This document shows positions 1-64,000 of a stretch of DNA of 64,000 bases, piece after piece. Source of the DNA: a virus. The stretch lies in the IMG/VR virus record IMGVR_UViG_3300046714_000544, positions 1 to 64,000 of that record, one strand, 5' to 3'. Both the position numbers and the translations under genes were made by a program. The number at the start of each line of letters is the position of its first letter. Position 1 is the stretch's first letter. The notes under the pieces were generated by a model, which worked only from the letters and a program-made list of their open reading frames with translations, did not search any database and was not told the DNA's origin.

Positions 1-85
1 CCGCCTAAGTAAGTGACTGATTTGAGAAAGCTAGCCGGGAGCCACGGAAAGAGCGCTAGGGAGTTGATCGATCTGGGGGAGAAGA
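1..85 (+). other. Left edge: possible 3' end of an upstream gene
   Basis: One frame reads Pro-Pro-Lys-stop with TAA at 10-12, which could be the end of a gene left of the window (terminase would be usual before a portal gene, an inference from phage gene order). The portal frame has a TGA just upstream of 86, so the portal gene cannot begin earlier. Nothing else is recognisable. Confidence 0.3.
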
Positions 86-2239
86 GTGGCTGGATTTCCA
101 CTGTCCTCCTCCTCTCCATATACACCCGCGCGAAATTGGCCGCGCATTATGGCAGGGAGGCGCTCGGTGAGTGAGGGATATAGCCTGACCAGGGAGTACG
201 AGCAGAAGATCCTTGATTGGGTGCGGGATAAGGCTGGGGAGGGTGTGAGTATCCTGAAGAAGGAGCCAGCCTTCAACGACATCAGGACATGCGTGGAGTT
301 TGTTAATGGGGAGCAGGTGACGCTGGAGAAGAAGGCGCTCTCCTCGATCCATGACAACAAGCTGCGGAAGGTGGTCCTGGAGACTATCAGCGCCCTGACC
401 GACGTGCGGCCGATTTGGAACTACGAGACGACCAATGAGGAGTTTAAGGAACAGGCGCAGATCCTGAATAAGCTCGCCCGCGGTTGGTGGAAGAAGAATA
501 AGGGTGATAGGGCGCTCCAGAGTATCCTGACCTACAGTTGTGTGGGCGGGAGTGGATATGGATATCTTCAGTGGAATGAAGAGAGCCAGGATCTGGAGCT
601 GATCGCGATTGATCCGCGGGATGTTATTCCGATTGATCCGGTCGTGAGTGATAGTATTCAGGATTGGTCGGGAGTGATTATCCGGAAGAGGCATCCCCTG
701 GAACAGCTTAAGGGCCAGTATCCCACCAAGGCGCATCTGCTGGATAGCGCGGCTGGGATGGACTGGTTTGGGATTGACAGCGGCCGGGGCGGGAAGTTGA
801 CCTCTATGATCCGCTCGACCTTTGATATCATCCGAGGTGGGAGTACGCCGCGGCAAAATGGCGCCCTGGGGGTGGATGTCCTGCGGGTGTTTGTGAAGGA
901 CCGGATTACGATGAACACGGGTGATGCCCCGGTAGAGATGGGGAACCCGGATAGTAATTGGTCGTATGTGGTCTACCCGTTGGGGAGTATCAATCCGCAG
1001 ACCGGGGAGAAGGTTACGAGGGAGCAGGCGCTCCTTTACCCCCGTGGACGGCTGATTGTTTGCACGCCGACGTGCATCCTAGATGATGGCCCTAATCCGT
1101 ACTGGCATGGCGGCTTTCCCCTCATCCAATTCACAATCGACCGGCTTCCCTGGAGTCTCCTTGGTGCGTCGATGGTTGCGGATCTTATCCCGCTGCAGAA
1201 GTCCCTCAATGACACGTTGCGGGGGATGGACGATGCGGTGAGTCAGTGGTGCCGCCGGGGTGTTGTGGGTGATCAGGGGGCGTTGTCGAAGGAGAACCTG
1301 GAGAGGATCGATACTCGTCGGGGTGGGCTGAAGGTCCGGATTAACGCCACGATGGGCGAAGGGTTTAAGGTCATCGATGGCCCCGCTCTGCCCGGTTTCT
1401 TCCTCGAATACCCCCAGTTCCTGAAGGATGAGATTGATCAGAACAGCGGCGTGCTGGGTCTGCAGCAGCTAGCGCAGATGAAGCAGATGCCGGCGGCTGA
1501 TACGATGGAGCAGTATAAGGAAGCCCTCTCTCCTCTCCTGAAGCTCCGGAGCCGATCGATTGAGATCAGCTTGTCCGAATTGGCCGAGATGTTGAAGGTT
1601 GGATTCTTCCAGTACTACGATGCACCGCGCCGGATGCAGATCATCGGGCAGGATGGTGTGTCGATGGAAGACTTCGACTACGATCCCGGCACGATGGTTC
1701 CCGAGGGGGATCAGCCGCGGGATAAGCGGGCGGAGGAACACTTTGGTAAGTTCACCTTCTCCATCGCCCCCAACAGCTTCCTCTCCGTCTCCCACACGAC
1801 TCAGAAGATGATGATCATGCAGCTCTTCCGAGCGAATGGAATCGACATCTGGAGTATGTGGGATGCGATGGATCTGGTGGACATTGGGCCTAAGCCGGGG
1901 GAGACAATCCCGGAGCGCTTGAAGTGGGCGCATGAGCAAGGTCTACAGCCCGGCCCGACTCCTGATGTGGCAGCTGCGCAGGCACAGGCGGCGATTGCGA
2001 TGGCGCAGGGTCAGGTCGCCCAGGCGCAGATGATGGTCGCACAGACCCAGCAGCAGCAACAGCAGCCGGTTGGACCGGTGGATTCGACGGGGCAACCTCC
2101 CCCTCAAGGTGGGGCTCCGTCAAATAGTGGCGTAGGTAGTCAGGGAGGTAGGCCGCCATCTGGTGGGCAGCCCCCGCAATTTGTACAAAAGAATGGACCT
2201 GAAGGACCCCGCACTGTGGTGTCCGAGAGTGGAGGCTAA
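86..2239 (+). CDS. Portal protein
   Basis: A 717-residue protein that would form the dodecameric DNA channel at the capsid vertex. Portal identity rests on length, a portal-like body (residues about 40-580) and its position before a scaffold and capsid gene. The C-terminal 100 residues are low complexity, rich in Gln, Ala, Pro and Gly, with a Gln run near residue 650. The GTG at 86 follows GGGGGAG; an ATG at 149 is a possible shorter start but has no Shine-Dalgarno sequence. The next gene follows after 2 bases. Family assignment is from pattern recognition only. Confidence 0.85.
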   Translation: MAGFPLSSSSPYTPARNWPRIMAGRRSVSEGYSLTREYEQKILDWVRDKAGEGVSILKKEPAFNDIRTCVEFVNGEQVTLEKKALSSIHDNKLRKVVLETISALTDVRPIWNYETTNEEFKEQAQILNKLARGWWKKNKGDRALQSILTYSCVGGSGYGYLQWNEESQDLELIAIDPRDVIPIDPVVSDSIQDWSGVIIRKRHPLEQLKGQYPTKAHLLDSAAGMDWFGIDSGRGGKLTSMIRSTFDIIRGGSTPRQNGALGVDVLRVFVKDRITMNTGDAPVEMGNPDSNWSYVVYPLGSINPQTGEKVTREQALLYPRGRLIVCTPTCILDDGPNPYWHGGFPLIQFTIDRLPWSLLGASMVADLIPLQKSLNDTLRGMDDAVSQWCRRGVVGDQGALSKENLERIDTRRGGLKVRINATMGEGFKVIDGPALPGFFLEYPQFLKDEIDQNSGVLGLQQLAQMKQMPAADTMEQYKEALSPLLKLRSRSIEISLSELAEMLKVGFFQYYDAPRRMQIIGQDGVSMEDFDYDPGTMVPEGDQPRDKRAEEHFGKFTFSIAPNSFLSVSHTTQKMMIMQLFRANGIDIWSMWDAMDLVDIGPKPGETIPERLKWAHEQGLQPGPTPDVAAAQAQAAIAMAQGQVAQAQMMVAQTQQQQQQPVGPVDSTGQPPPQGGAPSNSGVGSQGGRPPSGGQPPQFVQKNGPEGPRTVVSESGG

Positions 2240-2241
2240 CG

Positions 2242-3225
2242 ATGCCATACGCAGGACCGACTGAGATTAACATCCGAGGCGAAGACTGGGTTAGGGATGG
2301 AAGTTGGTTTGTTAAGAAGTCCCTTGTAGATCGGTATGGGTCGGTGGATGCCGCGCCGCCTTCAGAGGTGGAAGCCAATCGAGTCTCCTATCCTGAGGGA
2401 GTTACTACTCAAGTTTCGGAAGAGCGAGCTAGGAATCAGGGGGCGCCGGCTGGCTCGACTGATGGGAACTATGCCTATCGTCAAGGCATCGGGGATCAGG
2501 AATATAGGCGCAGGGCTGATCTTGCCTCTTCTATTGGCGTAAATCGCTCAACTGATACTAGCCCGGCTGGCGTGTTGGCAGATGAACTCTTCTACGGCCA
2601 TATCGATGAACTGCCAGGGACGGGCCTCTACTTCAGCGTTCATGGCCCTGGTCAGGTGACCTTCAAGGATCGAACGGGTAATCAGGTTCCCGGCAATCCT
2701 CAGATGATTCAGGCTGCGATGGCTGAGCAGAAGAATGTGGATGCCAGGTTGGCGGCTTCTAGGAGTGGTCAGGCTTACACTCCTCCGGGTACTCCAGGCG
2801 CTGGGGGCGGGCCTGTGCAGCCCACCCCAGGTGCCCAGGGTGCGACGAAGATTGTCAATGGGGTAACCTACCAACAGCAAGCAGATGGCACCTGGTTGAA
2901 GCAGGAACCGGGTGGGGTGAAGACTCCTGGGAGTCCGGCTCAGCCAGCTAATGATCCCGCAGCTCCCCCGCCTCAGATGTCCTCGATGGTTGGAGCACAG
3001 ACGGCTGGGGTGGCGAACTTGAAGGCACAGCCGCAGGATTTCTGGAAAGGGGCAGGTGGGGCGCAGCCGGCTGGGCCATCCCTCACCCAACCCCCGAAGA
3101 TGCCGACCATGCCAAAGCCAGCCCTCTCCAATAGCATGGCAGGGACGGTGAAGCAGCCGACATTCGGTGGGATGGGGCGGATGAAACCACCCGGCCAACC
3201 CGGCCTCCCGCCAGTTCTTGCATAA
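2242..3225 (+). CDS. Hypothetical virion protein with Pro/Gly-rich C-terminal half
   Basis: A 327-residue protein. Residues 1-170 look folded, with a mixed beta segment around 120-155. Residues about 175-327 are low complexity (Pro, Gly, Gln, Ala), like the tails of the portal and internal proteins nearby. It sits between portal and scaffold genes, so a role in head assembly or as an internal protein is likely by position. I do not recognise a family. Confidence 0.7.
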   Translation: MPYAGPTEINIRGEDWVRDGSWFVKKSLVDRYGSVDAAPPSEVEANRVSYPEGVTTQVSEERARNQGAPAGSTDGNYAYRQGIGDQEYRRRADLASSIGVNRSTDTSPAGVLADELFYGHIDELPGTGLYFSVHGPGQVTFKDRTGNQVPGNPQMIQAAMAEQKNVDARLAASRSGQAYTPPGTPGAGGGPVQPTPGAQGATKIVNGVTYQQQADGTWLKQEPGGVKTPGSPAQPANDPAAPPPQMSSMVGAQTAGVANLKAQPQDFWKGAGGAQPAGPSLTQPPKMPTMPKPALSNSMAGTVKQPTFGGMGRMKPPGQPGLPPVLA

Positions 3226-3246
3226 AGGTAAGTGATGTGTTATAAT
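3218..3246 (+). promoter_or_regulatory. Sigma70-type promoter with extended -10
   Basis: TTGCAT at 3218-3223, a 17-base spacer and TATAAT at 3241-3246 preceded by TG one base away (TGTTATAAT). Predicted transcription start is near 3253. It would drive the small gene at 3288, the scaffold and the capsid gene. A second copy with the same spacing lies at 15356-15384, and both read TATAATAGT. Confidence 0.7.
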
Positions 3247-3253
3247 AGTGGTA

Positions 3254-3270
3254 CACAGGTAAAGCCTGTG
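3254..3270 (+). promoter_or_regulatory. Stem-loop at predicted mRNA 5' end
   Basis: CACAGG, loop TAAAG, CCTGTG: a perfect 6-bp hairpin that begins about one base after the predicted transcription start of the promoter at 3218-3246 and ends before the Shine-Dalgarno sequence at 3271-3280. 5' hairpins of this kind stabilise some phage late mRNAs; that role is inferred here. Confidence 0.45.
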
Positions 3271-3287
3271 AAAGAGGAGGTGGAAAG

Positions 3288-3371
3288 ATGGCAAGTAAGA
3301 GTGGCAAGGGCGGTGGGCCGATTAAGCAAGTCGCCTTCGTCGACGCCGTGAAGAAGAAGGTAGGTAAGTAG
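3288..3371 (+). CDS. 27-residue basic protein
   Basis: A short lysine- and glycine-rich protein (MASKSGKGGG start, VKKKVGK end). AAAGAGGAGG lies 7 bases before the ATG and a strong promoter lies just upstream. Its TAG overlaps the next GTG by one base, so the two genes are probably translationally coupled. Function unknown; the charge would suit a nucleic-acid or capsid-interior contact. Confidence 0.65.
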   Translation: MASKSGKGGGPIKQVAFVDAVKKKVGK

Positions 3372-3718
3372 TGCCGTTTCCGCAGCAAGGGGGACCGATG
3401 ATGTCCGCGCCTCCTGTGCCGCCGCCTCAGATGCCGACCCTGTCCGCCATGAACTCCCGGAGTTCAGACAGCGGGATAGGAGGAGCTGAGCCAGCGCCGA
3501 AGGGACAGGCCCTTTTGAAACTGTTCCATCAGTTGGATATGACTATTGACGCAATTGCGTCAGCTGCACCCGGACAGAGTGAAGCACTTGATTCTATCAA
3601 GACTCACCTTAAGGATGTTATGACTGCCATAGTTAATGGTGGATCGGGAGCGACTGAGACTGCTATGCCCATCAAGGGAGGCGGCTCAGTGGGGGAACAG
3701 ACACCCCTGCCTCGCTAA
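3371..3718 (+). CDS. Hypothetical head protein, helical C-terminus
   Basis: A 115-residue protein starting at a GTG that overlaps the previous stop. The N-terminal 30 residues are Pro-rich; residues about 45-90 form a likely amphipathic helix pair. It is directly upstream of the scaffold gene, so an assembly role is possible. No family recognised. Confidence 0.65.
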   Translation: MPFPQQGGPMMSAPPVPPPQMPTLSAMNSRSSDSGIGGAEPAPKGQALLKLFHQLDMTIDAIASAAPGQSEALDSIKTHLKDVMTAIVNGGSGATETAMPIKGGGSVGEQTPLPR

Positions 3719-3741
3719 CTCGTACCCACGAAAGGAGATAG

Positions 3742-4575
3742 ATGGCTAAGGAAGACGTGCTCTTTGCTGAATGGCTCGCGGAGACGAAGGAAAGTTTCGG
3801 CTCGGATGATGAGCGAGCGCAGTTTGAAAAGTTTGCCACTGGAACGGCGGGTAAGGCCGTGTTCAAGGGTTATCTCAGGGAGAAGGACTACCACCGCGCC
3901 CTTAACGACGCTAATAAGAAGCAGCGTGAGGTTGAGGCGAAGGAGACGGAGTTGGCCGGGAAGTACAATGAGATCGATCAGTGGTACGCTATCAACGCCC
4001 CTGTGAATGAACAGTTGAAGAAGGAGAAGAGTGAGTTGACGCGGAAGCTGGAGGAAGCGCAGCGGGAGTTGACTGAAGTTGGCCTCGGGGATGTTCGAGG
4101 TCGCGGTGAGAAGAGCGCGGTTGTTGATGATCTTGAGAAGCGGTTGGCGGATGAACAGAATAAGAGGGACGCCCTGGAGAAGAGGGTGATTGCGATTGAC
4201 ACAAACTTCCCGGCTGTTCTTGAAAATCTGCTTGACGTTTCCCATCGGATCACGAAGGAGGGATATTCTGTCTCCCCTAAGGAAGTGTTGCAGCACTCGC
4301 TGAGGAAGCGTCTTTCCCCTCTCGATGCCCTGAATGAACTGACGGCTGATGAGCGTGAGAAGCGTGAACAGGCCCGGTGGACTAAGGAGCTGGAGAAGGC
4401 AAAGGAAGAGGGACGGCGCGAGGAACGAAAGAGCAATGTAGCTTCGCCAGATCGGTTGAAGCAGTCAAACCCATTTTTCGAGACTCTGCAGAAGAAGATG
4501 GAACAGACCTCTAAGTATGATCGTCGGAGTGAGGCTGTTAATATCTTCCTGGAAGAGGACGCAGAAGCGGTCTAG
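3742..4575 (+). CDS. Capsid scaffolding protein (predicted)
   Basis: A 277-residue, highly charged protein rich in Lys and Glu. Coiled-coil heptads span about residues 50-150 and 205-240, and a basic/acidic C-terminus follows. It lies immediately upstream of the major capsid gene, the usual place for scaffold. A clean AAAGGAG precedes the ATG. No protease motif is visible, so if it is scaffold it need not be self-cleaving. Assignment is by architecture and position. Confidence 0.75.
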   Translation: MAKEDVLFAEWLAETKESFGSDDERAQFEKFATGTAGKAVFKGYLREKDYHRALNDANKKQREVEAKETELAGKYNEIDQWYAINAPVNEQLKKEKSELTRKLEEAQRELTEVGLGDVRGRGEKSAVVDDLEKRLADEQNKRDALEKRVIAIDTNFPAVLENLLDVSHRITKEGYSVSPKEVLQHSLRKRLSPLDALNELTADEREKREQARWTKELEKAKEEGRREERKSNVASPDRLKQSNPFFETLQKKMEQTSKYDRRSEAVNIFLEEDAEAV

Positions 4576-4627
4576 CTGTTCACCCGCCAAGGTGATATTT
4601 AGGACGATTCTTTAAGGAGGAATCTAG

Positions 4628-5659
4628 ATGGCATTTATTGACAAGGTTAACACGGTAGTTACGAAGACTATCCTTCCGGATGTGACGGATAACATCTTCC
4701 GTAACGACCCGCTGTTGGCCTACTTCCGGAAGAACAATGTGGAGCCTTGGCAGGGTGGAACGACCTATCAGGAGAACTTCCTGTATGATACGTACACTCC
4801 CCAGGACTACTCGGATGGCGACACCTTCGATCTTACTGATCAGCAGCTGATCACTGGTACGACCGTTACGCTTCGTAAGGCGTCGGTCAACGTCAGTGCG
4901 TTGTATGAGAAGATCAAGATTGACCTCGCTGGTCCGAATGCGGCATTCGACCACCTGGACGCTCAGTTGCAGGATGCGGCTCTCGCGATGTCGGGCAAGT
5001 TGGCGAACGATCTGTATCGGGATGGCCAGCAAGCGACGCGCTTGAAGAAGATCAACGGTCTTGATGAGGCCCTTAACGATGGTTCCAACACGGGCTTCCA
5101 GGGCGTGGCCTTTGCGAACTACCTGACGGTCGCCCGTTCGGCGGTCAACAGTGCGTTGAATAGCCCGATGACTGGTCCGACGGCCTCTGTCTCTGGTGCC
5201 CTCTCCTACCCGATTCTGGAGAGCGCGTGGCAGTCGGTGGTCATTGGCCCCGAGAAGCCTGACCTGATGATCACGAGCAACCTCGGTTTCTCGTACATCA
5301 AGATGGTCTTCCAGCCGCAGCAGAGGTTTGAGGAAGTGGATCCGGATTACGGCTTCACTACGCAGAAGTTGAATGGGACGAAGATTGTGGCGAGCAACTA
5401 CACTCCTGGAACGCGAACGGCCACCACGGCGGATACGAAGGTTGGCTACACTGCGGTTTCCTCGGGTGAGACGCTCTGGTTCTTGAACACGAAGAAGTTC
5501 AAGTTCTACATCTCCACGGATCCTCTCTTCTCCTTCGGCTTCACTGGCTTTAAGGTTGCGCAGGATAGTTTGACTCTCGCGGGTCAGTATATGTTTGCGG
5601 GTACGTTTACCTGTCAGGCACCTCGCTACAGCCGATACCTGTTTGCGATCACTGGCTAA
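4628..5659 (+). CDS. Major capsid protein, HK97-fold type
   Basis: A 343-residue capsid protein. The N-terminal arm has the pattern VNTVVTKTILPDV followed by NDPLLAYFRK. The E-loop and spine-like region lies around residues 40-110 and the beta-rich P/A-domain strand (KLNGTKIVASNYTPG) near residue 255. AAGGAGG lies 5-6 bases before the ATG. A TCACC/GGTGA stem sits in the leader at 4579-4594. Part of a second, related capsid sequence is embedded in the minus-strand gene at 22.6-22.8 kb. Confidence 0.88.
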   Translation: MAFIDKVNTVVTKTILPDVTDNIFRNDPLLAYFRKNNVEPWQGGTTYQENFLYDTYTPQDYSDGDTFDLTDQQLITGTTVTLRKASVNVSALYEKIKIDLAGPNAAFDHLDAQLQDAALAMSGKLANDLYRDGQQATRLKKINGLDEALNDGSNTGFQGVAFANYLTVARSAVNSALNSPMTGPTASVSGALSYPILESAWQSVVIGPEKPDLMITSNLGFSYIKMVFQPQQRFEEVDPDYGFTTQKLNGTKIVASNYTPGTRTATTADTKVGYTAVSSGETLWFLNTKKFKFYISTDPLFSFGFTGFKVAQDSLTLAGQYMFAGTFTCQAPRYSRYLFAITG

Positions 5660-5684
5660 GTTTAGCTAAGGAAAGGATTTAAAA

Positions 5685-6278
5685 ATGAGCGGAACTCTTA
5701 ATCTTCAGGCCCAGTATATTCAGACTGGGGATCCGACTACGGTCAACACGGCAGCGGCGGATGTTTACGCCCTTGGTTCGTTGGGACACGTAGCGGCTAT
5801 TCAGAATAGCACCTTGTTTAGCCCGGGGCTCTCCCCGCGTATTTATCAGTTCATTCAGCGGAGTGCGACTGATACTACGACCAAGGCGGTTGGACAGGTT
5901 GCTTATTGGAAGGACCTTGATAACTACGTTGTGACCTCGACGGCCGCGGATGCCTTCTCTGCAACGTTGGGCATCTGTGCTGGCTTCTTCCCCTCTGCCT
6001 CGCTTGTGGCTGGTAACTATGGCTACATTCAGGTGGGCGGGCAGGGTCCGGTTCTGGTCGCCGGTTCGCCGACTGCCGCACCCGCGATTGGCAGCTTGCT
6101 CTTCGTCCCGGCCACCTTGGTGGATTCGTCTGTGGACAGTGCTGACAACTTCGCTGACGTGGCTGCGGTGACAAATGCGGGTTATCCGGTGGCTCAGGCG
6201 CTCTCTGTGAAGAATGCCGGCTCTATCGGTACTAACGTGGTTGAGGCTCTTCTGTTTCCTCCTCGTCACAGCTGGTAA
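5685..6278 (+). CDS. Putative head decoration protein
   Basis: A 197-residue, Ala/Gly/Val/Ser-rich beta protein directly after the capsid gene. The segment around residues 100-130 (GNYGYIQVGGQGPVLVAG) is typical of small beta-sandwich or tulip-fold decoration or DUF2190-like proteins. Good AAGGA Shine-Dalgarno. Likely abundant on the capsid surface, but this is inference from position and composition. Confidence 0.6.
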   Translation: MSGTLNLQAQYIQTGDPTTVNTAAADVYALGSLGHVAAIQNSTLFSPGLSPRIYQFIQRSATDTTTKAVGQVAYWKDLDNYVVTSTAADAFSATLGICAGFFPSASLVAGNYGYIQVGGQGPVLVAGSPTAAPAIGSLLFVPATLVDSSVDSADNFADVAAVTNAGYPVAQALSVKNAGSIGTNVVEALLFPPRHSW

Positions 6279-6289
6279 GGGGGTCTTAG

Positions 6290-6823
6290 ATGACTGTCAC
6301 TACTGCTCTCTCGGATTTGGACAGGGATGTGACGTCCCGGCGTATTCATAGGGGGAAGTTGACGCTGACCTCCACCTACGTGACTGGTGGTATTCCAGTC
6401 ACGCCTGAGTTGTTTGGTCTTCATCGGATGGACGGTCTCACACTGGATACAGTGGGCGGCATGCTTCTGGTGTATGATAAGACCAACGCGAAGGTGGTCG
6501 CCTACGTCGCGGCCGGTTCCGTAACAGCGCCGACCTTCACGGGCTCGGCTCTCGCGACTCACCGACATGTGTTGCACTTCCAGACCTCAGCGGCTGCCAA
6601 CGCGGTAACTGCTGCGGCCAACCAGTTGAGGACAGCTGCGGCGGCTTTCGACGTTGCCGGTGTTGCTAACTCCGCTGGTGAAGGTGGTGTGGTGGATGTG
6701 ACCGCGGGTACGCCTGCTGGTACGAACAGCGTGCCGGTCTTCTCCAGCACTGGTGCTGCTGAGTTGGCTGGTGGTACGTCTCTGACAACGACGGTTACTT
6801 ACTTCACCGCTGTTGGTGTGTAG
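6290..6823 (+). CDS. Hypothetical virion beta protein
   Basis: A 177-residue protein following the decoration gene by 11 bases. It is rich in Thr, Ala and Val, with a HRHVLHFQ segment near residue 90 and an Ala-rich helix after it. It resembles small structural proteins that follow the capsid gene in other phages. A strong hairpin terminator follows its stop codon. Confidence 0.6.
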   Translation: MTVTTALSDLDRDVTSRRIHRGKLTLTSTYVTGGIPVTPELFGLHRMDGLTLDTVGGMLLVYDKTNAKVVAYVAAGSVTAPTFTGSALATHRHVLHFQTSAAANAVTAAANQLRTAAAAFDVAGVANSAGEGGVVDVTAGTPAGTNSVPVFSSTGAAELAGGTSLTTTVTYFTAVGV

Positions 6824-6829
6824 TTTTGT

Positions 6830-6857
6830 GGGGGAGAGCAATCTCCCCCATCTTTTG
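6830..6857 (+). terminator. Intrinsic terminator or attenuator after the capsid genes
   Basis: GGGGGAGA (6830-6837), loop GCAA, TCTCCCCC (6842-6849): a perfect 8-bp stem with a GNRA tetraloop, followed by ATCTTTT. It lies between the high-copy head genes and the low-copy connector genes, so partial termination would set stoichiometry. The Shine-Dalgarno of the next gene begins directly after it. Confidence 0.65.
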
Positions 6858-6867
6858 AAGGAGTAGG

Positions 6868-7809
6868 ATGGCCAGCGATAGGACTTTCGAGTCGTGTTGG
6901 AAAGAGTTGCTGGTTTACTACCCGGAGTTGCCTCCTCCGCTAGCGCAGAGGTGGGTGAATACGTCTTACCACGAGGCTCTGGATAACCTGGAGTGGAGTG
7001 GGAGTAGGGGGTATGGGGAGTTTAGGCTGCCGGCGCAGACCCTCACAGGTCTGGCATCAGCAACCCTCAATAGTGCATCGGTGGTTGGAAGTGGAACGGC
7101 GTGGACATCGGCCCTTGTTGGTCAGCAGTTTTACCAGAATGGCACCGCACCCTTCTACACCATCATCTCTGTGGAGAGCCCGACGGCGTTGACTCTTGAT
7201 AGGGTGTGGGGTATGGCCTCCACGGTGAGTGCGGCGTATGTAATTCAGTTGATCTACGTGGTGTGCCCGGCGGATTTTACCCACTTCGACAGTGTGGTGG
7301 ATATACAGAATCGGTGGCGGATTCATACATTCCTACCGCAGGAGTGGCTTGATAGGGTGGATGCGGCGAGGGTTTATGCTGGGGCGCCTGTTTGGGTCAT
7401 GGCAGCTGCGACACCTTCACCAGTGACGGCGACACTCGACAGACCGCGGTTCGAGGTATGGCCTAGGGGGACAGGGGATGTGACATATCCATTCACCTAC
7501 AGCAAGCAGCTACCGGCGATGAGTGCGGCGACGGACCGGCCGATTTACCCGATTAGGGGTGATATGGTCGTTGAGGGAGCGTTGGCACGACTGGCCCTGT
7601 ACAAGGGTACGAAGGATGCGCCGAACCCGTACGCGGATGGGAATAACTATAAGATCCACCGAGCGCAGTTTATCGCCAGGGTGGAGCAGATGAAGAACAT
7701 CGACGAGGGTGTGAGGCAGACGCGGATTTGGTACGAGGATGATAGGAATGGTTGGCCATGGGCGCCGATCGATAGCAAGTTTATACAGACGCATCTGTTT
7801 CCCCTATAA
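6868..7809 (+). CDS. Head-tail connector / adaptor-like protein 1
   Basis: A 313-residue protein with a helical N-terminus (residues 1-45), a beta-rich insert (about 60-130) and a C-terminal helical region (about 225-300). This layout matches phage adaptor proteins of the gp6/gp4 type that sit below the portal. It shares overall layout with the products at 8314 and 10305. Assignment is structural inference. Confidence 0.55.
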   Translation: MASDRTFESCWKELLVYYPELPPPLAQRWVNTSYHEALDNLEWSGSRGYGEFRLPAQTLTGLASATLNSASVVGSGTAWTSALVGQQFYQNGTAPFYTIISVESPTALTLDRVWGMASTVSAAYVIQLIYVVCPADFTHFDSVVDIQNRWRIHTFLPQEWLDRVDAARVYAGAPVWVMAAATPSPVTATLDRPRFEVWPRGTGDVTYPFTYSKQLPAMSAATDRPIYPIRGDMVVEGALARLALYKGTKDAPNPYADGNNYKIHRAQFIARVEQMKNIDEGVRQTRIWYEDDRNGWPWAPIDSKFIQTHLFPL

Positions 7810-7818
7810 GGAGGGAAG

Positions 7819-7995
7819 ATGAGCAAGCCGATTGACACGAGCGTGCCGGATTTGGAAAAGATTGGGAAGGCCCTGAAGCCTGCTGAGGGTGGGAAGAGAG
7901 TCCAGGGCGATATGGGTGACCTGAGTGGGGTGAATGGATGGGATTTTGCGGATGTGGACTCTACTCTCCTGGATGCTGCGAAGGAGCTGAGCTAA
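7819..7995 (+). CDS. 58-residue hypothetical protein
   Basis: Reads from ATG with AAGGAGGGAAG just upstream. The protein is acidic with a central Lys/Gly segment and a WDFADVD motif. It lies tightly between two connector-module genes. Function unknown. Confidence 0.6.
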   Translation: MSKPIDTSVPDLEKIGKALKPAEGGKRVQGDMGDLSGVNGWDFADVDSTLLDAAKELS

Positions 7996-7996
7996 G

Positions 7997-8311
7997 GTGG
8001 CCGCCACCAAGTTTGGTCAGGCATCGGTGACGACAGCCACAAGTCTGTCCACTATCTTGGGGATTACGGCCCTGACGGCGGCGGAGAGACGGTGTAAGGC
8101 GGTGACGATTTCGATGGACCCAGCTTCGACGAATATTGTCTATGTTGGGCCCTCGACGGTTACGAGCGTTCCGGCAAATGCGGGTAATGTGGTGACTCAG
8201 TTTCAGGCGAAGGTGATCTCAGGGTATCAGGATAATTCTGTCTTCCTTGACGAGATCTACGTGGCGGCTACCGTTGGAGCGACTAACGTCTTCGTGACAG
8301 CGGTCTTCTAA
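7997..8311 (+). CDS. Hypothetical small virion beta protein
   Basis: A 104-residue protein starting at GTG one base after the previous stop. It is rich in Val, Thr and Ala with alternating hydrophobic residues, consistent with a compact beta-sandwich, as in small phage structural proteins. No family recognised. Confidence 0.6.
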   Translation: MAATKFGQASVTTATSLSTILGITALTAAERRCKAVTISMDPASTNIVYVGPSTVTSVPANAGNVVTQFQAKVISGYQDNSVFLDEIYVAATVGATNVFVTAVF

Positions 8312-8313
8312 GA

Positions 8314-8997
8314 GTGGCAGCCTATCAACTCACGACGATCGCGTCCATCATCACCCGGCTAGGGCAGCGGACGGATGGGATGGATACAAACGTCTTCTGG
8401 GTTGAGCAGGAGAAGCTGGATGCCATCAATGAGGCGTTGAGGGTGTGGCAGTGTTTGGTGGGGCAGTTTGAACAGCTGTTCAAGCAGAGCGCCTCGCCTG
8501 CACAGACGAATAGTTTCTTTCCGGTCCCGCGGCAATTTGCATCCATTACCCGGGTGCTTTACAACGGAAATCAGTTGACGCTTCTGTCGTTGAATGAGCT
8601 TGATAATGGCTATCCGGATTGGGTGAATACGCAGGGGACGCCGCTTTATTGGGCGCCGGTTGGGGCAAGCAACATCGCCCTGTATCCGTATCCTGTTGGT
8701 GGGGAGTTGACCTTCTACGGTTATCGTGATCTGCTGAAGCTGGGGCCGATGGATTACATCATCATCGGTAATGAGGAGCTGACGCGGGTGTTGGAGTATG
8801 CGGAGCATTACCTATCCTTCAAGGAGGGGATGACGGAGATGCAGGCCTCCTCGGACGCGCTAGATAAGATGGCAGCTGCGGCGGCTTACAAGAATGGGCG
8901 GATTAAACAGACAGAGTATTTCAAACACTACGCCGGACTTGATAGGGAGAATACGCAGAGACCTATGGCAGCAGAGCAGGGAGTGGGGATTCGGTGA
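8314..8997 (+). CDS. Adaptor-like protein 2
   Basis: A 227-residue protein with an N-terminal helix pair (residues 5-60), a central beta region (70-140, FPVPRQFASITRV) and a C-terminal helical bundle. The pattern of aromatic residues and the GYRDL segment resemble phage neck/adaptor proteins. Its GTG start follows the previous stop by 2 bases and its TGA overlaps the next GTG by 4 bases. Confidence 0.58.
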   Translation: MAAYQLTTIASIITRLGQRTDGMDTNVFWVEQEKLDAINEALRVWQCLVGQFEQLFKQSASPAQTNSFFPVPRQFASITRVLYNGNQLTLLSLNELDNGYPDWVNTQGTPLYWAPVGASNIALYPYPVGGELTFYGYRDLLKLGPMDYIIIGNEELTRVLEYAEHYLSFKEGMTEMQASSDALDKMAAAAAYKNGRIKQTEYFKHYAGLDRENTQRPMAAEQGVGIR

Positions 8998-9338
8998 GAC
9001 TGAACTTCATCGAGCCGGATATCTATGTGTATACGATCACGGAGCTTGACCCGGCGACGGGGACACCGAAGACCCGCGAAATTCCCGCATTCACCTGCGG
9101 CCACTGCACGACGATTGTGGGAGTTAGGTTTGACAGGGTGCGCCCCCGGACGCGCTGTATGTACTGTAGGAAGTTGTTGTGTGAGGTGAACGAGTTGTGC
9201 ATGGCTGGCTGTACCCCCCTTCATTCCATGGCGAAGGATCGGTTTGAAACGAAGGGGCCATGGACGCAGTTTTTGGATCCAATTATGAAAGGTGCCACGA
9301 CCTTGGAAGAGGCGCAGGCAGGAGGTTTGAATGGCTAA
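8994..9338 (+). CDS. Zinc-ribbon protein in the connector module
   Basis: A 114-residue protein with CGHC and CMYC pairs plus three further Cys residues (near 64, 71 and 75), enough for one zinc ribbon and perhaps a second site. GTGA overlap with the gene before and 8-base overlap with the gene after. A zinc protein among virion genes is unusual; it may be an assembly factor rather than a virion component. Confidence 0.65.
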   Translation: MRLNFIEPDIYVYTITELDPATGTPKTREIPAFTCGHCTTIVGVRFDRVRPRTRCMYCRKLLCEVNELCMAGCTPLHSMAKDRFETKGPWTQFLDPIMKGATTLEEAQAGGLNG

Positions 9339-9801
9339 CTATTCGTCCACGATCAACGGGCAGGCACTTTCGGTCACCCTTGACACTATGACTATTATCA
9401 CCACGGCTACGGGTCAGGGCTCGGCGGTTGCGCTGAAGGAACTGTACCTGAGTGGTGAGTCGAGCGCCAGCGCTTATAACAGGGTGGTGCTGAACCGGCC
9501 CGGCTCGGTTGGAGTGACGCCTGTTGTGGTTGCGGTCACGAAGTTGCATCCCGCGTCGGTTACGCCGCTCTTCACGGTGGCGAGCAATGTGGGTGGTAAC
9601 GCGTGGACCACGAACCCGGTTATCAGTGCGACCGACATTTTGATCCCTGGGTTGAACACCTTTGCGGGGCAGATGCATTGGTACGCCTTGCCGGGGTGTG
9701 AGGTCATTGTGGGTACTCAGGGTGCGGTTGCGAACCTCTCCCTCAGGAGCCGATCGGGCACGAGCACGATCAGCGGGCACATGATCATCGAGGAATACTA
9801 A
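9331..9801 (+). CDS. Hypothetical virion protein
   Basis: A 156-residue protein rich in Ser, Thr, Val and Gly with a regular beta pattern. The C-terminus ends in SGHMIIEEY. The stop lies inside a hairpin that also holds the next Shine-Dalgarno sequence. Likely structural by position; no family recognised. Confidence 0.6.
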   Translation: MANYSSTINGQALSVTLDTMTIITTATGQGSAVALKELYLSGESSASAYNRVVLNRPGSVGVTPVVVAVTKLHPASVTPLFTVASNVGGNAWTTNPVISATDILIPGLNTFAGQMHWYALPGCEVIVGTQGAVANLSLRSRSGTSTISGHMIIEEY

Positions 9802-9822
9802 CTCCTCTAAATAGAAGGAGTT
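9800..9822 (+). promoter_or_regulatory. Hairpin hiding a Shine-Dalgarno sequence
   Basis: AACTCCT (9800-9806) is the exact complement of AGGAGTT (9816-9822), giving a 7-bp stem that covers the Shine-Dalgarno sequence of the gene at 9825. The upstream stop codon TAA (9799-9801) is part of the stem, so a ribosome finishing the upstream gene would open it. This predicts translational coupling. Confidence 0.55.
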
Positions 9823-9824
9823 AG

Positions 9825-10304
9825 ATGTCCACCTTCATCATCTCCGTAGAGAAGGTCTCCCCTCTCCAGATACAGATCGGCACGCCGTCAACGTGCGCTG
9901 TGGAGGTGAGGGGTTGGTCTGCCTGGGCGGAAGCTTCGGTGGGCTCGACGAGTCATCCTCACTTCTATCGCCCGTCGATTCCGGGCACAGCGCGGTTGTC
10001 GGCTGAGTCGAATAGGGTGGGGTCGCTGAACCAGCCGGGCAGGTATAGTCAGTGCCAGGTGATCAGCTCCTTCTCTACCAACCCATCCTACCCCGATGTC
10101 ATCCCGATGAGGACTAATCTGCCCTTTCGGCTCACGGTGGATTTCCCGCCCAAGCAGGGGATCATCATCCTCCCGGATAGTTATGGGTGTTTGTATGCAA
10201 AGACGGACTTCATCGGGCAGAGTGCGACGAAGGCAGCTCAGACAGGGAGCGCGACGCCGGGTGGGTTTCTTTGGAATGCGTCTGTCATCTGGGAGGAGTT
10301 GTAA
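9825..10304 (+). CDS. Hypothetical virion protein
   Basis: A 159-residue beta-rich protein (FIISVEKVSPLQIQIG at the N-terminus, two Cys near residues 77 and 122). It follows the hairpin-covered Shine-Dalgarno and abuts the next GTG. Likely structural by position. Confidence 0.6.
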   Translation: MSTFIISVEKVSPLQIQIGTPSTCAVEVRGWSAWAEASVGSTSHPHFYRPSIPGTARLSAESNRVGSLNQPGRYSQCQVISSFSTNPSYPDVIPMRTNLPFRLTVDFPPKQGIIILPDSYGCLYAKTDFIGQSATKAAQTGSATPGGFLWNASVIWEEL

Positions 10305-11462
10305 GTGATTAGGCCAATCCTCTCCCGTAACTTCGCCTTTATCAGTAAGCATACGATCAGCGGCACGTCGCCGGCTGCTGACGATATGAGCAAGTATCCA
10401 CGCTTCTTCCGCTCCTCCTATGACATTGTTGATAACTGGAAAATCATGCCGCCAGTTGCGGCGATCTATGTTGAGCCCCTCATCAGCATGCCGGCGGTTA
10501 GGCAGTATACGGAGGAGGGGTTTGTTGGGGTCAGCGTAAGGAAGAGGCAGAATGCGAAGGTGGGGCGGATCCTCGCCTCCCTTGTGCCCCTGCCGAATGT
10601 GACTAGGTTGTTGACACCGGACCCGAACCTTGTGCCGACCTTCTACGCAAGATCCTCGCAGGCGTTCCCGTACGCTGCACTGCTGGCAAGAAGGCAGCAG
10701 GTGAAGAAGCAGCGGATGGCGGCTATGTATGTGGAAAGTCAGGCGCAGATTGGGCGAGTGCAGACACTACCCTTCACTGTCTATAATGCCACGGTTGGGG
10801 AGATCCTTTCGGAGATCCAACGGCACCTGCTTGAGCCGATTGTGGATGGCGGGAAGACCTGGCAGCTTTGGAGTAAGGTGGAGGTTTGGAACTATCTCCG
10901 AGAGCGGTGTTCGAGGTTCTTGATCGACACGGGTGTGGTGACGGATATTGGGACCTTCCCCGTGGCGAATGGGGTGAGTGATGTGGACCTGGATGCGACG
11001 CTTGCAGAACTTCGTTCAGTGTGGGTGAGTGGGAGTGGGGGGAATAGGGCGCTGACGTCGCAGGATTTCTGGATGCTTGACAATGGGCTGCCTGGGTGGG
11101 AGTCGCTGAATTCCCCACCGGCCTATTACATTGAGGATCCGGTGAGCCCGCTTTCGATCACCCTTGTGCCGACCCCGTCCATTGCGGAGACTGGGACGTA
11201 CTCGTATGTGAAGAGCACGCCGCTTGATTCGCCCTCCGGGAGTGTGACGGATAGCAACGGCCTCTTCACATTGGAGGGGTTCTTCCTACGTCTGCCGGCA
11301 ATTTTCTCCTGGGCGGTGAAGTATGGGACGATGGCGGATATGTTGGCGAAGGAAGGGGAGGCTAATGATCCACAGAGGGCGTCTTACTGCGAGCAGAGGT
11401 ATCAGGAGGGGGTTGAATTGGCAAGGTTGATGGTGGGGACGGTTTCAGGGGGGCAACGATAA
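10305..11462 (+). CDS. Adaptor-like protein 3 with N-terminal extension
   Basis: A 385-residue protein from GTG. Residues 1-150 are unlike the other connectors. Residues about 165-380 have the connector layout: helices (EILSEIQRHLLEPI), beta strands and a C-terminal helical region (FSWAVKYGTMADMLAKEG). Third such product in the module. Probable neck or tail-junction protein, assigned by layout only. Confidence 0.5.
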   Translation: MIRPILSRNFAFISKHTISGTSPAADDMSKYPRFFRSSYDIVDNWKIMPPVAAIYVEPLISMPAVRQYTEEGFVGVSVRKRQNAKVGRILASLVPLPNVTRLLTPDPNLVPTFYARSSQAFPYAALLARRQQVKKQRMAAMYVESQAQIGRVQTLPFTVYNATVGEILSEIQRHLLEPIVDGGKTWQLWSKVEVWNYLRERCSRFLIDTGVVTDIGTFPVANGVSDVDLDATLAELRSVWVSGSGGNRALTSQDFWMLDNGLPGWESLNSPPAYYIEDPVSPLSITLVPTPSIAETGTYSYVKSTPLDSPSGSVTDSNGLFTLEGFFLRLPAIFSWAVKYGTMADMLAKEGEANDPQRASYCEQRYQEGVELARLMVGTVSGGQR

Positions 11463-11463
11463 A

Positions 11464-12372
11464 ATGGCTTCTAAGACTATCACACCGAATGATGTTTTTG
11501 CTGTGGCTATTCCTGTTGATTCTGTTGATCAAACTGGCTGGATCTCTGCTCTTACATTTGGCGGAAGCACCAATGCTGAATGTGTTGTGGCCCCTGGAGA
11601 TGGGAAGTATTTCTCTCTCCCTACTTGGGTTGTAGATGAAATAGCGGAATCTGGCACGCCAGTTACTCCTACTTTTGCAGCTGACCCCACAATCCCTAAG
11701 GATGCTGTCATTGTTGCTGGGCATGTTACATTCAGATACGCTAAAACCTATATTGACCCAGGCGACACTCCTTTCAATGATGGTAGCTTTTATTGGGGTG
11801 AGGGCATTGATAGGATTCTATTTCCAGAGCCGCCCACTTATGTAACCAGGGGAGAGGAGCCTGTAGAGGCTAATTGGCAAGAGTATAACTTAGATCTGGT
11901 TAACTTTAGTGCTGCTCAACAGATTCAGATGGGGCGAGGGTTTCAGGCCCTTGACAGGGGGTATCTAGATTGGATATCCTTCTTTATCAGCTTTCCTCTC
12001 ACAGCCCCAACCATTGGCACTATAACCTTCCCAGATCGCTTTACCGATAGGGTGAATGTCAAGTGTCCGCTCACTGTGGGAGGAGTTACTAGCACCTACC
12101 CAGTCTCCTACTACTTTGAGTGGACGGAGCAGAATCCAACTGGGGGCGCCTTAGTGGTTACCCACTTGGGCTCGACAACTGTTCTAGCAGGGGATGGCTC
12201 TGGGGAGCCCCTTGGGCTAGTAAATGTCACTACGACTATCCCAGAAGATAGCACTACCCTTCCAGCTAGCAAAACAATCTGGGTACGTCTTATTGCCTAC
12301 AATGCAGATGGGGCGATTACTGGAGCTTGGACGCAGACCTCTACCCTAGCAAATGATGAGATAACGATCTGA
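11464..12372 (+). CDS. Virion protein with C-terminal Ig/FN3-like region
   Basis: A 302-residue protein. The last 110 residues look like an immunoglobulin or fibronectin-type beta-sandwich (YYFEWTEQNPTGGALVVTH through TIWVRLIAYNADG). The codons are clearly richer in A and T than those of its neighbours (many TTT, ACT, GAT, GCT), a sign of recent transfer. Surface attachment or fibre function is possible. Confidence 0.55.
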   Translation: MASKTITPNDVFAVAIPVDSVDQTGWISALTFGGSTNAECVVAPGDGKYFSLPTWVVDEIAESGTPVTPTFAADPTIPKDAVIVAGHVTFRYAKTYIDPGDTPFNDGSFYWGEGIDRILFPEPPTYVTRGEEPVEANWQEYNLDLVNFSAAQQIQMGRGFQALDRGYLDWISFFISFPLTAPTIGTITFPDRFTDRVNVKCPLTVGGVTSTYPVSYYFEWTEQNPTGGALVVTHLGSTTVLAGDGSGEPLGLVNVTTTIPEDSTTLPASKTIWVRLIAYNADGAITGAWTQTSTLANDEITI

Positions 12373-12373
12373 G

Positions 12374-14707
12374 ATGAGCGACTACCAGAACAAGACCACC
12401 CAATTCGTTAACCTGGGGATGAACCTCAGGGACGCGCCTGATAAGCTCCAGCAGGGCCAGTGGCGGAGGCTTGTCAACATCAGGAGTAATGAGGAGGGGT
12501 CTATAACGGCCAGGCCGGGAAGGCAGCAGATCTTACCCGCCACCGGCACTCCTGTCAACACCCTCTTCAAACTCGATCAGCAGATTATCAGGAGCACAGG
12601 GACGTCCGTTGATCGTAATGGCACTGCTTACCCCTCCACCTGGTGGGCTGGGCCGAAGAGCTGGGTGAAGGCACGTTCCACGGAGGGCGAGGAGAAGTGG
12701 GCCTTCGTTGCCGACCCAACCAATCTCCGCATGGTCCACGCGGATGGGACGGACTTTAAGTGGGGGATTACTGCGCCCTCCCTCGCGGCAACTTTTGGAA
12801 GCAGCGGAACCGGTCCTCTCGATAGCAGCGTTGCGGGCGCGACGGTTTATGACTGGAGATTCACATGGTACAACAGTCGGACAGGGGCTGAGAGTAATCC
12901 ATCCCCTACGGCAGATGGTGTAGCTTGTGTGGCGACGAATGCCTCGATTACTGTGCAGAGTAGTTCCGATCCCCAGGTCGATAAGATCGGCATCTATCGA
13001 AGGGGTGGGACACTGACGGCTGCGGCGAACAGTTGGCGGCGGGTGGGGCTGGTGCTCAATGGTGGGATTGACCCTATCACCAATCGGCCGCGAGCAATCA
13101 CCTTCATTGACAACAACTCCGACAGCAGCATCTCCCTCGCGCAGGAGATGAAGCTGGATAACGACGTCCCTTTCACCTCGGTGGATAGTGCGGGGGATAT
13201 TTTGAGGGAAGCCCCGGTGCCGTACATCTGGGGGCCCTTCCTTGGCCTCTTCATCTTCGCAACGGGGGATCCCAACAGACCGGGGTATGTTTACTGGACG
13301 AATCCCTCCCGGCCGACGTCGGCGAACCTGGAGAACAAAATCTCCGTCACCGCACCGGATGAGCCGCTGATGGGGGGTTTCATCTACAACGATCTCGCCT
13401 ACTGCTTCAGCCGGGAGAACTTCTACGCCCTGGATTATAACGGCTCAGGTGCGGCGGTTGCCTTCTCTGCCCGGAAGCTGCCGATCGGCCGAGGGGCCTC
13501 GGGTCCCTGGTGTGTCGCCGGCAATGGCCCGACTGTCTTCTTCCTCTCGAAGGATAACATCTACGAGAGTGATATGCAGAGCTACGCAAAACCGATGACG
13601 GAGGATAATATCCGGCCACTCCTTAACCCTAATGCGACGACCGTGGCGGATGAGATTCAGGGGATTCCGCCCGTCAACTACGGCGACTTCACAGTCGTGC
13701 CCCCGTCGCTTCAGGATCCAACCAGTCCGATCAACAGCATCCGGCTGGTCTTCGGTGGGCAGTTCCTTCATCTGCACTACCTCGCCGCGGATGGGGTGAC
13801 GAATGTGCACCTGGAGAATCATCTCCCTTACAACCGCTGGAGTGTTTGTGAAACCGGTCCGGTGGAGGAGACGCTGACATACTATGATGGCCAACAGCCA
13901 GGGGATACTCTCCTCATTGGTACGGATGATGGAAGGGTGGCGCTGGAGGCCAATAGTTATGGGCTCGTCAACACCCTTGACTATGGAGTGAATGAGATTC
14001 AGTGCAGGGCACGCACGGGAAGTGATGACTTTGGTGCACCACAAACGTTGAAGGAAGTCGGCAACATCATTGTTGATGCGAATGTGAATGGTGCTCACAT
14101 CCCTGTGGCTGATGGTGGGGGGAACGGCGTTGTGGTACAGATGTTCTACAACACAGAGAACTCGACTGGGACAGCTATGCAAATCAATGGGGTGGGGAGG
14201 CAGAAGTTCCCTCTCTCCCTCGCCCCCAGCAGCACTCTAGAGCAGTACTGCTACTCGGCGGCTTTTGAGTTCCGGTGGAATGGGAAGGCTACCATTTACC
14301 AGGCGGAGACACTCTGGAGGATGGATGAGGAGTTGTTGACGCACTGGGAGTTCCCGCCAACGACCCATGGGCTGAAGGGATGGCAACACCTTCGGGATAT
14401 GTACATCACCCTACGCTCGACTGGGAATACGTTTCTTAGGGTGGTGGTGGATGGGGTTAACTACTACCCACAGGTTCCGGGAGTTACGGGTATCAATGTG
14501 AACGGTCTGATTCTCTCCACAGGTGGGGAGAAGACTAAGATCCATCTCTACATGCCGCCCGTGAAGGGGAAGGTCTTCCAGTACTACCTAGACGGTGGGC
14601 CCTTCCGCCTCTACGGGGAGGACTGTGAGGTGTATGTGAAGGAGTTCAATACGGGGAATAGCTATCACCCGGTCGCGCCATTTACCCAGCAAGGTGGGGG
14701 TAGTTAA
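12374..14707 (+). CDS. Putative tail nozzle / stabilisation protein
   Basis: A 777-residue, beta-rich protein. Its N-terminus (LGMNLRDAPDKLQQGQWRRLVNI then ARPGRQ) matches the start pattern of podovirus nozzle or DNA-stabilisation proteins of the T7 gp12 / P22 gp10 kind, which form beta-propeller tubes. Repeated Gly-Asn-Pro and Tyr-Trp segments at 270-420 fit propeller blades. It would close the tail before DNA ejection. The stop overlaps the next ATG (TAATG). Confidence 0.6.
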   Translation: MSDYQNKTTQFVNLGMNLRDAPDKLQQGQWRRLVNIRSNEEGSITARPGRQQILPATGTPVNTLFKLDQQIIRSTGTSVDRNGTAYPSTWWAGPKSWVKARSTEGEEKWAFVADPTNLRMVHADGTDFKWGITAPSLAATFGSSGTGPLDSSVAGATVYDWRFTWYNSRTGAESNPSPTADGVACVATNASITVQSSSDPQVDKIGIYRRGGTLTAAANSWRRVGLVLNGGIDPITNRPRAITFIDNNSDSSISLAQEMKLDNDVPFTSVDSAGDILREAPVPYIWGPFLGLFIFATGDPNRPGYVYWTNPSRPTSANLENKISVTAPDEPLMGGFIYNDLAYCFSRENFYALDYNGSGAAVAFSARKLPIGRGASGPWCVAGNGPTVFFLSKDNIYESDMQSYAKPMTEDNIRPLLNPNATTVADEIQGIPPVNYGDFTVVPPSLQDPTSPINSIRLVFGGQFLHLHYLAADGVTNVHLENHLPYNRWSVCETGPVEETLTYYDGQQPGDTLLIGTDDGRVALEANSYGLVNTLDYGVNEIQCRARTGSDDFGAPQTLKEVGNIIVDANVNGAHIPVADGGGNGVVVQMFYNTENSTGTAMQINGVGRQKFPLSLAPSSTLEQYCYSAAFEFRWNGKATIYQAETLWRMDEELLTHWEFPPTTHGLKGWQHLRDMYITLRSTGNTFLRVVVDGVNYYPQVPGVTGINVNGLILSTGGEKTKIHLYMPPVKGKVFQYYLDGGPFRLYGEDCEVYVKEFNTGNSYHPVAPFTQQGGGS

Positions 14708-15372
14708 TGACAGGACGGGCAGATAACACAATTCGTCAGGTCAGCACTCTTCAAGCGGTTGACATCCCAGAACTGAATAGGATCCTTAGGAAGATTCAGG
14801 GAGATGTGTCTAAGTTGGAGGGAAGGCTGGGGCAGGCGCAGTTGCGGGATTCTCTCAACATCCTTCCTCCCCCTGTCGACCCAGCAGCAGCTACTCAAGA
14901 CTCCTCCACCCTCTTCCACTCCATCACTGAGGGGAAGCTGCGGGCCTCGGAAAGTAGGAGTGGGTATGGGGATGTCCTAAATGTGGTGGGCGCTTGGTCC
15001 TCTAGCAATATCGTCACTCCTGCGCCAGCCACCATGACCTTTAGTTCGGAGATAGTGAGTGATGCCTCAACCTTCCTATGGAACGGCTCTACCCAGGTAG
15101 CTTTAATGCGCCCGGGAGTTTATGTCTTCTTCTACAGAGGAACGGTAACTCCTGACGCAGGGGCTATTAGGGTGCTGCTGCATATCGGAGCTAGCACTTT
15201 CAGAAATCAGTACACCGGAGCTGGGGGTAATGTTACCTTAGCTGAGAGCATAACCTATGTCAACACTTCCACTACTCCTGTTGCGGTTAGCCTGGAGTTG
15301 ACTATCGGTACAAGTCTCGGGAGTGCTAACCTCGAATTACCTACAATGCTTACCATTGTAAAGGTGCGCTAG
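14707..15372 (+). CDS. Short fibre-like protein, coiled coil plus C1q-like head
   Basis: A 221-residue protein. Residues about 15-48 form a likely coiled coil (trimerisation), followed by a linker, and residues about 90-221 form a beta-sandwich with the C1q/TNF-like pattern LMRPGVYVFFYRG. Such proteins trimerise at phage tail tips or capsid surfaces. Receptor binding is possible but not shown. Confidence 0.5.
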   Translation: MTGRADNTIRQVSTLQAVDIPELNRILRKIQGDVSKLEGRLGQAQLRDSLNILPPPVDPAAATQDSSTLFHSITEGKLRASESRSGYGDVLNVVGAWSSSNIVTPAPATMTFSSEIVSDASTFLWNGSTQVALMRPGVYVFFYRGTVTPDAGAIRVLLHIGASTFRNQYTGAGGNVTLAESITYVNTSTTPVAVSLELTIGTSLGSANLELPTMLTIVKVR

Positions 15373-15384
15373 ATGTGGTATAAT
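15356..15384 (+). promoter_or_regulatory. Second sigma70-type promoter with extended -10
   Basis: TTGTAA at 15356-15361, a 17-base spacer and TGGTATAAT ending at 15384. It matches the 3218-3246 promoter in spacing, extended -10 and the downstream AGT. It lies partly in the end of the previous gene and would drive the internal virion protein genes from 15416 to 22642. Confidence 0.65.
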
Positions 15385-15415
15385 AGTAGTGGACTTTTTT
15401 TGAAGGAGACCCCTT

Positions 15416-16945
15416 ATGCCAGCTGACGCACGCGACCCTCTCTCTCGACAGAACCCTGCCGCTTCGGGCGGGAATCCTGCAATCAGGAACCCATACGGCG
15501 GCCTGCTGCAGATCCCAACTGGAAGCACGAATGCTTATGGGCTGTCGAATATGGACTACTCTGGGCAGGCGGCGCAGGCGATTGGGAGGGCGAGGGATAC
15601 TCTGAGAGATGTGGAGCAGAAGAAGAATACGCGCTACCCGACTGGCTCCCTGATTCCTGGAATGTCGGGTTTTGGGGATATGAGGAGCACTCTCCCGGAC
15701 CGGTCACCTGATGAGACCCTGGGGAATAACAATACAGGGGGTGGGGCGGAGGATCTTGGGAGGGCGGATCGGCAGAATGCCGGGCAGCCTGAGGTGGATG
15801 GGTTTGGAAATCCGGTCCCCCCGCCTCCTACGGGTAACGTCTCTTCAATGCCTTCGACCACTGGGCAGGGGATGCCGCAGGGCGGGGAGAATGGCGGACC
15901 GGCGACGCTTTCTGGGATGAACACGGGTGCGCCCGCCACTGGTGGGGATATCTCCTACCAGCAGGACCCGGAGATGAAGGCGCAGTTTATGGAGGTCATC
16001 GACCTGTTGAAGCAGCAGGGTATGGGGGATCTTCAGGCACAGAAGGCCGCGCTTGATTGGTATCAGAAGCAGCATGGGCAGGCTGATGAGGACAGAACAA
16101 GGATGATGGATTGGGCGAACTCTGTGTTGGGCACGGGCTCTTATGCTGGCAAGTCCTTCGATCCCAATAACCCCGCTGCCTTTGCAGGAATCGCTGCAGA
16201 TGTAAATGGTCTTGGGCAAGATCTGGAAGAACGTAAGAGAATGATTGATGAAAGTTCTCTTGATCCTGCTACCAAGATGCGGCTTAAGGCGGAAGCTGAA
16301 GGAGAGACTTATTCTAAGAAAGCTAAGACTCGCCAAGATCAAATCGGCGCAGCACGACAATACATCGCCCATGATCAGGACGCAGCCAGGGCAGTCCAGC
16401 AAGCGCCCCAGACCGGCGGCGCAGGACAAGCTGCTGGCGCGGCTAATGCAAACCTTGGGATGCAGCTGAACGCGGATATTGCCGCGGGTGGGCAGACCCT
16501 ACAACGAAATCAGTTCAACAGCGAGCTGGAGTATCGGAAGGCCCTCGATGCTTACAATCAGCAGCGTCAGGCTAGCAGGGATGCGGTCAGCGACAGTCAA
16601 TGGGACAGGGACTATCAGCTTCGGGTGGATGCGGCGAAAAGGGCGGCGCAGGGAGGGAAGACCAATTTTTTGTCTACCCTGGGCGGCCTGCTTGGGAAGC
16701 TGGGTGGGGGTGGAGGTGGGGGTGGAAGCACCCTCGGCAACATGTTCTCCAACTCTGGCAGCAGCACCTCAGCCAGTTCCTCTCAGCTTGACCCCTCTAA
16801 GCCTGGACAGCAGGGAGATTTCCTCAATGAGGATGGCGGATATAATCCTGGAAACCGCAATGGGGATGAGAGTTACTACAATCCCAGCAGCCCCTTCAGT
16901 ACGCCGAATGGTGGAACTGCTCGACCTGGCGATCCGTGGTGGTAG
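15416..16945 (+). CDS. Internal virion-type protein A
   Basis: A 509-residue protein. Residues 1-170 are low complexity (Pro, Gly, Asn), 180-410 are helical and charged, a Gly run is present near residue 430 and the C-terminus is Ser/Asn/Gly-rich. First of three large proteins behind a dedicated promoter, the order expected for podovirus internal (ejected) proteins. No enzymatic motif seen. Confidence 0.55.
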   Translation: MPADARDPLSRQNPAASGGNPAIRNPYGGLLQIPTGSTNAYGLSNMDYSGQAAQAIGRARDTLRDVEQKKNTRYPTGSLIPGMSGFGDMRSTLPDRSPDETLGNNNTGGGAEDLGRADRQNAGQPEVDGFGNPVPPPPTGNVSSMPSTTGQGMPQGGENGGPATLSGMNTGAPATGGDISYQQDPEMKAQFMEVIDLLKQQGMGDLQAQKAALDWYQKQHGQADEDRTRMMDWANSVLGTGSYAGKSFDPNNPAAFAGIAADVNGLGQDLEERKRMIDESSLDPATKMRLKAEAEGETYSKKAKTRQDQIGAARQYIAHDQDAARAVQQAPQTGGAGQAAGAANANLGMQLNADIAAGGQTLQRNQFNSELEYRKALDAYNQQRQASRDAVSDSQWDRDYQLRVDAAKRAAQGGKTNFLSTLGGLLGKLGGGGGGGGSTLGNMFSNSGSSTSASSSQLDPSKPGQQGDFLNEDGGYNPGNRNGDESYYNPSSPFSTPNGGTARPGDPWW

Positions 16946-16952
16946 GAGGTAG

Positions 16953-18086
16953 ATGATGCATGGCTTTGGACTTCTCGCGCAGATTTTGAAGAGTGGTGGA
17001 ACGCCTCCGCCGATGGGGGAGGCTCCTCCAGAGGGGACTCTCTCCACGCCGCCTCCTAATCCTGGAAGGGCAACGGGTGATACAGAACAGAGCGTCAGTG
17101 CGCCTCCGCCTGATACGGATCGGCCGGATGTGGGGGGTATTGGGGAACAGCCGTATGGGGGGCATGATCGGGCAGGATGGGCCGACATACTGCCCACTGG
17201 GCTGGCCGGTATTGCTTCCATGATTGCGGAGAAGCATTCGAATCATGGCCAGGGTGGTAGTTTGTCCGAGGGCCTGGCTCAGTTGTCGAAGGGTTATGGG
17301 GATGAGCGGATGAACCAGATTACCTCTGCGACGAAGGAGAAGCATGACCAGGAGCTGGCTCTGATTCAGGATGCGCATAAGGCTTGGCAGGAGGTCCACG
17401 GGATGGACATCGCCGGCATGCCTGATGGGGTTAGGAAGAAGGTCGCGGAGCTGAACACGGTGTATAATCAGGCGCTTCAGGATGGGAAGATTTCGCCCAA
17501 GGAGGCCCTTGAGATCTCCGCGTATGCTGGGATGGTGAAGAGGGCTGTGGGCGCTGGGAAGGAACAGCAGACGGCCGGCAGGGAAGCTGAGGCTTCGGTT
17601 AGCAAGGTGGGGGCGGATTTTGCCGGCAGGGCTGAGCAGCAGCGGCTGGCTGGGGCAGAAGACCCGCAGGCAGCTGCGGCGGGTGGCCTGAAGTATGACC
17701 TTGAGAAGCCCATCCGGGATCAGAAGTTGAAGGAGAAGGCCCTTAGCGATAAGGTGGATATTGCCAACATTCGCGCGAAGGCTTCCTTGGCGAGGATTAA
17801 GAAGGTGACGGATGGGATGGACCCGAAGAGGGGTGATCAGATCTTCCGCACCTACATGTCGGCGATTGGGAGGGCGATGAAGGATGATGATCCTGAGACC
17901 GCGGTGAGTAGGGTGGAGGATGCCTTCACGGCGCAGTATGGGGCTACGTCGCCCACTGGTCACGGGGCCGCGCCTTGGATGCGTCGGACAGAACCGCCTC
18001 CGGGTGGTGGGTATGATCCGAAGAGTGGCGTCCCCTTCGCCCCGCCAATTCAACTCGCCCCAGGGATTACGGCCACTAGGAGATAG
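16953..18086 (+). CDS. Internal virion-type protein B
   Basis: A 377-residue protein with a Pro-rich N-terminus (to about 75) and long charged helices with coiled-coil character (about 100-320). AGGAGGT precedes the ATGATG start. Likely an ejected or scaffold-like core protein, by position between proteins A and C. Confidence 0.55.
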   Translation: MMHGFGLLAQILKSGGTPPPMGEAPPEGTLSTPPPNPGRATGDTEQSVSAPPPDTDRPDVGGIGEQPYGGHDRAGWADILPTGLAGIASMIAEKHSNHGQGGSLSEGLAQLSKGYGDERMNQITSATKEKHDQELALIQDAHKAWQEVHGMDIAGMPDGVRKKVAELNTVYNQALQDGKISPKEALEISAYAGMVKRAVGAGKEQQTAGREAEASVSKVGADFAGRAEQQRLAGAEDPQAAAAGGLKYDLEKPIRDQKLKEKALSDKVDIANIRAKASLARIKKVTDGMDPKRGDQIFRTYMSAIGRAMKDDDPETAVSRVEDAFTAQYGATSPTGHGAAPWMRRTEPPPGGGYDPKSGVPFAPPIQLAPGITATRR

Positions 18087-18088
18087 GA

Positions 18089-21000
18089 TTGCCAAAGTAT
18101 TCGCTCAACGTCTTTGGCACTAACTACGACATCGACTCAGATAGGGATCTGAGTGATGATGAGTTGCGGACGCATGCTCAGTCGTTGATGGGCAAGCAGG
18201 ACTCGATCAGTAAGCCTCCCACACCTTCCACGGATAATGGCTATGATGCCTCCACCGGACTGCTTCCTGGTTGGTTGAAGGAGGGGGCATCGAAGGTGAT
18301 GGGGACTATCGGTCTGCCTGCACGCGCAGGATCGATGGCGGTTGATGTGGCTTCTGCGGAGGCACAGAGGGCGGCAGCACAAGAGCCGCGCGAAATTTCC
18401 TCCGATGAGAAGGATGCCCGGATGGTGCGGGCGCTTCGGTCGAATGCTGTTCCTGGAGCGGATATCATGGACCAACCAGCGCAGGATCCCTCGCAGCCGG
18501 TGCGGATGGGAACTGAGACGGTGGTTGAGCCTGGCGCGAATCTGATCACGGGAGAGGGTGTTCATACTCCTGGGATGGGCGCGCAGAGCTTGAAGGGGCT
18601 GCAGGATATTGGGAATCTGCAGATCAATGGGCTCTCGGTTGAGCCAGATGCCTCGGCAGCGCAGACGGTTGGGGAGCGGAAGGCGGCTAATAAGAAGCTG
18701 TTCGAGGGTGCGGGAACTCTAGGTCGTGTGGGCAAGTTTGCAACCAGTGGCGCGGAGATTGCCACCGGAATGGCCCTTGATCCTGCGGTGGCTATGTTGG
18801 GGCCACTTGGAGAAGCCTCACAGAGTTCTCTCATGGCGAAGAGGGTGTTCACTGGGCTGCAGCGAACCATGCAGGCAGGGATGGGTGTGGATTCGGTTGA
18901 GGGGCTCCATGACTACTGGGCCGCGGGGAATAAGTATGGGTGGAACAGTCCTCAGGCTGACGACGTTGGTGCCCAGGTGCTTACCAACATCGGCTCGATT
19001 TTGGGCCTTGAGGTTGCGGGGCATTTGGGGAAAAAGGCGGCGGAGGCTGGGAAAGCATCCGACACCATCCAGCCCTTCGATCATGAGTTCCCGGAGCCGA
19101 CAGCGCCTGCGATTGAGGAGCACTTCGGCAGTGGGGAAGCGGCGAAGCCGGAACTACTGGATTATACTGGCACAGCTCCAGAAGATCGTCAGCATGCCCC
19201 GAAGGACTTTGACACCGACTTCACCCCACCGCCGGTAAGGCCGGAGGGGCTTGAGGCGCAGCTCCAGGCGAAGAAGGAGGCGTTGAAGGGGAAGCCTATT
19301 GATGAGTTGCTTCCACCTATTGCCCCAGAGGCCGCACCTTCCTCCAACATCCGCTCGCCCAGGGAACAGTCTCTTGTTGATCAGGTCAACGAACGCCTTG
19401 ACTATGAGGGCCTGGAGAAGGGGACGCCGGAGAGGCTTGCGCGGGGGAAGGAGATGCTGGCAGAGGGGGGCCTGCGAAAGGGGCCTAGGGCGGAGATGCT
19501 GGCGGAGAATGTGAGGGAGGAAGCTCCCAGGGAAGAGCCCATGGAGGTTGTCCATGAAGATGAACTGACTCCTCCATCAGCAATCAGGGAGTATAGGGGA
19601 GAGATCAATGAGGGGGCTAATAATGCTCCCGAGGCATCCGTTGCCCATCTGAACCGCGTCCTCCAGAGTGATACTGGAAGGAAGGTTTACGATGCTCTAG
19701 AGGGGGCGGTGGGGATGCTGGATCCCGCTCTTGTCACTGGACCTGGGAAGGCGCAGGCTGGGGAGTTCGGCGGAATGGGCGCGGATTTTGCCGACACTAA
19801 CAGCCGCATTCATGGCTTTAGCCAGAACGAACGCTCGCATGTTGACATAGCTTCCATCGCCGCCGAGGCAGTGCACAAGGGAGGTATTGAAGCTGAGGAT
19901 AATGGGGCGGACCGAGGACAGGCGACTGTAGATTATTTTGTGAACAAGCTCTTGGATAACTATGTCCATGAGTTTACCCATGGGCGTACTGGGGCACGGC
20001 ATAATAATATGCCGTATGGTGAAAGTGGAATGACTCATAATGAGGCGTTCCATGAATTGTTTGACGCGATGAAGGATAAGACATCGGAGCAGCGCCGGTT
20101 GCTTGAGACGCAGCTTAAGAAGCAGATTAACCTAGATGATGTGCTTCAGCTTAAGCGGATGGAGCAGGTGTTTCATTCAGAGGCATCAAGAGAACAGCGG
20201 GGTAATGGTGTTGATGCTAATGCTATGGTGGAAACGAATAAGGCTAGCGAGCCGCCAGAGTGGAAGCAGCTTGATCTGGATGAGCTGAGGGAGAAGAATA
20301 ATAGGGAGGAAGGCTCCACACCTCTCTTCCACGCCCTGGCGCGGAACCTGATCGAGGGTGGCCGGGAGGTTGTGCGCAATCCTGGCGGCGCCCTAAAGCA
20401 AGTCGCGCGGACCAGTGAGCAGCTGTATCAGGCGGCCCTTGCGGGCGGCTTCCGGACGGCGGAGAGGAACGTGGTCGCGGCCTCGGCGGAGGGTGGGTTG
20501 ATGGCGATGGCCGACGGCCTTCAGGCGATCCGCCACACTCTCACAGGGAATAAGGAGATGGCCGGAGAACATACGGCCAAGTTGCAGCAGAGGGTGAAGA
20601 ATATTGCATCAGGGCATCTGTTGACATCATTGGCCGATACGATGGGGATGATGGTGGGGAAGGAGTTGCCTGGGAGGGTCGCGGGGGATAACCGCACCCT
20701 TGAAGCCATGGGCAGTGATCTTGTGCCCACCGACCTCCACGAACGTTTCCGCCACCTGATGGCATCGGATGTGCAGACGGCGACGGGATCCCGACAGCTG
20801 ACGAAGACGGAAGCAACGGGTCGGTTCATGATGATCTTCAATGAGCTTCAAGAGAGGTCTGCACGGCTGGGCGTTATGAAGGTGGAGCTGGCCCCGGTGA
20901 TGAAGAAGTTTGCGGCGAAGGATTACAATGATCTGTGGCAGAAGGCGCAGGATGACCCGATCGCGAGGGTGGAGATTGGGGATGCCCTGGCAAAGGCGGA

Positions 21001-22642
21001 GACGGCCGCGCTTGAACGGACGAAGGGACTCGGCCCATCTGGGACGAAGTATGGTCAACAGCCTTACGGTTCCACAGCCCAGGGGGAGATTGCCAGGAAG
21101 GCAACAGCCTTCCTCAACAGCATCCCAGGCGTGAAGATCGTCACCCCCTTCACCAACTACACTATTAACAACTTCATCGTGAACTTGTTGGAGAAGAACC
21201 CGATCACCGCCAACCTCACCGAGCGGGGGAATAAGGGGATTATGAATGCGTATGAGGGGGATATTCAGGGGTTGAAGGGTAGTATCGGTGACCTCCGTAC
21301 CATTAGGAAGCAACGCCTGGATCTTGAAAAGCAAGCGCGGGATCAGTACAAGACCCTAGACGACTCCATCCAGCTGAAGTTGCAGAATGCCGTACCGGGA
21401 CAGAAGGGAAAAATCCGCTCCCAGGGGTTCAAGGATCTGCGCGATCTGAAGCAGCAGTGGGAGCAGAAGATTCAGCCCCTCCGGCAGAAGGAATACGCCA
21501 AGCAGTCGGATGTTGTCGGGCTTAGGAATAAGACGGAGAAGATGCAGTCGGGCGGGGTATACTCTGGCAGTTACAGGGCTGCCCTCACAACCACTGGGCC
21601 GTTGCTTATTGGCCTGGGGATGCTTGCTCGAATGCGCCGCGGGGAGGATGGCCTTGATGCTCTCCAAACCCCTGGTGAGAAGGATGAGAAGGGGAATAAG
21701 CGGGTCAGGAACCTTAGCAGCCTGGTGGGGGGTGCGTCTCCCTACCTGATGGTCGGAGACTACCTGGCACGGACGTACCTCCTGAAGAGTGACTACTACA
21801 ACGGCCGTACCGGGAAGAAGGCCCTTGAGAGTGTGCAAGGTGGTGGGGCGGGACGGCCTGGGCCGGGGGACATCGTGGCCGCTGCTGGGGAGGGCGACCA
21901 GAAGTTTGCCGATGTGGTGAGGAAGTGGGCGAGTGGTGTGGGCGCCGGTTTTGGCAAGATGGCCTGGTTGGGGGACGTTCTTGATGCGGCTCGGGAGAGC
22001 CAGCTTGGGAAGAAGCAGACCGGCAAGCGGCCTGACCTGACGCGGACGCCCTCGAAGGAAGGTGTCCTACTGCAACCGTTGAAGAGGGGCCTGGAGAGTA
22101 AGGTCGCGCCTGAGAAGGTTCAGGATGCTTACGACTCCAGCAGCGGGGAGAAGAGGGAGATCCCGGCCTTCTGGGATACCGTCCTTCATCTGGGTGCCTC
22201 GGAGCAGAAGTTGTCCCCCCTCAGTCAGTTCGTTCAGCGCCACCCTGATATCAGTCCCGCGGCGGTTTTCATGAAGCAGGCAGGCGTCCCGGAGTGGGAT
22301 GATGCACGATACAAGGTGTTCCGGGAGCGGCTGGAGAAGGAAGTCGTCCCGGTTATCGAGGATGAGTCAATGCCGGATAACGTGAAGAAGCAGTTTGTTC
22401 AAACCCGCATCCGTAATATCATCACGAACGCTGGGGCAGAAGCCAAGAGATCTCTTCCGCCGACGCTGGTCCCTGAATCAGTTCGCGCGCAGACAGAGAA
22501 GAAGGTTCAGGGAGAACAAGTGCGCCGGGAGAATCGTAAGCTATTCCGCGCCCCCAAGCATAGTGGAGGGCTGAAGAAGAGGGAAGAGAAGAAGTTTGAG
22601 AAGGCACTTTCCGAAAGTACGACAGAAGGGGATCATTCTTAA
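18089..22642 (+). CDS. Giant internal virion protein with HExxH metallopeptidase-like motif
   Basis: A 1517-residue protein from TTG with AGGAGATAGG just upstream. The first 35 residues have the short beta N-terminus seen in large podovirus internal proteins. Residues 627-631 read HEFTH, with further acidic and His residues at 650-656 (HNEAFHE), a layout that fits a gluzincin-type active site. The rest is mainly helical, with a hydrophobic stretch near residue 1170 (GPLLIGLGMLARM). It could be a cell-wall or membrane-crossing ejection protein with peptidase activity. The 3' end overlaps a minus-strand gene. Confidence 0.65.
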   Translation: MPKYSLNVFGTNYDIDSDRDLSDDELRTHAQSLMGKQDSISKPPTPSTDNGYDASTGLLPGWLKEGASKVMGTIGLPARAGSMAVDVASAEAQRAAAQEPREISSDEKDARMVRALRSNAVPGADIMDQPAQDPSQPVRMGTETVVEPGANLITGEGVHTPGMGAQSLKGLQDIGNLQINGLSVEPDASAAQTVGERKAANKKLFEGAGTLGRVGKFATSGAEIATGMALDPAVAMLGPLGEASQSSLMAKRVFTGLQRTMQAGMGVDSVEGLHDYWAAGNKYGWNSPQADDVGAQVLTNIGSILGLEVAGHLGKKAAEAGKASDTIQPFDHEFPEPTAPAIEEHFGSGEAAKPELLDYTGTAPEDRQHAPKDFDTDFTPPPVRPEGLEAQLQAKKEALKGKPIDELLPPIAPEAAPSSNIRSPREQSLVDQVNERLDYEGLEKGTPERLARGKEMLAEGGLRKGPRAEMLAENVREEAPREEPMEVVHEDELTPPSAIREYRGEINEGANNAPEASVAHLNRVLQSDTGRKVYDALEGAVGMLDPALVTGPGKAQAGEFGGMGADFADTNSRIHGFSQNERSHVDIASIAAEAVHKGGIEAEDNGADRGQATVDYFVNKLLDNYVHEFTHGRTGARHNNMPYGESGMTHNEAFHELFDAMKDKTSEQRRLLETQLKKQINLDDVLQLKRMEQVFHSEASREQRGNGVDANAMVETNKASEPPEWKQLDLDELREKNNREEGSTPLFHALARNLIEGGREVVRNPGGALKQVARTSEQLYQAALAGGFRTAERNVVAASAEGGLMAMADGLQAIRHTLTGNKEMAGEHTAKLQQRVKNIASGHLLTSLADTMGMMVGKELPGRVAGDNRTLEAMGSDLVPTDLHERFRHLMASDVQTATGSRQLTKTEATGRFMMIFNELQERSARLGVMKVELAPVMKKFAAKDYNDLWQKAQDDPIARVEIGDALAKAETAALERTKGLGPSGTKYGQQPYGSTAQGEIARKATAFLNSIPGVKIVTPFTNYTINNFIVNLLEKNPITANLTERGNKGIMNAYEGDIQGLKGSIGDLRTIRKQRLDLEKQARDQYKTLDDSIQLKLQNAVPGQKGKIRSQGFKDLRDLKQQWEQKIQPLRQKEYAKQSDVVGLRNKTEKMQSGGVYSGSYRAALTTTGPLLIGLGMLARMRRGEDGLDALQTPGEKDEKGNKRVRNLSSLVGGASPYLMVGDYLARTYLLKSDYYNGRTGKKALESVQGGGAGRPGPGDIVAAAGEGDQKFADVVRKWASGVGAGFGKMAWLGDVLDAARESQLGKKQTGKRPDLTRTPSKEGVLLQPLKRGLESKVAPEKVQDAYDSSSGEKREIPAFWDTVLHLGASEQKLSPLSQFVQRHPDISPAAVFMKQAGVPEWDDARYKVFRERLEKEVVPVIEDESMPDNVKKQFVQTRIRNIITNAGAEAKRSLPPTLVPESVRAQTEKKVQGEQVRRENRKLFRAPKHSGGLKKREEKKFEKALSESTTEGDHS

Positions 22643-23027
22643 AGTAGTTGTCCCAGACGCCGGGCATGATGTGCTTCCTGGCGACGGTGTTGACAGCATC
22701 TAGCCAGGAGTTGCGAACAACCGCGCCGTAGGTTCCTGGGACGTACTGATCAGCGGCGACAACAGGAACACCGTTGAAAGTAACCGTATCCCAGCTTTCA
22801 CTGGTGATACCTGAAAGATAGCGCTGAAAACGGGGCTGGCTGGTTGTGATGGTGGTGGAGAAGTCGTAATGGCCTATGGGCTCATTAGCTGCCCCCATGT
22901 CCCATTCATCAGCCCAGTCACCGTTGTCCCCAAACCACCCCGCCGGCTTTTCTTCCCCACACTCGCACCAGTTGTATTTGTCGTAGGCGTGGGTGTGGGG
23001 TTGCCAGGATTCTTCAGGTTCGCTCAT
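22422..23027 (-). CDS. Small early protein fused to rearranged capsid fragments
   Basis: Starts at an ATG with GGAGAGAAG upstream. Residues 1-50 look like a small early gene (Asp/Glu/Trp-rich, CEC). Residues about 64-100 match the capsid C-terminal strand (FNGVPVVAADQYVPGT against KLNGTKIVASNYTPGT). Residues about 111-140 match the capsid N-terminal arm, with NDPLLSYFRK at the end. After residue 140 the frame runs antisense into the 1517-residue gene and is probably not meaningful. Likely a recombination relic; whether it is expressed is unknown. Confidence 0.5.
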   Translation of the reverse strand: MSEPEESWQPHTHAYDKYNWCECGEEKPAGWFGDNGDWADEWDMGAANEPIGHYDFSTTITTSQPRFQRYLSGITSESWDTVTFNGVPVVAADQYVPGTYGAVVRNSWLDAVNTVARKHIMPGVWDNYFKNDPLLSYFRKVPSQTSSLPSSSALHYAWGRGIAYDSPGALVLPEPSSLSARELIQGPASAEEISWLLPQRS

Positions 23028-23187
23028 TCAACTTCTCTCCACAGAATGGGCAGTAGACAATCGGTACCTCGTTCTCCTCATCACAACTTCTGATGGTCCC
23101 ATCCTCTAGAATGGTCGGCACACAGGCGTAGCTAACGGCTGCGTGAAACACTTCCAACCCCTCGCACGTGTGCCCTAGAACTTCCAC
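23014..23187 (-). CDS. 57-residue zinc-ribbon protein
   Basis: From GTG at 23187, inside the end of the polymerase gene, with GGGAGG upstream. Cys near residues 8, 22 and 35, then YCPFCGEKL near the C-terminus. Overlaps the polymerase gene by 13 bases and the next gene by 14, like its neighbours. Confidence 0.6.
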   Translation of the reverse strand: MEVLGHTCEGLEVFHAAVSYACVPTILEDGTIRSCDEENEVPIVYCPFCGEKLNERT

Positions 23188-24299
23188 TTCTCCAACCCTC
23201 CCATCGTAGGCCCTATCTTAGCCTCCACCTCAATCGACATCCCACCCAACTCCTCCCATCGTCGTTCCATCGACTCCCGCATCATTTGAAGAATCCGCCG
23301 CTCCTCTCCAATACGCACCTGAGCAGTGATACTATCATGCGTGGGAATAAGCAGACTGAACGTCGTCCCTTCCTCAGGATGCCCACCGAGATCTACTAGG
23401 ATCGTGCGCAACATTGCCGCCCCGGTTGACTGGGGCAAGAATGCCAGGCACTCCGATGCCTCCCTTGACGGCGCCCCCTCCTTGTCGAGGACATTGAAAA
23501 AGCTGAGAGAGAAGCCGAAGGGTGTAGTAAGCCTCCCCTGGGTGTGCGCCTGCATCATTGTCGTGTTTTGCCATTGGACTATCTTCGGAAAGGCCCGTTC
23601 GATGACGGACCTGATTTCCTTTGTCTCCTTCACTGACTTGCCAAGGGTGCGCGCCATGTTGTATAACCCCTGGCGGTAGTTGAATGCGTTGTTGGCGATC
23701 TTTACTATTTTGTATTCGGTGGGGTAGCCGCCTTTAAGTCCATCGAGGTAAAGTCCCAGTGCTTTATCATCCATTCCCAAGTCAGCGGGGCGGCCAAGGT
23801 AATGTGATAATACGAAGGCATGGGAACCCAACTTCGCGACTCGGATGTAGTCGGGGTCGTTGGCGAAGAATCCCACAAGCGTCGGCTCAATTGCTCTCCA
23901 GTCTAGTTCAACTAGGTGATATCCGGGATCAGGGAGGAAGGAGCTGCGGATGATTGCAGCTGCCTCTTCCATGATTTCGGAGCCGCGACCCTGCGGCAGG
24001 TTCATGAGGTTTGGCCGCTTGGCAGCAAGCCGGCCGGTTTTGACGGTCGTATAGAGGGGATGGATCTTTCCGTCCAGCCCTACCATCGCCTCCCCTAGGT
24101 AGCTCTTCGCCTGCTTGTAATGGCGGGCATCGAGGGTTAGGCCAAGGACTGCATCATCGAAGAACTTGCTGATGGACTCATTGTTGCTGGTCGGCTTCTT
24201 CGTGGTGCGATGGAGGGGGATCTTGTATCCCTTCCACTTCATGTAGTCGAGGACTTGCTTTGGGGAGAGGGGGCTGAAGGGCTCCGCGCGTGCCCACAA
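23175..24299 (-). CDS. Family A DNA polymerase, catalytic half
   Basis: A 374-residue polymerase palm and fingers without exonuclease. Motifs in order: TGRLAAKRPNLMNLPQ (motif 1), LDWRAIEP (motif A, catalytic Asp), YKIVKIANNAFNYRQG (O-helix, motif B) and IPTHDSI (motif C). TTG at 24299 has a weak ribosome site. The frame stays open upstream to 24326, where ATC follows GGAGGA by 6 bases and adds MEIPLEEQL, so that may be the true start. The exonuclease part is encoded separately at 24.7-26.5 kb. Replicative function is likely. Confidence 0.85.
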   Translation of the reverse strand: MWARAEPFSPLSPKQVLDYMKWKGYKIPLHRTTKKPTSNNESISKFFDDAVLGLTLDARHYKQAKSYLGEAMVGLDGKIHPLYTTVKTGRLAAKRPNLMNLPQGRGSEIMEEAAAIIRSSFLPDPGYHLVELDWRAIEPTLVGFFANDPDYIRVAKLGSHAFVLSHYLGRPADLGMDDKALGLYLDGLKGGYPTEYKIVKIANNAFNYRQGLYNMARTLGKSVKETKEIRSVIERAFPKIVQWQNTTMMQAHTQGRLTTPFGFSLSFFNVLDKEGAPSREASECLAFLPQSTGAAMLRTILVDLGGHPEEGTTFSLLIPTHDSITAQVRIGEERRILQMMRESMERRWEELGGMSIEVEAKIGPTMGGLEKWKF

Positions 24300-24310
24300 C
24301 AGTTGTTCTT

Positions 24311-24529
24311 CTAGAGGGATCTCGATCGATATTCCTCCATAACTTCCTGCGTAATATCGGTAGTGTCAAAGTCGTTGTCGGAGCTAGGCACATGATGAAC
24401 TACATCCCAGATGGAGCCCTCATGATCCAGTATCTTCAGCCAACTCAGCACGTCTCGCCTAAGCCAGATGCGCACCTGAACATCATCCCCAGAGACGCAG
24501 CTCATTGATAGGATCCAGCATTCTCTCAT
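24311..24529 (-). CDS. 72-residue hypothetical protein
   Basis: Starts at the ATG directly after the TAG of the upstream gene. Mixed hydrophobic and acidic protein; the N-terminus has two Cys (MRECWILSMSC). One of three small genes that lie between the two parts of the DNA polymerase. Function unknown. Confidence 0.55.
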   Translation of the reverse strand: MRECWILSMSCVSGDDVQVRIWLRRDVLSWLKILDHEGSIWDVVHHVPSSDNDFDTTDITQEVMEEYRSRSL

Positions 24530-24700
24530 CTAGTCCTCCCAAAAATGATCATCCCAATGCTCCTTACACCTAGCACACCAATCCCCACCCCAGCCGAAGA
24601 GCCACCTTAAACGGTCGCTCTTGAATTCTCCATCACCCTCTGGGCATATGCGGGCATCGGTAGGAGTGTACTCGTCGTAGTCATCGGACTCCAACATCAT
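24530..24700 (-). CDS. 56-residue protein with CARC motif
   Basis: Begins at ATGATG, 4 bases inside the upstream stop region, with GAGAGGTG as ribosome site. It has an acidic N-terminus and ends WCARCKEHWDDHFWED. The Cys/His arrangement could bind zinc. Lies between the split polymerase genes. Confidence 0.6.
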   Translation of the reverse strand: MMLESDDYDEYTPTDARICPEGDGEFKSDRLRWLFGWGGDWCARCKEHWDDHFWED

Positions 24701-25080
24701 TGCACCTCTCTAAGAATGTTAACCTCAACCTGCTCACCTAGGAACCGCTCCCAGCATCCGTCACACCCGAAGTGGAGTTCCCTGGCAAGGCGACTGACTT
24801 TCGTCTGGTCTTCCCACGGGAGGATGTAGAGGTAGGCCCGGGTTGCGGGTTCTCCACACCAGGCGCATCCCTCTTCTTCCTCTTCTTGGGCGATGCTGGC
24901 TTCTCTAAGCTGAGCCCGAAGCTCGATTGCTGGGTCAACTGCTGGAGGAGGAGATACGCCTGCGCCTGGCCCCTTGTCCTCACCTTTCCCAGCAACTGCC
25001 CCTCCGTGCCTATAGCGTACCACGTTTGGAGCGGCACGGGGACTAGCTGCCTCACCTGGACCATCTTCCCCTCCTCCCAC
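24697..25080 (-). CDS. Zinc-finger segment in the -1 frame of the glycosylase/exonuclease gene
   Basis: The C-terminal 75 residues are clearly coding: EEEEEGCAWCGE, then CDGCWERFLGEQVEVNILREVQ, with the stop overlapping the next ATGATG. No good start codon lies just before this part; the GTG at 25080 is deep inside the overlapping gene. The in-frame GGGAAAG at 24984-24990 of the upstream gene leads exactly into this frame by a -1 slip. It may therefore be the C-terminus of a frameshift product rather than a separate gene. Confidence 0.5.
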   Translation of the reverse strand: MGGGEDGPGEAASPRAAPNVVRYRHGGAVAGKGEDKGPGAGVSPPPAVDPAIELRAQLREASIAQEEEEEGCAWCGEPATRAYLYILPWEDQTKVSRLARELHFGCDGCWERFLGEQVEVNILREVQ

Positions 25081-26375
25081 TTCCCCTCTTTCCGCAACTT
25101 CTCCTCTGACGATTTGAACACCTTAACCTTTCTGCACCCCAGTGGGGCGATGTGTTGTAGTTCAGCGATGCATCGTTCCATCTCTTGAAGGAAGTGGTCG
25201 AAGCCTTTCTTCCTGATGTCTCTGTCGGTCCGTACCCCGCGGTTGCTCATCCGGTCTAGGATGATCCGGAGTTGGATGTACTGCTTGTCGAAGGACTCCC
25301 AACGGCCCTGCTTCTCCAAACCCGCCCTACCGTAGTTGAAACAGCGCAGGAGGACATCGGAGTCCGCGGCGTTATACCAAGCCGGGTTCGTCCCACTCTC
25401 ATCCTTCCAGTAGTGCATGTCTGGTGTGGCGAAGGTGGCGATGTACTTCAGGCCAGCCGGCCAGGACGGTTCGAAGTGATGCCAGACGTCCATGTTGTCA
25501 ACGATCGGGCCGCCGAAGACGACTCCGGCATTCAACAGCCGGGGGCAGTCGAAGTGCTGGTTGTGAACTAGCTTCCACCCCGGCAACCCCAGCAGCTGTT
25601 TGCACAGGGTGATGTAGGGCTCTGTCCACGGGACGCTGATGGCCTGGAAGGGCTTGAAGGAGAAGGAGATCCGTAGGATGGTGTAGGAGGGATCATTCTC
25701 AACAACATCCTCCTCATCATCCATCCCGGCCTCGATGTCGCCATCCTTCTCATTGCGTGCGCTGTATGGCGTCTCGATATCGAAGGCGAGGGGTGGGTAG
25801 CCTGCGGCCGCGTACTCTGCAATGAACCGTGCCAGGGCCTGTGGTGGCGGGTCGCACTGGTAGAACTTTGCCGCTTGGATCTTGCCAAGTCGGGCCACCG
25901 CCAGGGCCTTCATCAGGTCATGCTGCCAGACCCGGGTCAGGTGCCAGTTGCCCCGCTGGATGTAGGAGGGATGGTAGGTGGGGAGGACCAGGCCGTAGGG
26001 GCTGTCATACACATACCCGCGGCGTTTTTCAATCCCCCAATGGCCGGTGAACCACCTCATCGGTGTGTTCCCGAGCGGCATGATGACGCGGGGCTTGACC
26101 TGATTAAGAAGCTCGGTCAGATAGGGAGAGCAATTCCTAATCGCGTCATGCTCGAATGGTTGCTTGGAGAGCTTGTTGTCTGGTGGCCGGCAGCGGAGGA
26201 CGTTGCTGATCAGGAAGTCATCCCTCTTCAGGGGGAGGTTGTTAACCGGGTCCATTTGCCGGGTGATCATGCGATCCAACGTCTGTCCCGCTTGGCCGAC
26301 AAAGGGGCGACGGGTGGGGACAGGTCCTTGCTGTCTCGCCTCATCCTCCCCAAGGGCCTCGCCGACCATCATCAC
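24738..26375 (-). CDS. Uracil-DNA-glycosylase-like / 3'-5' exonuclease protein (N-terminal half of a PolA system)
   Basis: Residues 1-150 match family 4/5 glycosylase-like domains (VGEALGEDEARQ, RRPFVGQAGQTLDRMI, LPTYHPSYIQRG). Residues about 195-380 form a DEDD exonuclease (FDIETPY, HNQHFDCPRLL, AADSDVLLRCF). The conserved start CAPCPLAHIGSGYVV lies upstream of the GTG at 26375, from base 26444, in the same frame, with no ATG/GTG/TTG before it. A GTA at 26474 sits 7 bases after AAGGGAAGG. The last 80 residues look like a shadow frame (see the -1 frameshift site). Confidence 0.75.
   Translation of the reverse strand: MMMVGEALGEDEARQQGPVPTRRPFVGQAGQTLDRMITRQMDPVNNLPLKRDDFLISNVLRCRPPDNKLSKQPFEHDAIRNCSPYLTELLNQVKPRVIMPLGNTPMRWFTGHWGIEKRRGYVYDSPYGLVLPTYHPSYIQRGNWHLTRVWQHDLMKALAVARLGKIQAAKFYQCDPPPQALARFIAEYAAAGYPPLAFDIETPYSARNEKDGDIEAGMDDEEDVVENDPSYTILRISFSFKPFQAISVPWTEPYITLCKQLLGLPGWKLVHNQHFDCPRLLNAGVVFGGPIVDNMDVWHHFEPSWPAGLKYIATFATPDMHYWKDESGTNPAWYNAADSDVLLRCFNYGRAGLEKQGRWESFDKQYIQLRIILDRMSNRGVRTDRDIRKKGFDHFLQEMERCIAELQHIAPLGCRKVKVFKSSEEKLRKEGKWEEGKMVQVRQLVPVPLQTWYAIGTEGQLLGKVRTRGQAQAYLLLQQLTQQSSFGLSLEKPASPKKRKKRDAPGVENPQPGPTSTSSRGKTRRKSVALPGNSTSGVTDAGSGS
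24984..24990 (-). promoter_or_regulatory. Possible -1 ribosomal frameshift site GGGAAAG
   Basis: On the minus strand the 545-codon frame reads G GGA AAG at 24990-24984, the canonical X XXY YYZ order and the same heptamer used in the lambda G-GT tail gene. A -1 slip leads into the zinc-finger frame ending at 24697. No strong downstream pseudoknot was identified by eye. Confidence 0.4.
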
Positions 26376-26460
26376 GCCGTGCTTTAGGAGACCGCTAGAA
26401 ACAACGTACCCGCTACCAATGTGGGCTAGCGGGCAAGGGGCGCAGCGGTCGGGTTTGTTG

Positions 26461-26823
26461 CTAGGTAGGGCTACTGTCTGACCTTCCCTTCTGTGGAAAA
26501 ATGCCGACGGCGAACTGGAAGTTGCAACGAGGACAGCGCATGTCTAGATGCTTCTCGCTGGTCCAAAGAGGACAAGGCCGATCTCCGTTCCTGGTGCTCT
26601 CCCAATGCCCCTCACAGAAGGGGGCCTGGTAACATGGGATATAGTCAATGTTCCAACCCAAGAAGCCGCGCAGTTTGTTTTCTTTGCAGGGGCGCCTGAA
26701 GCTATCGTAATGAGGGCGGGTGCCCGGGCAAACGCTCATAACTTGCAGGCTACTGTTCAACATCCTACATTGCGGACATTCACTACCGGCATAGTAGAGA
26801 GACTTCTCAGTCTCCATCATCAC
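26461..26823 (-). CDS. Cysteine-rich zinc protein
   Basis: A 120-residue protein with CPQC, three further Cys in the centre and CPRC near the end; probably two zinc sites. Its 3' end overlaps the region that encodes the glycosylase N-terminus in another frame. ATGA overlap with the upstream gene. Confidence 0.6.
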   Translation of the reverse strand: MMMETEKSLYYAGSECPQCRMLNSSLQVMSVCPGTRPHYDSFRRPCKENKLRGFLGWNIDYIPCYQAPFCEGHWESTRNGDRPCPLWTSEKHLDMRCPRCNFQFAVGIFPQKGRSDSSPT

Positions 26824-27041
26824 GAAGTCACCCTAAACAACTGCGGCTTATCGCGCCCCTGATAACGAATGACGGCGACCTTGAGGTCAAAGTACTTGAA
26901 AGCCCCATCACGAATTAGCTTCGCTGTCCGCTCAGAGACGGCATCGCTATGGAAGAGAAAGTAGTACATCCCTCCCTCCTCCACGTGAGCAATGTCGCCC
27001 TGCTTAAAGAGGTCCGCAACTTCAGTCGCCGTCAGTGACAA
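26820..27041 (-). CDS. 73-residue hypothetical protein
   Basis: Small alpha/beta protein (MSLTATEVADLFKQGD; ends KPQLFRVTS). Overlaps its neighbours at both ends (4 and 20 bases). No family recognised. Confidence 0.55.
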   Translation of the reverse strand: MSLTATEVADLFKQGDIAHVEEGGMYYFLFHSDAVSERTAKLIRDGAFKYFDLKVAVIRYQGRDKPQLFRVTS

Positions 27042-27273
27042 TTACACTCTCCTCCTCTTTTTCTTCGATGATCTTCACCGCCGCCAGATTCCCCGGCAAA
27101 ACCACCGTCCCATCCGGTAGCCGAGCACCGAGCAACCGCCAACCATTAACCACCTTGTCCACCTCATCGAACTTCACTCCCTCCGCGACGATTGTATCGA
27201 TGCCGTTGACATGGGCGCAGAAGTGGAGGTGGCATGTGAAGGTGGGCTGACCGACGATGGGGATCTCACTCAT
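27022..27273 (-). CDS. 83-residue hypothetical protein
   Basis: Contains CHLHFCAHVNG near residue 14, a Cys/His cluster that could bind a metal, then a beta-rich body and an acidic C-terminus. Overlaps the upstream gene by ATGA. Confidence 0.55.
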   Translation of the reverse strand: MSEIPIVGQPTFTCHLHFCAHVNGIDTIVAEGVKFDEVDKVVNGWRLLGARLPDGTVVLPGNLAAVKIIEEKEEESVIVTDGD

Positions 27274-27485
27274 CCCTTCCCCTCCAACACCTTCAACCGC
27301 TCCTCATGATCCTTCCAAACGCGGTTCCAGTTGGACGCCTGGAGCTTTATATCTTGGGAGACTACCGCCATGGCGACATCAACCATCTCCTGAAAGGTCG
27401 GAGTCTTGACGACGACAGGTGCGCAGTTGTACTTACAGGTCTGCCCATCGGGGACCTGCTCACCGCAGTATTTGCACTCGGTCAC
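27270..27485 (-). CDS. 71-residue zinc-ribbon protein with helical tail
   Basis: N-terminal CKYC and C...C pairs (residues 4-21), then about 45 residues of likely helix. Overlaps both neighbours by 4 bases. Function unknown. Confidence 0.6.
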   Translation of the reverse strand: MTECKYCGEQVPDGQTCKYNCAPVVVKTPTFQEMVDVAMAVVSQDIKLQASNWNRVWKDHEERLKVLEGKG

Positions 27486-27886
27486 AGGAGGCCCTCCTCA
27501 GCGAGCAGGTAGTTAAGCTCCCCCAGAGTCGCTCTAGCAACCCGCACTGCTTTCTCTTCTATCTCTGGGTCATCTCTGTCTTGACCACTCAGATACTCTT
27601 GCCCTTCCCGCGTAGAGATATCGAACTGCTCTCCGGTTTGAAACTCATACACACCTCCGGGGCAAGAGGCCATGAACTGCCTTCCCGAGGCTTTATCCTG
27701 ATAGACCCATTGAAACACAAAGGCATAAGTCTCTACGCCGACCTTTAGCCCAGTATACCAAGGAACATTTGTCACGAACCCATTACTAGCTTCCGGTACA
27801 TTCTTCATGATGACATCATCAAGGTGATCCTTGAAGTTGGGGTAATGCCCACAAGTAGGGCACACTTCTCCATTCTGATAACTCAT
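27482..27886 (-). CDS. 134-residue protein with N-terminal CPTC motif
   Basis: CPTCG near residue 9, one further Cys near residue 75, beta-rich centre and acidic helical C-terminus (EKAVRVARATLGELNYLLAE). Overlaps both neighbours by 4 bases. Function unknown. Confidence 0.58.
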   Translation of the reverse strand: MSYQNGEVCPTCGHYPNFKDHLDDVIMKNVPEASNGFVTNVPWYTGLKVGVETYAFVFQWVYQDKASGRQFMASCPGGVYEFQTGEQFDISTREGQEYLSGQDRDDPEIEEKAVRVARATLGELNYLLAEEGLL

Positions 27887-28605
27887 CCCTTAAACGCCTT
27901 CCTTTCCCGGTCCCACTTGCCGCAACTTGTACAGAAGATCCTCCTATACTTCAACTCGCCCACAATGGACGTGCCTCGGTATTGAATATGCCCGCCACAA
28001 ACGCGGCAGGTTGCCTTGTCATATGCCCTGGGGTGGGCATTATCAAACGGCCGCAGGCGTAGGTATAGCTGCTCCAGGGTCTGCACGTCCTGTTCGCAAT
28101 ACTTCGCCATCGCTCGAAGGGAAGCAACATCGCCCGCGAGCACCCGCATCCACCAACCCGGCCACTCGTCCCGAGTCTTCATATGCTTCTGCTCGGTCAG
28201 CCCAAGCGTCAGTGCCAGGTTCTGCAGTCTGTTGCTGGTGAAGTTCGCCACGCTGCTGGCAATGAACTTCGTATCCCGCATCTTCGTCATGGGGATAGGT
28301 GGGAGGTTGTTGATGAGAAGGCGCCCTTGAAAGAACCGGCGATCGAACACGGACCCGTAATGGGCAACCGTGATATCCGCCTCGTTAAGAAGCTTGGATG
28401 CCGCCTTCAGGAGCTGCTTATCATCGACAACATACTTACGACGTTGACCCGGCAGGCCGCCGAAATCTTCGAGGGTCATGGAGTGGGCCTTCTTTTCCCC
28501 CAGCCACTTCCAACCGAAAACCGCCAGCGACCCCAGGTCACTCCTCAGGGCGTTGACCCCGATGGTCTCCACGTCCCAGATCAGGACCTTGGGTGCTGTT
28601 TCCAC
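27883..28605 (-). CDS. DnaQ-like 3'-5' exonuclease with C-terminal zinc ribbon
   Basis: 240 residues. Exo I is WDVETIG (residues 10-16), Exo II HYGSVFDRRFF, Exo III YCEQDVQTLEQLY (YxxxD type, DEDDy). The C-terminus has CRVCG and CTSCGKW. This matches the RNase H-like predicted exonuclease family with an added ribbon. GTG start at 28605, 4 bases after the upstream stop. Probable DNA repair or end-processing nuclease. Confidence 0.75.
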   Translation of the reverse strand: METAPKVLIWDVETIGVNALRSDLGSLAVFGWKWLGEKKAHSMTLEDFGGLPGQRRKYVVDDKQLLKAASKLLNEADITVAHYGSVFDRRFFQGRLLINNLPPIPMTKMRDTKFIASSVANFTSNRLQNLALTLGLTEQKHMKTRDEWPGWWMRVLAGDVASLRAMAKYCEQDVQTLEQLYLRLRPFDNAHPRAYDKATCRVCGGHIQYRGTSIVGELKYRRIFCTSCGKWDRERKAFKG

Positions 28606-28609
28606 ACTA

Positions 28610-28780
28610 TCAATCTTCAGGCGTCCACCTCCAGAAGCGACGATGTTTAGCCATCGCTATGTCAACAGGAATAGGATCATCCCTATCCTGGTCACTCAGG
28701 AAACAACTTGGGCAGAGGCGCCCTCGGCCTTCCTCTGACTCAAAGTCGTCCCCGCACTCGCGGCATCTCTTAGTAGGCAT
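28610..28780 (-). CDS. 56-residue zinc-ribbon protein
   Basis: CRECG at residues 6-10 and CPSC at 23-26, then an acidic segment and a basic/aromatic end (KHRRFWRWTPED). ATG overlaps the upstream small membrane-protein gene by 11 bases. Confidence 0.65.
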   Translation of the reverse strand: MPTKRCRECGDDFESEEGRGRLCPSCFLSDQDRDDPIPVDIAMAKHRRFWRWTPED

Positions 28781-28907
28781 GCCAGGTCCGCTGAAGAATA
28801 AACTCCACGATGTAGGGCAGAAAGGTGATTAGAATCCCGGCCATTGAGATCCACGCCCACCAATCTTCCAGCCACGGCTTGCCGTTTACAACATGATAGA
28901 ATCTCAA
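28770..28907 (-). CDS. 45-residue membrane protein
   Basis: TTG start with AGGAGG about 10 bases upstream and an in-frame TAA just before it. One long hydrophobic helix (residues 17-40, WWAWISMAGILITFLPYIVE). Function unknown. Confidence 0.5.
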   Translation of the reverse strand: MRFYHVVNGKPWLEDWWAWISMAGILITFLPYIVEFILQRTWHAY

Positions 28908-28958
28908 GGGTTGTTATCCCTCCTCTCACCTCTCATCATACTCCTTTTGGTGAGGGAG

Positions 28959-29600
28959 TCAAGCGATTTCCTTCTGGGCGAAGTTCTTCTCCAGGAAGGC
29001 CTTAGCAGACAGGCCGCTCTTTTCCCAATCACTCACCGCACCCAGAAACCCCTCCATTGACTGCACCACAAGGACATTCTCCAACTCTGTCTCGTAGGAG
29101 AAGTTCCAGGAGCGTTCCTGGAGGCAGACAAGGGCCTCTGGATTCATCGCCGCGATCTCCTCGATGTTCTCATCGAAGTCATCCAGGTAGGCGTCCATCT
29201 TAATCTTCCCCTTCGACTCGTCGGCGGAGAGGATGTGGATGTTGTGGGCGGGGATGGCGGGGAGCCATTGATGTAGCCACAGCTTTCGATCATTGATACA
29301 ACTCTCCGGCACCTTGGTGATGATGTGGATCTCAGGGGCGCTTGGGATGTCTAGGAGATTTTGGAGCGGCTCCATGTTCTCCGGATAGCAGGCCATGTCC
29401 TGGAAGACGCCGTACTTGACAACAAGCTCATCCCAGAACTCCTTCCACCTTTCCTCCCCCACCATGTGTTCAACGTAGGTCCAGGAAGGCGGATTGGCGG
29501 GGACGTTGATGCCGTAGTGGTCGAGAAAGACCCTGCGGACCTTGGTGCCGTAGTTGCTTAGGACGCCATCGCAGTCGATGCCCAGACGAAGCTTACTCAT
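28959..29600 (-). CDS. HAD-superfamily phosphatase, 5'-nucleotidase-like
   Basis: 213 residues with motif I GIDCDGVLSNY, a Thr-containing motif II region (HIITKVP) and motif III DAYLDDFDENI. Layout fits 5'(3')-deoxyribonucleotidase-like HAD enzymes, which dephosphorylate nucleotides; a nucleic-acid end phosphatase is the alternative. It precedes a DUF5664 gene, which supports a nucleotide-pool role. Confidence 0.7.
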   Translation of the reverse strand: MSKLRLGIDCDGVLSNYGTKVRRVFLDHYGINVPANPPSWTYVEHMVGEERWKEFWDELVVKYGVFQDMACYPENMEPLQNLLDIPSAPEIHIITKVPESCINDRKLWLHQWLPAIPAHNIHILSADESKGKIKMDAYLDDFDENIEEIAAMNPEALVCLQERSWNFSYETELENVLVVQSMEGFLGAVSDWEKSGLSAKAFLEKNFAQKEIA

Positions 29601-29947
29601 CCCTTCATCCTATCGTCAGTTCCCAAACCGAGTCTCTCGAATTCCATGAGGGTGTTGAGGTGGAAGACGGCGTGTGCCAGATGGTGGTAGGAACTTTCAG
29701 CGTCCACTGAAGTACCTCCCTCGAAGGCAGATAGATGTCGATGGAGGGCATCCAGACTGAGCCGCCAAGGATAACCCTTGCGCCAGTTGTCGGCCGCGTA
29801 CTTCTGTGCGCCATACCCATACACCTTGGCCACTTCGAGGCGTGGCCACCAAGGAACCAAGGAAAAGCGCGCGATCTTAACACCCTTCTCTCCACCTGTA
29901 ACGGGGTCAACAAACCTAACTTCTTCTAAATGTGCCGCTGTTGTCAG
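29597..29947 (-). CDS. DUF5664 protein, dATP/dGTP diphosphohydrolase-like, CTG start
   Basis: Reads EVRFVDPVTGGEKGVK, then YGYGAQKYAADNWRKGY, ALHRHLSAFEGG and DAESSYHHLAHA, the family pattern of nucleotide hydrolases that include MazZ. The family N-terminus lies upstream of the first TTG (29860). The only sensible start is CTG at 29947, 7 bases after AGGGAGG and overlapping the upstream TGA as CTGA. Would remove dATP/dGTP, possibly to favour a modified base. No purZ-like gene is seen in this window. Confidence 0.75.
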   Translation of the reverse strand: MTTAAHLEEVRFVDPVTGGEKGVKIARFSLVPWWPRLEVAKVYGYGAQKYAADNWRKGYPWRLSLDALHRHLSAFEGGTSVDAESSYHHLAHAVFHLNTLMEFERLGLGTDDRMKG

Positions 29948-30288
29948 TGTGTAGCCTCCCTCTTCTGCGCCTTGATAAGGTCATATTCAACATGGCCGTG
30001 TGGAGGTGCGCCCTCCAGCAGCACGTCATAGCCCAGAAATCCAAGCCGCGCCTGAAGTGCAGCAACCACCTTGCCCGGATTCGAAAGGCTGACAGTGCGG
30101 AAGTCGAACGCATATCCAGCCGCATGGTAGCCATTCTCCTCAAAGGTCCCCAGGCGAGTGATGGAGGTGATGATGCAATCCTTCCCCTCCTGCTCGGCGA
30201 TGACTTCGGAGGCGACTGTCATGGCAAGCAATGTCTCCGCCTTCAGGAGGCGGGCGGTCTTAATCTGCTCATCAAATCGTAGACTCAT
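29944..30288 (-). CDS. M15-like peptidase, possible endolysin
   Basis: 114 residues from the ATG at 30288 (GGGGGA upstream; a longer frame to 30351 is less likely). YHAAGYAFDFR gives His and Asp ligands and PPHGHVEYD the HxH pair, the order seen in D-Ala-D-Ala carboxypeptidase/VanY-type peptidases. No signal peptide or wall-binding domain. Could cut peptidoglycan cross-bridges at lysis. Confidence 0.6.
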   Translation of the reverse strand: MSLRFDEQIKTARLLKAETLLAMTVASEVIAEQEGKDCIITSITRLGTFEENGYHAAGYAFDFRTVSLSNPGKVVAALQARLGFLGYDVLLEGAPPHGHVEYDLIKAQKREATH

Positions 30289-30407
30289 TCCCCCTTCTCC
30301 ACTTCGATGAAGTCGCAGAATTCGCAAATCCAGGCGCTCTCCTCCGGGCACCAGGAGAAGACGGGCTCGGCACAGGCGGGGCAGAGACGACTATACTGCT
30401 TCGACAT
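30285..30407 (-). CDS. 40-residue zinc-ribbon protein
   Basis: CPAC at residues 9-12, one Cys at 20 and CEFC at 28-31. Its TGA overlaps the ATG of the peptidase gene. Function unknown. Confidence 0.6.
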   Translation of the reverse strand: MSKQYSRLCPACAEPVFSWCPEESAWICEFCDFIEVEKGE

Positions 30408-30591
30408 AACCAATCCCCAACTTATCCGCCAGCTTTCTCAACAGCTCTCCATCTTCCGTAGCCCGCAACTCGTCCGGCCCAATGAGGGAGCCTAGGAGCA
30501 ACCGTTGCTGCTCCGCTGTTGCATCTCCTCGGGCGAGGATATCGAACATCTCTAGGGGGGTATCCGCGGCGGCAATTTCAGCCCATTCCAT
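30391..30591 (-). CDS. 66-residue helical protein
   Basis: Acidic, Ala/Leu-rich, likely three short helices. Overlaps the next gene by 17 bases and its ATG overlaps the upstream TAA. No family recognised. Confidence 0.5.
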   Translation of the reverse strand: MEWAEIAAADTPLEMFDILARGDATAEQQRLLLGSLIGPDELRATEDGELLRKLADKLGIGYVEAV

Positions 30592-30701
30592 TAGGATGCC
30601 CTCTGCGCTCTCTCAACCGCCGCCTGCTTCAACCCCTCGCGCACGACCTTCTGGAGCCGCTGAAGCTCCACTTCACGATCCTTCTCACTCTTCTTACTCA
30701 T
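30591..30701 (-). CDS. 36-residue helical protein
   Basis: Reads MSKKSEKDRE and continues as one charged amphipathic helix; GAGAAGG before the ATG. Stop overlaps the next ATG as TAATG. Confidence 0.5.
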   Translation of the reverse strand: MSKKSEKDREVELQRLQKVVREGLKQAAVERAQRAS

Positions 30702-30906
30702 CCTTCTCTCCCTTCCTCTCTGGCAACTTGATGCCAAGACCTACCGCGATTGCTGTCTGTGTGGAGACCATCTCCTCAAGCATCTTCTCATACTGTCGGG
30801 TGAGGCGCTTGTTGTCGAAGTACAGGGTGACGGCGGCGATGACGGAAAGGATCTCAACCGCCGTGAGCCCAAGGGACCTAAGTAGTTGAACTGTTGATGG
30901 ATCCAC
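30694..30906 (-). CDS. Small membrane protein with coiled coil
   Basis: GTG at 30906 follows AGAGGAG by 7 bases; an ATG at 30930 is a weaker start. 70 residues with a transmembrane helix (LLRSLGLTAVEILSVIAAVTLYF) and then a charged coiled coil. Could be a holin- or spanin-like lysis protein given the nearby peptidase, but this is unproven. Confidence 0.5.
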   Translation of the reverse strand: MDPSTVQLLRSLGLTAVEILSVIAAVTLYFDNKRLTRQYEKMLEEMVSTQTAIAVGLGIKLPERKGEKDE

Positions 30907-31171
30907 GCTTTCTCCTCTTTCTCTTCTCAATTTTGATGGCCACGATGCAGCCTAAGGGATAGATGCAGAAGCCACTCTGGCTGCTGTCATCATCGATAGT
31001 TGTGGTGGTGACAATCACTGGGACGCCCTTATCCTCCTTCTGCTCCCAGAAAAGTCCATAGGAGGTGCGGCGGGCGAGGGTTGCTGTGTTAGGATCGGCG
31101 ACGCTGTTTTCATAGATGTCCACCCAATCGATAGAGATGAGATCACCTCTCATCAACTCCGGTAGGCTCAA
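30878..31171 (-). CDS. 97-residue hypothetical protein
   Basis: Beta-rich body (DLISIDWVDIYEN, VPVIVTTTTID) with a strongly basic end (KIEKRKRRKRG). Overlaps neighbours by 4 and 29 bases. Function unknown. Confidence 0.5.
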   Translation of the reverse strand: MSLPELMRGDLISIDWVDIYENSVADPNTATLARRTSYGLFWEQKEDKGVPVIVTTTTIDDDSSQSGFCIYPLGCIVAIKIEKRKRRKRGSINSSTT

Positions 31172-31683
31172 TCCCCCACCATCACAATCTCTGCCTCGGC
31201 CCTAAGCATCTTCTTCCCCTGCCTCAATTCAGCAACCACTAGCCAATTCGCCCCGGGAACAACGCGGCGGTTGGGGTTATGGGTCCAGACGATATCCCTC
31301 GGCGGCGCCTTTCCATCCAGCCACTCATCCCACGGTGCACAGTCACTCTCCTCCTTCGCGTAGTAGGCCCGCTCGCCTAGATTGAATCCGACCTTGGGGT
31401 AGATAGCCCACTCGATGGAGGGGCAGTACATCTCCGCGGATGGGTTGAGGAGGCGGAGGGTTATGTGAACTGGTGTCGGCATCGCCGCCATCCGAGGGCT
31501 GACAATGAGGACCGCCTCGGGTTGCTTGACCTTGTCCATCTTCACCTCCCAACACTCATCGCAGACGTCGTAGAGGTGAGGTTCCCCTTTCTCCTCCGGC
31601 CAAATCATCGGTTCCCCCTTCGGCCAGATCATCATCATAAGCATGACGACAACCATCCGCCCTAGGAAGTCAAGGAGCCACAT
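31168..31683 (-). CDS. Membrane-anchored or secreted hypothetical protein
   Basis: 171 residues. N-terminal hydrophobic stretch (residues 1-22, LGRMVVVMLMMMIWP) then a likely beta-sandwich with several Cys. It follows the secreted glycosidase-like gene and overlaps it by 14 bases, so both may act at the cell surface. Confidence 0.5.
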   Translation of the reverse strand: MWLLDFLGRMVVVMLMMMIWPKGEPMIWPEEKGEPHLYDVCDECWEVKMDKVKQPEAVLIVSPRMAAMPTPVHITLRLLNPSAEMYCPSIEWAIYPKVGFNLGERAYYAKEESDCAPWDEWLDGKAPPRDIVWTHNPNRRVVPGANWLVVAELRQGKKMLRAEAEIVMVGD

Positions 31684-32647
31684 GAACGATCTCCCCCAGG
31701 AGCTTCAGTGCTCGCTGGTTGTCGGCCTCAGACCAATTCCCCGAGCGCCACATGTGGAAGGGGCGACCTGTTGCCCAACCTTCCCTCGCTAGGGCTGCCC
31801 ACGTATCCACCGACATATCCTCAAACTCGTTAACTTGACAAGGGCGGCCAACTGAAGCACAGGGCTCACGCTGATGGTAGCTGTCAAAAGAACAAGAAGG
31901 ACATAGTCCGGGATCCCCACTATTGGTGCCAATAAGCTGGCCACCGCCAGAAGCGCGAACAATCCGCACAATACCCTCTTCCCATGCTTGGGAGGAACCG
32001 CATACGCCCGTCTCATTACCTACCTGCCAGATGACGTTGGGATAGCGCCCGAGCGTGGAAACCGCTTTGTATACCCATTCCTCCACAACATTGGTAGGCT
32101 GGGACCGAAAGAGGTCACAATCGTAGTCAACTCCGTTGGGATTGTTGGCACCGGCCCACGGAGAGAACTGCTCACGGTAGTCATTCTTGAGGCTCCATCC
32201 ATCGACGAGGTCGACTTCGACATAGACACCTTTCTCCTGTGCATAGGAGATGAGGGAGGAAACGCGGTTCCAATATTCTTCATCCCATTCGGCGAGGTTG
32301 TACCTGCCGCCCCTCTTGATATATGGGTGAGTGTGATCATGGTAGATGTCCGGGCCGAGGCGGAGGTGAGTCCAATTAGCCCCCGCGGCTGCCAATTCGT
32401 CCACCGTGCCGGTGTCGAAAAGGGGCCAGCCGTGCTCATCCACGCCGTCCGAACAGCAGATGATGCTGCCTAGGATGGGCGGGACGAAGCGGTCTCCGGA
32501 GGTACGGAGGGGAGTGGTGATCCTAGCTGAGGGGGGTGGGGGGCTAGGACTAGGGCCTGGATCAACAGGTCCCGTGGGCAGGTGCGGTAAGCCCTTACAG
32601 GCCAACCAGATAGCGACAACGACGAGGGGCCACAGCTTCTTCAGCAT
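31670..32647 (-). CDS. Secreted glycoside-hydrolase-like protein (TIM barrel)
   Basis: 325 residues from ATG at 32647, 10 bases after GGAGGT. N-terminal signal (LKKLWPLVVVAIWLACKG) with a Cys that may be lipidated, then a Pro-rich linker. TIM-barrel strands follow: HLRLGPDIY, GVYVEVDLVDGWS, PNVIWQVGNETG (Asn-Glu, acid/base) and CQVNEFEDMS (possible nucleophile Glu), as in clan GH-A enzymes. Its own promoter suggests a separately expressed gene that alters the host surface. Confidence 0.6.
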   Translation of the reverse strand: MLKKLWPLVVVAIWLACKGLPHLPTGPVDPGPSPSPPPPSARITTPLRTSGDRFVPPILGSIICCSDGVDEHGWPLFDTGTVDELAAAGANWTHLRLGPDIYHDHTHPYIKRGGRYNLAEWDEEYWNRVSSLISYAQEKGVYVEVDLVDGWSLKNDYREQFSPWAGANNPNGVDYDCDLFRSQPTNVVEEWVYKAVSTLGRYPNVIWQVGNETGVCGSSQAWEEGIVRIVRASGGGQLIGTNSGDPGLCPSCSFDSYHQREPCASVGRPCQVNEFEDMSVDTWAALAREGWATGRPFHMWRSGNWSEADNQRALKLLGEIVHVAP

Positions 32648-32677
32648 AATAGGCGGGACCTCCAAGGCCCGTCACCC

Positions 32678-32706
32678 ATTATACCATTTAGACGGGAATT
32701 ATGCCA
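32678..32706 (-). promoter_or_regulatory. Promoter for the secreted glycosidase-like gene
   Basis: On the minus strand TGGTATAAT (32686-32678), the same extended -10 as the late promoters. The -35 is weak (TGGCAT at 32706-32701, 17-base spacer). Predicted start near 32671, giving a short leader that contains the GGAGGT ribosome site. It lies in the end of the upstream coding region. Confidence 0.55.
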
Positions 32707-32948
32707 TCCCTAATATCAATGGTGATGGCTACCAGGAGTTCCCGGAGGAACTGAATCTCCGGATCGCTCACAGTGCCAATCACCTCCTGTGCCTCGATGT
32801 CTTTCAAGAAGCCCCTGATTAGTCCCTTGATCGCTGCCTCCTGCCCCCGCCAGAATGCCGGATGCGCCGCATCCGTCCCATCCCAGAAGAGGTTGTCTAC
32901 AGCGGTGTAATCAAGATCCGCATCATACCCCTGTTTATCCTCAGCCAC
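32688..32948 (-). CDS. 86-residue acidic hypothetical protein
   Basis: Reads MAEDKQGYDADLDYTAVDN, with helical centre (AIKGLIRGFLKDIEA). Its 3' end holds the promoter of the next gene. No family recognised. Confidence 0.55.
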   Translation of the reverse strand: MAEDKQGYDADLDYTAVDNLFWDGTDAAHPAFWRGQEAAIKGLIRGFLKDIEAQEVIGTVSDPEIQFLRELLVAITIDIRDGIIPV

Positions 32949-33180
32949 AGAACTCCTCGCACTTCTGGTTGCTGCAATGGCGGCGCATCAGGGAGAAGCA
33001 CTTGGAGCAGTTGATTGATTCACCAACCGCTGCTCGAAGATCTGCAATCATAAGGAGAAGCATCTCCTCTGCCTCCACGAATAGTGCGGCGCTGGGGTCG
33101 GTTCCAAGAATCAACGCAACTCTTTGGGCATAGGTCAACGGTGCGCCTTTTGCCATCTGTTCAAAACCCTCCCAACTCAC
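32941..33180 (-). CDS. 79-residue protein with Cys-rich C-terminus
   Basis: Mostly helical, ending CSKCFSLMRRHCSNQKCEEFCG, five Cys that could form a metal site. Overlaps both neighbours. Function unknown. Confidence 0.55.
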   Translation of the reverse strand: MSWEGFEQMAKGAPLTYAQRVALILGTDPSAALFVEAEEMLLLMIADLRAAVGESINCSKCFSLMRRHCSNQKCEEFCG

Positions 33181-33761
33181 AACCGGAACCCCAGCTTCTG
33201 CGCCTCAAGGACGCTCTCCGCAAGCCCCATTGCATCATCGAGGGCATTGTGTGTATGCGGCGTTGTCGCCATCTTACTCAGGTGTGGGAAGGACTTCGCC
33301 TTCCGGTAAACGGTGCCCACATCCGTCAGTTCATGAGCCATCGACGCGCCGTCAATGCACCCCTGTCGCCACGCCGTGTAACGTTCCTGGACGTTGATCC
33401 CCTGGAAACCGAATGGGTTGTTCCCACAGAAGCGCGAGAGGTAGTAGGCAATGTGCATCCAATCGAAGCCGGATGTGTCACTCACTAGGCGGAGGTCGTG
33501 GGGGGCGATTCCCTTCAGCCATGCATGGAAAGCAGGGAGGGCTTCCTCAGGAGGGGGGTGCCCCGCTGCCATCTCAGGAGTGAACCCGTGAATCTTGATC
33601 GTCTCCTTCTCCCAGCTGCCTTCAGGGAGCGGCTTTACCGTGGTGTAGAAGGTCCGCCCCAAGCCGGGCTCAATAACAACCGCGCCGATTGAGAGGAGGG
33701 AGTGGAAGGGTGGGGAGAGAAAGCCGCCGGTTGCTTCCACATCGACGGAGATGAGGGTCAT
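33177..33761 (-). CDS. DEDDh 3'-5' exonuclease
   Basis: 194 residues. Exo I SVDVEATG (residues 5-12), Exo II region with SDTSGFDWMHI, Exo III HNALDDAMGLAE (HxxxxD). Typical single-domain DnaQ/RNase T-like fold. Likely processes DNA or RNA 3' ends. Overlaps neighbours by 4 bases on each side. Confidence 0.72.
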   Translation of the reverse strand: MTLISVDVEATGGFLSPPFHSLLSIGAVVIEPGLGRTFYTTVKPLPEGSWEKETIKIHGFTPEMAAGHPPPEEALPAFHAWLKGIAPHDLRLVSDTSGFDWMHIAYYLSRFCGNNPFGFQGINVQERYTAWRQGCIDGASMAHELTDVGTVYRKAKSFPHLSKMATTPHTHNALDDAMGLAESVLEAQKLGFRL

Positions 33762-34075
33762 CGCCGAACGCTCTGATCCTTCCTCACCGTCGCCAGGTTT
33801 CCCATCGCGAGGCAGACCTCACCGACGGCATCATCGAGGTTATCGAAGGCCATCTCCTTCCCACCGAAGGATTCAAAGGCCGTCCAGCTCTTCGAGAGGC
33901 GTAGAATGCTAGAGAGCATCCGTTCCTTCGCCTGACTGTATGTACTATCCGCCTTCTCTGTTACGACGAACTCAAAAATCTCCGGCCGCATCGGCAACAA
34001 CCTCTCTCTTTCAATAACCATGCTGAATTGATCTTCGATGCTTAGCGTAGCAACTCCCGAACCTTTAACAAACAT
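33758..34075 (-). CDS. 105-residue hypothetical protein
   Basis: Helical, moderately charged protein. Overlaps the exonuclease gene by 4 bases and the upstream gene by 34. No family recognised. Confidence 0.5.
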   Translation of the reverse strand: MFVKGSGVATLSIEDQFSMVIERERLLPMRPEIFEFVVTEKADSTYSQAKERMLSSILRLSKSWTAFESFGGKEMAFDNLDDAVGEVCLAMGNLATVRKDQSVRR

Positions 34076-34239
34076 TCCTCCAGCCGGAGACCGGCCTCGC
34101 GCATTTTGAAGTTGACGGCATACTGATCTCCCGCCTTATGCGCATCATTCGCCTCCCGAAGGAGGTTGGCGCCGTTGACAGCGTCTCCCCACAAGGAGGC
34201 CAGTAGCAAGGTCCGCTCGTCAATTACTGCTGTACCCAC
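34042..34239 (-). CDS. 65-residue helical protein
   Basis: Leu/Ala/Glu-rich, probably two helices (REANDAHKAGDQYAVNFKMR). Overlaps both neighbours. Confidence 0.5.
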   Translation of the reverse strand: MGTAVIDERTLLLASLWGDAVNGANLLREANDAHKAGDQYAVNFKMREAGLRLEECLLKVRELLR

Positions 34240-34454
34240 TCATCCTCACTGTTCAGGGTCCAGTCGGTAAGGCACCAGCGGCAACGCTTGTTCCACTTGA
34301 CAATCGTGCGCTTCCAATGGATGTTGTGGACGCAGAGCCAGTCTTTGATCTTGGGACAGATGTTCTCAAGGAAGACTATAACCAAGGTAATGTTTCCAAG
34401 AGCACTGGTTAGGATGACCCAGGCTGCTAGTAAGCCTATGAGAAAGTTGTGCAC
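34224..34454 (-). CDS. Small membrane protein with Cys-rich tail
   Basis: GTG at 34454 follows GGGAG by 5 bases; a longer frame to 34511 would start inside the terminator hairpin. 76 residues: one or two transmembrane segments (residues 4-32), then a basic segment with CRWC. Function unknown. Confidence 0.5.
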   Translation of the reverse strand: MHNFLIGLLAAWVILTSALGNITLVIVFLENICPKIKDWLCVHNIHWKRTIVKWNKRCRWCLTDWTLNSEDEWVQQ

Positions 34455-34469
34455 GAAACTCCCTTCTGT

Positions 34470-34498
34470 TGAAAAGAAAAGGGGACCCGAAGGCCCCC
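34470..34498 (-). terminator. Intrinsic terminator with UUCG loop
   Basis: On the minus strand GGGGGCC, loop TTCG, GGTCCCC, then TTTTCTTTTC: a 7-bp stem (one G-T pair) with a C(UUCG)G tetraloop and a U tract. It would end transcription of the SSB-like gene at 34.6-35.2 kb. Confidence 0.75.
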
Positions 34499-34552
34499 TC
34501 TTCCACGACATCGCCTAACCTGAGGCCGCCCTTGAGCGGCTTCCCTTAGCTG

Positions 34553-35131
34553 TTAGGCAGACTTCTTGAAATACGAGACAACCGCCTTCGCCTCGTACAG
34601 GACGCCATTCTTCTCCACCGTCTCGCTGTACAGCGGCGTGCCATCCTCCGCCGTGCCCACCTGGAAGTCGGCCTTCTTCAAACCGCCATTCGCCCACTTA
34701 CCAGTCGACGCGTCCTTGCGGCTCTTGTCGTTCCAGTTGATGACCACCACAACCGGCGTGGAAAGGGACTCCTGCACCCACTGGATCGCCTTCTGGAGAT
34801 CCATGTTCTTGGTGTCGAAGCCGAACGCCGAGAGGTAGGAGGCCACCGAGGTGGACTGCTTCGGCTGGCCCGTTGCCGGGTTGATGAGCGGTTGACCCGT
34901 CTCATAGTCGGTGAGGGTGAAGGGGATCGTGGTGACCTTCTTATCCAGGAAGCGGGTCTGGAGGGTCTTCTGACTCTCCTGATCCACAAGCCCCGAGGCG
35001 AACGAGATGACGAACTCGTAGTGTCCCGCCGCGGCGCCTTCCTTGATCTGCTTCGCCTTCACAGTGCGGTTGAGGGACAAGTACTCACCCGGAGGGGTGA
35101 CGCGGAAGCCGGACGTTTCTGCAGCGACCAT
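34553..35131 (-). CDS. Putative single-strand DNA-binding-type protein
   Basis: 192 residues from ATG, beta-rich with VTTIPFTLTDYETG and SYLSAFGFDTKN. Fits phage SSB-like or DUF2815-type proteins in size and in the replication context, without a clear signature. The open frame continues upstream (NYDDYTDISGIGGQGEEI) to an ATA at 35200 that follows AAAAGGAG by 7 bases; the internal ATG has no spaced ribosome site. The likely full protein is 215 residues. Isolated by a terminator, so probably abundant. Confidence 0.6.
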   Translation of the reverse strand: MVAAETSGFRVTPPGEYLSLNRTVKAKQIKEGAAAGHYEFVISFASGLVDQESQKTLQTRFLDKKVTTIPFTLTDYETGQPLINPATGQPKQSTSVASYLSAFGFDTKNMDLQKAIQWVQESLSTPVVVVINWNDKSRKDASTGKWANGGLKKADFQVGTAEDGTPLYSETVEKNGVLYEAKAVVSYFKKSA

Positions 35132-35240
35132 GCCTCCCGGAATCTCTTCGCCCTGTCCGCCAATCCCACTGATGTCCGTATAATCGTCGTAGTTAGCTAT
35201 TTTAAGGCTCCTTTTGTTTTTGGTTTAGTTGTTTACTGGT

Positions 35241-35318
35241 TTACTTACTGATCTTGATCGGACCCTTGGGGGCAAGCACCTTGACCCTAGGGGGGAGCGA
35301 CTTTGCGGTCTTCTTCAT
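35241..35318 (-). CDS. 25-residue basic peptide
   Basis: ATG at 35318 (overlapping TGA of the upstream gene). Pro/Lys-rich, net positive (MKKTAKSLPPRVKVLAPK). Function unknown. Confidence 0.4.
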   Translation of the reverse strand: MKKTAKSLPPRVKVLAPKGPIKISK

Positions 35319-35443
35319 CACTTTCCTTTCTTCGAATCCTTGATATACTTCTCCAACCTTGTCGACTGCTTCCCGACGTTCACCTTATTCCCGCCCACTG
35401 TTTTCAGCTTGGGCAGGAGGGGCTTTTCTTTTCCGAAGGTCAC
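35318..35443 (-). CDS. 41-residue basic protein
   Basis: GTG start, Lys/Gly-rich (RLEKYIKDSKKGK at the end), TGATG overlap with the next gene. Possibly nucleic-acid-binding; function unknown. Confidence 0.45.
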   Translation of the reverse strand: MTFGKEKPLLPKLKTVGGNKVNVGKQSTRLEKYIKDSKKGK

Positions 35444-35745
35444 GCGGCCACCTTCTTTCTAAGAGTGAAAGGCCGCAGGAGAATACCGGGCGCCGGAAAC
35501 TCCACACCCTTCTTCTTCAAGAAGCTGATCTGCTTCCTCTCCGCATAGTTAGGCTTACCTACTGTGAGCAGATAAGTTTCGCCGCGTGCATTCTTTCGCT
35601 CCGGCTTGCCAGCGTAACTCTTCCTGGTAAACTTTACAGTCAGGTTGTCCGCCAAATACTTGGTACCCTGACGAGAATCCGTACTGAGAACTCTCTCATA
35701 CAAGTCCACGATCGCCTTCCGTACACCTGCATTGATTGCGTTCAC
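35440..35745 (-). CDS. 101-residue basic protein, conserved phage type
   Basis: Contains KFTRKSYAGKPERKN, ETYLLTVGKPNYAERK and a Pro-Phe C-terminal segment, an arrangement I associate with uncharacterised phage proteins. Very basic. Overlaps both neighbours by 4 bases. No function known. Confidence 0.6.
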   Translation of the reverse strand: MNAINAGVRKAIVDLYERVLSTDSRQGTKYLADNLTVKFTRKSYAGKPERKNARGETYLLTVGKPNYAERKQISFLKKKGVEFPAPGILLRPFTLRKKVAA

Positions 35746-35825
35746 TTCGCCCTCAACCTTCGCTTCGGATCCTTCGAAAGCGCCTGCTTTCGATAGCCAG
35801 GATTGTCATTCTTCGTTTGCTTCAA
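35742..35825 (-). CDS. 27-residue basic peptide
   Basis: TTG at 35825 overlaps the upstream TGA and follows GGAGG by 5 bases. Lys/Arg-rich (MKQTKNDNPGYRK start). Overlaps the next gene by 4 bases. Confidence 0.4.
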   Translation of the reverse strand: MKQTKNDNPGYRKQALSKDPKRRLRAK

Positions 35826-36064
35826 TCAACCTCCTCAATCCAGGTCGCCAGACTTCTCAGGCTCTCTGGAGTAAATGTCATCGCCCCATTGGGAATCCCC
35901 TCAGGTACATACATGCGGGCGAATTTCATGTTACCCAAGTGCATCCTCTCGAAGGAGATTCCAGTGATCAGTTCAGTGTCAGGCCCAAGCTTCATCGCCT
36001 CACCTACGCCAACTGGCCCATTGTAGGTGCTGTAGATGAATGGGATCTCCTGGGTGTCAGTCAC
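35822..36064 (-). CDS. 80-residue hypothetical protein
   Basis: Beta-rich protein (IPFIYSTYNGPVGVGEA; ends SLRSLATWIEEVD). ATG overlaps the upstream gene by 8 bases. No family recognised. Confidence 0.55.
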   Translation of the reverse strand: MTDTQEIPFIYSTYNGPVGVGEAMKLGPDTELITGISFERMHLGNMKFARMYVPEGIPNGAMTFTPESLRSLATWIEEVD

Positions 36065-36197
36065 TCTTCCCAGTCACCGGTTTCGACCCAGGCTTCCGGG
36101 TCGCGTTAAAAATCTTCGCGGCTGATGTCTTGGCCTCTTTCAACGACTCGCCCTTCTTCACCAGGCTGTCCCTGATGCCTTCATACCTCTTAGGCAG
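36057..36197 (-). CDS. 46-residue basic protein with CTG start
   Basis: The frame RYEGIRDSLVKKGESLKEAK has no ATG/GTG/TTG before it that could serve. CTG at 36197 follows GAGGAGG by 9 bases and would give MPKRYEGIRD. Small Lys/Ala-rich helical protein, like short phage or plasmid proteins with a SLVKKGxSxKEAKxSAAKI core. Overlaps the upstream gene by 8 bases. Confidence 0.6.
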   Translation of the reverse strand: MPKRYEGIRDSLVKKGESLKEAKTSAAKIFNATRKPGSKPVTGKSD

Positions 36198-36375
36198 CTT
36201 CCTGATCCTCCTCTTCAAAAGGCCCGTTCACCCACACCCGAGCGTGAAGGACTCTGTTCCTGTCATAATGCGCCTTCTTCGTTCCCATGTCAAGTAGAAA
36301 CATCTTGCTGAATGGTTTTTCCTCGATCTCCACATTGAGGTGCAGGGGGTAGGGGATGGGCCAGGGGTTGCTCAC
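36190..36375 (-). CDS. 61-residue hypothetical protein
   Basis: Pro-rich N-terminus (MSNPWPIPYPLHL), mixed centre, acidic end (EEEDQEAA). ATGA overlap with the upstream zinc gene. Function unknown. Confidence 0.5.
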   Translation of the reverse strand: MSNPWPIPYPLHLNVEIEEKPFSKMFLLDMGTKKAHYDRNRVLHARVWVNGPFEEEDQEAA

Positions 36376-36638
36376 TTCGCACTCTTCAACTGCACAACCA
36401 GACCGTAGTTAAGTGTATGTGGTTTAGTCCAACTAGGAGGATAAATCCTAGGATGAGCTTCCTTAGTGAAATAGTCTCCATCGCACACCCCCACACAATT
36501 CCCTTTTGGATCTACTTGAGTAGGGCCGCAGCCTTCGCACAAAACCTCAGCAGCGAGGCCCTTGTTCCATTCTTCAACAGTTGTTAATCCCACGAAATCG
36601 TCAAACTCCGGGATACATTGCTTGCAATGGTCGCTCAA
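36372..36638 (-). CDS. 88-residue zinc protein
   Basis: CKQC at residues 5-8, CEGCG at 34-38, then two further Cys (48, 52): enough for one or two zinc sites. Overlaps the RtcB-like gene by 4 bases. Confidence 0.6.
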   Translation of the reverse strand: MSDHCKQCIPEFDDFVGLTTVEEWNKGLAAEVLCEGCGPTQVDPKGNCVGVCDGDYFTKEAHPRIYPPSWTKPHTLNYGLVVQLKSAK

Positions 36639-37810
36639 CCCTTCACACTCAGCAGCGGCCGCAGCTTCGCCACCACAGACACCAAATCCATCTGCTGCCT
36701 CATGACCACATCAATCGACTTAAAGGCCATAGGATGCTCACCCAGCATTCTCTCATCCTTCCTACAATCAACCCCATCTGTTGCCTTCCTGAAGTCGTCG
36801 AGGGAGTAAAACTTCGCCGCCCCCTCCCTACTGATCCGCCGTCCAACTCCTGCCGCCGCACTGTGAAACGCCCCCGTTGCCCCCTTACCACAAACAATAT
36901 AAGTGGGCTTCCCCAAACCGCCGGGGATGACTCCAAGATCTCCCTTCCCTGCACGAATGGCCCCCCTTCGGAGAACGAAGACATGCTCGTTAAAGTGCCG
37001 CTCCCAGGAGACGAAGTTGTGAGGACTGTCCACAACCGTCCGCCACTTCGGCTGGAAAGGGAAGAAGGACTCGACGATGTCCTTCACAACCTCCATGATG
37101 TTCTCCCGGTTCCAGGCTGCGTAGTCCTGGGTCCACTGGACGGCATCACGGCACGCCTGCATCTCACTGCTCCCCGAGAGGAAGGAGGCAAATTCGGGCG
37201 GGATGTGCTCGTTGTGTGGGAGCAACCGCGCCGCTGCAGTGTGGAAGGTGGAAAGAGTCTTGCCGATGTCCCGGCTCCCTGCCTGGACAACCACCCAGAG
37301 GTTCTGTCCCTCATCCTCGCATAGTTCGATGAAGTGGCCGCCGGCACCGAGGGTGCCAACCTGCCGCTGGGCACTGGCCAGGACCCGGATATCCGCCCCC
37401 TTGAGGTTGACAAAGAGGCCCCACTTCGGCCATCGACCGAGGCGGTCGATTGGCTCCGTGAATTGGAGCGTCCCCACCGGGATGCTGCTCTCGATGGCCG
37501 TCCTTAGTTCACTCACCAGGGCACTGGTGAGATCGGTGCTCTTCATCCCCAGGGTCGCGGCACGGACCCCGCACCCGATGTCATGCCCTAGGAGAGAGGG
37601 GATCAACGTCCGCCTCGTCGCCACCACCGTCCCGACCGGGCACCCAATCCCCTCCGTCGCATTTGGGAGGACGACGAGATGTTGGTAGATGTCAGGGGCG
37701 ACGGAGAGTTCCTTCAGCCGCCCCCAAACTGCCTTCCCCACCTCAATCTGCGTCGCCCAATGGTGGATCGGTACTTCCCGTCCTGTCCCGTAAGTCACCG
37801 CACTCATCAT
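36635..37810 (-). CDS. rtcB-like: RtcB-family RNA ligase homologue with altered active site
   Basis: 391 residues from ATGATG at 37810 (AGGGAG upstream). RtcB landmarks: DIGCG (metal Asp/Cys kept), GAGGHFIE, QAGSRDIGK, HNFVSWERHF, and GVGRRISREGA near the nucleotide-binding end; C-terminus LRPLLSVKG. In RtcB the guanylated His stands in an HGAGR motif; here the aligned segment is AGVGR with Ala before the Gly. The GGNHF Asn is Gly and the HSGSR His is Gln. The fold is certain; ligase activity is doubtful. The neighbouring cREC gene supports RNA-end metabolism. Confidence 0.8.
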   Translation of the reverse strand: MMSAVTYGTGREVPIHHWATQIEVGKAVWGRLKELSVAPDIYQHLVVLPNATEGIGCPVGTVVATRRTLIPSLLGHDIGCGVRAATLGMKSTDLTSALVSELRTAIESSIPVGTLQFTEPIDRLGRWPKWGLFVNLKGADIRVLASAQRQVGTLGAGGHFIELCEDEGQNLWVVVQAGSRDIGKTLSTFHTAAARLLPHNEHIPPEFASFLSGSSEMQACRDAVQWTQDYAAWNRENIMEVVKDIVESFFPFQPKWRTVVDSPHNFVSWERHFNEHVFVLRRGAIRAGKGDLGVIPGGLGKPTYIVCGKGATGAFHSAAAGVGRRISREGAAKFYSLDDFRKATDGVDCRKDERMLGEHPMAFKSIDVVMRQQMDLVSVVAKLRPLLSVKG

Positions 37811-37821
37811 CCGACTCCCTT

Positions 37822-37947
37822 TTAGGGTTGTTCTTTTAACTCTTTCAACAAAACCACAAGGTGGCGCTTGCATAGAAACAATGCGTCATTCAACGACACC
37901 ACACACCAGTTGTAACAACTGTCGCATCTCTGCATTCCGCGTTCCAT
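37822..37947 (-). CDS. 41-residue Cys-rich protein
   Basis: CDSCYNWC at residues 8-15, one Cys at 26, then a Leu/Lys-rich helix. It ends 12 bases before the RtcB-like start. An internal ATG (residue 5) has a better ribosome site. Probable zinc-binding. Confidence 0.5.
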   Translation of the reverse strand: MERGMQRCDSCYNWCVVSLNDALFLCKRHLVVLLKELKEQP

Positions 37948-37967
37948 AGGGAACGCTACTGAGTACC

Positions 37968-39002
37968 TCATGCGAGTAGAGCTGCCTTCGCCTTCACCCG
38001 TGCTTCGTCCATCTTCTGGAAAAACGTCGTCGCCACTCCGCCTACTTCTGGGAAGTCAAGGACCTTTGGAAACTCTCCTCCCCTTGGAGCGGAACACTTC
38101 GCGAAGAACCCGTACGGCTTGCAGTCTGCCGGGAAGTGCGGCGCGACATACAACTTCCTGTCAACAATCTCTATCCCCTGCCCATCCTTCACGGACTGCT
38201 TATTGGCATCCAGTCGAGGGACAAGGTCAGTGTGTATGACATCTGTGAACCAGGGCAGGCATCGCTCAAGCAAAGCTTTCCCAGGAAACGCCGGCCCATA
38301 TGCGGGCTTTCCGTCGTCATCGACTCCGCGAAGTTCCAGAGCGGTCCAGAGCACAATGGGCACCGGAATTGTATGTGTATTAGCGACCTGGATCGCGGCG
38401 TAGTTCTGAGCATCCCCATAATGTTGCTTGCCCAGACCAGCAATCGTGAAATCGCCATCCTTAACCTGCCTGCCCCCACCGGAGTCGATAAGACGTAGCC
38501 GGTTGAGCATAAGCTGTCCGAAAGATGTGGCTCCCTCGAAAACATAAGCTCCTACCTCATCAAACCCATTAGCCGCCTCCGTCACCTTCTCCAACCGGAC
38601 CCCCTGTGCGAAGGGAATCCCACACGCCTGACACTTCACTACCTGCGCTTGGCCGATGGAACCACTATCCCCCTTACAGGAGGGGCAGGGTTTCCAAACC
38701 TTCGTCGGCGCGAGTAGTGGACTATCCGGCTCCGCAACATTGGCGGGCCAGTGGCCCTTCGTTGCCATGTTGAGGTTGTGGAAGATGGATGCCTCGGGGA
38801 AGGAGTCGATGGCCCAGACGCTGACGATCCCCTCGTCCATTAGCGGTTGGTACGCCTTCTCTCCTCCCCCGTCGGCGGTTACCACCCGGGTCTTTTTCCC
38901 GTACTTCTTCCAAACGTAGGCGGCAACGTCGGCCGCGAACGAGGACTTACCGACTCCCCCCTTCCCGTAGTTCAGGATTTTGTGGATCGGCTTCAGACAC
39001 AA
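37968..39002 (-). CDS. P-loop ATPase (ParA/RecA-like) with zinc-ribbon insert
   Basis: 344 residues. Walker A NYGKGGVGKSSFAADVA (residues 11-27), with a Lys before the second Gly as in deviant Walker A ATPases. A ribbon insert has CPSC and CQAC (about residues 107-133). FAKCSAPRGGEFPKV precedes a helical C-terminus. TTG at 39002 has no spaced ribosome site. May load or organise DNA or RNA. Family placement is approximate. Confidence 0.65.
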   Translation of the reverse strand: MCLKPIHKILNYGKGGVGKSSFAADVAAYVWKKYGKKTRVVTADGGGEKAYQPLMDEGIVSVWAIDSFPEASIFHNLNMATKGHWPANVAEPDSPLLAPTKVWKPCPSCKGDSGSIGQAQVVKCQACGIPFAQGVRLEKVTEAANGFDEVGAYVFEGATSFGQLMLNRLRLIDSGGGRQVKDGDFTIAGLGKQHYGDAQNYAAIQVANTHTIPVPIVLWTALELRGVDDDGKPAYGPAFPGKALLERCLPWFTDVIHTDLVPRLDANKQSVKDGQGIEIVDRKLYVAPHFPADCKPYGFFAKCSAPRGGEFPKVLDFPEVGGVATTFFQKMDEARVKAKAALLA

Positions 39003-39132
39003 TAGGGCTATTAGGCACCTTCCTCTCTTTTAGGTATATTGTTGCTAGCTCCCAAGTACATATTGAACAGTCTTCTACATCCAGCCACGGACACGGATTG
39101 GCGTCACAAGCGGCACATCCGGGGCACTTCAT
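38947..39132 (-). CDS. Small Cys-rich protein overlapping the ATPase gene
   Basis: ATG at 39132 gives CPGCAACDANPCPW and CSICTWELATIYLKE, six or more Cys in 30 residues, probably a zinc protein. Its ATG overlaps the upstream TGA. The last 18 residues overlap the ATPase gene in another frame. Confidence 0.5.
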   Translation of the reverse strand: MKCPGCAACDANPCPWLDVEDCSICTWELATIYLKERKVPNSPIVSEADPQNPELREGGSR

Positions 39133-39509
39133 TGGCTGTCCGTGGTCATGTTTGGCAACCAGCCCGCGAATGGAATGTGGGTTGCAGGAACCCCTGCCGC
39201 CTTGATTTCCTCCACCATCTTCTTCGCTGCCGGCCCATTGTATGAGTGTACTACGACACAGTGTTTGATGCAAGAAGGATTTGCGGCGATGTACCGGGCA
39301 ACTGCGCCGCCGTGGTTTTCCAACTCGTAAGCAACGTAGTGCTCCCCACCGAGGTCGTGATCGAGGGAGGCGATGTCGAAGGGGCCGTGGACCTTCAGTG
39401 CGTTGATGGCCAGTGTGGCGGTGTCTACACAGAAAACATCCGCGCCTCCTGTGTTCTTCAGGAAGTGTTCGGTGCGATTGTTATCATCGTCGAGGAAGAG
39501 GATCTTCAC
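39129..39509 (-). CDS. cREC (cyclic-phosphate processing receiver) domain protein
   Basis: GTG at 39509 overlaps the upstream stop as GTGA. 126 residues with VKILFLDDDNNRTEHFLK at the N-terminus, DIASLDHDLGG in the centre and VVVHSYNGPAAKKM later, the receiver-like layout of the cREC family. That family is predicted to act on cyclic-phosphate RNA ends in repair systems. The RtcB-like gene lies 1.3 kb downstream. Reaction not proven. Confidence 0.7.
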   Translation of the reverse strand: MKILFLDDDNNRTEHFLKNTGGADVFCVDTATLAINALKVHGPFDIASLDHDLGGEHYVAYELENHGGAVARYIAANPSCIKHCVVVHSYNGPAAKKMVEEIKAAGVPATHIPFAGWLPNMTTDSQ

Positions 39510-40567
39510 GCTGCCACCAGTTCCGGAAAATTGGCCGCCGTCAACCACTTCATCGGGCGGATCCAGGGATCGAAGGGCGAGGCATTCTCGCACGTCTTCA
39601 CGATATCGATCTCATAGGGAGTGTAGTTGGAGGAGGAGGAGTAATGACGGTTGCCTGATCCCCCCATCCCATTGCTATGAACCCCCCACATCGCCTCATA
39701 CTGCGCCGCCTCATCGTCATCTGCCTGCATGGCGTCCGCGACCTTGTCGAGGATCGAGGCGACCATCTCCTTGTCCATCTTGATCATCGAGGTATCATCA
39801 TACCGCGACCCGAAGATGAAGCACTTCATGCAATTAACGACCGTTGGATCTTCATCATCGATGATCAGCCGCGTGCCACAGTGCGAGGGGCAAGTCTTCC
39901 CCGCCCGATCGTTCGGATTGTACACGCTGACCTTGCTCGACTGTTTCACCTCGGGGGTGCTGTAGAGGACCTTCCCATCCGAATCCCGATAGAGGAACCT
40001 CGCCACCTTCGAATCACACCCCACACACCAAAGCTGCGCCTCGGGGTCGTCGATGGATTGGATGAGGGACGCGCCCTTACACCCCCCACAAGTCTCCCCG
40101 ATTCGGTCAACCTTCTCCACCTTCTTCGAGGCATAGAAGCTACCTAGGGGCTTCCCTGTGTATGGGTTCAACTTACAAGCAGCACACTCAAGGACAAGAG
40201 AATCGCGGCCCTTCAACAAGACCCCAGCATCCCCGACGCAATGCGGGCACATCTCCCCTTCTTGATACAAAGCCTTCTTCTCCTTCTTCCTCATCACCGG
40301 CTCAGACGTCACAGGATCCCTGAAACACTTGTAGCACATCAACTGCCCGTTGACCTTCGTCAGAGAGCCGTGGATGCACAGGGGGCAGTGCTCTCCTAGC
40401 TCATAGGCCGGTTTGCCGAGTTGAAAAACATCCCCGCACTCCTCACAACAAAGCTCCTCGACCCCATCCGCATTCTTCCAACTGACCAGGGTCCGGTAAC
40501 GGGAACAGCTAGGACAATCCGACCCCACTGTCAACCGCTCCTCGCGTCCGCCTTTCTTTGCGCTCAC
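39506..40567 (-). CDS. Five-zinc-ribbon protein
   Basis: 353 residues. Five Cys-pair modules in tandem: CPSC/CEEC (residues 18-44), CPLC/CYKC, CPHC/CAAC, CGGC/CVGC and a CxxxC/CMKC pair. An acidic helical segment (MDKEMVASILDKVADAMQADD) and a Ser/Gly-rich end follow. Such arrays occur in transcription, translation or RNA-binding factors. Overlaps the nuclease gene by 59 bases. Confidence 0.7.
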   Translation of the reverse strand: MSAKKGGREERLTVGSDCPSCSRYRTLVSWKNADGVEELCCEECGDVFQLGKPAYELGEHCPLCIHGSLTKVNGQLMCYKCFRDPVTSEPVMRKKEKKALYQEGEMCPHCVGDAGVLLKGRDSLVLECAACKLNPYTGKPLGSFYASKKVEKVDRIGETCGGCKGASLIQSIDDPEAQLWCVGCDSKVARFLYRDSDGKVLYSTPEVKQSSKVSVYNPNDRAGKTCPSHCGTRLIIDDEDPTVVNCMKCFIFGSRYDDTSMIKMDKEMVASILDKVADAMQADDDEAAQYEAMWGVHSNGMGGSGNRHYSSSSNYTPYEIDIVKTCENASPFDPWIRPMKWLTAANFPELVAA

Positions 40568-41573
40568 TTAGTTTCCCATCCTTTAACATCTCCTCAACCG
40601 TCGTTCGTTCGAAACAGATGTCCTCGAAGGGACACCAGGGGCAGGTCTTCTTGGTTATGCGTTGGGTGAAAAAATCGAGGCGGTCCTCTTCCGGGACGTC
40701 GGGGGAGAGGATGTTCTCAATCTCCGTCTCCCTTCTGACGAGCGTCTTCAACCACTTCTCAACCATCGCCTCGCTGATGGTGATGGGGGAGGAACGGCGG
40801 AAGGGGACGTCGATGACGGCTAGGAAGGCAGGATTAGCAAGCCATTCGCTGATCGACATGACGTCGGGGATGAAGAGCTTCTCCCACCCCGCCGTGTATC
40901 CGGCCTTGAGAACGCCGGCCTTGGAACGGTAGGCATAAAGGAGGGGCGTTGTAAAAAAGCCATTCCTCCGCTCCCCCTTATAGAAGCCCTCAACAACAAT
41001 GCCCGCAACATCTTCCCGCACATCATCCTGAACCGCGACCCCTTCCGTGATCATCTGGATATCGTAGAACCAGTCCCGCTGATCCCACTCCTTGCACGTC
41101 TTGTGGTTGAACACCCAGATCGCGCCATTGCTCCTCTCCCTTACAACGACATCCGCACGGGCGTAGAGGATGACGTTGGAGGAGAGGGGAACCTTGATCT
41201 CCCGCTCGACTGTTAGGACTTCATAGGTGGAGAGGAATAGGGGGAGCCGGTGCATTCCCCATCCCATGACAAAGGCCTCGACAAGGAAGCCGCCCTCTCG
41301 TACCTGAGAAGAGAGGAGAGGATTTGTGCCGAGGTCAAGGGAGGAGGTGGATTGTTCCCACTCCTTCTGTGCCTCTCTAACAGCCTCATCCACAGTTGAC
41401 CCAAGGAGAAGACTCTCGATCCCCTTATGGACACCGATGCCGATCGCGGCCTCAATCCAGTACGGCCCCTTCTGTGTCCCCTCAAGCCCCATCCCTCCCC
41501 ACTCCGAGGTGTAGTAGAACTGCCTCGGGCAACTGTTGTACGTCTCGTAACCGCTTCTGCTGATTACCCTTAT
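40509..41573 (-). CDS. Cas4/RecB-like PD-(D/E)XK nuclease with Fe-S cysteines, ATA start
   Basis: ATA at 41573 overlaps the upstream TAA (ATAA) and follows AAGGAGG by 7 bases. It yields 354 residues starting MRVISRSGYETYNSCPRQFYY, the classic N-terminal Cys of this family. The first ATG at 41492 would remove it. IGIGVHKGIE follows; RADVVV and WVFNHKTCKE hold the D and x-x-K of the active site. CPWCPFEDIC near the end supplies the other Fe-S ligands. Likely single-strand DNA end processing in recombination. Confidence 0.75.
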   Translation of the reverse strand: MRVISRSGYETYNSCPRQFYYTSEWGGMGLEGTQKGPYWIEAAIGIGVHKGIESLLLGSTVDEAVREAQKEWEQSTSSLDLGTNPLLSSQVREGGFLVEAFVMGWGMHRLPLFLSTYEVLTVEREIKVPLSSNVILYARADVVVRERSNGAIWVFNHKTCKEWDQRDWFYDIQMITEGVAVQDDVREDVAGIVVEGFYKGERRNGFFTTPLLYAYRSKAGVLKAGYTAGWEKLFIPDVMSISEWLANPAFLAVIDVPFRRSSPITISEAMVEKWLKTLVRRETEIENILSPDVPEEDRLDFFTQRITKKTCPWCPFEDICFERTTVEEMLKDGKLSERKERRTRGAVDSGVGLS

Positions 41574-41809
41574 TCCAGGACCTCCTTCTTAAAGAAGGCA
41601 ACCGCCTCCTCGAAAGTGTGAAATGGGAAGATGCCGGGGATCTCCCCCGCCATGACCTTATCCCAAAACTCATGGCACTCCGTATCCCCCAGCCATGGTT
41701 CAACGTACTCGTGGCCAATCTGGACAATCCAAAGACCGCCAGAGTAGGCTCCAGTGTAGCGATCCAGGCTGATCGAGGCTGGATAGTGCCTAGGCCGATC
41801 CCTCTTCAC
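41570..41809 (-). CDS. 79-residue hypothetical protein
   Basis: Mixed alpha/beta protein (SISLDRYTGAYSGGLWIVQI) ending in helix (FEEAVAFFKKEVLE). The end of the gene carries the Shine-Dalgarno for the downstream ATA start. Function unknown. Confidence 0.6.
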   Translation of the reverse strand: MKRDRPRHYPASISLDRYTGAYSGGLWIVQIGHEYVEPWLGDTECHEFWDKVMAGEIPGIFPFHTFEEAVAFFKKEVLE

Positions 41810-42300
41810 TTCGCCTCCTTCTTAACATCCGTTAGGTTGACCGGGATGACGATATTCCCCGAATCCGGGTCACTGTAGACAGCCTGGAGGATGAACTGCT
41901 GACGGAGGTAGAGGAACTTATCATCCTTCCCCTTCACCTCCAGCAACTCACTCAACGTCTCATCCGCCTCATTGATATTCCGGAAGATGTGCATGTAGTT
42001 CCCATCATCACTGAAGGGATACCACTGATCGGACTTGCTGTCATACTTCACATACAACACCCAACCCTCGCAGATCAATTCGTCCTCATCTCCCTCATCA
42101 CTGTCAAGCGGCTCCGTAATCACGTTCACCTTCTTCTCCTCCTTCAGGCGCGGATGCTGGTAGCTGTGCACGCACCTATCATCCCCTGTCATGTTACTGT
42201 GATGGTTGATCCAACCACTACACCCGGGCACACCGCACGGGTCGCCCCACTCACTCTTCCCCACCAGCCACCTCATCAGTCGGCATATCACTTTTCCCAT
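41806..42300 (-). CDS. 164-residue hypothetical protein with Cys/His cluster
   Basis: ATG at 42300 after GGGGAGAG. N-terminal CGVPGCSGWINHH with later CVHS suggests a zinc site (residues 22-50). The rest is acidic. A longer frame to 42438 reads low-complexity sequence and overlaps the helicase gene. Function unknown. Confidence 0.6.
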   Translation of the reverse strand: MGKVICRLMRWLVGKSEWGDPCGVPGCSGWINHHSNMTGDDRCVHSYQHPRLKEEKKVNVITEPLDSDEGDEDELICEGWVLYVKYDSKSDQWYPFSDDGNYMHIFRNINEADETLSELLEVKGKDDKFLYLRQQFILQAVYSDPDSGNIVIPVNLTDVKKEAK

Positions 42301-43225
42301 CGTCTCTCCCCAACCAATGGGAGGTGCCGGGGAAGAAGCCGCTTTCGATTGCGAGACGCCTCCGCTTGGCGGTGCTTTCGGAGACCCCCAACTTTTTTCC
42401 CACTTCCGCGTCAATCTCCTTCTTCGTTGCGCCATCAAGGGAACCCATCATTAGGTACGTCGTTAGGAACTCGTCGTACAGGGGACTGGTTAGGGTGTAG
42501 CCATCGCGTCGATCCAATAGGAGAGGCAGTGGGCGGTAAAGGGCGCTGGCCTGGCTCTTGGTGTGGTACAGCCGAATTGACTGATACGTTTGGGGGTTCC
42601 ACGCGGCATCCCGAAACCGCTCCAACTTAAGCCCAACCTGCGCGTCATTGACCCAGGCTTGGGATCCGGAATGCCCCTCTGTTCTAGGGTTCGACATCCC
42701 CTTCTGTGTCGGCGCCTTCCTAGGGTGATGGATGACCACAAGCGCCGTATCCGGAAACATCTGCTGCAGCCGCCCGTAAACAATCTTCGGCGCCTTCGAG
42801 TCCTTGTCATCAAGGTCATGGATCTTCCTAAGGGTGTTGATGAAGACAACATCCGGGCGGGTGACCTCCCGCAACGACAGGAGTTCTTGTGCGTCCGTCC
42901 CCGAGAGGCTGTCGAGTGAGAGGGGAGAGGAAAAGTTGAAGAAGACATCCTCCGGCGGATTTGGCTCAACCCGGAGCCTTTCAGCCGCCACCCTCTCCGG
43001 ACTGTCCACGTCAAGGTAGAGCACCCTCCCCTTCTCCGTGGGAAGGCCGAAAAAGGAGGTCCCGGTCGCGATAGCCTTCGCCATGCACCAGGTTGCGGGC
43101 GACTTGCCGGTCGAGGTGGAGCCGTAGAGGAAGACAATCCCGGCCCTGGGGATGTATGGTTCGATGAGGAATGGCTGCTTCTCATATACCTTCTCCCTGA
43201 TGTCGCTCCATTTAATTAGGGTCAT
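42251..43225 (-). CDS. RepA-like hexameric helicase / RecA-fold ATPase
   Basis: 324 residues from ATG at 43225 with GGAGGAAG upstream. Walker A GSTSTGKSPATWC (about residues 39-51), Walker B VVFIN near 138, sensor-like VVIHHPRKAPTQKG and a C-terminal winged-helix-like part (KKLGVSESTAKRRRLAI). Matches AAA_25/RSF1010-RepA-type DNA helicases. Probable replicative helicase of this phage. Confidence 0.75.
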   Translation of the reverse strand: MTLIKWSDIREKVYEKQPFLIEPYIPRAGIVFLYGSTSTGKSPATWCMAKAIATGTSFFGLPTEKGRVLYLDVDSPERVAAERLRVEPNPPEDVFFNFSSPLSLDSLSGTDAQELLSLREVTRPDVVFINTLRKIHDLDDKDSKAPKIVYGRLQQMFPDTALVVIHHPRKAPTQKGMSNPRTEGHSGSQAWVNDAQVGLKLERFRDAAWNPQTYQSIRLYHTKSQASALYRPLPLLLDRRDGYTLTSPLYDEFLTTYLMMGSLDGATKKEIDAEVGKKLGVSESTAKRRRLAIESGFFPGTSHWLGRDDGKSDMPTDEVAGGEE

Positions 43226-43592
43226 CTTCCTCCAGGACAGACGGCGAAAATGGAGCTGGCATAGTGGAAGTGTACCATGGATTCTCTGTTTCAGGAGGAG
43301 TGAAGACAGGCTCGCCCTCCCCAACGGTTGAGTAGCCGAGGAAGGTATACTTCCTCGCCTTCTTCTCCATCAGGTGGAGTTGATCCTTGGTTAGGATCCC
43401 ATACTGTGGGGAGTAGACGTAACCCAAACTCTCCAGCTGCGCCAGGCACTTCTTCAACGTGCCGCAGAGGATGATGACGATGTCGAACAAGCCGGTTCCG
43501 AAGGGGATGTTAAAGGCGCTCCAGTAGTTCCCCATAGCCGCCTGCATCTTCTGCCGGAGACGGATCTTGTCATTTGTCGTAATCACAACCAC
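43212..43592 (-). CDS. 126-residue hypothetical protein
   Basis: Helical N-terminal half (NDKIRLRQKMQAAMGNYW), two Cys near 43 and 49 and a Pro-rich C-terminus. Overlaps the helicase gene by 14 bases. A helicase partner is possible by position only. Confidence 0.5.
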   Translation of the reverse strand: MVVITTNDKIRLRQKMQAAMGNYWSAFNIPFGTGLFDIVIILCGTLKKCLAQLESLGYVYSPQYGILTKDQLHLMEKKARKYTFLGYSTVGEGEPVFTPPETENPWYTSTMPAPFSPSVLEEDDPN

Positions 43593-43789
43593 ACCACCTT
43601 GGTTCGGCCCTCATGGCCGTGGATCTCATCCACCTGTTTGATGTTGTCGTAGATGTTTGTTGATGGGGTGGAGGTGAGCCATTCAATGGCGACACGGCCG
43701 TTGGAAAACTCGACCCCCTCCGCGACCGTCCCTGTTCCGCTCACACCATGGACATCCTCCGCCCGGTGGAGTTCAAACAACCTCATCAT
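43583..43789 (-). CDS. 68-residue hypothetical protein
   Basis: From ATGATG at 43789 (MMRLFELHRAEDVHGVSG). Beta-rich with several Val/Gly. Start overlaps the TGA of the upstream zinc gene. The frame extends to 43816 but without a ribosome site. Confidence 0.5.
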   Translation of the reverse strand: MMRLFELHRAEDVHGVSGTGTVAEGVEFSNGRVAIEWLTSTPSTNIYDNIKQVDEIHGHEGRTKVVWL

Positions 43790-43926
43790 CGATGGACCGC
43801 CCCGCAGGAACAGCAACGATACTCCGTCGGGGCCTTTTTGTCAAGGGGCTTTGTGAGGTTGCCCCAGGACTGGGCGAGGAAGGTGGGGCAAAACCCCACG
43901 CGCATCTTCGGCGCTTTCTCGTTCAT
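43786..43926 (-). CDS. 46-residue zinc-ribbon-like protein
   Basis: FCPT near residue 12 and CCSCGAVH near the end. Basic N-terminus (MNEKAPKMRV). ATGA overlap with the upstream gene. Function unknown. Confidence 0.55.
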   Translation of the reverse strand: MNEKAPKMRVGFCPTFLAQSWGNLTKPLDKKAPTEYRCCSCGAVHR

Positions 43927-44270
43927 CCCGCCATCTCCAATTGATCCGTCGCTATCACCGAATCCCAGGCTTGCTGGTAGGCTGTCTGTTCCTCGGGGGT
44001 CAACTGCTGCCCGGCATTAATCGTTGCCCAAGCCGGCACCTCTGTCGTCACCACATCCCCCTCCCCCTCCTGTGAATCATCGAAGTTGATGTAATACTTC
44101 CCCTCCTGAAGTCCAAGGATCGCGGCCTTTTCGGCCGGGAGGAAGATCGGCTCGATGACCGTCTCCCTCTCATCACAGGAATCGAGGAGGTTTTGAATAG
44201 CCTTCCTCATCTCCTTCGACTGCCGGTGGTAGTCAATAACAAACGCCTCCTCCACACGGAGGTCAATCAC
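43923..44270 (-). CDS. 115-residue acidic hypothetical protein
   Basis: GTG at 44270. Helical start (RQSKEMRKAIQNLLDSC), Glu/Asp-rich centre, helical end. Overlaps both neighbours. No family recognised. Confidence 0.5.
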   Translation of the reverse strand: MIDLRVEEAFVIDYHRQSKEMRKAIQNLLDSCDERETVIEPIFLPAEKAAILGLQEGKYYINFDDSQEGEGDVVTTEVPAWATINAGQQLTPEEQTAYQQAWDSVIATDQLEMAG

Positions 44271-44400
44271 TCTCGTTCTCCTCTCTCAACAACTGGGCAA
44301 TGGACTTGCGTCCGCCCTTTTCTTCTTTCACAGGTGGTCGAGGTTCGTGCTTGGTTTTCCAAGGCGGCCGATCTCGGGCCTCCTTCTCTGTCCGACCCAT
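44263..44400 (-). CDS. 45-residue basic protein
   Basis: ATG at 44400. Pro/Lys/Arg-rich (RPPWKTKHEPRPP), then a short helix (SIAQLLREENESD). Overlaps both neighbours. Function unknown. Confidence 0.5.
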   Translation of the reverse strand: MGRTEKEARDRPPWKTKHEPRPPVKEEKGGRKSIAQLLREENESD

Positions 44401-44720
44401 CAAGCGACCTTCGGTTCCTCAAACAACTTCACCCTCCGCTCCACCGGCTGACCCTGGCACCCATTACACTTACACCGGATGAACTGAGAGACAACGAACT
44501 TCTGCTTCTCCCAGATCTTCCAGAGGTTGAACGAGAGCGCCTTCGAGCAGCCCTTGCAGTTGAGGGTCCAGGGGTCGGCGGTCTGAATGGCGGCCGTCTT
44601 TGCTAGCGCCTGCGTCTTCTCCTCATTCAGCCCACTGAGGTGATCCTTGATCGTGAAGAGTTCCCTCTTCATCGAAATCTTGCACTCGGGGCAGGTGACC
44701 TTGACGGATGCGTTGATCAC
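44400..44720 (-). CDS. 106-residue zinc protein
   Basis: CPEC at residues 10-13, CKGC in the centre and CKCNGC near the end (about 80-85), consistent with two zinc sites. Overlaps the ATP-grasp gene by 4 bases. Confidence 0.6.
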   Translation of the reverse strand: MINASVKVTCPECKISMKRELFTIKDHLSGLNEEKTQALAKTAAIQTADPWTLNCKGCSKALSFNLWKIWEKQKFVVSQFIRCKCNGCQGQPVERRVKLFEEPKVA

Positions 44721-45439
44721 GCAGCGACCGCCTGAGGACTGCTGAGGCCCAGCAAAATCCTCAACTGTTCCCCATACTTCTTCAACACACCACTGTCTTC
44801 GGGGAGTGCCGGACGGCGGTTAACCTCACCGACAACCCACTTCCCATCCTCAAGCAACCAGAGATCAACGGCACAAGCGGTCAACCCGAGAACCTCCGCC
44901 GCTTTCTTGGCCATCTCGCGGCCCTTCTTACTGAAACCAACCGTCGCCCCAGCGTCGTAGTAGATCCCCCAGCCCGCATCCCACGACCTGATCCACGGAT
45001 GCGGCTTGTCATTCCTGGGCTTCTTATGCCCCACCTTGACCGACATGCCGTTGATCACGTGAACCCGGAATTCACGGACGACATTGAGCTTCTTCGTCCA
45101 GAAGGCCGGGTTCTTGGTACCGTGCAGGAGGTCCTTCCCCTCCTGATGGTTCGCCGTCCGCCCCAACCAACCGGTCACCGCCGTGTTGTTGAAGGGAGGT
45201 ACCACTATACCCTTTTCCGCGAGAAGAGTCAACTCCTGAATCTTGCTGCCGACGAGGGAGCTGTTCACAACGACGACACCGGCCGGGGCCTTGAAGTAGG
45301 AACCCCAGCAGAGCACCGTATCCCCCTTCTTCCACCCACTGAGGGGAGCTGCTTTCCTGAGGCGGCGCGCCCCCAACTCCTTTACCAACTGCCGGGCGCT
45401 GTCACTCGCTGCCGGGCAATGAACAAAAAGTCTAGCCAT
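44717..45439 (-). CDS. ATP-grasp-like ligase, peptide-ligation cluster
   Basis: 240 residues with an N-terminal domain (RLFVHCPAASDSARQLVKE), a Lys-containing substrate/ATP strand (KKLNVVREFRVHVINGMS) and ACAVDLWLLEDGKWVVGEVN with a catalytic Asp and EVN metal-binding Asn, the ATP-grasp signature. This family activates a carboxylate with ATP and couples it to an amine. It lies 5' of amidoligase and GAT-II genes, so a peptide- or amide-bond-forming role is the best reading. Confidence 0.7.
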   Translation of the reverse strand: MARLFVHCPAASDSARQLVKELGARRLRKAAPLSGWKKGDTVLCWGSYFKAPAGVVVVNSSLVGSKIQELTLLAEKGIVVPPFNNTAVTGWLGRTANHQEGKDLLHGTKNPAFWTKKLNVVREFRVHVINGMSVKVGHKKPRNDKPHPWIRSWDAGWGIYYDAGATVGFSKKGREMAKKAAEVLGLTACAVDLWLLEDGKWVVGEVNRRPALPEDSGVLKKYGEQLRILLGLSSPQAVAA

Positions 45440-45920
45440 TTGTCGGTCCTCCTCCTGTCGTCATCGTGGTCCACAAATCGTTCAAACCCTGGGTGGAGAA
45501 TTGTTGAAGGCCGTTGGCGGCAATGCTGCTGCCGAAACCGGCAGCTGTCCCCATTCCGTACAAGGCCGCCTTCTTCAACTTCTTCTTCGCCATCTCGTCG
45601 TACATGAGATCCCCCTTCGTCTTCAGCGGAGCCACCTCCACCTCATACCGCACCTCATGGATGTCGGCGAAAAGGAGCGCGGCGAGGTAGAGGTGAAGCG
45701 GGTAGGCCATCCCCTCCACAGTCACCGTGGGCGGACCGAGCGGTGTCACTGCCCCACCCCTGGGCACCCCGGGGATCTTCACCGCTGGCAGATCCCTGAT
45801 CCCGATCCCCTCCACCTTCTCGGCGAGGGCTTCCATGGCCGGCTCACCCACGGTGTAGATATGGAGAGCCTGCTCCATCGCCTTACCGGCCAACCGCCCC
45901 AACTTCACAAGGTCAAGCAA
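45432..45920 (-). CDS. 162-residue hypothetical protein of the ligation cluster
   Basis: TTG at 45920, 8-base overlap with the ATP-grasp gene. Hydrophobic helical N-terminus, a beta/Pro-rich centre (VKIPGVPRGGAVTPLG) and a Gly/Ala-rich C-terminus. Could be a substrate or accessory protein; I recognise no family. Confidence 0.5.
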   Translation of the reverse strand: MLDLVKLGRLAGKAMEQALHIYTVGEPAMEALAEKVEGIGIRDLPAVKIPGVPRGGAVTPLGPPTVTVEGMAYPLHLYLAALLFADIHEVRYEVEVAPLKTKGDLMYDEMAKKKLKKAALYGMGTAAGFGSSIAANGLQQFSTQGLNDLWTTMTTGGGPTNG

Positions 45921-45947
45921 ACCAACACCCCCCTTCCTGCTCTCTGT

Positions 45948-46205
45948 TCATGACCTAAACTTCCAGCCATACTGCGTGCCACTATGTACATCAGCCTCTT
46001 GTTGCGTTGCAAGTCCCAAGACTGTACTAAGATGAGCAACTAACTCTGGCAGCCAATGAGAAGAAAAACGCGCCTTCTCGAACCAATTCTCGTCATCCTC
46101 GGACTCGATAACAACCATGATATGAGGATCCCCCTTACCTCGTGGGCACAGGGATACTCTAAACTGTTGGCCACCGACAGTGGTGATCTCAGTGATCTCG
46201 GTCAC
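45948..46205 (-). CDS. 85-residue hypothetical protein
   Basis: GTG at 46205 overlaps the GAT-II stop region. Beta-rich (QQFRVSLCPRGKGDPHIMVV) with a helical centre. Lies in the ligation cluster. Function unknown. Confidence 0.5.
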   Translation of the reverse strand: MTEITEITTVGGQQFRVSLCPRGKGDPHIMVVIESEDDENWFEKARFSSHWLPELVAHLSTVLGLATQQEADVHSGTQYGWKFRS

Positions 46206-47023
46206 GACTGCACCCTCACCCCGCTCAGCTGCAACCGGTTGTTCATATGCGACACAAGGTTGGCAATCTCAACCTCCGACATCATCCCCTCCTCAGTCCC
46301 AGCAGTCTGAGGGCCACTGGTCCCTTGGGTCGATGAAGAGATGACCTTCACTTGTGGCGACGTCGGTGCTTTTGGGCCCGGCAAAAAGCCCACCGGCTCC
46401 TTCTTCGAAGCCGCCTCCACTATCCTGTAGCTGGTGTTGGAAGCGATGAAGCCCTTGTCGGTAATCCAGTCACCCCAGTAGGCCGTGCCGTCCATGTTCA
46501 ACACCACGACCCTCTTGATATCCCCGATGCAGGTCAGGTAGCCCAGGCCGAAATTTCCGGCGAGGAAGGCCAGGAACCGCGTGTCCGACCAATGGCTGTT
46601 GGGCATCTTCAATGCCCCCTTCGCCGCGCGGGCCACCTCGATCGCCTCCTGTCGCCATGACGTGAAGGTCCCATTATGCATCAAGACCCCATCCTTGCAC
46701 ACCCCGGACAGATCCAGGGACGCCTTACCGTCCAGGGGGAAGGGGTGGGTGAGGGCAGCATTCGCGGCTCCCACCGAAGCGGCGCGGAAGTGGATCAAGA
46801 GGGGGAAACAGCTCCTCCCCTCCTTCGTCCGGAGCTTCAAGTCCTCAATCCAATCGAGGAGGCCCTTCCTCCCATCCTTCCCCTCAAGAGCGAGCCCCTT
46901 CTCCCACCGGATGCCCTCCTTCGTCGTCCAGGCAATCCCGGCGCCGTCATCATGAATCCGCTCACTCTCCCGCAGTTCGGCCAGGGAGGGGAGGGCGTAG
47001 TAGCACGCGAATGCGACGCACAT
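46202..47023 (-). CDS. Class II glutamine amidotransferase (Ntn hydrolase)
   Basis: 273 residues starting Met-Cys, which exposes a catalytic N-terminal Cys after Met removal. HFRAASVG, ALTHPFPL and GVLMHNGTF match class II glutaminases (Gln binding and oxyanion segments). It would release ammonia from glutamine for the adjacent ligases. TAATG overlap with the amidoligase gene. Confidence 0.75.
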   Translation of the reverse strand: MCVAFACYYALPSLAELRESERIHDDGAGIAWTTKEGIRWEKGLALEGKDGRKGLLDWIEDLKLRTKEGRSCFPLLIHFRAASVGAANAALTHPFPLDGKASLDLSGVCKDGVLMHNGTFTSWRQEAIEVARAAKGALKMPNSHWSDTRFLAFLAGNFGLGYLTCIGDIKRVVVLNMDGTAYWGDWITDKGFIASNTSYRIVEAASKKEPVGFLPGPKAPTSPQVKVISSSTQGTSGPQTAGTEEGMMSEVEIANLVSHMNNRLQLSGVRVQS

Positions 47024-47733
47024 TACCTGCTCACCTCTCCCACAGTCACAACCCTCTCCATCACCTTCTCCTTCCCCGTACTGTACAGGGAGATGTAGTC
47101 ATTGAACGTCTTCTTCGTCTCCACGAGGGCACTCAGGGCCTTCGCCTTCTCCGTGAACGTCGGGAACAACCGCACCTCCACCGTGCTATGGAGGCCATGA
47201 GGATAATTAATGACAGTCCTCCTTGGCGCCCCCGCATTGCTGTTCTTCTTCTTCACCCCCACCTGCTGACGGGGGGTAAACTTCCGCAGGGCAAACCTGT
47301 TCTTCCCCTCCAGCCGATATCTGAAGAGGCTGTTCTCCGGCACCTCCTTCGCCCCCCAGAGATGCATCCTTCTGAGGAAGAAGTTGAAAAACTTCGCGCT
47401 CATCACATCCTCATAGAAGAGGGCGGATGGGAAGGAGAGGTGGAAGTGAATCCCGGCGCTCTTCTCCTGATTAGTCCCCACCTGCGTCGGCGCGGGAACG
47501 TCGAGGGGGTAGTGGGCAAGCAGCCACTTCTCATCCTCCCCCTCTGCGCTCAACGGAGGGGAAACAACCTCCCCCCAGTGCTGCTTCTGGGGATGGTACC
47601 CCTCAGGCGCGGGAACGCTGACGTCCTCACTGTACAGGACATCCTCGAAGAGGGTATCCCTCCACCCGCCCTCCAGCTCGATGCCGATCTGGGAGAGGTT
47701 GGGGTAGGTTGCTTTACCTTGGGTTGCTTCCAT
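47023..47733 (-). CDS. Amidoligase (COOH-NH2 ligase superfamily)
   Basis: 236 residues with IGIELEGGW (metal-binding Glu pair), SAGIHFHLSF and HSTVEVRLFP, the three conserved blocks of the glutamine-synthetase-like amidoligase family. Predicted to form an amide bond using ATP. Directly beside the GAT-II gene. Confidence 0.75.
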   Translation of the reverse strand: MEATQGKATYPNLSQIGIELEGGWRDTLFEDVLYSEDVSVPAPEGYHPQKQHWGEVVSPPLSAEGEDEKWLLAHYPLDVPAPTQVGTNQEKSAGIHFHLSFPSALFYEDVMSAKFFNFFLRRMHLWGAKEVPENSLFRYRLEGKNRFALRKFTPRQQVGVKKKNSNAGAPRRTVINYPHGLHSTVEVRLFPTFTEKAKALSALVETKKTFNDYISLYSTGKEKVMERVVTVGEVSR

Positions 47734-47734
47734 A

Positions 47735-48232
47735 TCAGGCCGCGTCCCACTTCTTCACCCGGATCTCCATGTTCTTTGAGGGCGGGTGGATCACGTTGTT
47801 GAAGAGGCAACAAACCGCCCTCTCAGCCGCGTGCATGTAGGCATCCCGCATGGTGTTGTTCGAGGGGCCGAAGAGCATCTCCACGCCGGCCGCGCTACCG
47901 ATCCCAACAAGCGTCAGGGGCGCGATGTTGAAAGACCCGCCCTGCTCCAGATATCCCTCATCATAATCGATGAAGAACCTTTCCTCCTCCCCACCGTATT
48001 CGAGGATGGACGGGAGGGGGACGGGGTAGTGCAACTTCCCAGTGACGGTCTTCATCGTAGAATGCCCCGCGCGCTCCATGGAACTGATCAGGAACGGTTC
48101 AATGACCTCGCTCCGCATCCAGACCAAGGTCCCCTTCCCATTCGACGTCAGGCGCACATGGATCAGCTTGCTCGTCGCGTCCGGCATTCCTTCCCTCCCC
48201 TCACTTCTCACAACTTCAATGTCCAACATCAC
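47735..48232 (-). CDS. 165-residue hypothetical protein of the ligation cluster
   Basis: Compact alpha/beta protein: LIHVRLTSNGKGTLVWMRSE at the N-terminus, SAAGVEMLFGPSNN in the centre and a Cys pair near 141. No family recognised. It may be the substrate or a targeting factor because it sits between two ligase genes. Confidence 0.5.
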   Translation of the reverse strand: MMLDIEVVRSEGREGMPDATSKLIHVRLTSNGKGTLVWMRSEVIEPFLISSMERAGHSTMKTVTGKLHYPVPLPSILEYGGEEERFFIDYDEGYLEQGGSFNIAPLTLVGIGSAAGVEMLFGPSNNTMRDAYMHAAERAVCCLFNNVIHPPSKNMEIRVKKWDAA

Positions 48233-48627
48233 TCACTCCAATCGACTTGTTGAATGTCCGGATTTTTCAGCAACTGTTCCGCCACTTCCACCGGAACCAT
48301 CCCGGTGGACATCTTATGCTTCCCAGCCCGGATCCGCAACCAGAGCCTGTTCCCCAGTTCCAGGAACTTGTTCCAGCAGGTCTGGCAGAGGTCGAGGGTT
48401 TTGCGGTTGGTGAGGCTGACGGGTTTCCCCGGCCCCTCACCGAAGGCGAAGATGTACTCTCCCGTTGACCCCCCGCAGATCAGGCACTTCGCTCCCGGGA
48501 TGTTGCAGGAGACGACAATCTCATACTCCCTGGTGATGATGGAGTCGTTCATGTCCAGATATTCCCCGTCGTGGACGGGTTCCCTGGCTACCCGGAAGAC
48601 CTTCTTATGTCGATGCTTTCCCATCAT
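48229..48627 (-). CDS. 132-residue zinc protein of the ligation cluster
   Basis: ATG at 48627 overlaps the COOH-NH2 ligase stop. CLICGG near residue 49 and CQTCW near 82 form one treble-clef-like site; the N-terminus is basic (MGKHRHKKVFRVAR). Possible adaptor. Confidence 0.55.
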   Translation of the reverse strand: MMGKHRHKKVFRVAREPVHDGEYLDMNDSIITREYEIVVSCNIPGAKCLICGGSTGEYIFAFGEGPGKPVSLTNRKTLDLCQTCWNKFLELGNRLWLRIRAGKHKMSTGMVPVEVAEQLLKNPDIQQVDWSE

Positions 48628-49742
48628 GCCGCCTTCCTTAGGGGGACCTTCTTCTGCGCGCCCTCGAACATGGCCTCTCGATCCATCGAGACGTTGAAGT
48701 TGGCCCATCCGTAGTAGAAGGGGGTGATGCCGTTGAAGTTACCCGGGATCTGCCGGTGCCCCTGATACAGCACCTCATCACCCCTCTTATCCAGCCAGGT
48801 GCGGAGGCGGGACAGCTTGGCGAGATCAACGCCCATATTCCTGTATGGGCTACTGGTGATTAGGCAGGCCTCGATGAACTTCTCGGCCGCCACCCGATCC
48901 CCCTCCTGGATGGCGTTCGCCGCACTCTCAGCCCTGGCTTCCCAGGACTTGAGGACAGCGGGTTCCCAGCTGGCCGGAAGATCCATGACCGCACGCCCGA
49001 GACCGTACAGGAGGGAGACAACCGGTTCCGCAACAAAGGCCCTCGCGGACGGTGTCCGGTATTCCAGGCCCCAGAAGCCAGTCCCGTAGTTCTGGAGGCG
49101 GAACTCCCCGGCCTTCCCATAATGGAGGCGCCGCTGCTTCTCCAGCAGATCCCCATGGAGGTACGTATGCGTCACCCCCACGAAGCAGTCCATCAACTTC
49201 GTCAGTTGGCAGACCTCGGCGCGCACCTTGTACAACTCGTCCCCAGACTCCAGGCGGGCGAAGACCGCCTTACCAACAGGACCGAATGGGTAGTTCTTAT
49301 TCCCGATGCAGAAGTGCATATGCCCACCCACATGACGGAAGGGGTAGGTCCGTGCATCGACATGGATGTCGATCGGGGCGCCGCCATGGTAGGCGGAAAA
49401 GGCGGGCTCACAGCCGAAGGACTGAAGGTCCATAGGACCCTCGGTGATATCCTTCAGATCAATGAGAACAGTGGGGGTTGCGATGAGCTTAGCGACCTGA
49501 CCCCTTGCCTTCAGGGCCAGCATCGCCTCGTTCATGTATCCAACGAGACGCTCGCGGCAATCCTGCGGGCGGGGCGCGAACTCAACCGCATACCCATCCC
49601 GATAGATATGCCAGTTGGGGGGCTCGGAAGCCTTATCCCTGAGCGGGGAGGTCTTGTGAGGAACGTCTAGGGCGTGCGCCGGACGTACACGCCCATCTTT
49701 GTCAGCGGTGAAAAATTCCGGATCGGCACCAATGAGGATCAT
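48624..49742 (-). CDS. Phage COOH-NH2 ligase (glutamine-synthetase-like)
   Basis: 372 residues with GADPEFFTADKDGRV at the N-terminus, the block YAVEFAPRP, GGHMHFCIGN and FWGLEYRTPSA. This is the phage-type COOH-NH2 ligase, a second amidoligase distinct from the one at 47023. Expected to link a carboxylate and an amine, perhaps on proteins or peptides. Confidence 0.8.
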   Translation of the reverse strand: MILIGADPEFFTADKDGRVRPAHALDVPHKTSPLRDKASEPPNWHIYRDGYAVEFAPRPQDCRERLVGYMNEAMLALKARGQVAKLIATPTVLIDLKDITEGPMDLQSFGCEPAFSAYHGGAPIDIHVDARTYPFRHVGGHMHFCIGNKNYPFGPVGKAVFARLESGDELYKVRAEVCQLTKLMDCFVGVTHTYLHGDLLEKQRRLHYGKAGEFRLQNYGTGFWGLEYRTPSARAFVAEPVVSLLYGLGRAVMDLPASWEPAVLKSWEARAESAANAIQEGDRVAAEKFIEACLITSSPYRNMGVDLAKLSRLRTWLDKRGDEVLYQGHRQIPGNFNGITPFYYGWANFNVSMDREAMFEGAQKKVPLRKAA

Positions 49743-49745
49743 CCT

Positions 49746-50084
49746 CTAGGAAATCGGCCTCCCCACATCACAGTTAGAGAGGAAGCAGTTCGCGATGTGG
49801 GTTCGGAACTCCTTCATATCAGCACCAGGGAACGTTTCAAGCAGCCTTTGGAAGGCTACCTTTCTGCCTACCTTCTTGTCAAAGTTGTCGTTCAGGGAGC
49901 ACACACTCGATGCCTCGCCTAGGGTCTCCCATTGCGCGCCGGGTCCTTTTGGAGAGGAAGGAATGCGACGTGCCAAGGTCGCGGTCACCGTTCTCCTCTT
50001 TGCGGGGAACCCGAACGGCTCCTCCGTTGCAGGGCTGTAGAAGAACCGGAGTCCATACTCGTATCCGTTCAGTTCGAAACGCAT
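49746..50084 (-). CDS. 112-residue hypothetical protein
   Basis: Starts MRFELNGYEYGLRFFYSP. Beta N-terminal part, a basic centre (KRRTVTATLARR) and a C-terminal helix with two Cys near the end. Next to the COOH-NH2 ligase gene. Function unknown. Confidence 0.55.
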   Translation of the reverse strand: MRFELNGYEYGLRFFYSPATEEPFGFPAKRRTVTATLARRIPSSPKGPGAQWETLGEASSVCSLNDNFDKKVGRKVAFQRLLETFPGADMKEFRTHIANCFLSNCDVGRPIS

Positions 50085-50220
50085 GTTGCTTCCTTTTCTT
50101 GACGGAGGCCGTAGCCTCCATTACCTTCCGTGCGAGCCAAAACGACCTCTTTCCTGCCTGCCTGGTACGATCACTAAGGCGCTGCCATTTCCCTGCGTGG
50201 GAACGGATTAGCTGTTTCAA
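50085..50220 (-). other. Intergenic stretch with a palindromic hairpin
   Basis: No convincing gene in 136 bases. A perfect stem GGAGGC/GCCTCC with a 4-base loop (50104-50119) lies in the leader of the gene at 50084. A frame from 50220 overlaps the downstream gene and has no ribosome site. Confidence 0.4.
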
Positions 50221-50412
50221 CTAGGTGAACACGATATCCCATGCTTCGGCGGCGTAGACCAACTCTCGGGCCATATTGCGCATTGCGCGACTTTCCCCCC
50301 AATAATGGGTGCGGGCAGCTTCCTCCCTTGCTTTTCTGGCCAGGCGACGTAGATGAACGCTAGCGTCCTTCCAAATTTCCTCTACATCTGGTTCTGACAT
50401 GTCAGACCTCAT
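50221..50412 (-). CDS. 63-residue helical protein
   Basis: Acidic N-terminus, then two Arg/Ala-rich helices (LRRLARKAREEAARTH, SRAMRNMARELV). An internal ATG at residue 5 is an alternative start. Function unknown. Confidence 0.5.
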   Translation of the reverse strand: MRSDMSEPDVEEIWKDASVHLRRLARKAREEAARTHYWGESRAMRNMARELVYAAEAWDIVFT

Positions 50413-50503
50413 CCTTGCTGACCCGGATGAACTTCCCGCAATCGGGGCAGGAGACCTTCCGATAGAAGGTCACGCCCTTCGACAACCACCGCACCTCGAC
50501 GAT
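50402..50503 (-). CDS. 33-residue zinc-ribbon fragment-like protein, ATC start
   Basis: Reads VEVRWLSKGVTFYRKV, then CPDCGKFIRVSKDEV. ATC at 50503 follows GGGAGG by 8 bases; an in-frame GTG is 9 bases further in but too far from the ribosome site. A long frame upstream is antisense-like noise. Confidence 0.4.
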   Translation of the reverse strand: MVEVRWLSKGVTFYRKVSCPDCGKFIRVSKDEV

Positions 50504-50516
50504 GGTCGAAGCCTCC

Positions 50517-50861
50517 CTATGTGGAAGGAGGCCGAGTGAACAGCTCAGTGACCTCAACCACTTCACGGCGCTGTCTCCCCCATTTGACCGCCTCCTGGTG
50601 CGTTTCGAAGAAGATGTCGATATGCCCCTTGACCTTCGACCCCGTGTCTTCACACTTGACAACGCCCCTTCCCCTGATCCAGAACACCTTGCCGAGCCAA
50701 CCGACCGGACACGCGGCCGTCCAGCTTGGCGCCGCGTACAATCCTGACGTCGTAAGGCCATTCAGGTGCGCCCATTTGCCGCAGCAGATAGCGCATGGGC
50801 AGTAGCCAGTAGTCCATAGGAGGAGGCTGAGGGTCAGCAGATGTTTCCACGCCTGCCTCAC
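50517..50861 (-). CDS. Secreted 3D-domain (double-psi beta-barrel) protein
   Basis: GTG at 50861, 114 residues. N-terminal signal-like helix (KHLLTLSLLLWTTGYC), then TSGLYAAPSWTAACP and CEDTGSKVKGHIDIFF, which match the 3D domain of MltA/YuiC-type cell-wall lytic enzymes, keeping two of the family's three Asp in this segment. Might cut or bind peptidoglycan. GTGA overlap with the upstream gene. Confidence 0.6.
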   Translation of the reverse strand: MRQAWKHLLTLSLLLWTTGYCPCAICCGKWAHLNGLTTSGLYAAPSWTAACPVGWLGKVFWIRGRGVVKCEDTGSKVKGHIDIFFETHQEAVKWGRQRREVVEVTELFTRPPST

Positions 50862-51190
50862 CAGCTATCCTCATCCGCCGCCTTCTTGTTCGCAGGGACA
50901 TTCTTCCACCAGATGATCGCGTGGGTGCAGTCCGGGGATTGCAGGGACGCTCGGCGGCGGCGGCGTCCGACCCGCTTAAACCCCAGCTTCTCCAACTTCG
51001 CGGCCAGCGCATCGTCCTGCGTGCGGTCAAGGGTGACTGCTTGGATGGTGGTGATATCGTCACGGATGTCGTACTTGGTGGTTGAAGAGGGACGGGCCTT
51101 GATTGCGGCCTTCAAGGACTCCAGGGTGTCGTTGGGGGAGCACCTCAGATCAGCCATGAAACACGCCCGCATCCCGTCAAGACTAGGCAT
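50858..51190 (-). CDS. 110-residue basic hypothetical protein
   Basis: Mixed alpha/beta (TLESLKAAIKARPSS), with VGRRRRRA near residue 76 and a Trp pair near 94. Overlaps both neighbours. No family recognised. Confidence 0.5.
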   Translation of the reverse strand: MPSLDGMRACFMADLRCSPNDTLESLKAAIKARPSSTTKYDIRDDITTIQAVTLDRTQDDALAAKLEKLGFKRVGRRRRRASLQSPDCTHAIIWWKNVPANKKAADEDSW

Positions 51191-51509
51191 GGCCCTTTCC
51201 CTTCTTGAACCAGAGGGACAACGTCCCCTTCTCCATCGTGCGGGGGAAGGTGGTGAGCTTCTTGAACCCTGCCTTCTTCACCAACGGGATCAACGAGCGT
51301 TCCTCGGGGGTGAGGATGATGATGCTGCTTTGTTTGGCGCTGGACGCGGCCAGCAACCGTGTGATGCTCTCTTTGAGGGTGTATTGACCACTATCCCTCC
51401 AACTCTCATCAACGATCACGTCAGTGGAAGCCTCTACCCCTATCTGCTGCAGGGCGCAGCACTCGATGGTACGCTCCACACTGATGTAAACACTTCTCAC
51501 CCTCTTCAC
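51183..51509 (-). CDS. 108-residue hypothetical protein
   Basis: GTG at 51509 overlaps the upstream TGA (GTGA). Contains SIIILTPEERSLIPLVKKAGFKKL, a Rossmann-like beta-alpha-beta segment similar to acetyltransferase ends. Adjacent to the GGCT gene. Function unknown. Confidence 0.5.
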   Translation of the reverse strand: MKRVRSVYISVERTIECCALQQIGVEASTDVIVDESWRDSGQYTLKESITRLLAASSAKQSSIIILTPEERSLIPLVKKAGFKKLTTFPRTMEKGTLSLWFKKGKGHA

Positions 51510-51865
51510 TTCTTCTCCTTCCAATCCCCGGAGGGGATTAACTCCTCATGCGCCAGATTGAGGGCGGCTTGTTGGAGGCGGTAAACCCAAGCGGTTGTTT
51601 CATCCTCTAGGGTGACAACCACCCGTTCATTGAGGCCCCTCGCCGTGCCCTCATAGGCATCCAGGTGGGGGAAATAGTCGCTCGCGACCTCCATCAACCA
51701 CCCCTTGACAACACCCTTTCCTGGGACGATTCCGGGGAACCACCCGAGGGAGAAGAGATCATGACCAGGAAGCAGCGCCGGGCGCACTTCCTTGAGGCCA
51801 AACCTCCCCGCCTGAGAGCTGGCCACATCGGGCCGGAGTGTGCCGAAGACGAATAGGCGTTCCAT
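51506..51865 (-). CDS. Gamma-glutamylcyclotransferase-like protein (GGCT/AIG2 fold)
   Basis: 119 residues from the ATG at 51865, 6 bases after GGAGG. LFVFGTLRPD is the family phosphate/substrate loop and HLDAYEGTAR carries the catalytic Glu. These enzymes cut gamma-glutamyl amides to 5-oxoproline. Members sit beside amidoligase and GAT-II genes in other genomes, so it likely trims or releases glutamyl products here. Confidence 0.7.
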   Translation of the reverse strand: MERLFVFGTLRPDVASSQAGRFGLKEVRPALLPGHDLFSLGWFPGIVPGKGVVKGWLMEVASDYFPHLDAYEGTARGLNERVVVTLEDETTAWVYRLQQAALNLAHEELIPSGDWKEKK

Positions 51866-52044
51866 CAGCATCCTCCCCGGCACTTGTGCGCCAGATGCCC
51901 ACCCGGGCACATGACCGGGAGGATGGTTGGGGTCTTGGTCGCAGGGGGTTCACAGCGCCCCCGCACCTGTCCCTGCCCTGGGCCATTGACGTCATGGCTG
52001 TACTTCCTCTGACGGCCGCAGTGGCAACGGACGTTCTTCTTCAC
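51865..52044 (-). CDS. 59-residue Cys-rich zinc protein
   Basis: GTG at 52044 overlaps the upstream TGA. CHC at residues 7-9, one Cys at 31, and CPGGHLAHKCRGGC at the end. Basic N-terminus. TGATG overlap with the GGCT gene. Confidence 0.6.
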   Translation of the reverse strand: MKKNVRCHCGRQRKYSHDVNGPGQGQVRGRCEPPATKTPTILPVMCPGGHLAHKCRGGC

Positions 52045-52220
52045 CTTGACTCCATATCCACACAGACATTTCCCTTGTCGTCCGTGTACACAGAAAGAAC
52101 CTCCAGGTCCGTCGTCGGCCCCGTGCAGAAAGTGATGGTTGGATTCTTCCTCAATTTCCGCATATCGTGATTGTCGGGGTGGAGCCAGCTTAGGAATTCT
52201 TTCAACTTCAACTTCTTCAT
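52041..52220 (-). CDS. 59-residue hypothetical protein
   Basis: ATG at 52220 with GGGAGAG upstream. N-terminal helix (MKKLKLKEFLSWL) then beta strands (TTDLEVLSVYTDDKGNV). First gene after a 340-bp intergenic region, so probably the first gene of a transcript. Confidence 0.55.
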   Translation of the reverse strand: MKKLKLKEFLSWLHPDNHDMRKLRKNPTITFCTGPTTDLEVLSVYTDDKGNVCVDMESR

Positions 52221-52560
52221 CTCACTCTCCCAGACCAGGCACCTGCGAGGGGTGTTGGTCTACTTTTTCGCCAAAACAGCTTGATCCACGGATGTCGTTG
52301 ACTGCTTAGGGTTTGCGGCTCTTGGATGGGGCGGATCAACCCCTCTTAAGATAAGAAGGTGCTGAGCTGCGCTCTAGGGAGCGCGCTAGCACTCAGAACC
52401 GCGCTTTTTTACTGAATGATTACAACTACGCGGCTGAATAGCTTTGGTCGACACAGGCTACAGAACTCGACATGGGAAAACCCATCCGCAGCTAGCCACC
52501 CTTGTTTCCACTGATGGCCTAGGATGTCGTGGGCAATCCTGTTGAGCCGTTCGAGGGGGC
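52221..52560. other. Structured intergenic region
   Basis: No convincing gene in 340 bases. TTGATCC (52281-52287) and GGATCAA (52333-52339) form a perfect 7-bp inverted repeat. Near 52361-52397 the sequence folds as nested stems GTGCT/AGCAC and GCGCTC/GAGCGC. On the plus strand a competing stem ends in CGCGC and T6 (near 52410-52421), which could act as a terminator. Possible leader or small RNA; no tRNA found. Confidence 0.45.
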
Positions 52561-52806
52561 TTAACACGGGCGCGGGCCTGGAAGTAATGTGTCAGCCAGG
52601 GCTCTACTAGCAGTAGAAATCTGCCCAGCTTCCAACTCTGTTTCTCTCCCAGGACCAATCACCCAACCGCCGGGAACCTGAGAGGCGACCTTCTTATACG
52701 CCTCCACCTCATCCTCTCCGGAAGCCGTTGCCCACCCCTTTTGCCCTGTCTGTCCCCAACCAAAGTCGCCGCTTTTGCAATCGAGACGGAAGATGTAGGT
52801 GTTCAT
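52561..52806 (-). CDS. 81-residue hypothetical protein
   Basis: Small alpha/beta protein (MNTYIFRLDCKSGDFG; then EDEVEAYKKVASQ), Pro-rich end. AAAGGAGA before the ATG. No family recognised. Confidence 0.55.
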   Translation of the reverse strand: MNTYIFRLDCKSGDFGWGQTGQKGWATASGEDEVEAYKKVASQVPGGWVIGPGRETELEAGQISTASRALADTLLPGPRPC

Positions 52807-52817
52807 TTGCTCTCCTT

Positions 52818-53003
52818 TTAGGCCGCCCCCACCTCAGGCAACCGTTCATCAGTCCGCTGCCCGAAACCCGGGAGGAACAACTTATCCACCGCCTTCCGAC
52901 AGAAGGGGCAGTCGATGGTCCTTTGCTGGAGGAGGGAACCGCAGGAGGGGCAGTCCTTGAAACCGCGGCGATGGAGGGAACCAACCGTCGTCTCTCTAAG
53001 CAT
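52818..53003 (-). CDS. 61-residue two-knuckle zinc ribbon
   Basis: CPSCGSLL and CPFCRKAVDKLFL, separated by 10 residues: a complete zinc ribbon. ATG overlaps the upstream stop region by 8 bases. Confidence 0.65.
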   Translation of the reverse strand: MLRETTVGSLHRRGFKDCPSCGSLLQQRTIDCPFCRKAVDKLFLPGFGQRTDERLPEVGAA

Positions 53004-53157
53004 ACTCCAAACCTCCTCGGAGAAACCATGCCTCGAAGATTAGGCTGAGGTGGCCGAGATCCAACGCTCGGCGGCCAGGCCCTAGGTTCCGCCATCCCCA
53101 AAGCGGCTCGTGATAGCGGACAAAGGTGAGGGTGAAGAGGTCTGTGCGCTCAGTCAT
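52996..53157 (-). CDS. 53-residue hypothetical protein
   Basis: ATG at 53157. Aromatic-rich (FTLTFVRYHEPLWGWRN), no Cys pair. Overlaps both neighbours by 8 bases. Function unknown. Confidence 0.5.
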   Translation of the reverse strand: MTERTDLFTLTFVRYHEPLWGWRNLGPGRRALDLGHLSLIFEAWFLRGGLEYA

Positions 53158-53782
53158 CGTCGTCATCCTCATCATCCTCCTCCCACTCCTCCGGGTTGAT
53201 CAACTTGTCGATCCCACAGATGGTGTCCTCAGCCTCCAAGGCGCGCTTCTTGAAGTAGGTGTGGAGCTTCTTCTCATTCTTGAGTTCATCTTCCAACCGG
53301 CCAGAGGTAGTAGTTCGGTAAAACCGATTCTGCTTCTGCAACTCTTCCATATCCGCTAGATAGAGGACAGTTCTGGCCTCGACATGCTCCAGATCGGCCT
53401 TCAACCGCGCGACCTCTTTCTCCGCCTTCTCCAGCTTGAGGCCTTGGGCGGCGACGAAGTCGGTGTGCCCCTGGCAGTTCTTGACGGCATCCTTCTTGAA
53501 CTGTTCGAACTCGGCCTCCAGCTGCTTGCACCGGGAGCGGAAGCGTTCCCTCTCAGCAACGATGGCGACCTTCGCATCCACCACTTGACAGAGGGCGGTC
53601 CTCATGCTCTCCACCTGAGCCCGCTCGACCGCCAACAGCTCCTTCCACTCATGCTCCGAGGTGATCTTGTATTGGGCAAAGGCCAGGTCATGCTTGAGGA
53701 ACATGTCTCGCCAAGTAGGAGCATTTCCATCCAGGAGCAGTGCCCGCTTCCTAGCCCTCTCGAAGGCGAAAGAGGCGCTCAT
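53150..53782 (-). CDS. Coiled-coil protein with acidic C-terminus
   Basis: ATG at 53782 (the frame to 53890 reads unlikely sequence). 210 residues, almost all helical with heptads from about 40 to 190, then a run of Asp/Glu (EEWEEDDEDDDDD). Structural or scaffold-like; could bind a basic partner. Function unknown. Confidence 0.6.
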   Translation of the reverse strand: MSASFAFERARKRALLLDGNAPTWRDMFLKHDLAFAQYKITSEHEWKELLAVERAQVESMRTALCQVVDAKVAIVAERERFRSRCKQLEAEFEQFKKDAVKNCQGHTDFVAAQGLKLEKAEKEVARLKADLEHVEARTVLYLADMEELQKQNRFYRTTTSGRLEDELKNEKKLHTYFKKRALEAEDTICGIDKLINPEEWEEDDEDDDDD

Positions 53783-53985
53783 GGCACAACCTCGCCACCT
53801 GAGAGGACAAATTCTACCACCGCCTTCACATCTACCCCCGCAGCGAATTGGAGGGGCTCGGCGCTCAAAGCCGCGGCGATCGGGTTCCACCCACTTGTCC
53901 TGCCTCCACCAAAGCAGGGGAAATGTTGACCTACCTCGGCGACAATGAAGTCAAGGGCTCCTTTGTCAAGTCCTTTGATGGTCAT
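53779..53985 (-). CDS. 68-residue hypothetical protein
   Basis: Mixed alpha/beta (GALDFIVAEVGQHFP; VDVKAVVEFVLSG). ATGA overlap with the membrane-protein gene. No family recognised. Confidence 0.5.
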   Translation of the reverse strand: MTIKGLDKGALDFIVAEVGQHFPCFGGGRTSGWNPIAAALSAEPLQFAAGVDVKAVVEFVLSGGEVVP

Positions 53986-54245
53986 GACGTCGCCCCGTAG
54001 CCCTCAGCCTTGGCGCGACGTGCCTTCGCTGCCTCCAACCTCTTACCCTCCAACCTTCCAACTCCGACGGCGAGGGAGAAGGGTATTAGGGCGATGATTG
54101 AAAGAGGCCAGAATATGATGCCCACGACTAGGAAGGGATCAGGGCCAGAGTAATCCTTAAACCCCCACCAGTCGTGCGCCCAACTGAGACCGAAGCTGAG
54201 GGAAAGGACTAGGATGTAGGTTAGGGTGATTGTTAGGGTCAGCAA
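53982..54245 (-). CDS. Two-pass membrane protein
   Basis: TTG at 54245, about 8 bases after GGAGGAAG. 87 residues with two hydrophobic segments (residues 2-22 and 38-62) and a basic C-terminus (RLEAAKARRAKAEG). Function unknown; holin-like topology is possible. Confidence 0.5.
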   Translation of the reverse strand: MLTLTITLTYILVLSLSFGLSWAHDWWGFKDYSGPDPFLVVGIIFWPLSIIALIPFSLAVGVGRLEGKRLEAAKARRAKAEGYGATS

Positions 54246-54392
54246 TTAATCTTCCTCCTCCTCAAACGGATCAGGGTCGACGGTGTACAGGTCATCCACG
54301 TCGTCAACCAGGAGGAGATCATCATCCCCATCGTCATTCCCCTCGTAGAAGTCCTCGCACATCGAACAATCACAGTTGAGACACGGCATCAT
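54246..54392 (-). CDS. 48-residue acidic Cys-motif protein
   Basis: ATGATG at 54392. CLNCDCSMC at residues 4-12 gives four Cys in nine residues, then a strongly acidic tail (DDGDDD, EEEED). Could bind a metal or a basic partner. Confidence 0.55.
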   Translation of the reverse strand: MMPCLNCDCSMCEDFYEGNDDGDDDLLLVDDVDDLYTVDPDPFEEEED

Positions 54393-54553
54393 TCACCCCC
54401 CTCTTCGGAAAGTAACTCCAGGCCCCAAAGCAGCGCCGCCACTGCAACCCCAATCCCCAGGACCGTGACCCAAAGGACATCCGCCCCCATCCCGAAGAAG
54501 ATGAGGAGAACGGCGATGTAGGCCAGGCCATCGGCCTTCTTTGTCGATTTCAT
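54389..54553 (-). CDS. 54-residue membrane protein
   Basis: ATG at 54553 with a basic start (MKSTKKADG), then two close hydrophobic helices (residues 10-44). Acidic end. Overlaps both neighbours by 4 bases. Confidence 0.5.
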   Translation of the reverse strand: MKSTKKADGLAYIAVLLIFFGMGADVLWVTVLGIGVAVAALLWGLELLSEEGGE

Positions 54554-54759
54554 ATCAACTCCCACACAGACAACTTCGCGTCGATCTCGCGGATATCGGA
54601 GGCGGCGTCCTGAACACCGTGCCAGTCGCCCACGGACAGCTTGGACTTGAGGTACTCGACCAAGATGTGCTTCTCCGCGAGTAACTCTGCCGACTTATCA
54701 GACTTCCGCACCTTGTGGCGGTGCTGGAGGTCTAGTTGTTTGTAGTCTTCTTCATCCAT
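54550..54759 (-). CDS. 69-residue helical protein
   Basis: ATG at 54759 overlaps the upstream TGA as TGATG. Charged helix with Lys/Leu repeats (LLAEKHILVEYLKSKL). Function unknown. Confidence 0.5.
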   Translation of the reverse strand: MDEEDYKQLDLQHRHKVRKSDKSAELLAEKHILVEYLKSKLSVGDWHGVQDAASDIREIDAKLSVWELI

Positions 54760-55202
54760 CAGACTGGCAGTCTCCAAAGCGTCGTCCCGGGGAGCTGCTT
54801 CCACCCCACCTTCTCCAGGATGTGGTGCTGCTTGACGTTCGAGGGGGCGACGCGACAGATGACCTCAGGAGTGTATTCCTTCGGATACTCATCCAGACGT
54901 CGGTATTCCTGAAACCCTTGCGCCCTGAGGTCAGCCAGGCACTTTCCTACCCCCTTGTCGATACAGTCCCAGTTAACATAGGCACCGGAGACCACGAAAA
55001 GGGCCGCAGTGTAGCCAATCTCCCAACCAGCGAACGAGAGGCCGTGTTTGTATTTGGGAGAGCGGACCTGGAACTGCCAAACCTGCTGCTGCTCGTACTT
55101 ATGAACGATGTCGAGTTCGGCGTCCTTCAGAAGATCCGGGCACCGTTCCTTCTTCCGCCTCTCCCACAGCCCAAGGATTACGTTACCGATGTCGAGACTC
55201 AT
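54759..55202 (-). CDS. GNAT-like protein (tentative)
   Basis: 147 residues from ATG at 55202 (longer frame to 55358 is noise). The end NVKQHHILEKVGWKQL with the following strand resembles the Asn-Gly-Phe segment of acetyltransferases; the central part has AALFVVSGAY. No clear acetyl-CoA loop is seen, so the call is weak. Confidence 0.4.
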   Translation of the reverse strand: MSLDIGNVILGLWERRKKERCPDLLKDAELDIVHKYEQQQVWQFQVRSPKYKHGLSFAGWEIGYTAALFVVSGAYVNWDCIDKGVGKCLADLRAQGFQEYRRLDEYPKEYTPEVICRVAPSNVKQHHILEKVGWKQLPGTTLWRLPV

Positions 55203-55453
55203 GACTTCTCCCCCCTGGTCAACAACACCGACGTTGACGACAACAACCGCCGGCCCCTCGCGCGGACTGCTTCCACATGACGGTCCATCGCGGTCTTGGA
55301 AGAGGGGAAGATCAGCAGTTTCCCCCTCTTCACCGCATCCTCCTTCGCAGGAGGGCAATCGGGCACATGCATCCCCACGCTGATCTCCTCCAGGGTGCGG
55401 AGAGGGAGTCGGCAGGCGGCGGCTAGGCAGTATTCCATTTCCTCCATCTCCAT
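55199..55453 (-). CDS. 84-residue hypothetical protein
   Basis: ATG at 55453 after AAGGG. Starts MEMEEMEYCLAAACRLPL; basic C-terminal half (KTAMDRHVEAVRARGRR). Overlaps the gene at 55423-55584 by 31 bases. Function unknown. Confidence 0.5.
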   Translation of the reverse strand: MEMEEMEYCLAAACRLPLRTLEEISVGMHVPDCPPAKEDAVKRGKLLIFPSSKTAMDRHVEAVRARGRRLLSSTSVLLTRGEKS

Positions 55454-55584
55454 CCCTTGAACTCGATGTTCATGAAGGGAAGATGAATGCGCAGTCCCCC
55501 CAGATAAGCCAGCCCGATTGTGCAGTCGCCCAGGTCGATGGTGAAGTTGACCCGCCGGCCGATCCAGCACCAGTAAGGTAGCAT
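55423..55584 (-). CDS. 53-residue aromatic-rich protein
   Basis: ATG at 55584 with GGAGGAGA upstream. Reads YWCWIGRRVNFTIDLGD, then beta strands and a Trp/Arg-rich end. It is read in a different frame from the zinc segment that precedes it at 55585-55705. Confidence 0.55.
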   Translation of the reverse strand: MLPYWCWIGRRVNFTIDLGDCTIGLAYLGGLRIHLPFMNIEFKGWRWRKWNTA

Positions 55585-55705
55585 GATCTTCTCCTCCCCA
55601 CCTCTTATGGGTGTAGCAAAAGTCCGGCATCTCCCAAGGTGTGAAGTCTCCGTAGATGCACTTACACCTTGGGTTGGGCTGTTTACCGCAGCACCAGCAG
55701 ACTAT
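55585..55705 (-). CDS. Zinc-binding segment with ATA start, no clean stop
   Basis: The frame reads VCWCCGKQPNPRCKCIYG, then FCYTHKR: four to six Cys in a short span. ATA at 55705 overlaps the upstream TAG (ATAG). No stop occurs before the frame runs into shadow sequence under the next gene, so it could be a partial gene, a +1 fusion to the next gene or a sequence error. Low certainty. Confidence 0.3.
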
Positions 55706-56085
55706 GGAAGCAACTTCACAAGAGGAATCCCATTCGCGCCCGATGGGATGTAGATCTGGGTGTGATTCGGGCTCCCCGCCATCTTCTCCTGCGCGATGAT
55801 CGCCTCGTGCTGGAGGTACTGATCCGTCAGGGTTGCGTTGATGATGTGCTGGGCGGCACTGATTCCCTCCGCCTCCTGCACCCTGATGGCGGCCTTCTGC
55901 TTCTCCACCTGGATCAGCTGCTCGGATTGCTTGATCTTGATCTCGTTGATCAGGACCTGATTGTTGGCGTTCTCCCGATCCTGGTAGCGGCTGTAGGAGG
56001 GGATGCCGAATGCAAGGCCACCGACGAGGACAATGATGGCCAGGACGATGAGAGTGATTGCCGGAGCGGCGCTCTCGTCCCTCAT
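55702..56085 (-). CDS. SPFH/band-7-like membrane protein
   Basis: 127 residues: a transmembrane helix (residues 8-28), a long coiled coil (about 35-75), then NATLTDQYLQHEAI and HTQIYIPSGANGIPLV, the end pattern of small phage band-7-like proteins. Probably a multimeric membrane-associated protein. Function in the phage unknown. Confidence 0.6.
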   Translation of the reverse strand: MRDESAAPAITLIVLAIIVLVGGLAFGIPSYSRYQDRENANNQVLINEIKIKQSEQLIQVEKQKAAIRVQEAEGISAAQHIINATLTDQYLQHEAIIAQEKMAGSPNHTQIYIPSGANGIPLVKLLP

Positions 56086-56579
56086 GCCGCGAGCGCTTCT
56101 TTCACCAGGACCTCATACTTCGCATCCTCGGGATCGGATGGGTCGAAGGCCGAGGGCATATTCACCGTCTGGCCTGCACGAGCAAAACGGCGGAAGCCCT
56201 TCGTCTCCGGGAAGGGGTACTTCTCCAGGAACTTGACCGCCTGGTCCCACACCCGATCATTCGCCGTATCGATCATGATGCTCCGGAGTTCCTTGAGGTA
56301 GAAGATTGGGGAGCCGGCCACGTCCGGGCAGCAGTAGCCCACGACCTTCCCGCTCGCCTTCATCTCCGCGAGCAGCTTGAGGGGGTCGACGTTGAGGACG
56401 CCGGCGAGGCCGTGCAGGGTCCAACGACGAGGCCGGCCTTTCTTGCCCGGCAACCCTCCACCGCTCGCGTAGGCGGCGGGGTTGAAGCAGCGCATCAGCT
56501 TCTCCCAACCGGGGATGGAGGACTTCTTCGACTTGGTGATGGTTCCGGCGACCGGCTTCTTCTTCTTCAACAGCGACAT
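56082..56579 (-). CDS. 165-residue basic protein
   Basis: Basic N-terminus (LLKKKKPVAGTITKSKKSS) and GGGLPGKKGRPRRWTL near residue 45, which reads like an AT-hook or nucleic-acid-binding segment. Then helices and one CC pair. Could bind DNA; this is inferred from charge only. Confidence 0.55.
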   Translation of the reverse strand: MSLLKKKKPVAGTITKSKKSSIPGWEKLMRCFNPAAYASGGGLPGKKGRPRRWTLHGLAGVLNVDPLKLLAEMKASGKVVGYCCPDVAGSPIFYLKELRSIMIDTANDRVWDQAVKFLEKYPFPETKGFRRFARAGQTVNMPSAFDPSDPEDAKYEVLVKEALAA

Positions 56580-56800
56580 TACTTGATCTCCCGATAGGTG
56601 GGCACGAGTGGAGGCAACTCGGGGCGTTGTGCCGAAACAACCCCGACGAGGGCGTAGATATAGATGGGTGTGGGATCTGTGTACACAGTGTTCTTGAGCT
56701 GTCTGCTGAGGGTATCCTTAGCAAGATTAACTGTTGTCGGTACATCCACGGCATGGCCGACAACCTGGCCATATTGGATCGCCACCCCGGTGTTGGTCAC
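56579..56800 (-). CDS. 73-residue hypothetical protein
   Basis: GTG at 56800 overlaps the upstream TGA (GTGA) and follows GGAGG by about 10 bases. Beta-rich with a Tyr-Val start (MTNTGVAIQYGQVVG). The frame to 56998 is noise. Function unknown. Confidence 0.5.
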   Translation of the reverse strand: MTNTGVAIQYGQVVGHAVDVPTTVNLAKDTLSRQLKNTVYTDPTPIYIYALVGVVSAQRPELPPLVPTYREIK

Positions 56801-57114
56801 AGCGTCACCACCTCCACCCGGAAGCGGCTCTCGTGCTGCTGTTTGTGTTGGAGCACAAACTCCGAAACTGTGCTGCATGCCGTGGTAGGTGATTTTACCG
56901 TCTCCCCTGAGTTCGGGGTGTTTCCCACAGGCGCAACCCTGCAATACCGATGACACCCGATCTCCACCTTTCTCTCCCCCTCGCTCAACGATTGCCAACG
57001 ATCGGCGTCGGGGAGTTCACCCCTAAACCGCACCTGGTCATGCTCCCACTTCTTACACAGCGAACAGTAGGCGAAGTGGGACAACCCGCCGACGAGGTGA
57101 TGGAAAAGGGTCAC
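56797..57114 (-). CDS. 105-residue Cys-motif protein
   Basis: GTG at 57114, 5 bases after AAGGG. CSLC near residue 18 and CHRYC near 53 give a likely zinc site. It follows a terminator, so it is probably the first gene of its transcript. Confidence 0.5.
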   Translation of the reverse strand: MTLFHHLVGGLSHFAYCSLCKKWEHDQVRFRGELPDADRWQSLSEGERKVEIGCHRYCRVAPVGNTPNSGETVKSPTTACSTVSEFVLQHKQQHESRFRVEVVTL

Positions 57115-57333
57115 GATCGCCCTTCTCGGTGCTTTCTGATGTGACTGACTCAATTGGACTTCCCCTCTGGGGGAGTAGAAAGGGGCAGAAGGGTTGCTCT
57201 CCCTCTGCCCCATGAAATACAGTCCGATATGGGGTCCATCAGGGAAACTAAGGCCGCATCCTCTGAAATCCTACTGATCGAAACGACTGTTTCCAGGGAG
57301 CGCCCCTGGTGGCGTTGCGGCAAAGCCGCGGGT
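57115..57333. other. Intergenic region with terminator and hairpins
   Basis: No convincing gene in 219 bases. It contains the terminator at 57177-57212, a CCAGGG/CCCTGG stem with loop AGCGC near 57293-57309, and GCGGC/GCCGC with loop AAA near 57315-57327. I did not find a clear promoter motif. Confidence 0.4.
57177..57212 (-). terminator. Intrinsic terminator
   Basis: On the minus strand GGGGCAGAGGG, loop AGAGCAA, CCCTTCTGCCCC (one bulge), then TTTCT. It separates the genes at 57.3-60.9 kb from those at 56.6-57.1 kb. Confidence 0.65.
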
Positions 57334-57744
57334 TTACTTAAGCTGCTTGATCCACTCGCTGTAGGAGTCGGCCACCTTCTCCCAGTCCTGGCACGCCTCG
57401 GGCCAGCTGCCGGTGCCCTTCGGTTGGAGGGTGAAGTACCCTCCTGGACCACCGAAGTTCAGCCAAGCCCTCTGAAAGATGTCCACTGCATGCAGGGCAA
57501 GGGAGCAGACACCGGTCGGCTTGTGCCGCCAGACCTCGCCGTACTTGGGCAGGTCGGTGATCTTCTCGACCACAAAGCAGGGGTAGGGAGCGTCCCAGCC
57601 GTACTCAACAACCTTCACCTCAGTTGGTTCGGCGATTTTCGGGTACTCCCAGCGTAGTGTGTTCTCCCCTCGTTTTGGGTACCGGTAGGCGACCAACCTC
57701 CATCCCTCCGGCACCTCGATCTCGACGGTCAGGGATTGCTTCAC
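57334..57744 (-). CDS. 136-residue hypothetical protein
   Basis: Beta-rich N-terminal half (LTVEIEVPEGWRLVAYRYP), helical C-terminus. GTG at 57744 overlaps the upstream TGA. Last gene before the terminator, with two short hairpins after its stop. No family recognised. Confidence 0.5.
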   Translation of the reverse strand: MKQSLTVEIEVPEGWRLVAYRYPKRGENTLRWEYPKIAEPTEVKVVEYGWDAPYPCFVVEKITDLPKYGEVWRHKPTGVCSLALHAVDIFQRAWLNFGGPGGYFTLQPKGTGSWPEACQDWEKVADSYSEWIKQLK

Positions 57745-57872
57745 TTCTTCATCTCCAATTTTGCGAGGATGCCGAACAGAAGGCCCCAGGCGACAAAATC
57801 GCGCGGGGCCTTGGGATCGAGTGAGGCGATGAGGCAGAGGATGCTAATGACGTAGTAGGCGATCCCCATCAT
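57741..57872 (-). CDS. 43-residue membrane protein
   Basis: ATGATG at 57872. Hydrophobic segments at residues 3-16 and 27-37 around a short charged loop (DPKAPRD). Overlaps the next gene by 4 bases. Confidence 0.45.
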   Translation of the reverse strand: MMGIAYYVISILCLIASLDPKAPRDFVAWGLLFGILAKLEMKK

Positions 57873-58039
57873 GCCGCCACCCTCTGCTCTTCCCCGCTCT
57901 TGATGTAGGCGAAGAAGATGGACACCAGGCGGCCACCGTCCTTCTGCCTCTTCACCCTCTCGTACATCGTGGCCGTGAGGGGCTTGTCGTCCCCATCCTC
58001 CGTGTTGCTGACGACGGGTATGGCCTTTGGTTGCTTCAT
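57869..58039 (-). CDS. 56-residue hypothetical protein
   Basis: ATG at 58039. Basic centre (MYERVKRQKDGGR) and a helix with FFAYIKSG near the end. Overlaps the next gene by 4 bases. Confidence 0.5.
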   Translation of the reverse strand: MKQPKAIPVVSNTEDGDDKPLTATMYERVKRQKDGGRLVSIFFAYIKSGEEQRVAA

Positions 58040-58040
58040 C

Positions 58041-58241
58041 TCAATCCTCCTTGTAGAGGAGAAGGAGGTCCGCCCTCACCTTCTCCTGAATTCCCGCGAT
58101 CATCCTCACCGTTTCCGGCCCGTGGTGTTGGCTGTCGTGCCCGCAAAACTTCACCCGCATCAGCTGCTTGATGGCCTGGTCGGCGTTTCTCACCAGCAGT
58201 TCTCCGAGGGTGGCTCGTCTGCGCCGCCAGATGAGAAACAT
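58041..58241 (-). CDS. 66-residue helical protein
   Basis: ATG at 58241; Arg-rich start (FLIWRRRRATL), then helices (IKQLMRVKFCGHDSQHHG). The longer frame to 58406 is noise. Function unknown. Confidence 0.45.
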   Translation of the reverse strand: MFLIWRRRRATLGELLVRNADQAIKQLMRVKFCGHDSQHHGPETVRMIAGIQEKVRADLLLLYKED

Positions 58242-58243
58242 AG

Positions 58244-58471
58244 CTACGCGTCCATCCAGGCCAAGAGGTAGCCAATGATGCAGATGATCAGGGCAATGGT
58301 GCTTACAACAAGGAAGAGGGCGGCGAAGAATACAAGCATGCTCATGCCATCCTCCTGCCCTCGTACCGTGGCCGAGGTGTGGTAGTACCAGGGGACCCAG
58401 AGCCACCAGAGGAACAGAAGGATGGCTCCTAAGGACGGGAACACCACCAATCTCTTAGACTGTCGTGTCAT
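58244..58471 (-). CDS. Two-pass membrane protein
   Basis: ATG at 58471 after GATAGGAG. 75 residues with hydrophobic helices at residues 9-27 and 43-70 and a basic N-terminus. Function unknown; holin-like topology is possible. Confidence 0.5.
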   Translation of the reverse strand: MTRQSKRLVVFPSLGAILLFLWWLWVPWYYHTSATVRGQEDGMSMLVFFAALFLVVSTIALIICIIGYLLAWMDA

Positions 58472-58573
58472 CGAAAGTCTCCTATCATGGACGTCAAGTT
58501 GACATTGAGGGGGAAGTGTGCTAGCAGGAACAGCTAAAAAGGAGTAGCGATGGCCCCACTGCGACACTTGCAA

Positions 58574-58723
58574 TCAGCCCTTGACCTTCTCCCAATGCCC
58601 CGACATCTCTCCCCAGACAGGCTTGATGAAGCGTTGACGAGGGCGGTTCTGCTTCCTCTCCAACCAGTGGAGCCGTGCCAGGGCGATGTTGGCCGCTCTC
58701 TGGCTCTCAGTCTTCGCGTTCAT
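58574..58723 (-). CDS. 49-residue basic protein
   Basis: ATG at 58723 with GGGGAGAG upstream. Basic and helical (RLHWLERKQNRPRQRF). Overlaps the upstream CTG-start gene by 17 bases. Function unknown. Confidence 0.5.
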   Translation of the reverse strand: MNAKTESQRAANIALARLHWLERKQNRPRQRFIKPVWGEMSGHWEKVKG

Positions 58724-59093
58724 GATCTCTCCCCCTCAAAGATGCAGCTTGCTTTCTCAGGTGAAAGATGCTGCATGGGTTACAACCAAGCACACCCCTG
58801 AGGCGTCCCCAAAGGCGGCAGTGTTCGTACAACCCCCCGAAATCGCCAGTGAGTCGTGTGAAGTCGGCAATCCCCGCCATCCTCCCCGCGATCCACAGGC
58901 AGATGAGTGTCCTCTCCCTTGTACCTATAAGGCTCTTATCATCCAGGAACCTGTTGAACGCTGGTGCGTAGATGCGGAGAAGGCGGAGCTGCCATTCGTA
59001 GCGAGAGGGGAAGGGCTTCTCTCCCTCACCTCTAGCGACGGCCTGGAATTCATGATACGCATTCCCGAGGTGGCGGAGGACAAGGTTTTTCAG
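58707..59093 (-). CDS. 128-residue hypothetical protein with CTG start
   Basis: The minus frame reads KNLVLRHLGNAYHEFQAVAR, TRERTLICLWIAGRMAG and GLYEHCRLWGRLRGVLG for 128 codons without a stop. No ATG/GTG/TTG occurs until codon 77. CTG at 59093 follows GAGGGGG by 4 bases and overlaps the upstream TGA as CTGA. A plus-strand frame over the same bases looks like a shadow. Helical protein of unknown function. Confidence 0.55.
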   Translation of the reverse strand: MKNLVLRHLGNAYHEFQAVARGEGEKPFPSRYEWQLRLLRIYAPAFNRFLDDKSLIGTRERTLICLWIAGRMAGIADFTRLTGDFGGLYEHCRLWGRLRGVLGCNPCSIFHLRKQAASLRGRDHERED

Positions 59094-59296
59094 CGTTCCC
59101 CCTCAATAGGCCGTCCCCGTGCGTCCTCATACGCCTTCCTCGCCGCCCGGGTTAGCGGGCTGGACATCCCATACTTCTTCCCAAGACGAATATACTCATC
59201 CCGTAACCTGTCGGTCTCCGTGGAGGCGAGCTTGAAATCGCGCGGGCTCATTGAGAGCCAGGCTGGGGGCTTGTGAGCGAAACCGCCTGAGGGCAT
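59090..59296 (-). CDS. 68-residue basic hypothetical protein
   Basis: Basic, helical C-terminal half (RLRDEYIRLGKKYGM). The TGA overlaps the next CTG. Function unknown. Confidence 0.5.
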   Translation of the reverse strand: MPSGGFAHKPPAWLSMSPRDFKLASTETDRLRDEYIRLGKKYGMSSPLTRAARKAYEDARGRPIEGER

Positions 59297-59297
59297 C

Positions 59298-59501
59298 TCA
59301 ACCTCCTATCGAACCAATGTAGAAGACCGGCGGGTAGACTTCCTTGAGCGCAAAGAGGAGGGTGCCGACCTTCTCGCCAGGTCGTATTAGGCCAAAAGAG
59401 GCGCGGCCATTCCCGAACTCATCATAGAGTCTCTCCTCAGTCCACTCTGGATGCCCTATGAGGATGGCCATGATTTGCCAGCTGACTTTCTGCTCTATCA
59501 C
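59298..59501 (-). CDS. 67-residue hypothetical protein
   Basis: GTG at 59501 after GGGAG, overlapping the upstream TGA. Beta/alpha (VIEQKVSWQIMAILIGHPEW; then RPGEKVGTLLFALKE). The longer frame to 59612 is unlikely. Confidence 0.5.
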   Translation of the reverse strand: MIEQKVSWQIMAILIGHPEWTEERLYDEFGNGRASFGLIRPGEKVGTLLFALKEVYPPVFYIGSIGG

Positions 59502-59698
59502 CTGCACTCCCAGCAAGGCTTCGACTTCAGGCAACAGGGTTGCAACTCCGGGCCGGAGAGGGTCATGTAGTTGATGGAGGATTCTTCCTTGAACTTCCTC
59601 ACAGCTTCCCACCCGGCGGATAGCTGTCTATTGAGGGCGGATAGCTTTATCCGTTCCTGAAGCGAGAGCTTCGGAAGGTGGATGACGTCTGGCGCCAT
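59498..59698 (-). CDS. 66-residue protein with C-terminal Cys cluster
   Basis: Helical N-terminus, then CCLKSKPCWECR at the end, four Cys in 12 residues. Overlaps the next gene by 4 bases. Confidence 0.5.
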   Translation of the reverse strand: MAPDVIHLPKLSLQERIKLSALNRQLSAGWEAVRKFKEESSINYMTLSGPELQPCCLKSKPCWECR

Positions 59699-59802
59699 AA
59701 TGTGTACCCCCTAAGACAACCTGTGTGGAACCGTCTCCGGTAGCGGACGGAGAAAACAATCGCCCACGGCTTGTGGCACCTGTGACAAAAACGCGGCGCT
59801 AG
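59647..59802 (-). CDS. Possible zinc protein without standard start
   Basis: The frame contains FCHRCHKPWAIVFSVR and FHTGCLRGY, a plausible ribbon. No ATG/GTG/TTG is available; CTA at 59802 overlaps the upstream TAG as CTAG. It runs 52 bases into the next gene. Kept as a low-confidence entry. Confidence 0.25.
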   Translation of the reverse strand, partial: LAPRFCHRCHKPWAIVFSVRYRRRFHTGCLRGYTLWRQTSSTFRSSRFRNG

Positions 59803-60053
59803 ATCTCGTCGAACGGGTAGACATCCTTCACCCTCTCGTTGAAGAAGGCGGACGGGTCCTCCGTACTGGCCAGACCAATCGCAACATCCTCCGGCACATC
59901 GTAGTAGCAATACGACCTCCCGGAACGGAAGTCGATGTGAAGGTTGCCCTTCACCCAACCACTGGCGTCGTCACCCTCGGCGATGAAGAAGACCGTGTGC
60001 AGGTTGCTACTGTTGAGGGTGACTGGCCCTAGTTCGAAAATCTCCGCGGTCAT
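59799..60053 (-). CDS. KTSC-domain protein
   Basis: 84 residues. LHIDFRSGRSYCYYDVPEDV and PSAFFNERVKDVYP match the KTSC domain (small beta domain of phage and bacterial proteins, function unclear). ATGA overlap with the next gene upstream. Confidence 0.6.
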   Translation of the reverse strand: MTAEIFELGPVTLNSSNLHTVFFIAEGDDASGWVKGNLHIDFRSGRSYCYYDVPEDVAIGLASTEDPSAFFNERVKDVYPFDEI

Positions 60054-60172
60054 CGTCCACTCACTAGATCGCCGATCAGGCCGCCGAAGTTGTTATCCAG
60101 GACCGCGATCGCGAGATAGAGAAGTCCGGCGGCGGTGAGGACTGCTAGGGTGAACCTTACGAATCTTTTCAT
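60050..60172 (-). CDS. 40-residue membrane peptide
   Basis: ATG at 60172. Basic start (MKRFVRF) and one hydrophobic helix (LAVLTAAGLLYLAIAVL). Possibly a signal-anchor. Overlaps both neighbours. Confidence 0.45.
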   Translation of the reverse strand: MKRFVRFTLAVLTAAGLLYLAIAVLDNNFGGLIGDLVSGR

Positions 60173-60492
60173 CACTTCACCTCATCAACGCACAGAGTTG
60201 TGTTCTGGTCTGGTCTCAGGGACTGCTTGGCATCGTCCAATTCCCAAAGCGGCTGGTTACGACACGTATAGCAGAGCGCGTTTGATGTTGCAGCCGTATC
60301 CTTGCCCGCGCAACCCTTGCACGATACTCGCCCATCCTTCAGCCTCTCCACCTCCGCCTGTAGTTCGGCGTTCTTGGCCAGCAACTCCGGGATGACGACA
60401 GAGGGGCAGGTGCTACCACAGGTAGCGTGCGGGTGACGTTGCTTGCATCCCTCCGCCGCCTCCCTCGCCCTCTCCGCTAGCGGCCTCATCAC
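60172..60492 (-). CDS. 106-residue Cys-rich coiled-coil protein
   Basis: Cys at about 16, 25 and 29, then a short coiled coil (ELLAKNAELQAEVERLKDG) and CKGC...CYTC (about 58-76), a zinc ribbon. Function unknown. Confidence 0.55.
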   Translation of the reverse strand: MMRPLAERAREAAEGCKQRHPHATCGSTCPSVVIPELLAKNAELQAEVERLKDGRVSCKGCAGKDTAATSNALCYTCRNQPLWELDDAKQSLRPDQNTTLCVDEVK

Positions 60493-60866
60493 TCAATGCT
60501 CCCGAAGATGGCGATCCTCCACGCCTCCTCGACGGTCAACCGCACCTGGGCCTCAGTGTCGCCGATGATGACGGTGGCATCTTGGCCGGGGATGAGGAAT
60601 TCCTCTCCGAGTCTGCGGGCGAGGAAGGCTTGGATCTCCCAAAAAGCGATTGGTTCGATGGTGAAGAGGTGGAGGGCGCTGGCGAGGGCCTCCTCAGCAT
60701 CACATAATCGACATTTCTGCCCAGGTAGGGTGATCGGATCGCACCACAGGGGCCTGTTGTTCTCCGAGAGCCAGGAGGGCGGGAGGATCCGCGCGGCTTC
60801 CAGCAACATCTCCAACCCACCGCCTATGCGGCTGTCGTTGGCTGGTCCGACGAAATGTCGCGCCAT
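60489..60866 (-). CDS. 125-residue hypothetical protein
   Basis: Alpha/beta with CRLC near 52 and an extended C-terminal half (ATVIIGDTEAQVRLTVEEA). It is the first minus-strand gene after the structured non-coding region. Confidence 0.5.
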   Translation of the reverse strand: MARHFVGPANDSRIGGGLEMLLEAARILPPSWLSENNRPLWCDPITLPGQKCRLCDAEEALASALHLFTIEPIAFWEIQAFLARRLGEEFLIPGQDATVIIGDTEAQVRLTVEEAWRIAIFGSIE

Positions 60867-60879
60867 CTGTTTCTCCTAG

Positions 60880-61839
60880 AGAAAGGCGTGCGGCCACCTG
60901 GCTGCCACCCCAGGATCACAGGCTCCCATAGCCTGGGTAATCGGCGCTTATACTATGGCCACGTTGGTTTGAAAGCAAGGAACAGGGTTACCCTCTTCGC
61001 TGCTTTCATATGAGAGGAGAGGGGAAGGCCGGTTCGCAAGGCCGGCATCCGAGCAGAGGGCTAAATGGGGTTTGCCCATGGCCATCCTCGTGCATTGAGG
61101 CAAATATGCTACTTCCCCCCGGACGACCCTAACGAACGTCGGAAAGAGGGCTGAGAGGATGATCCTCAGCGTTTAACACCTGGAGCATGCATCCAGTCGG
61201 GGCTATCTCCCCAACCTCTTCCCTTTACTACCTTAATCCACTATTGTGCACCACGCGACACCTCCGGGACAGAAATCGGCCAATCGTCGGGCTTCGTTTA
61301 ACCCACACCGAGTGGGCCTATACAGCCGCACGAGTTATAAGCTCGTCGCTGTTAGCTGGAGTCTTTACACCCGCGGCTCCCGGTGCCAGTGTGGGTACGC
61401 GCCTGGCTCGCGGTTAGCTTCTCGACACCCACTGTGAGCTAACAGACCTCCTGTTTCGCTTAGGTAGAACGCGCTAACGACCCCAGACAGACTAGGGAGG
61501 TTTAACAAGCCTTCCCCTTCTTCACACGAAGATCACTCCGTGTTACGCTAGCACTTCGAAGATCACCTGCGGGCGATCCGTGCCCCATCCGCCGGTCTGT
61601 CAGCGGCGTAGAGTTGTTTTACCTCGGAAGAACGAGACAGCCGCAGTCACGACCTACGCGGCGCGCGCCTGATCAGCGTAGTGGGCTAAGCACCATGCCA
61701 ATCCGGGACCTCCCCGCCTCGCGGTTAGGGGATGTCTCTCAAAATGGGGGCACGCCTGAAGGCAGTCCGGGCTCATCCTTGCAGATGAAGCAATCGGCCT
61801 CTCGCCTTCTATCGTAGGACGTGCGGCTGCGCTATAGCT
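60880..61839 (-). ncRNA. Candidate large structured non-coding RNA (about 0.96 kb)
   Basis: No frame gives a credible protein across about 960 bp, unlike every other region of this length. Perfect or near-perfect stems are frequent: GCCGG/CCGGC (61028-61046), CTGAG..CTCAG (61151-61169), CTGGA/TCCAG (61180-61196), GGGG/CCCC (61199-61212), CCCAC/GTGGG (61302-61316), ACGAG/CTCGT inside ACAGC/GCTGT (61322-61352), GTTAGCT/AGCTAAC (61413-61443), AACAG/CTGTT (61441-61455), ATCGGCC/GGCCGAT (61793-61857). GAAGATCAC repeats near 61529 and 61557. Minus strand is assumed from the genes around it; class unknown. Confidence 0.5.
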
Positions 61840-62004
61840 TCAGCCCCGTAGGCCGATGAGTTCGTTGTGCTCCTTGACCAAAAGGCGCGCAACATCTTCG
61901 GAGAGTCCCCCTACAACGATGCCGTGGGATTTCTGGCCATAGATCCAGTAGCCGTAGCCCAAAGCCTCACAGTACCACATTTCCCGGGCCAAGGATTCAC
62001 TCAT
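61840..62004 (-). CDS. 54-residue hypothetical protein
   Basis: ATG at 62004 with GGAGAAG upstream (frame to 62073 is noise). Reads MSESLAREMWYCEALGYGYW, then a helix. Its 3' end overlaps the ATCGGCC/GGCCGAT stem of the structured region. Function unknown. Confidence 0.5.
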   Translation of the reverse strand: MSESLAREMWYCEALGYGYWIYGQKSHGIVVGGLSEDVARLLVKEHNELIGLRG

Positions 62005-62021
62005 GGCTTCTCCATAGCTGG

Positions 62022-62144
62022 TTAAAAAATGCGGCAGTTGGTGTAGACGAAACCCGAGTACACCGTTTGCCAACGCCAGAACGCTTGAAAGCCAGGTGCC
62101 CCATCGAAGACAATGATGTCTCCGTTATCGAAGACGTGAGCCAT
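62022..62144 (-). CDS. 40-residue hypothetical protein
   Basis: ATG at 62144 (GGAGAAGCC upstream). Beta-rich (MAHVFDNGDIIVFDGAPG) and aromatic. The same GGAGAAGCC leader precedes the gene at 62004. Confidence 0.5.
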   Translation of the reverse strand: MAHVFDNGDIIVFDGAPGFQAFWRWQTVYSGFVYTNCRIF

Positions 62145-62178
62145 GGCTTCTCCTTGTAAGTTGTTGATGGGGAAGGAC

Positions 62179-62358
62179 TTAGACGGCTTCCTTACGCGCA
62201 ATCTTCTCCGCGTCGTAAGCCCTATTGAACTGCCATTCCGCCCACTCCTGCAGAGAGAGGTAGAAGGATGAGGGCAAGCGCTCGCCGCTGAGAGTCCAGT
62301 TGAAAAACTCATCCAGACACTTTCTGAAATCGTCCTTCGTAATCCTTGGATCGGGCAT
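62179..62358 (-). CDS. 59-residue hypothetical protein
   Basis: ATG at 62358 about 10 bases after GGAGG. Helical, aromatic (FFNWTLSGERL; LQEWAEWQFNRA). Function unknown. Confidence 0.5.
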   Translation of the reverse strand: MPDPRITKDDFRKCLDEFFNWTLSGERLPSSFYLSLQEWAEWQFNRAYDAEKIARKEAV

Positions 62359-62400
62359 GAGCGGATACCTCCGAGCGCCGTCCGTTTGGCGCGGAAATGG

Positions 62401-62432
62401 CAAAAGATCCGACAGCCTTGCGGCTTCGGATC
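62401..62432 (-). terminator. Strong intrinsic terminator
   Basis: On the minus strand GATCCGAAGCC, loop GCAA, GGCTGTCGGATC, then TTTTG: an 11-bp stem with one bulge, a GNRA-type loop and a T tract. Lies downstream of the 333-residue gene. Confidence 0.75.
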
Positions 62433-62465
62433 CTTGAACGTCGGTAGACTGTTCGTGTCAGTCTA

Positions 62466-62496
62466 TCTCAACCTATCCAGTCCCCTAAGTACTCTC
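62466..62496. repeat. Left arm of an interrupted inverted repeat
   Basis: The reverse complement reads GAGAGTACTTAGGGGA, 2 bases, GGATAGGTTGAGA. The same two blocks occur directly at 63633-63648 and 63699-63711, separated there by 50 bases. The arms flank the 333-residue gene. Confidence 0.7.
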
Positions 62497-62513
62497 ACGC
62501 TTGACCGGCCGTC

Positions 62514-63515
62514 CTAGGCCGCTTGCTCCGTTGCTTCCGGCATGCCATCGTCCGTTGCCTGCGCCGCCGCCGCTGCTTCGTCGCCCGGAACGGGAGTGCT
62601 GTCCGTCTTGGGCGCGTCTTCCGTCTTCTTCTTGGCCGTCTTCTTCATCTCCGCGATCACGACAAGGGCCGTTGCGACGCCTTGCTTGGCACATTGCGGG
62701 CAAATCGGCCGTCCCATGAGGATGTTGCCCTCGGGGTCCGTCACGGCCATGATGCTGTCGGCTGAGGTAAGGCCGGTCGCCGTCTCGCTACTTGTGAGGA
62801 TCTTGAGGTGCTTCTTGTAGGCGTCGTTCTCAGGGTCCGTCACGTGACCTGCGCAACCAACTGTGACTCGCTGATTGCCCTTGCCGTGGAAACCCACGCG
62901 CAAGGCGTTCATGTCAAAGTCCGGCGCTCCGATGCCGGCCATCGCGTTCCACAAGTCGGCGTATATCGTGCGTCCAGAATCGGCGGAGTAGACGTTGCTC
63001 GCGTTTTCGACCTTGGACAATCCGTGCTCTTTGGCCGATTCGGGCAACGCCTTGATCGCGTCCTTGCTCTCGCCGGCCGCGATGCGGAGTGCGGCGTGCG
63101 CCAAGGTTGCGAACCATCGCATCGGATCATTCCCGAGTACGACGGGGTTGACCTTGATGACGCGAGCGCCGTTGAACGTGAGGCCAAGCCCTTTCGCGTC
63201 GGGGCTTTCGGACGCGGTGCCGTTCGGTGGAATGAAGTAACCGCGCGGCTTGAACGTAACCTCTTTCGTCGTCGCGTCGGCCACCTTGGTTCCGTCCTGA
63301 TACGCATACTTGACCGACGTTGCGCTCAGGTCAGGCGCCAGGATGACGGCTACCTTGCCGATGTTAACGCCCAGTGTTGCGATGACGGCTTTCAGGGTGT
63401 CTTCGGCGTACAACTGAACGTCCGCGATGGTTTGCACCGCATACGTTCCCATCTTCTTGAGTTTGGCCGGGAGCGTCTTCGTCGGCCTCTCGACCGTCGT
63501 TGTTTGGTTCGTCAT
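62514..63515 (-). CDS. 333-residue hypothetical protein flanked by inverted repeats
   Basis: ATG at 63515 with GAGAGAGAC upstream. N-terminal helix/beta part to about residue 110, MRWFATLAHAALRIAAGESK (a HAAL segment where SprT-like peptidases have HExxH), VGCAGHV near 228 and CPQC near 285 as a possible zinc site, and an Ala/Asp/Pro-rich tail. A metallopeptidase-like fold is conceivable but catalytic residues are lacking. Codon use looks more GC-rich than neighbours. Function unknown. Confidence 0.55.
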   Translation of the reverse strand: MTNQTTTVERPTKTLPAKLKKMGTYAVQTIADVQLYAEDTLKAVIATLGVNIGKVAVILAPDLSATSVKYAYQDGTKVADATTKEVTFKPRGYFIPPNGTASESPDAKGLGLTFNGARVIKVNPVVLGNDPMRWFATLAHAALRIAAGESKDAIKALPESAKEHGLSKVENASNVYSADSGRTIYADLWNAMAGIGAPDFDMNALRVGFHGKGNQRVTVGCAGHVTDPENDAYKKHLKILTSSETATGLTSADSIMAVTDPEGNILMGRPICPQCAKQGVATALVVIAEMKKTAKKKTEDAPKTDSTPVPGDEAAAAAQATDDGMPEATEQAA

Positions 63516-63632
63516 GTCTCTCTCGCTTCTGCCCCGTAGGGCCGTCTGTACAGAAAACCCCGTAACTTGTTGACAATCCCGGAATTGGGAAAGTCAATCA
63601 GTTACAGCCGTTCGTCCGTAAGTCGTTGAATC

Positions 63633-63711
63633 GAGAGTACTTAGGGGATGACGGACACTCCGTTGGCCGGCGCGAAACCGGTGCGCGAGTGGACGTCTGG
63701 ATAGGTTGAGA
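63633..63711. repeat. Right arm of the inverted repeat, with 50-base insertion
   Basis: GAGAGTACTTAGGGGA at 63633-63648 and GGATAGGTTGAGA at 63699-63711, the same blocks as the reverse complement of 62466-62496. The two blocks are 2 bases apart in the left arm and 50 bases apart here. Confidence 0.7.
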
Positions 63712-63910
63712 AAGAGCGACACCTTTCCACGCGCTAGGCTTAAAACCGGTGGACCCCCGGCGGGCGCTAGACACGTGCGGCCGGTATACTGGCCAGAGCA
63801 CGGGAGCGATGCTACATCTAGGTAGAAGATACGCCCCGAGGGCCGTCCTGTCCAGTCCCGATAGGCAACATAGTGCACAATCGAACATGAAACGTTTTCA
63901 TGGATAGGGC

Positions 63911-63926
63911 TGGCATGATTATTGCA
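63911..63926 (+). promoter_or_regulatory. Sigma54-type promoter candidate
   Basis: TGGCATG, four bases, TTGCA: GG and GC are exactly 10 bases apart, as required for the -24/-12 elements. A perfect 17-base palindrome lies 8 bases upstream (63886-63902). A weaker copy (TGGCATG-N4-TTGAT) occurs at 63974-63989. No gene in this window is driven by it. Confidence 0.45.
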
Positions 63927-64000
63927 GGTGATGTAAAAAGATGTGAAAGGGTTCGCCTTTCATTCGCCCCACTTGGCATGACAATTGATATGCCAACCAT

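What the first reader, a model, noticed from the sequence alone, without database searches (positions are those of the whole stretch)
60880..61839. About 960 bp without genes, packed with perfect stems: possible new large phage RNA
This is the only stretch of its size in the early region without an acceptable frame. At least nine perfect stems of 4-7 bp or longer were found by eye, some nested, and several short motifs repeat. Very large structured RNAs of phages (GOLLD and ROOL type) are of this size and lie in such positions. No tRNA, tmRNA, RNase P, rRNA or self-splicing intron signature could be matched. Region boundaries and strand are inferred.
Basis: partly seen in the sequence, partly recalled or inferred. 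Interest (0 to 1): 0.75.

Follow-up and report, generated by a model that had tools for sequence, protein, structure and literature searches.

The report
Gene-free gap, possible orphan phage RNA
A 973-base stretch with no genes really does interrupt a run of early genes in this uncultured phage and may make a large RNA of unknown function, but its hairpins are no more than chance would give and no relative was found anywhere to test it.

Summary
The gene-free stretch is real: 60867-61839 (973 bp) lies between two co-directional leftward genes. It has no coding signal in any frame, no protein or pseudogene similarity, no tRNA and no Rfam match. If transcribed, it is on the minus strand. "Packed with perfect stems" does not survive testing: stem counts are 0-1.8 sd above shuffles, and folding energy (z about -1.6 to -2.7) lies in or just below the range of coding windows of the same genome. 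It is not GOLLD or ROOL, and no tRNA is near. No homologue was found in phage or plasmid records, in 51 related virus records, or by three motif scans of IMG/VR, so covariation cannot be tested. Controls limit what this means: two transcribed phage K lncRNAs also lack Rfam matches, and one folds no better than this region. A large non-coding RNA remains the best single explanation (about 0.45), because phage operons rarely carry 1 kb of nothing and ICP1 has an abundant RNA in just such a gap. The neighbouring divergent junction (63516-65003, mostly beyond the window) is more remarkable: ten sigma54-type promoter sites in 470 bp, and a 500-nt segment with folding z about -7.7.

The parts
60867..61839 (-). 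Non-coding segment; candidate large RNA, read 61839 to 60867
   Evidence: no frame with coding signal; flanking genes both on the minus strand. Transcription is inferred.
61638..61829 (-). Predicted 5' domain closed by CAGCCGC/GCGGCTG and CCTACG/CGTAGG
   Evidence: pair probabilities 0.94-0.99; single sequence, no covariation
61711..61732 (-). Hairpin TCCCC-TAA-CC-GCGA-GG-C-GGGGA; its core CTAACCGCGAG recurs at 61407-61417 and nowhere else in the record
61524..61606 (-). Three consecutive predicted hairpins (61589-61606, 61560-61579, 61524-61543)
   Evidence: p 0.96-0.99
61021..61517 (-). Central domain closed by the predicted long-range helix GGGGAAGGCT/GGCCTTCCCC
   Evidence: p 0.98; pair I3
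61330..61346 (-). 5-bp stem with 7-nt loop shaped like a tRNA anticodon arm (ACGAG CTTATAA CTCGT)
   Evidence: Sequence; ARAGORN and Rfam find no tRNA, so possibly chance
61141..61223 (-). Predicted compact four-way junction: 9-bp stem enclosing three hairpins
   Evidence: z -3.4, 1 of 200 shuffles; picked after the fact
60970..61008 (-). Predicted 3' hairpin TGAAAGCAG...TTGCTTTCA
60489..60866 (-). 125-aa gene just downstream, AGGAG before its ATG
   Evidence: no family match
61840..62004 (-). 54-aa gene just upstream, GGAG before its ATG
   Evidence: no family match

Best explanation
A lineage-specific large non-coding RNA of up to about 0.97 kb, encoded on the minus strand inside a leftward operon that most likely starts at the sigma54-type promoters near 64.0-64.4 kb. 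It would be co-transcribed with the short genes upstream, processed out of that transcript, and act as a structured RNA during infection, as has been seen for ORF-less gaps in other phages. Shown: position, strand context and absence of coding. Inferred: transcription, processing, structure and function.
For: No coding signal in six frames; longest stretch free of ORFs >=80 aa in the record. Both flanks are co-directional genes with ribosome-binding sites, so the gap is internal to an operon and is not a promoter junction. No family or read-through protein similarity. No terminator-like site on the minus strand within it. Unpaired bases are purine-rich on the minus strand (z +1.9) and the reverse on the plus strand. 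Mild excess of repeated short words. 250 bases have a pair probability above 0.95, against 129 +/- 59 in shuffles. Precedents: ICP1's most abundant transcript lies in a roughly 1-kb ORF-less space without tRNAs (PMC7567579); phage K has two lncRNAs in intergenic gaps (PMC9241854).
Against: Folding energy and stem counts are close to chance and to coding windows. Several coding windows have as many well-defined pairs. No homologue anywhere searched, and the closest relative whose early region is held, G001, has no such gap. No promoter or terminator of its own was recognised.
Confidence: 0.45

Rival explanations
1. Decayed or foreign DNA: the remains of a gene or an inserted fragment that has lost its frame and is neutral cargo.
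For: Absent from the best-covered relative; stem density near chance; longest frame slightly shorter than in random sequence.
Against: No similarity to any protein family in read-through translations; apparent weak hits to relatives are matched by shuffled controls. Tetranucleotide composition is native (rank 43 of 141 windows). Phages usually delete 1 kb of useless DNA quickly (general knowledge).
Confidence: 0.27
2. A DNA site: replication origin, packaging or regulatory region rather than an RNA gene.
For: Non-coding, with a few short repeats.
Against: No AT-rich stretch (GC 0.58 vs 0.57 genome), no iteron array, no promoter cluster. The neighbouring junction 63516-65003 is a much better candidate for control or origin functions.
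Confidence: 0.12
3. Several very small genes of under 80 codons, missed by all tests.
For: Frames of 40-76 aa exist, and the neighbouring real genes are only 40-59 aa.
Against: No frame in the gap reached the gene-finder's threshold; codon scores are flat and negative in all frames.
Confidence: 0.1
4. Assembly error or chimaeric join in a metagenomic contig.
For: Single metagenomic record without close relatives.
Against: Clean gene boundaries with ribosome-binding sites on both sides; native composition.
Confidence: 0.06

Closest known systems
Phage ICP1 abundant ~800-nt RNA in the ORF-less space gp139-gp140 (PMC7567579)
   Same: About 1 kb without frames between genes of a lytic phage; no tRNAs in the genome; no known family
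   Different: ICP1's RNA was seen by RNA-seq; no expression data here; no sequence relation tested or claimed
GOLLD RNA (Rfam RF02032)
   Same: Size above 800 nt; phage-borne
   Different: No match even at E 10; no tRNA nearby; no evidence of elaborate conserved structure
ROOL RNA (Rfam RF03087)
   Same: Phage-borne large non-coding segment
   Different: No match even at E 10; no tRNA island; longer
Phage K lnc001 and lnc002 (PMC9241854)
   Same: Intergenic phage lncRNAs without an Rfam family; lnc001 folds no better than this region
   Different: Beside tRNA genes, transcribed, and lnc002 folds far better than chance (z -5.65)

Membership tests
GOLLD (RF02032) | Match to the covariance model | tested here: not met
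   no candidate at E<=10 in the whole record
GOLLD (RF02032) | Location near tRNA genes (frequent, not universal) | tested here: not met
   no tRNA in the window; none in L003
GOLLD (RF02032) | Length above about 800 nt, phage or prophage origin | tested here: met
   973 bp in a virus record with portal, capsid and terminase genes
ROOL (RF03087) | Match to the covariance model | tested here: not met
   (the controls were silent too, so that call is weak alone)
Known structured RNAs in general (Rfam 15) | Any family at gathering score | tested here: not met
   relaxed search gave only chance-level hits
Large structured phage RNA (as a kind) | Non-coding segment of several hundred nt in a gene-dense phage genome | tested here: met
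Large structured phage RNA (as a kind) | Structure beyond chance | tested here: inconclusive
   z -1.6 to -2.7; control lnc001 scores the same, lnc002 and junction 64441-64940 score far better
Large structured phage RNA (as a kind) | Covariation in homologues | not testable with these tools
   No homologue found
Large structured phage RNA (as a kind) | Transcription as a discrete RNA | not testable with these tools
   No RNA data

The most novel reading that the evidence does not exclude
The segment encodes a new family of large phage RNA, with a closed 5' domain, a central domain closed by a 10-bp long-range helix and a compact tRNA-like four-way junction, expressed from a sigma54-driven phage operon and found so far in a single lineage.
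Probability: 0.25. Interest if true: 0.75.

Novelty: new member of a known kind. Interest (0 to 1): 0.35.

Why it matters
Large phage RNAs such as GOLLD and ROOL have striking structures and unknown jobs, and transcriptomes show more that belong to no family. A further independent example in an uncultured phage without tRNAs would help separate what these RNAs have in common. At present it is one orphan sequence, so it matters mainly as a candidate to follow when relatives appear.

Tried and rejected
Rfam at gathering and relaxed thresholds. Whole-record searches with the GOLLD and ROOL models. Distant BLASTN in phages and plasmids. Flanking proteins as anchors in IMG/VR: no relative. Capsid and terminase anchors gave one good relative, G001; a portal alignment gave 80 loci. 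The region searched in 51 of these records gave only 14-26-nt chance matches; sensitive BLASTN and nhmmer over 1.9 Mb of relatives gave nothing. A covariance model of the four-way junction over 1.5 Mb gave only itself and chance. Motif scans of IMG/VR: CTAACCGCGAGSCRGG 15 hits, two independent ones in hairpins next to poly-T stretches (L144; L151, which is the same as L156) with weak further likeness; judged a shared stable hairpin, not homology of the whole. CGAGCTTATAACTCG 7 hits and GGTGTTAAACGCTGAG 20 hits, nearly all inside genes. Genome collection: no close relative, no useful host clue. Six-frame read-through for a dead gene: chance only, by shuffled controls. The tRNA-anticodon-arm shape at 61330-61346: no tRNA by ARAGORN or Rfam, so not claimed.

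Full report
Setting. The window is bases 1-64000 of a 69,168-base virus record. Portal, major head protein and other structural genes read rightward from the left end. Most genes from 22 to 63.5 kb read leftward. The terminase and its neighbours read rightward from 65 kb. The closest named phages are the Tunturiibacter phages Tunturi_1 and Tunturi_2, at about 26% portal identity. The best relative with a long record is IMGVR_UViG_3300037264_004382 (G001), with 62% capsid identity.

The observation. A simple codon-based gene finder, the ORF lists and a codon score all agree that 60867-61839 holds no gene on either strand. The genes on either side are small but have ribosome-binding sites, and both read leftward, so the gap is inside an operon. 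The longest reading frame inside it, 76 codons, is somewhat shorter than random sequence would give. Translations read through stops match no Pfam or PHROG family and nothing in phage records. Apparent weak hits to relatives are reached by shuffled sequence. Composition is native.

Stems and folding. Over the whole region the minus strand folds at z -2.7, -1.6 or -1.9 depending on the shuffle set and the exact ends, and the plus strand at about the same. Thirteen other windows of the same length on the same strand range from +0.75 to -1.8. In 200- and 500-base pieces there is no consistent signal. The minus-strand ensemble contains well-defined helices, among them a closed 192-nt 5' domain, a 10-bp long-range helix and a compact four-way junction. 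Several coding windows contain as many well-defined pairs. Purine-rich loops on the minus strand (z +1.9) and a mild excess of short repeats are hints only.

Calibration. Two transcribed lncRNAs of phage K (coordinates from PMC9241854) also have no Rfam family apart from neighbouring tRNAs. One folds at z -1.97, like this region, and the other at z -5.65. So neither the missing Rfam match nor the weak folding score excludes an RNA gene; they simply fail to support one.

Relatives. No DNA relative was found in phage or plasmid records, in 51 portal-related IMG/VR records searched whole, in 1.9 Mb of related loci with sensitive BLASTN and nhmmer, with a covariance model of the four-way junction, or by three motif scans of IMG/VR. 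G001, whose early region is held, has no such gap next to its junction gene. The segment is therefore an orphan and covariation cannot be assessed.

Mechanism. The most likely reading is a large RNA made as part of the leftward transcript and processed from it. Evidence is positional, with precedent from ICP1, whose most abundant transcript lies in a similar ORF-less gap in a phage without tRNAs (PMC7567579). Transcription, processing and function are inferred. Non-functional DNA is the main rival.

Known families. GOLLD and ROOL are excluded as families by covariance models and by the absence of tRNAs. It may still work like one, but nothing here shows that.

The neighbour. The divergent junction 63516-65003 is non-coding too. 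It holds ten sites with 11-13 of the 13 defined positions of the sigma54 consensus YTGGCACG-N4-TTGCW, on both strands, all between 63910 and 64379; nowhere else in the record does a site reach 12 (3.25 sites at >=11 expected per shuffled genome). Relatives G013, G016 and G001 carry such sites in the same kind of junction gap. Next to it, 64441-64940 folds at z -7.65 on the plus strand, 37% more stable than shuffles, with purine-rich loops (z +4.0), no Rfam match and no BLASTN match in phages. It contains copies of AAGTTGTTGA in both orientations and could be a structured leader RNA or an origin. If a large structured RNA exists in this phage, this segment is the better-supported candidate.

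Noticed in passing
63910-64016 in the window, continuing to 64379 of the record (L003 4910-5379): Ten sigma54-type (-24/-12) promoter sites on both strands in 470 bp between the leftward and rightward gene blocks; none scoring as high elsewhere in the 69-kb record. Similar sites lie in the junction gaps of relatives G013, G016 and G001. It suggests a phage whose main control region depends on the host's sigma54.
   Followed up: partly
L003 5441-5940 (record 64441-64940, beyond the window): A 500-nt non-coding segment with exceptional folding (z about -7.7 on the plus strand), a long closing helix CTTGATCTGT/ACAGATCAAG, purine-rich loops and no Rfam match; structured RNA or replication origin.
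   Followed up: partly
L003 5930-5961 (record 64930-64961): Good sigma70-type promoter TTGATT-18-TATAAT on the plus strand just before the rightward genes (read by eye).
   Followed up: no
36635-37873 (minus): Phage-encoded RtcB-type RNA ligase (Pfam PF01139).
   Followed up: no
59799-60053 (minus): Small KTSC-domain protein (Pfam PF13619).
   Followed up: no
L144 about 6970-7045; L151 about 2300-2400; L156 about 1065-1160: In two unrelated phage contigs a hairpin with the core CCCTAACCGCGAGGCGGG sits inside a longer stem followed by a run of T, with a similar second part (CCTGT...CGTGG) between them: perhaps a small shared RNA element at terminators.
   Followed up: partly
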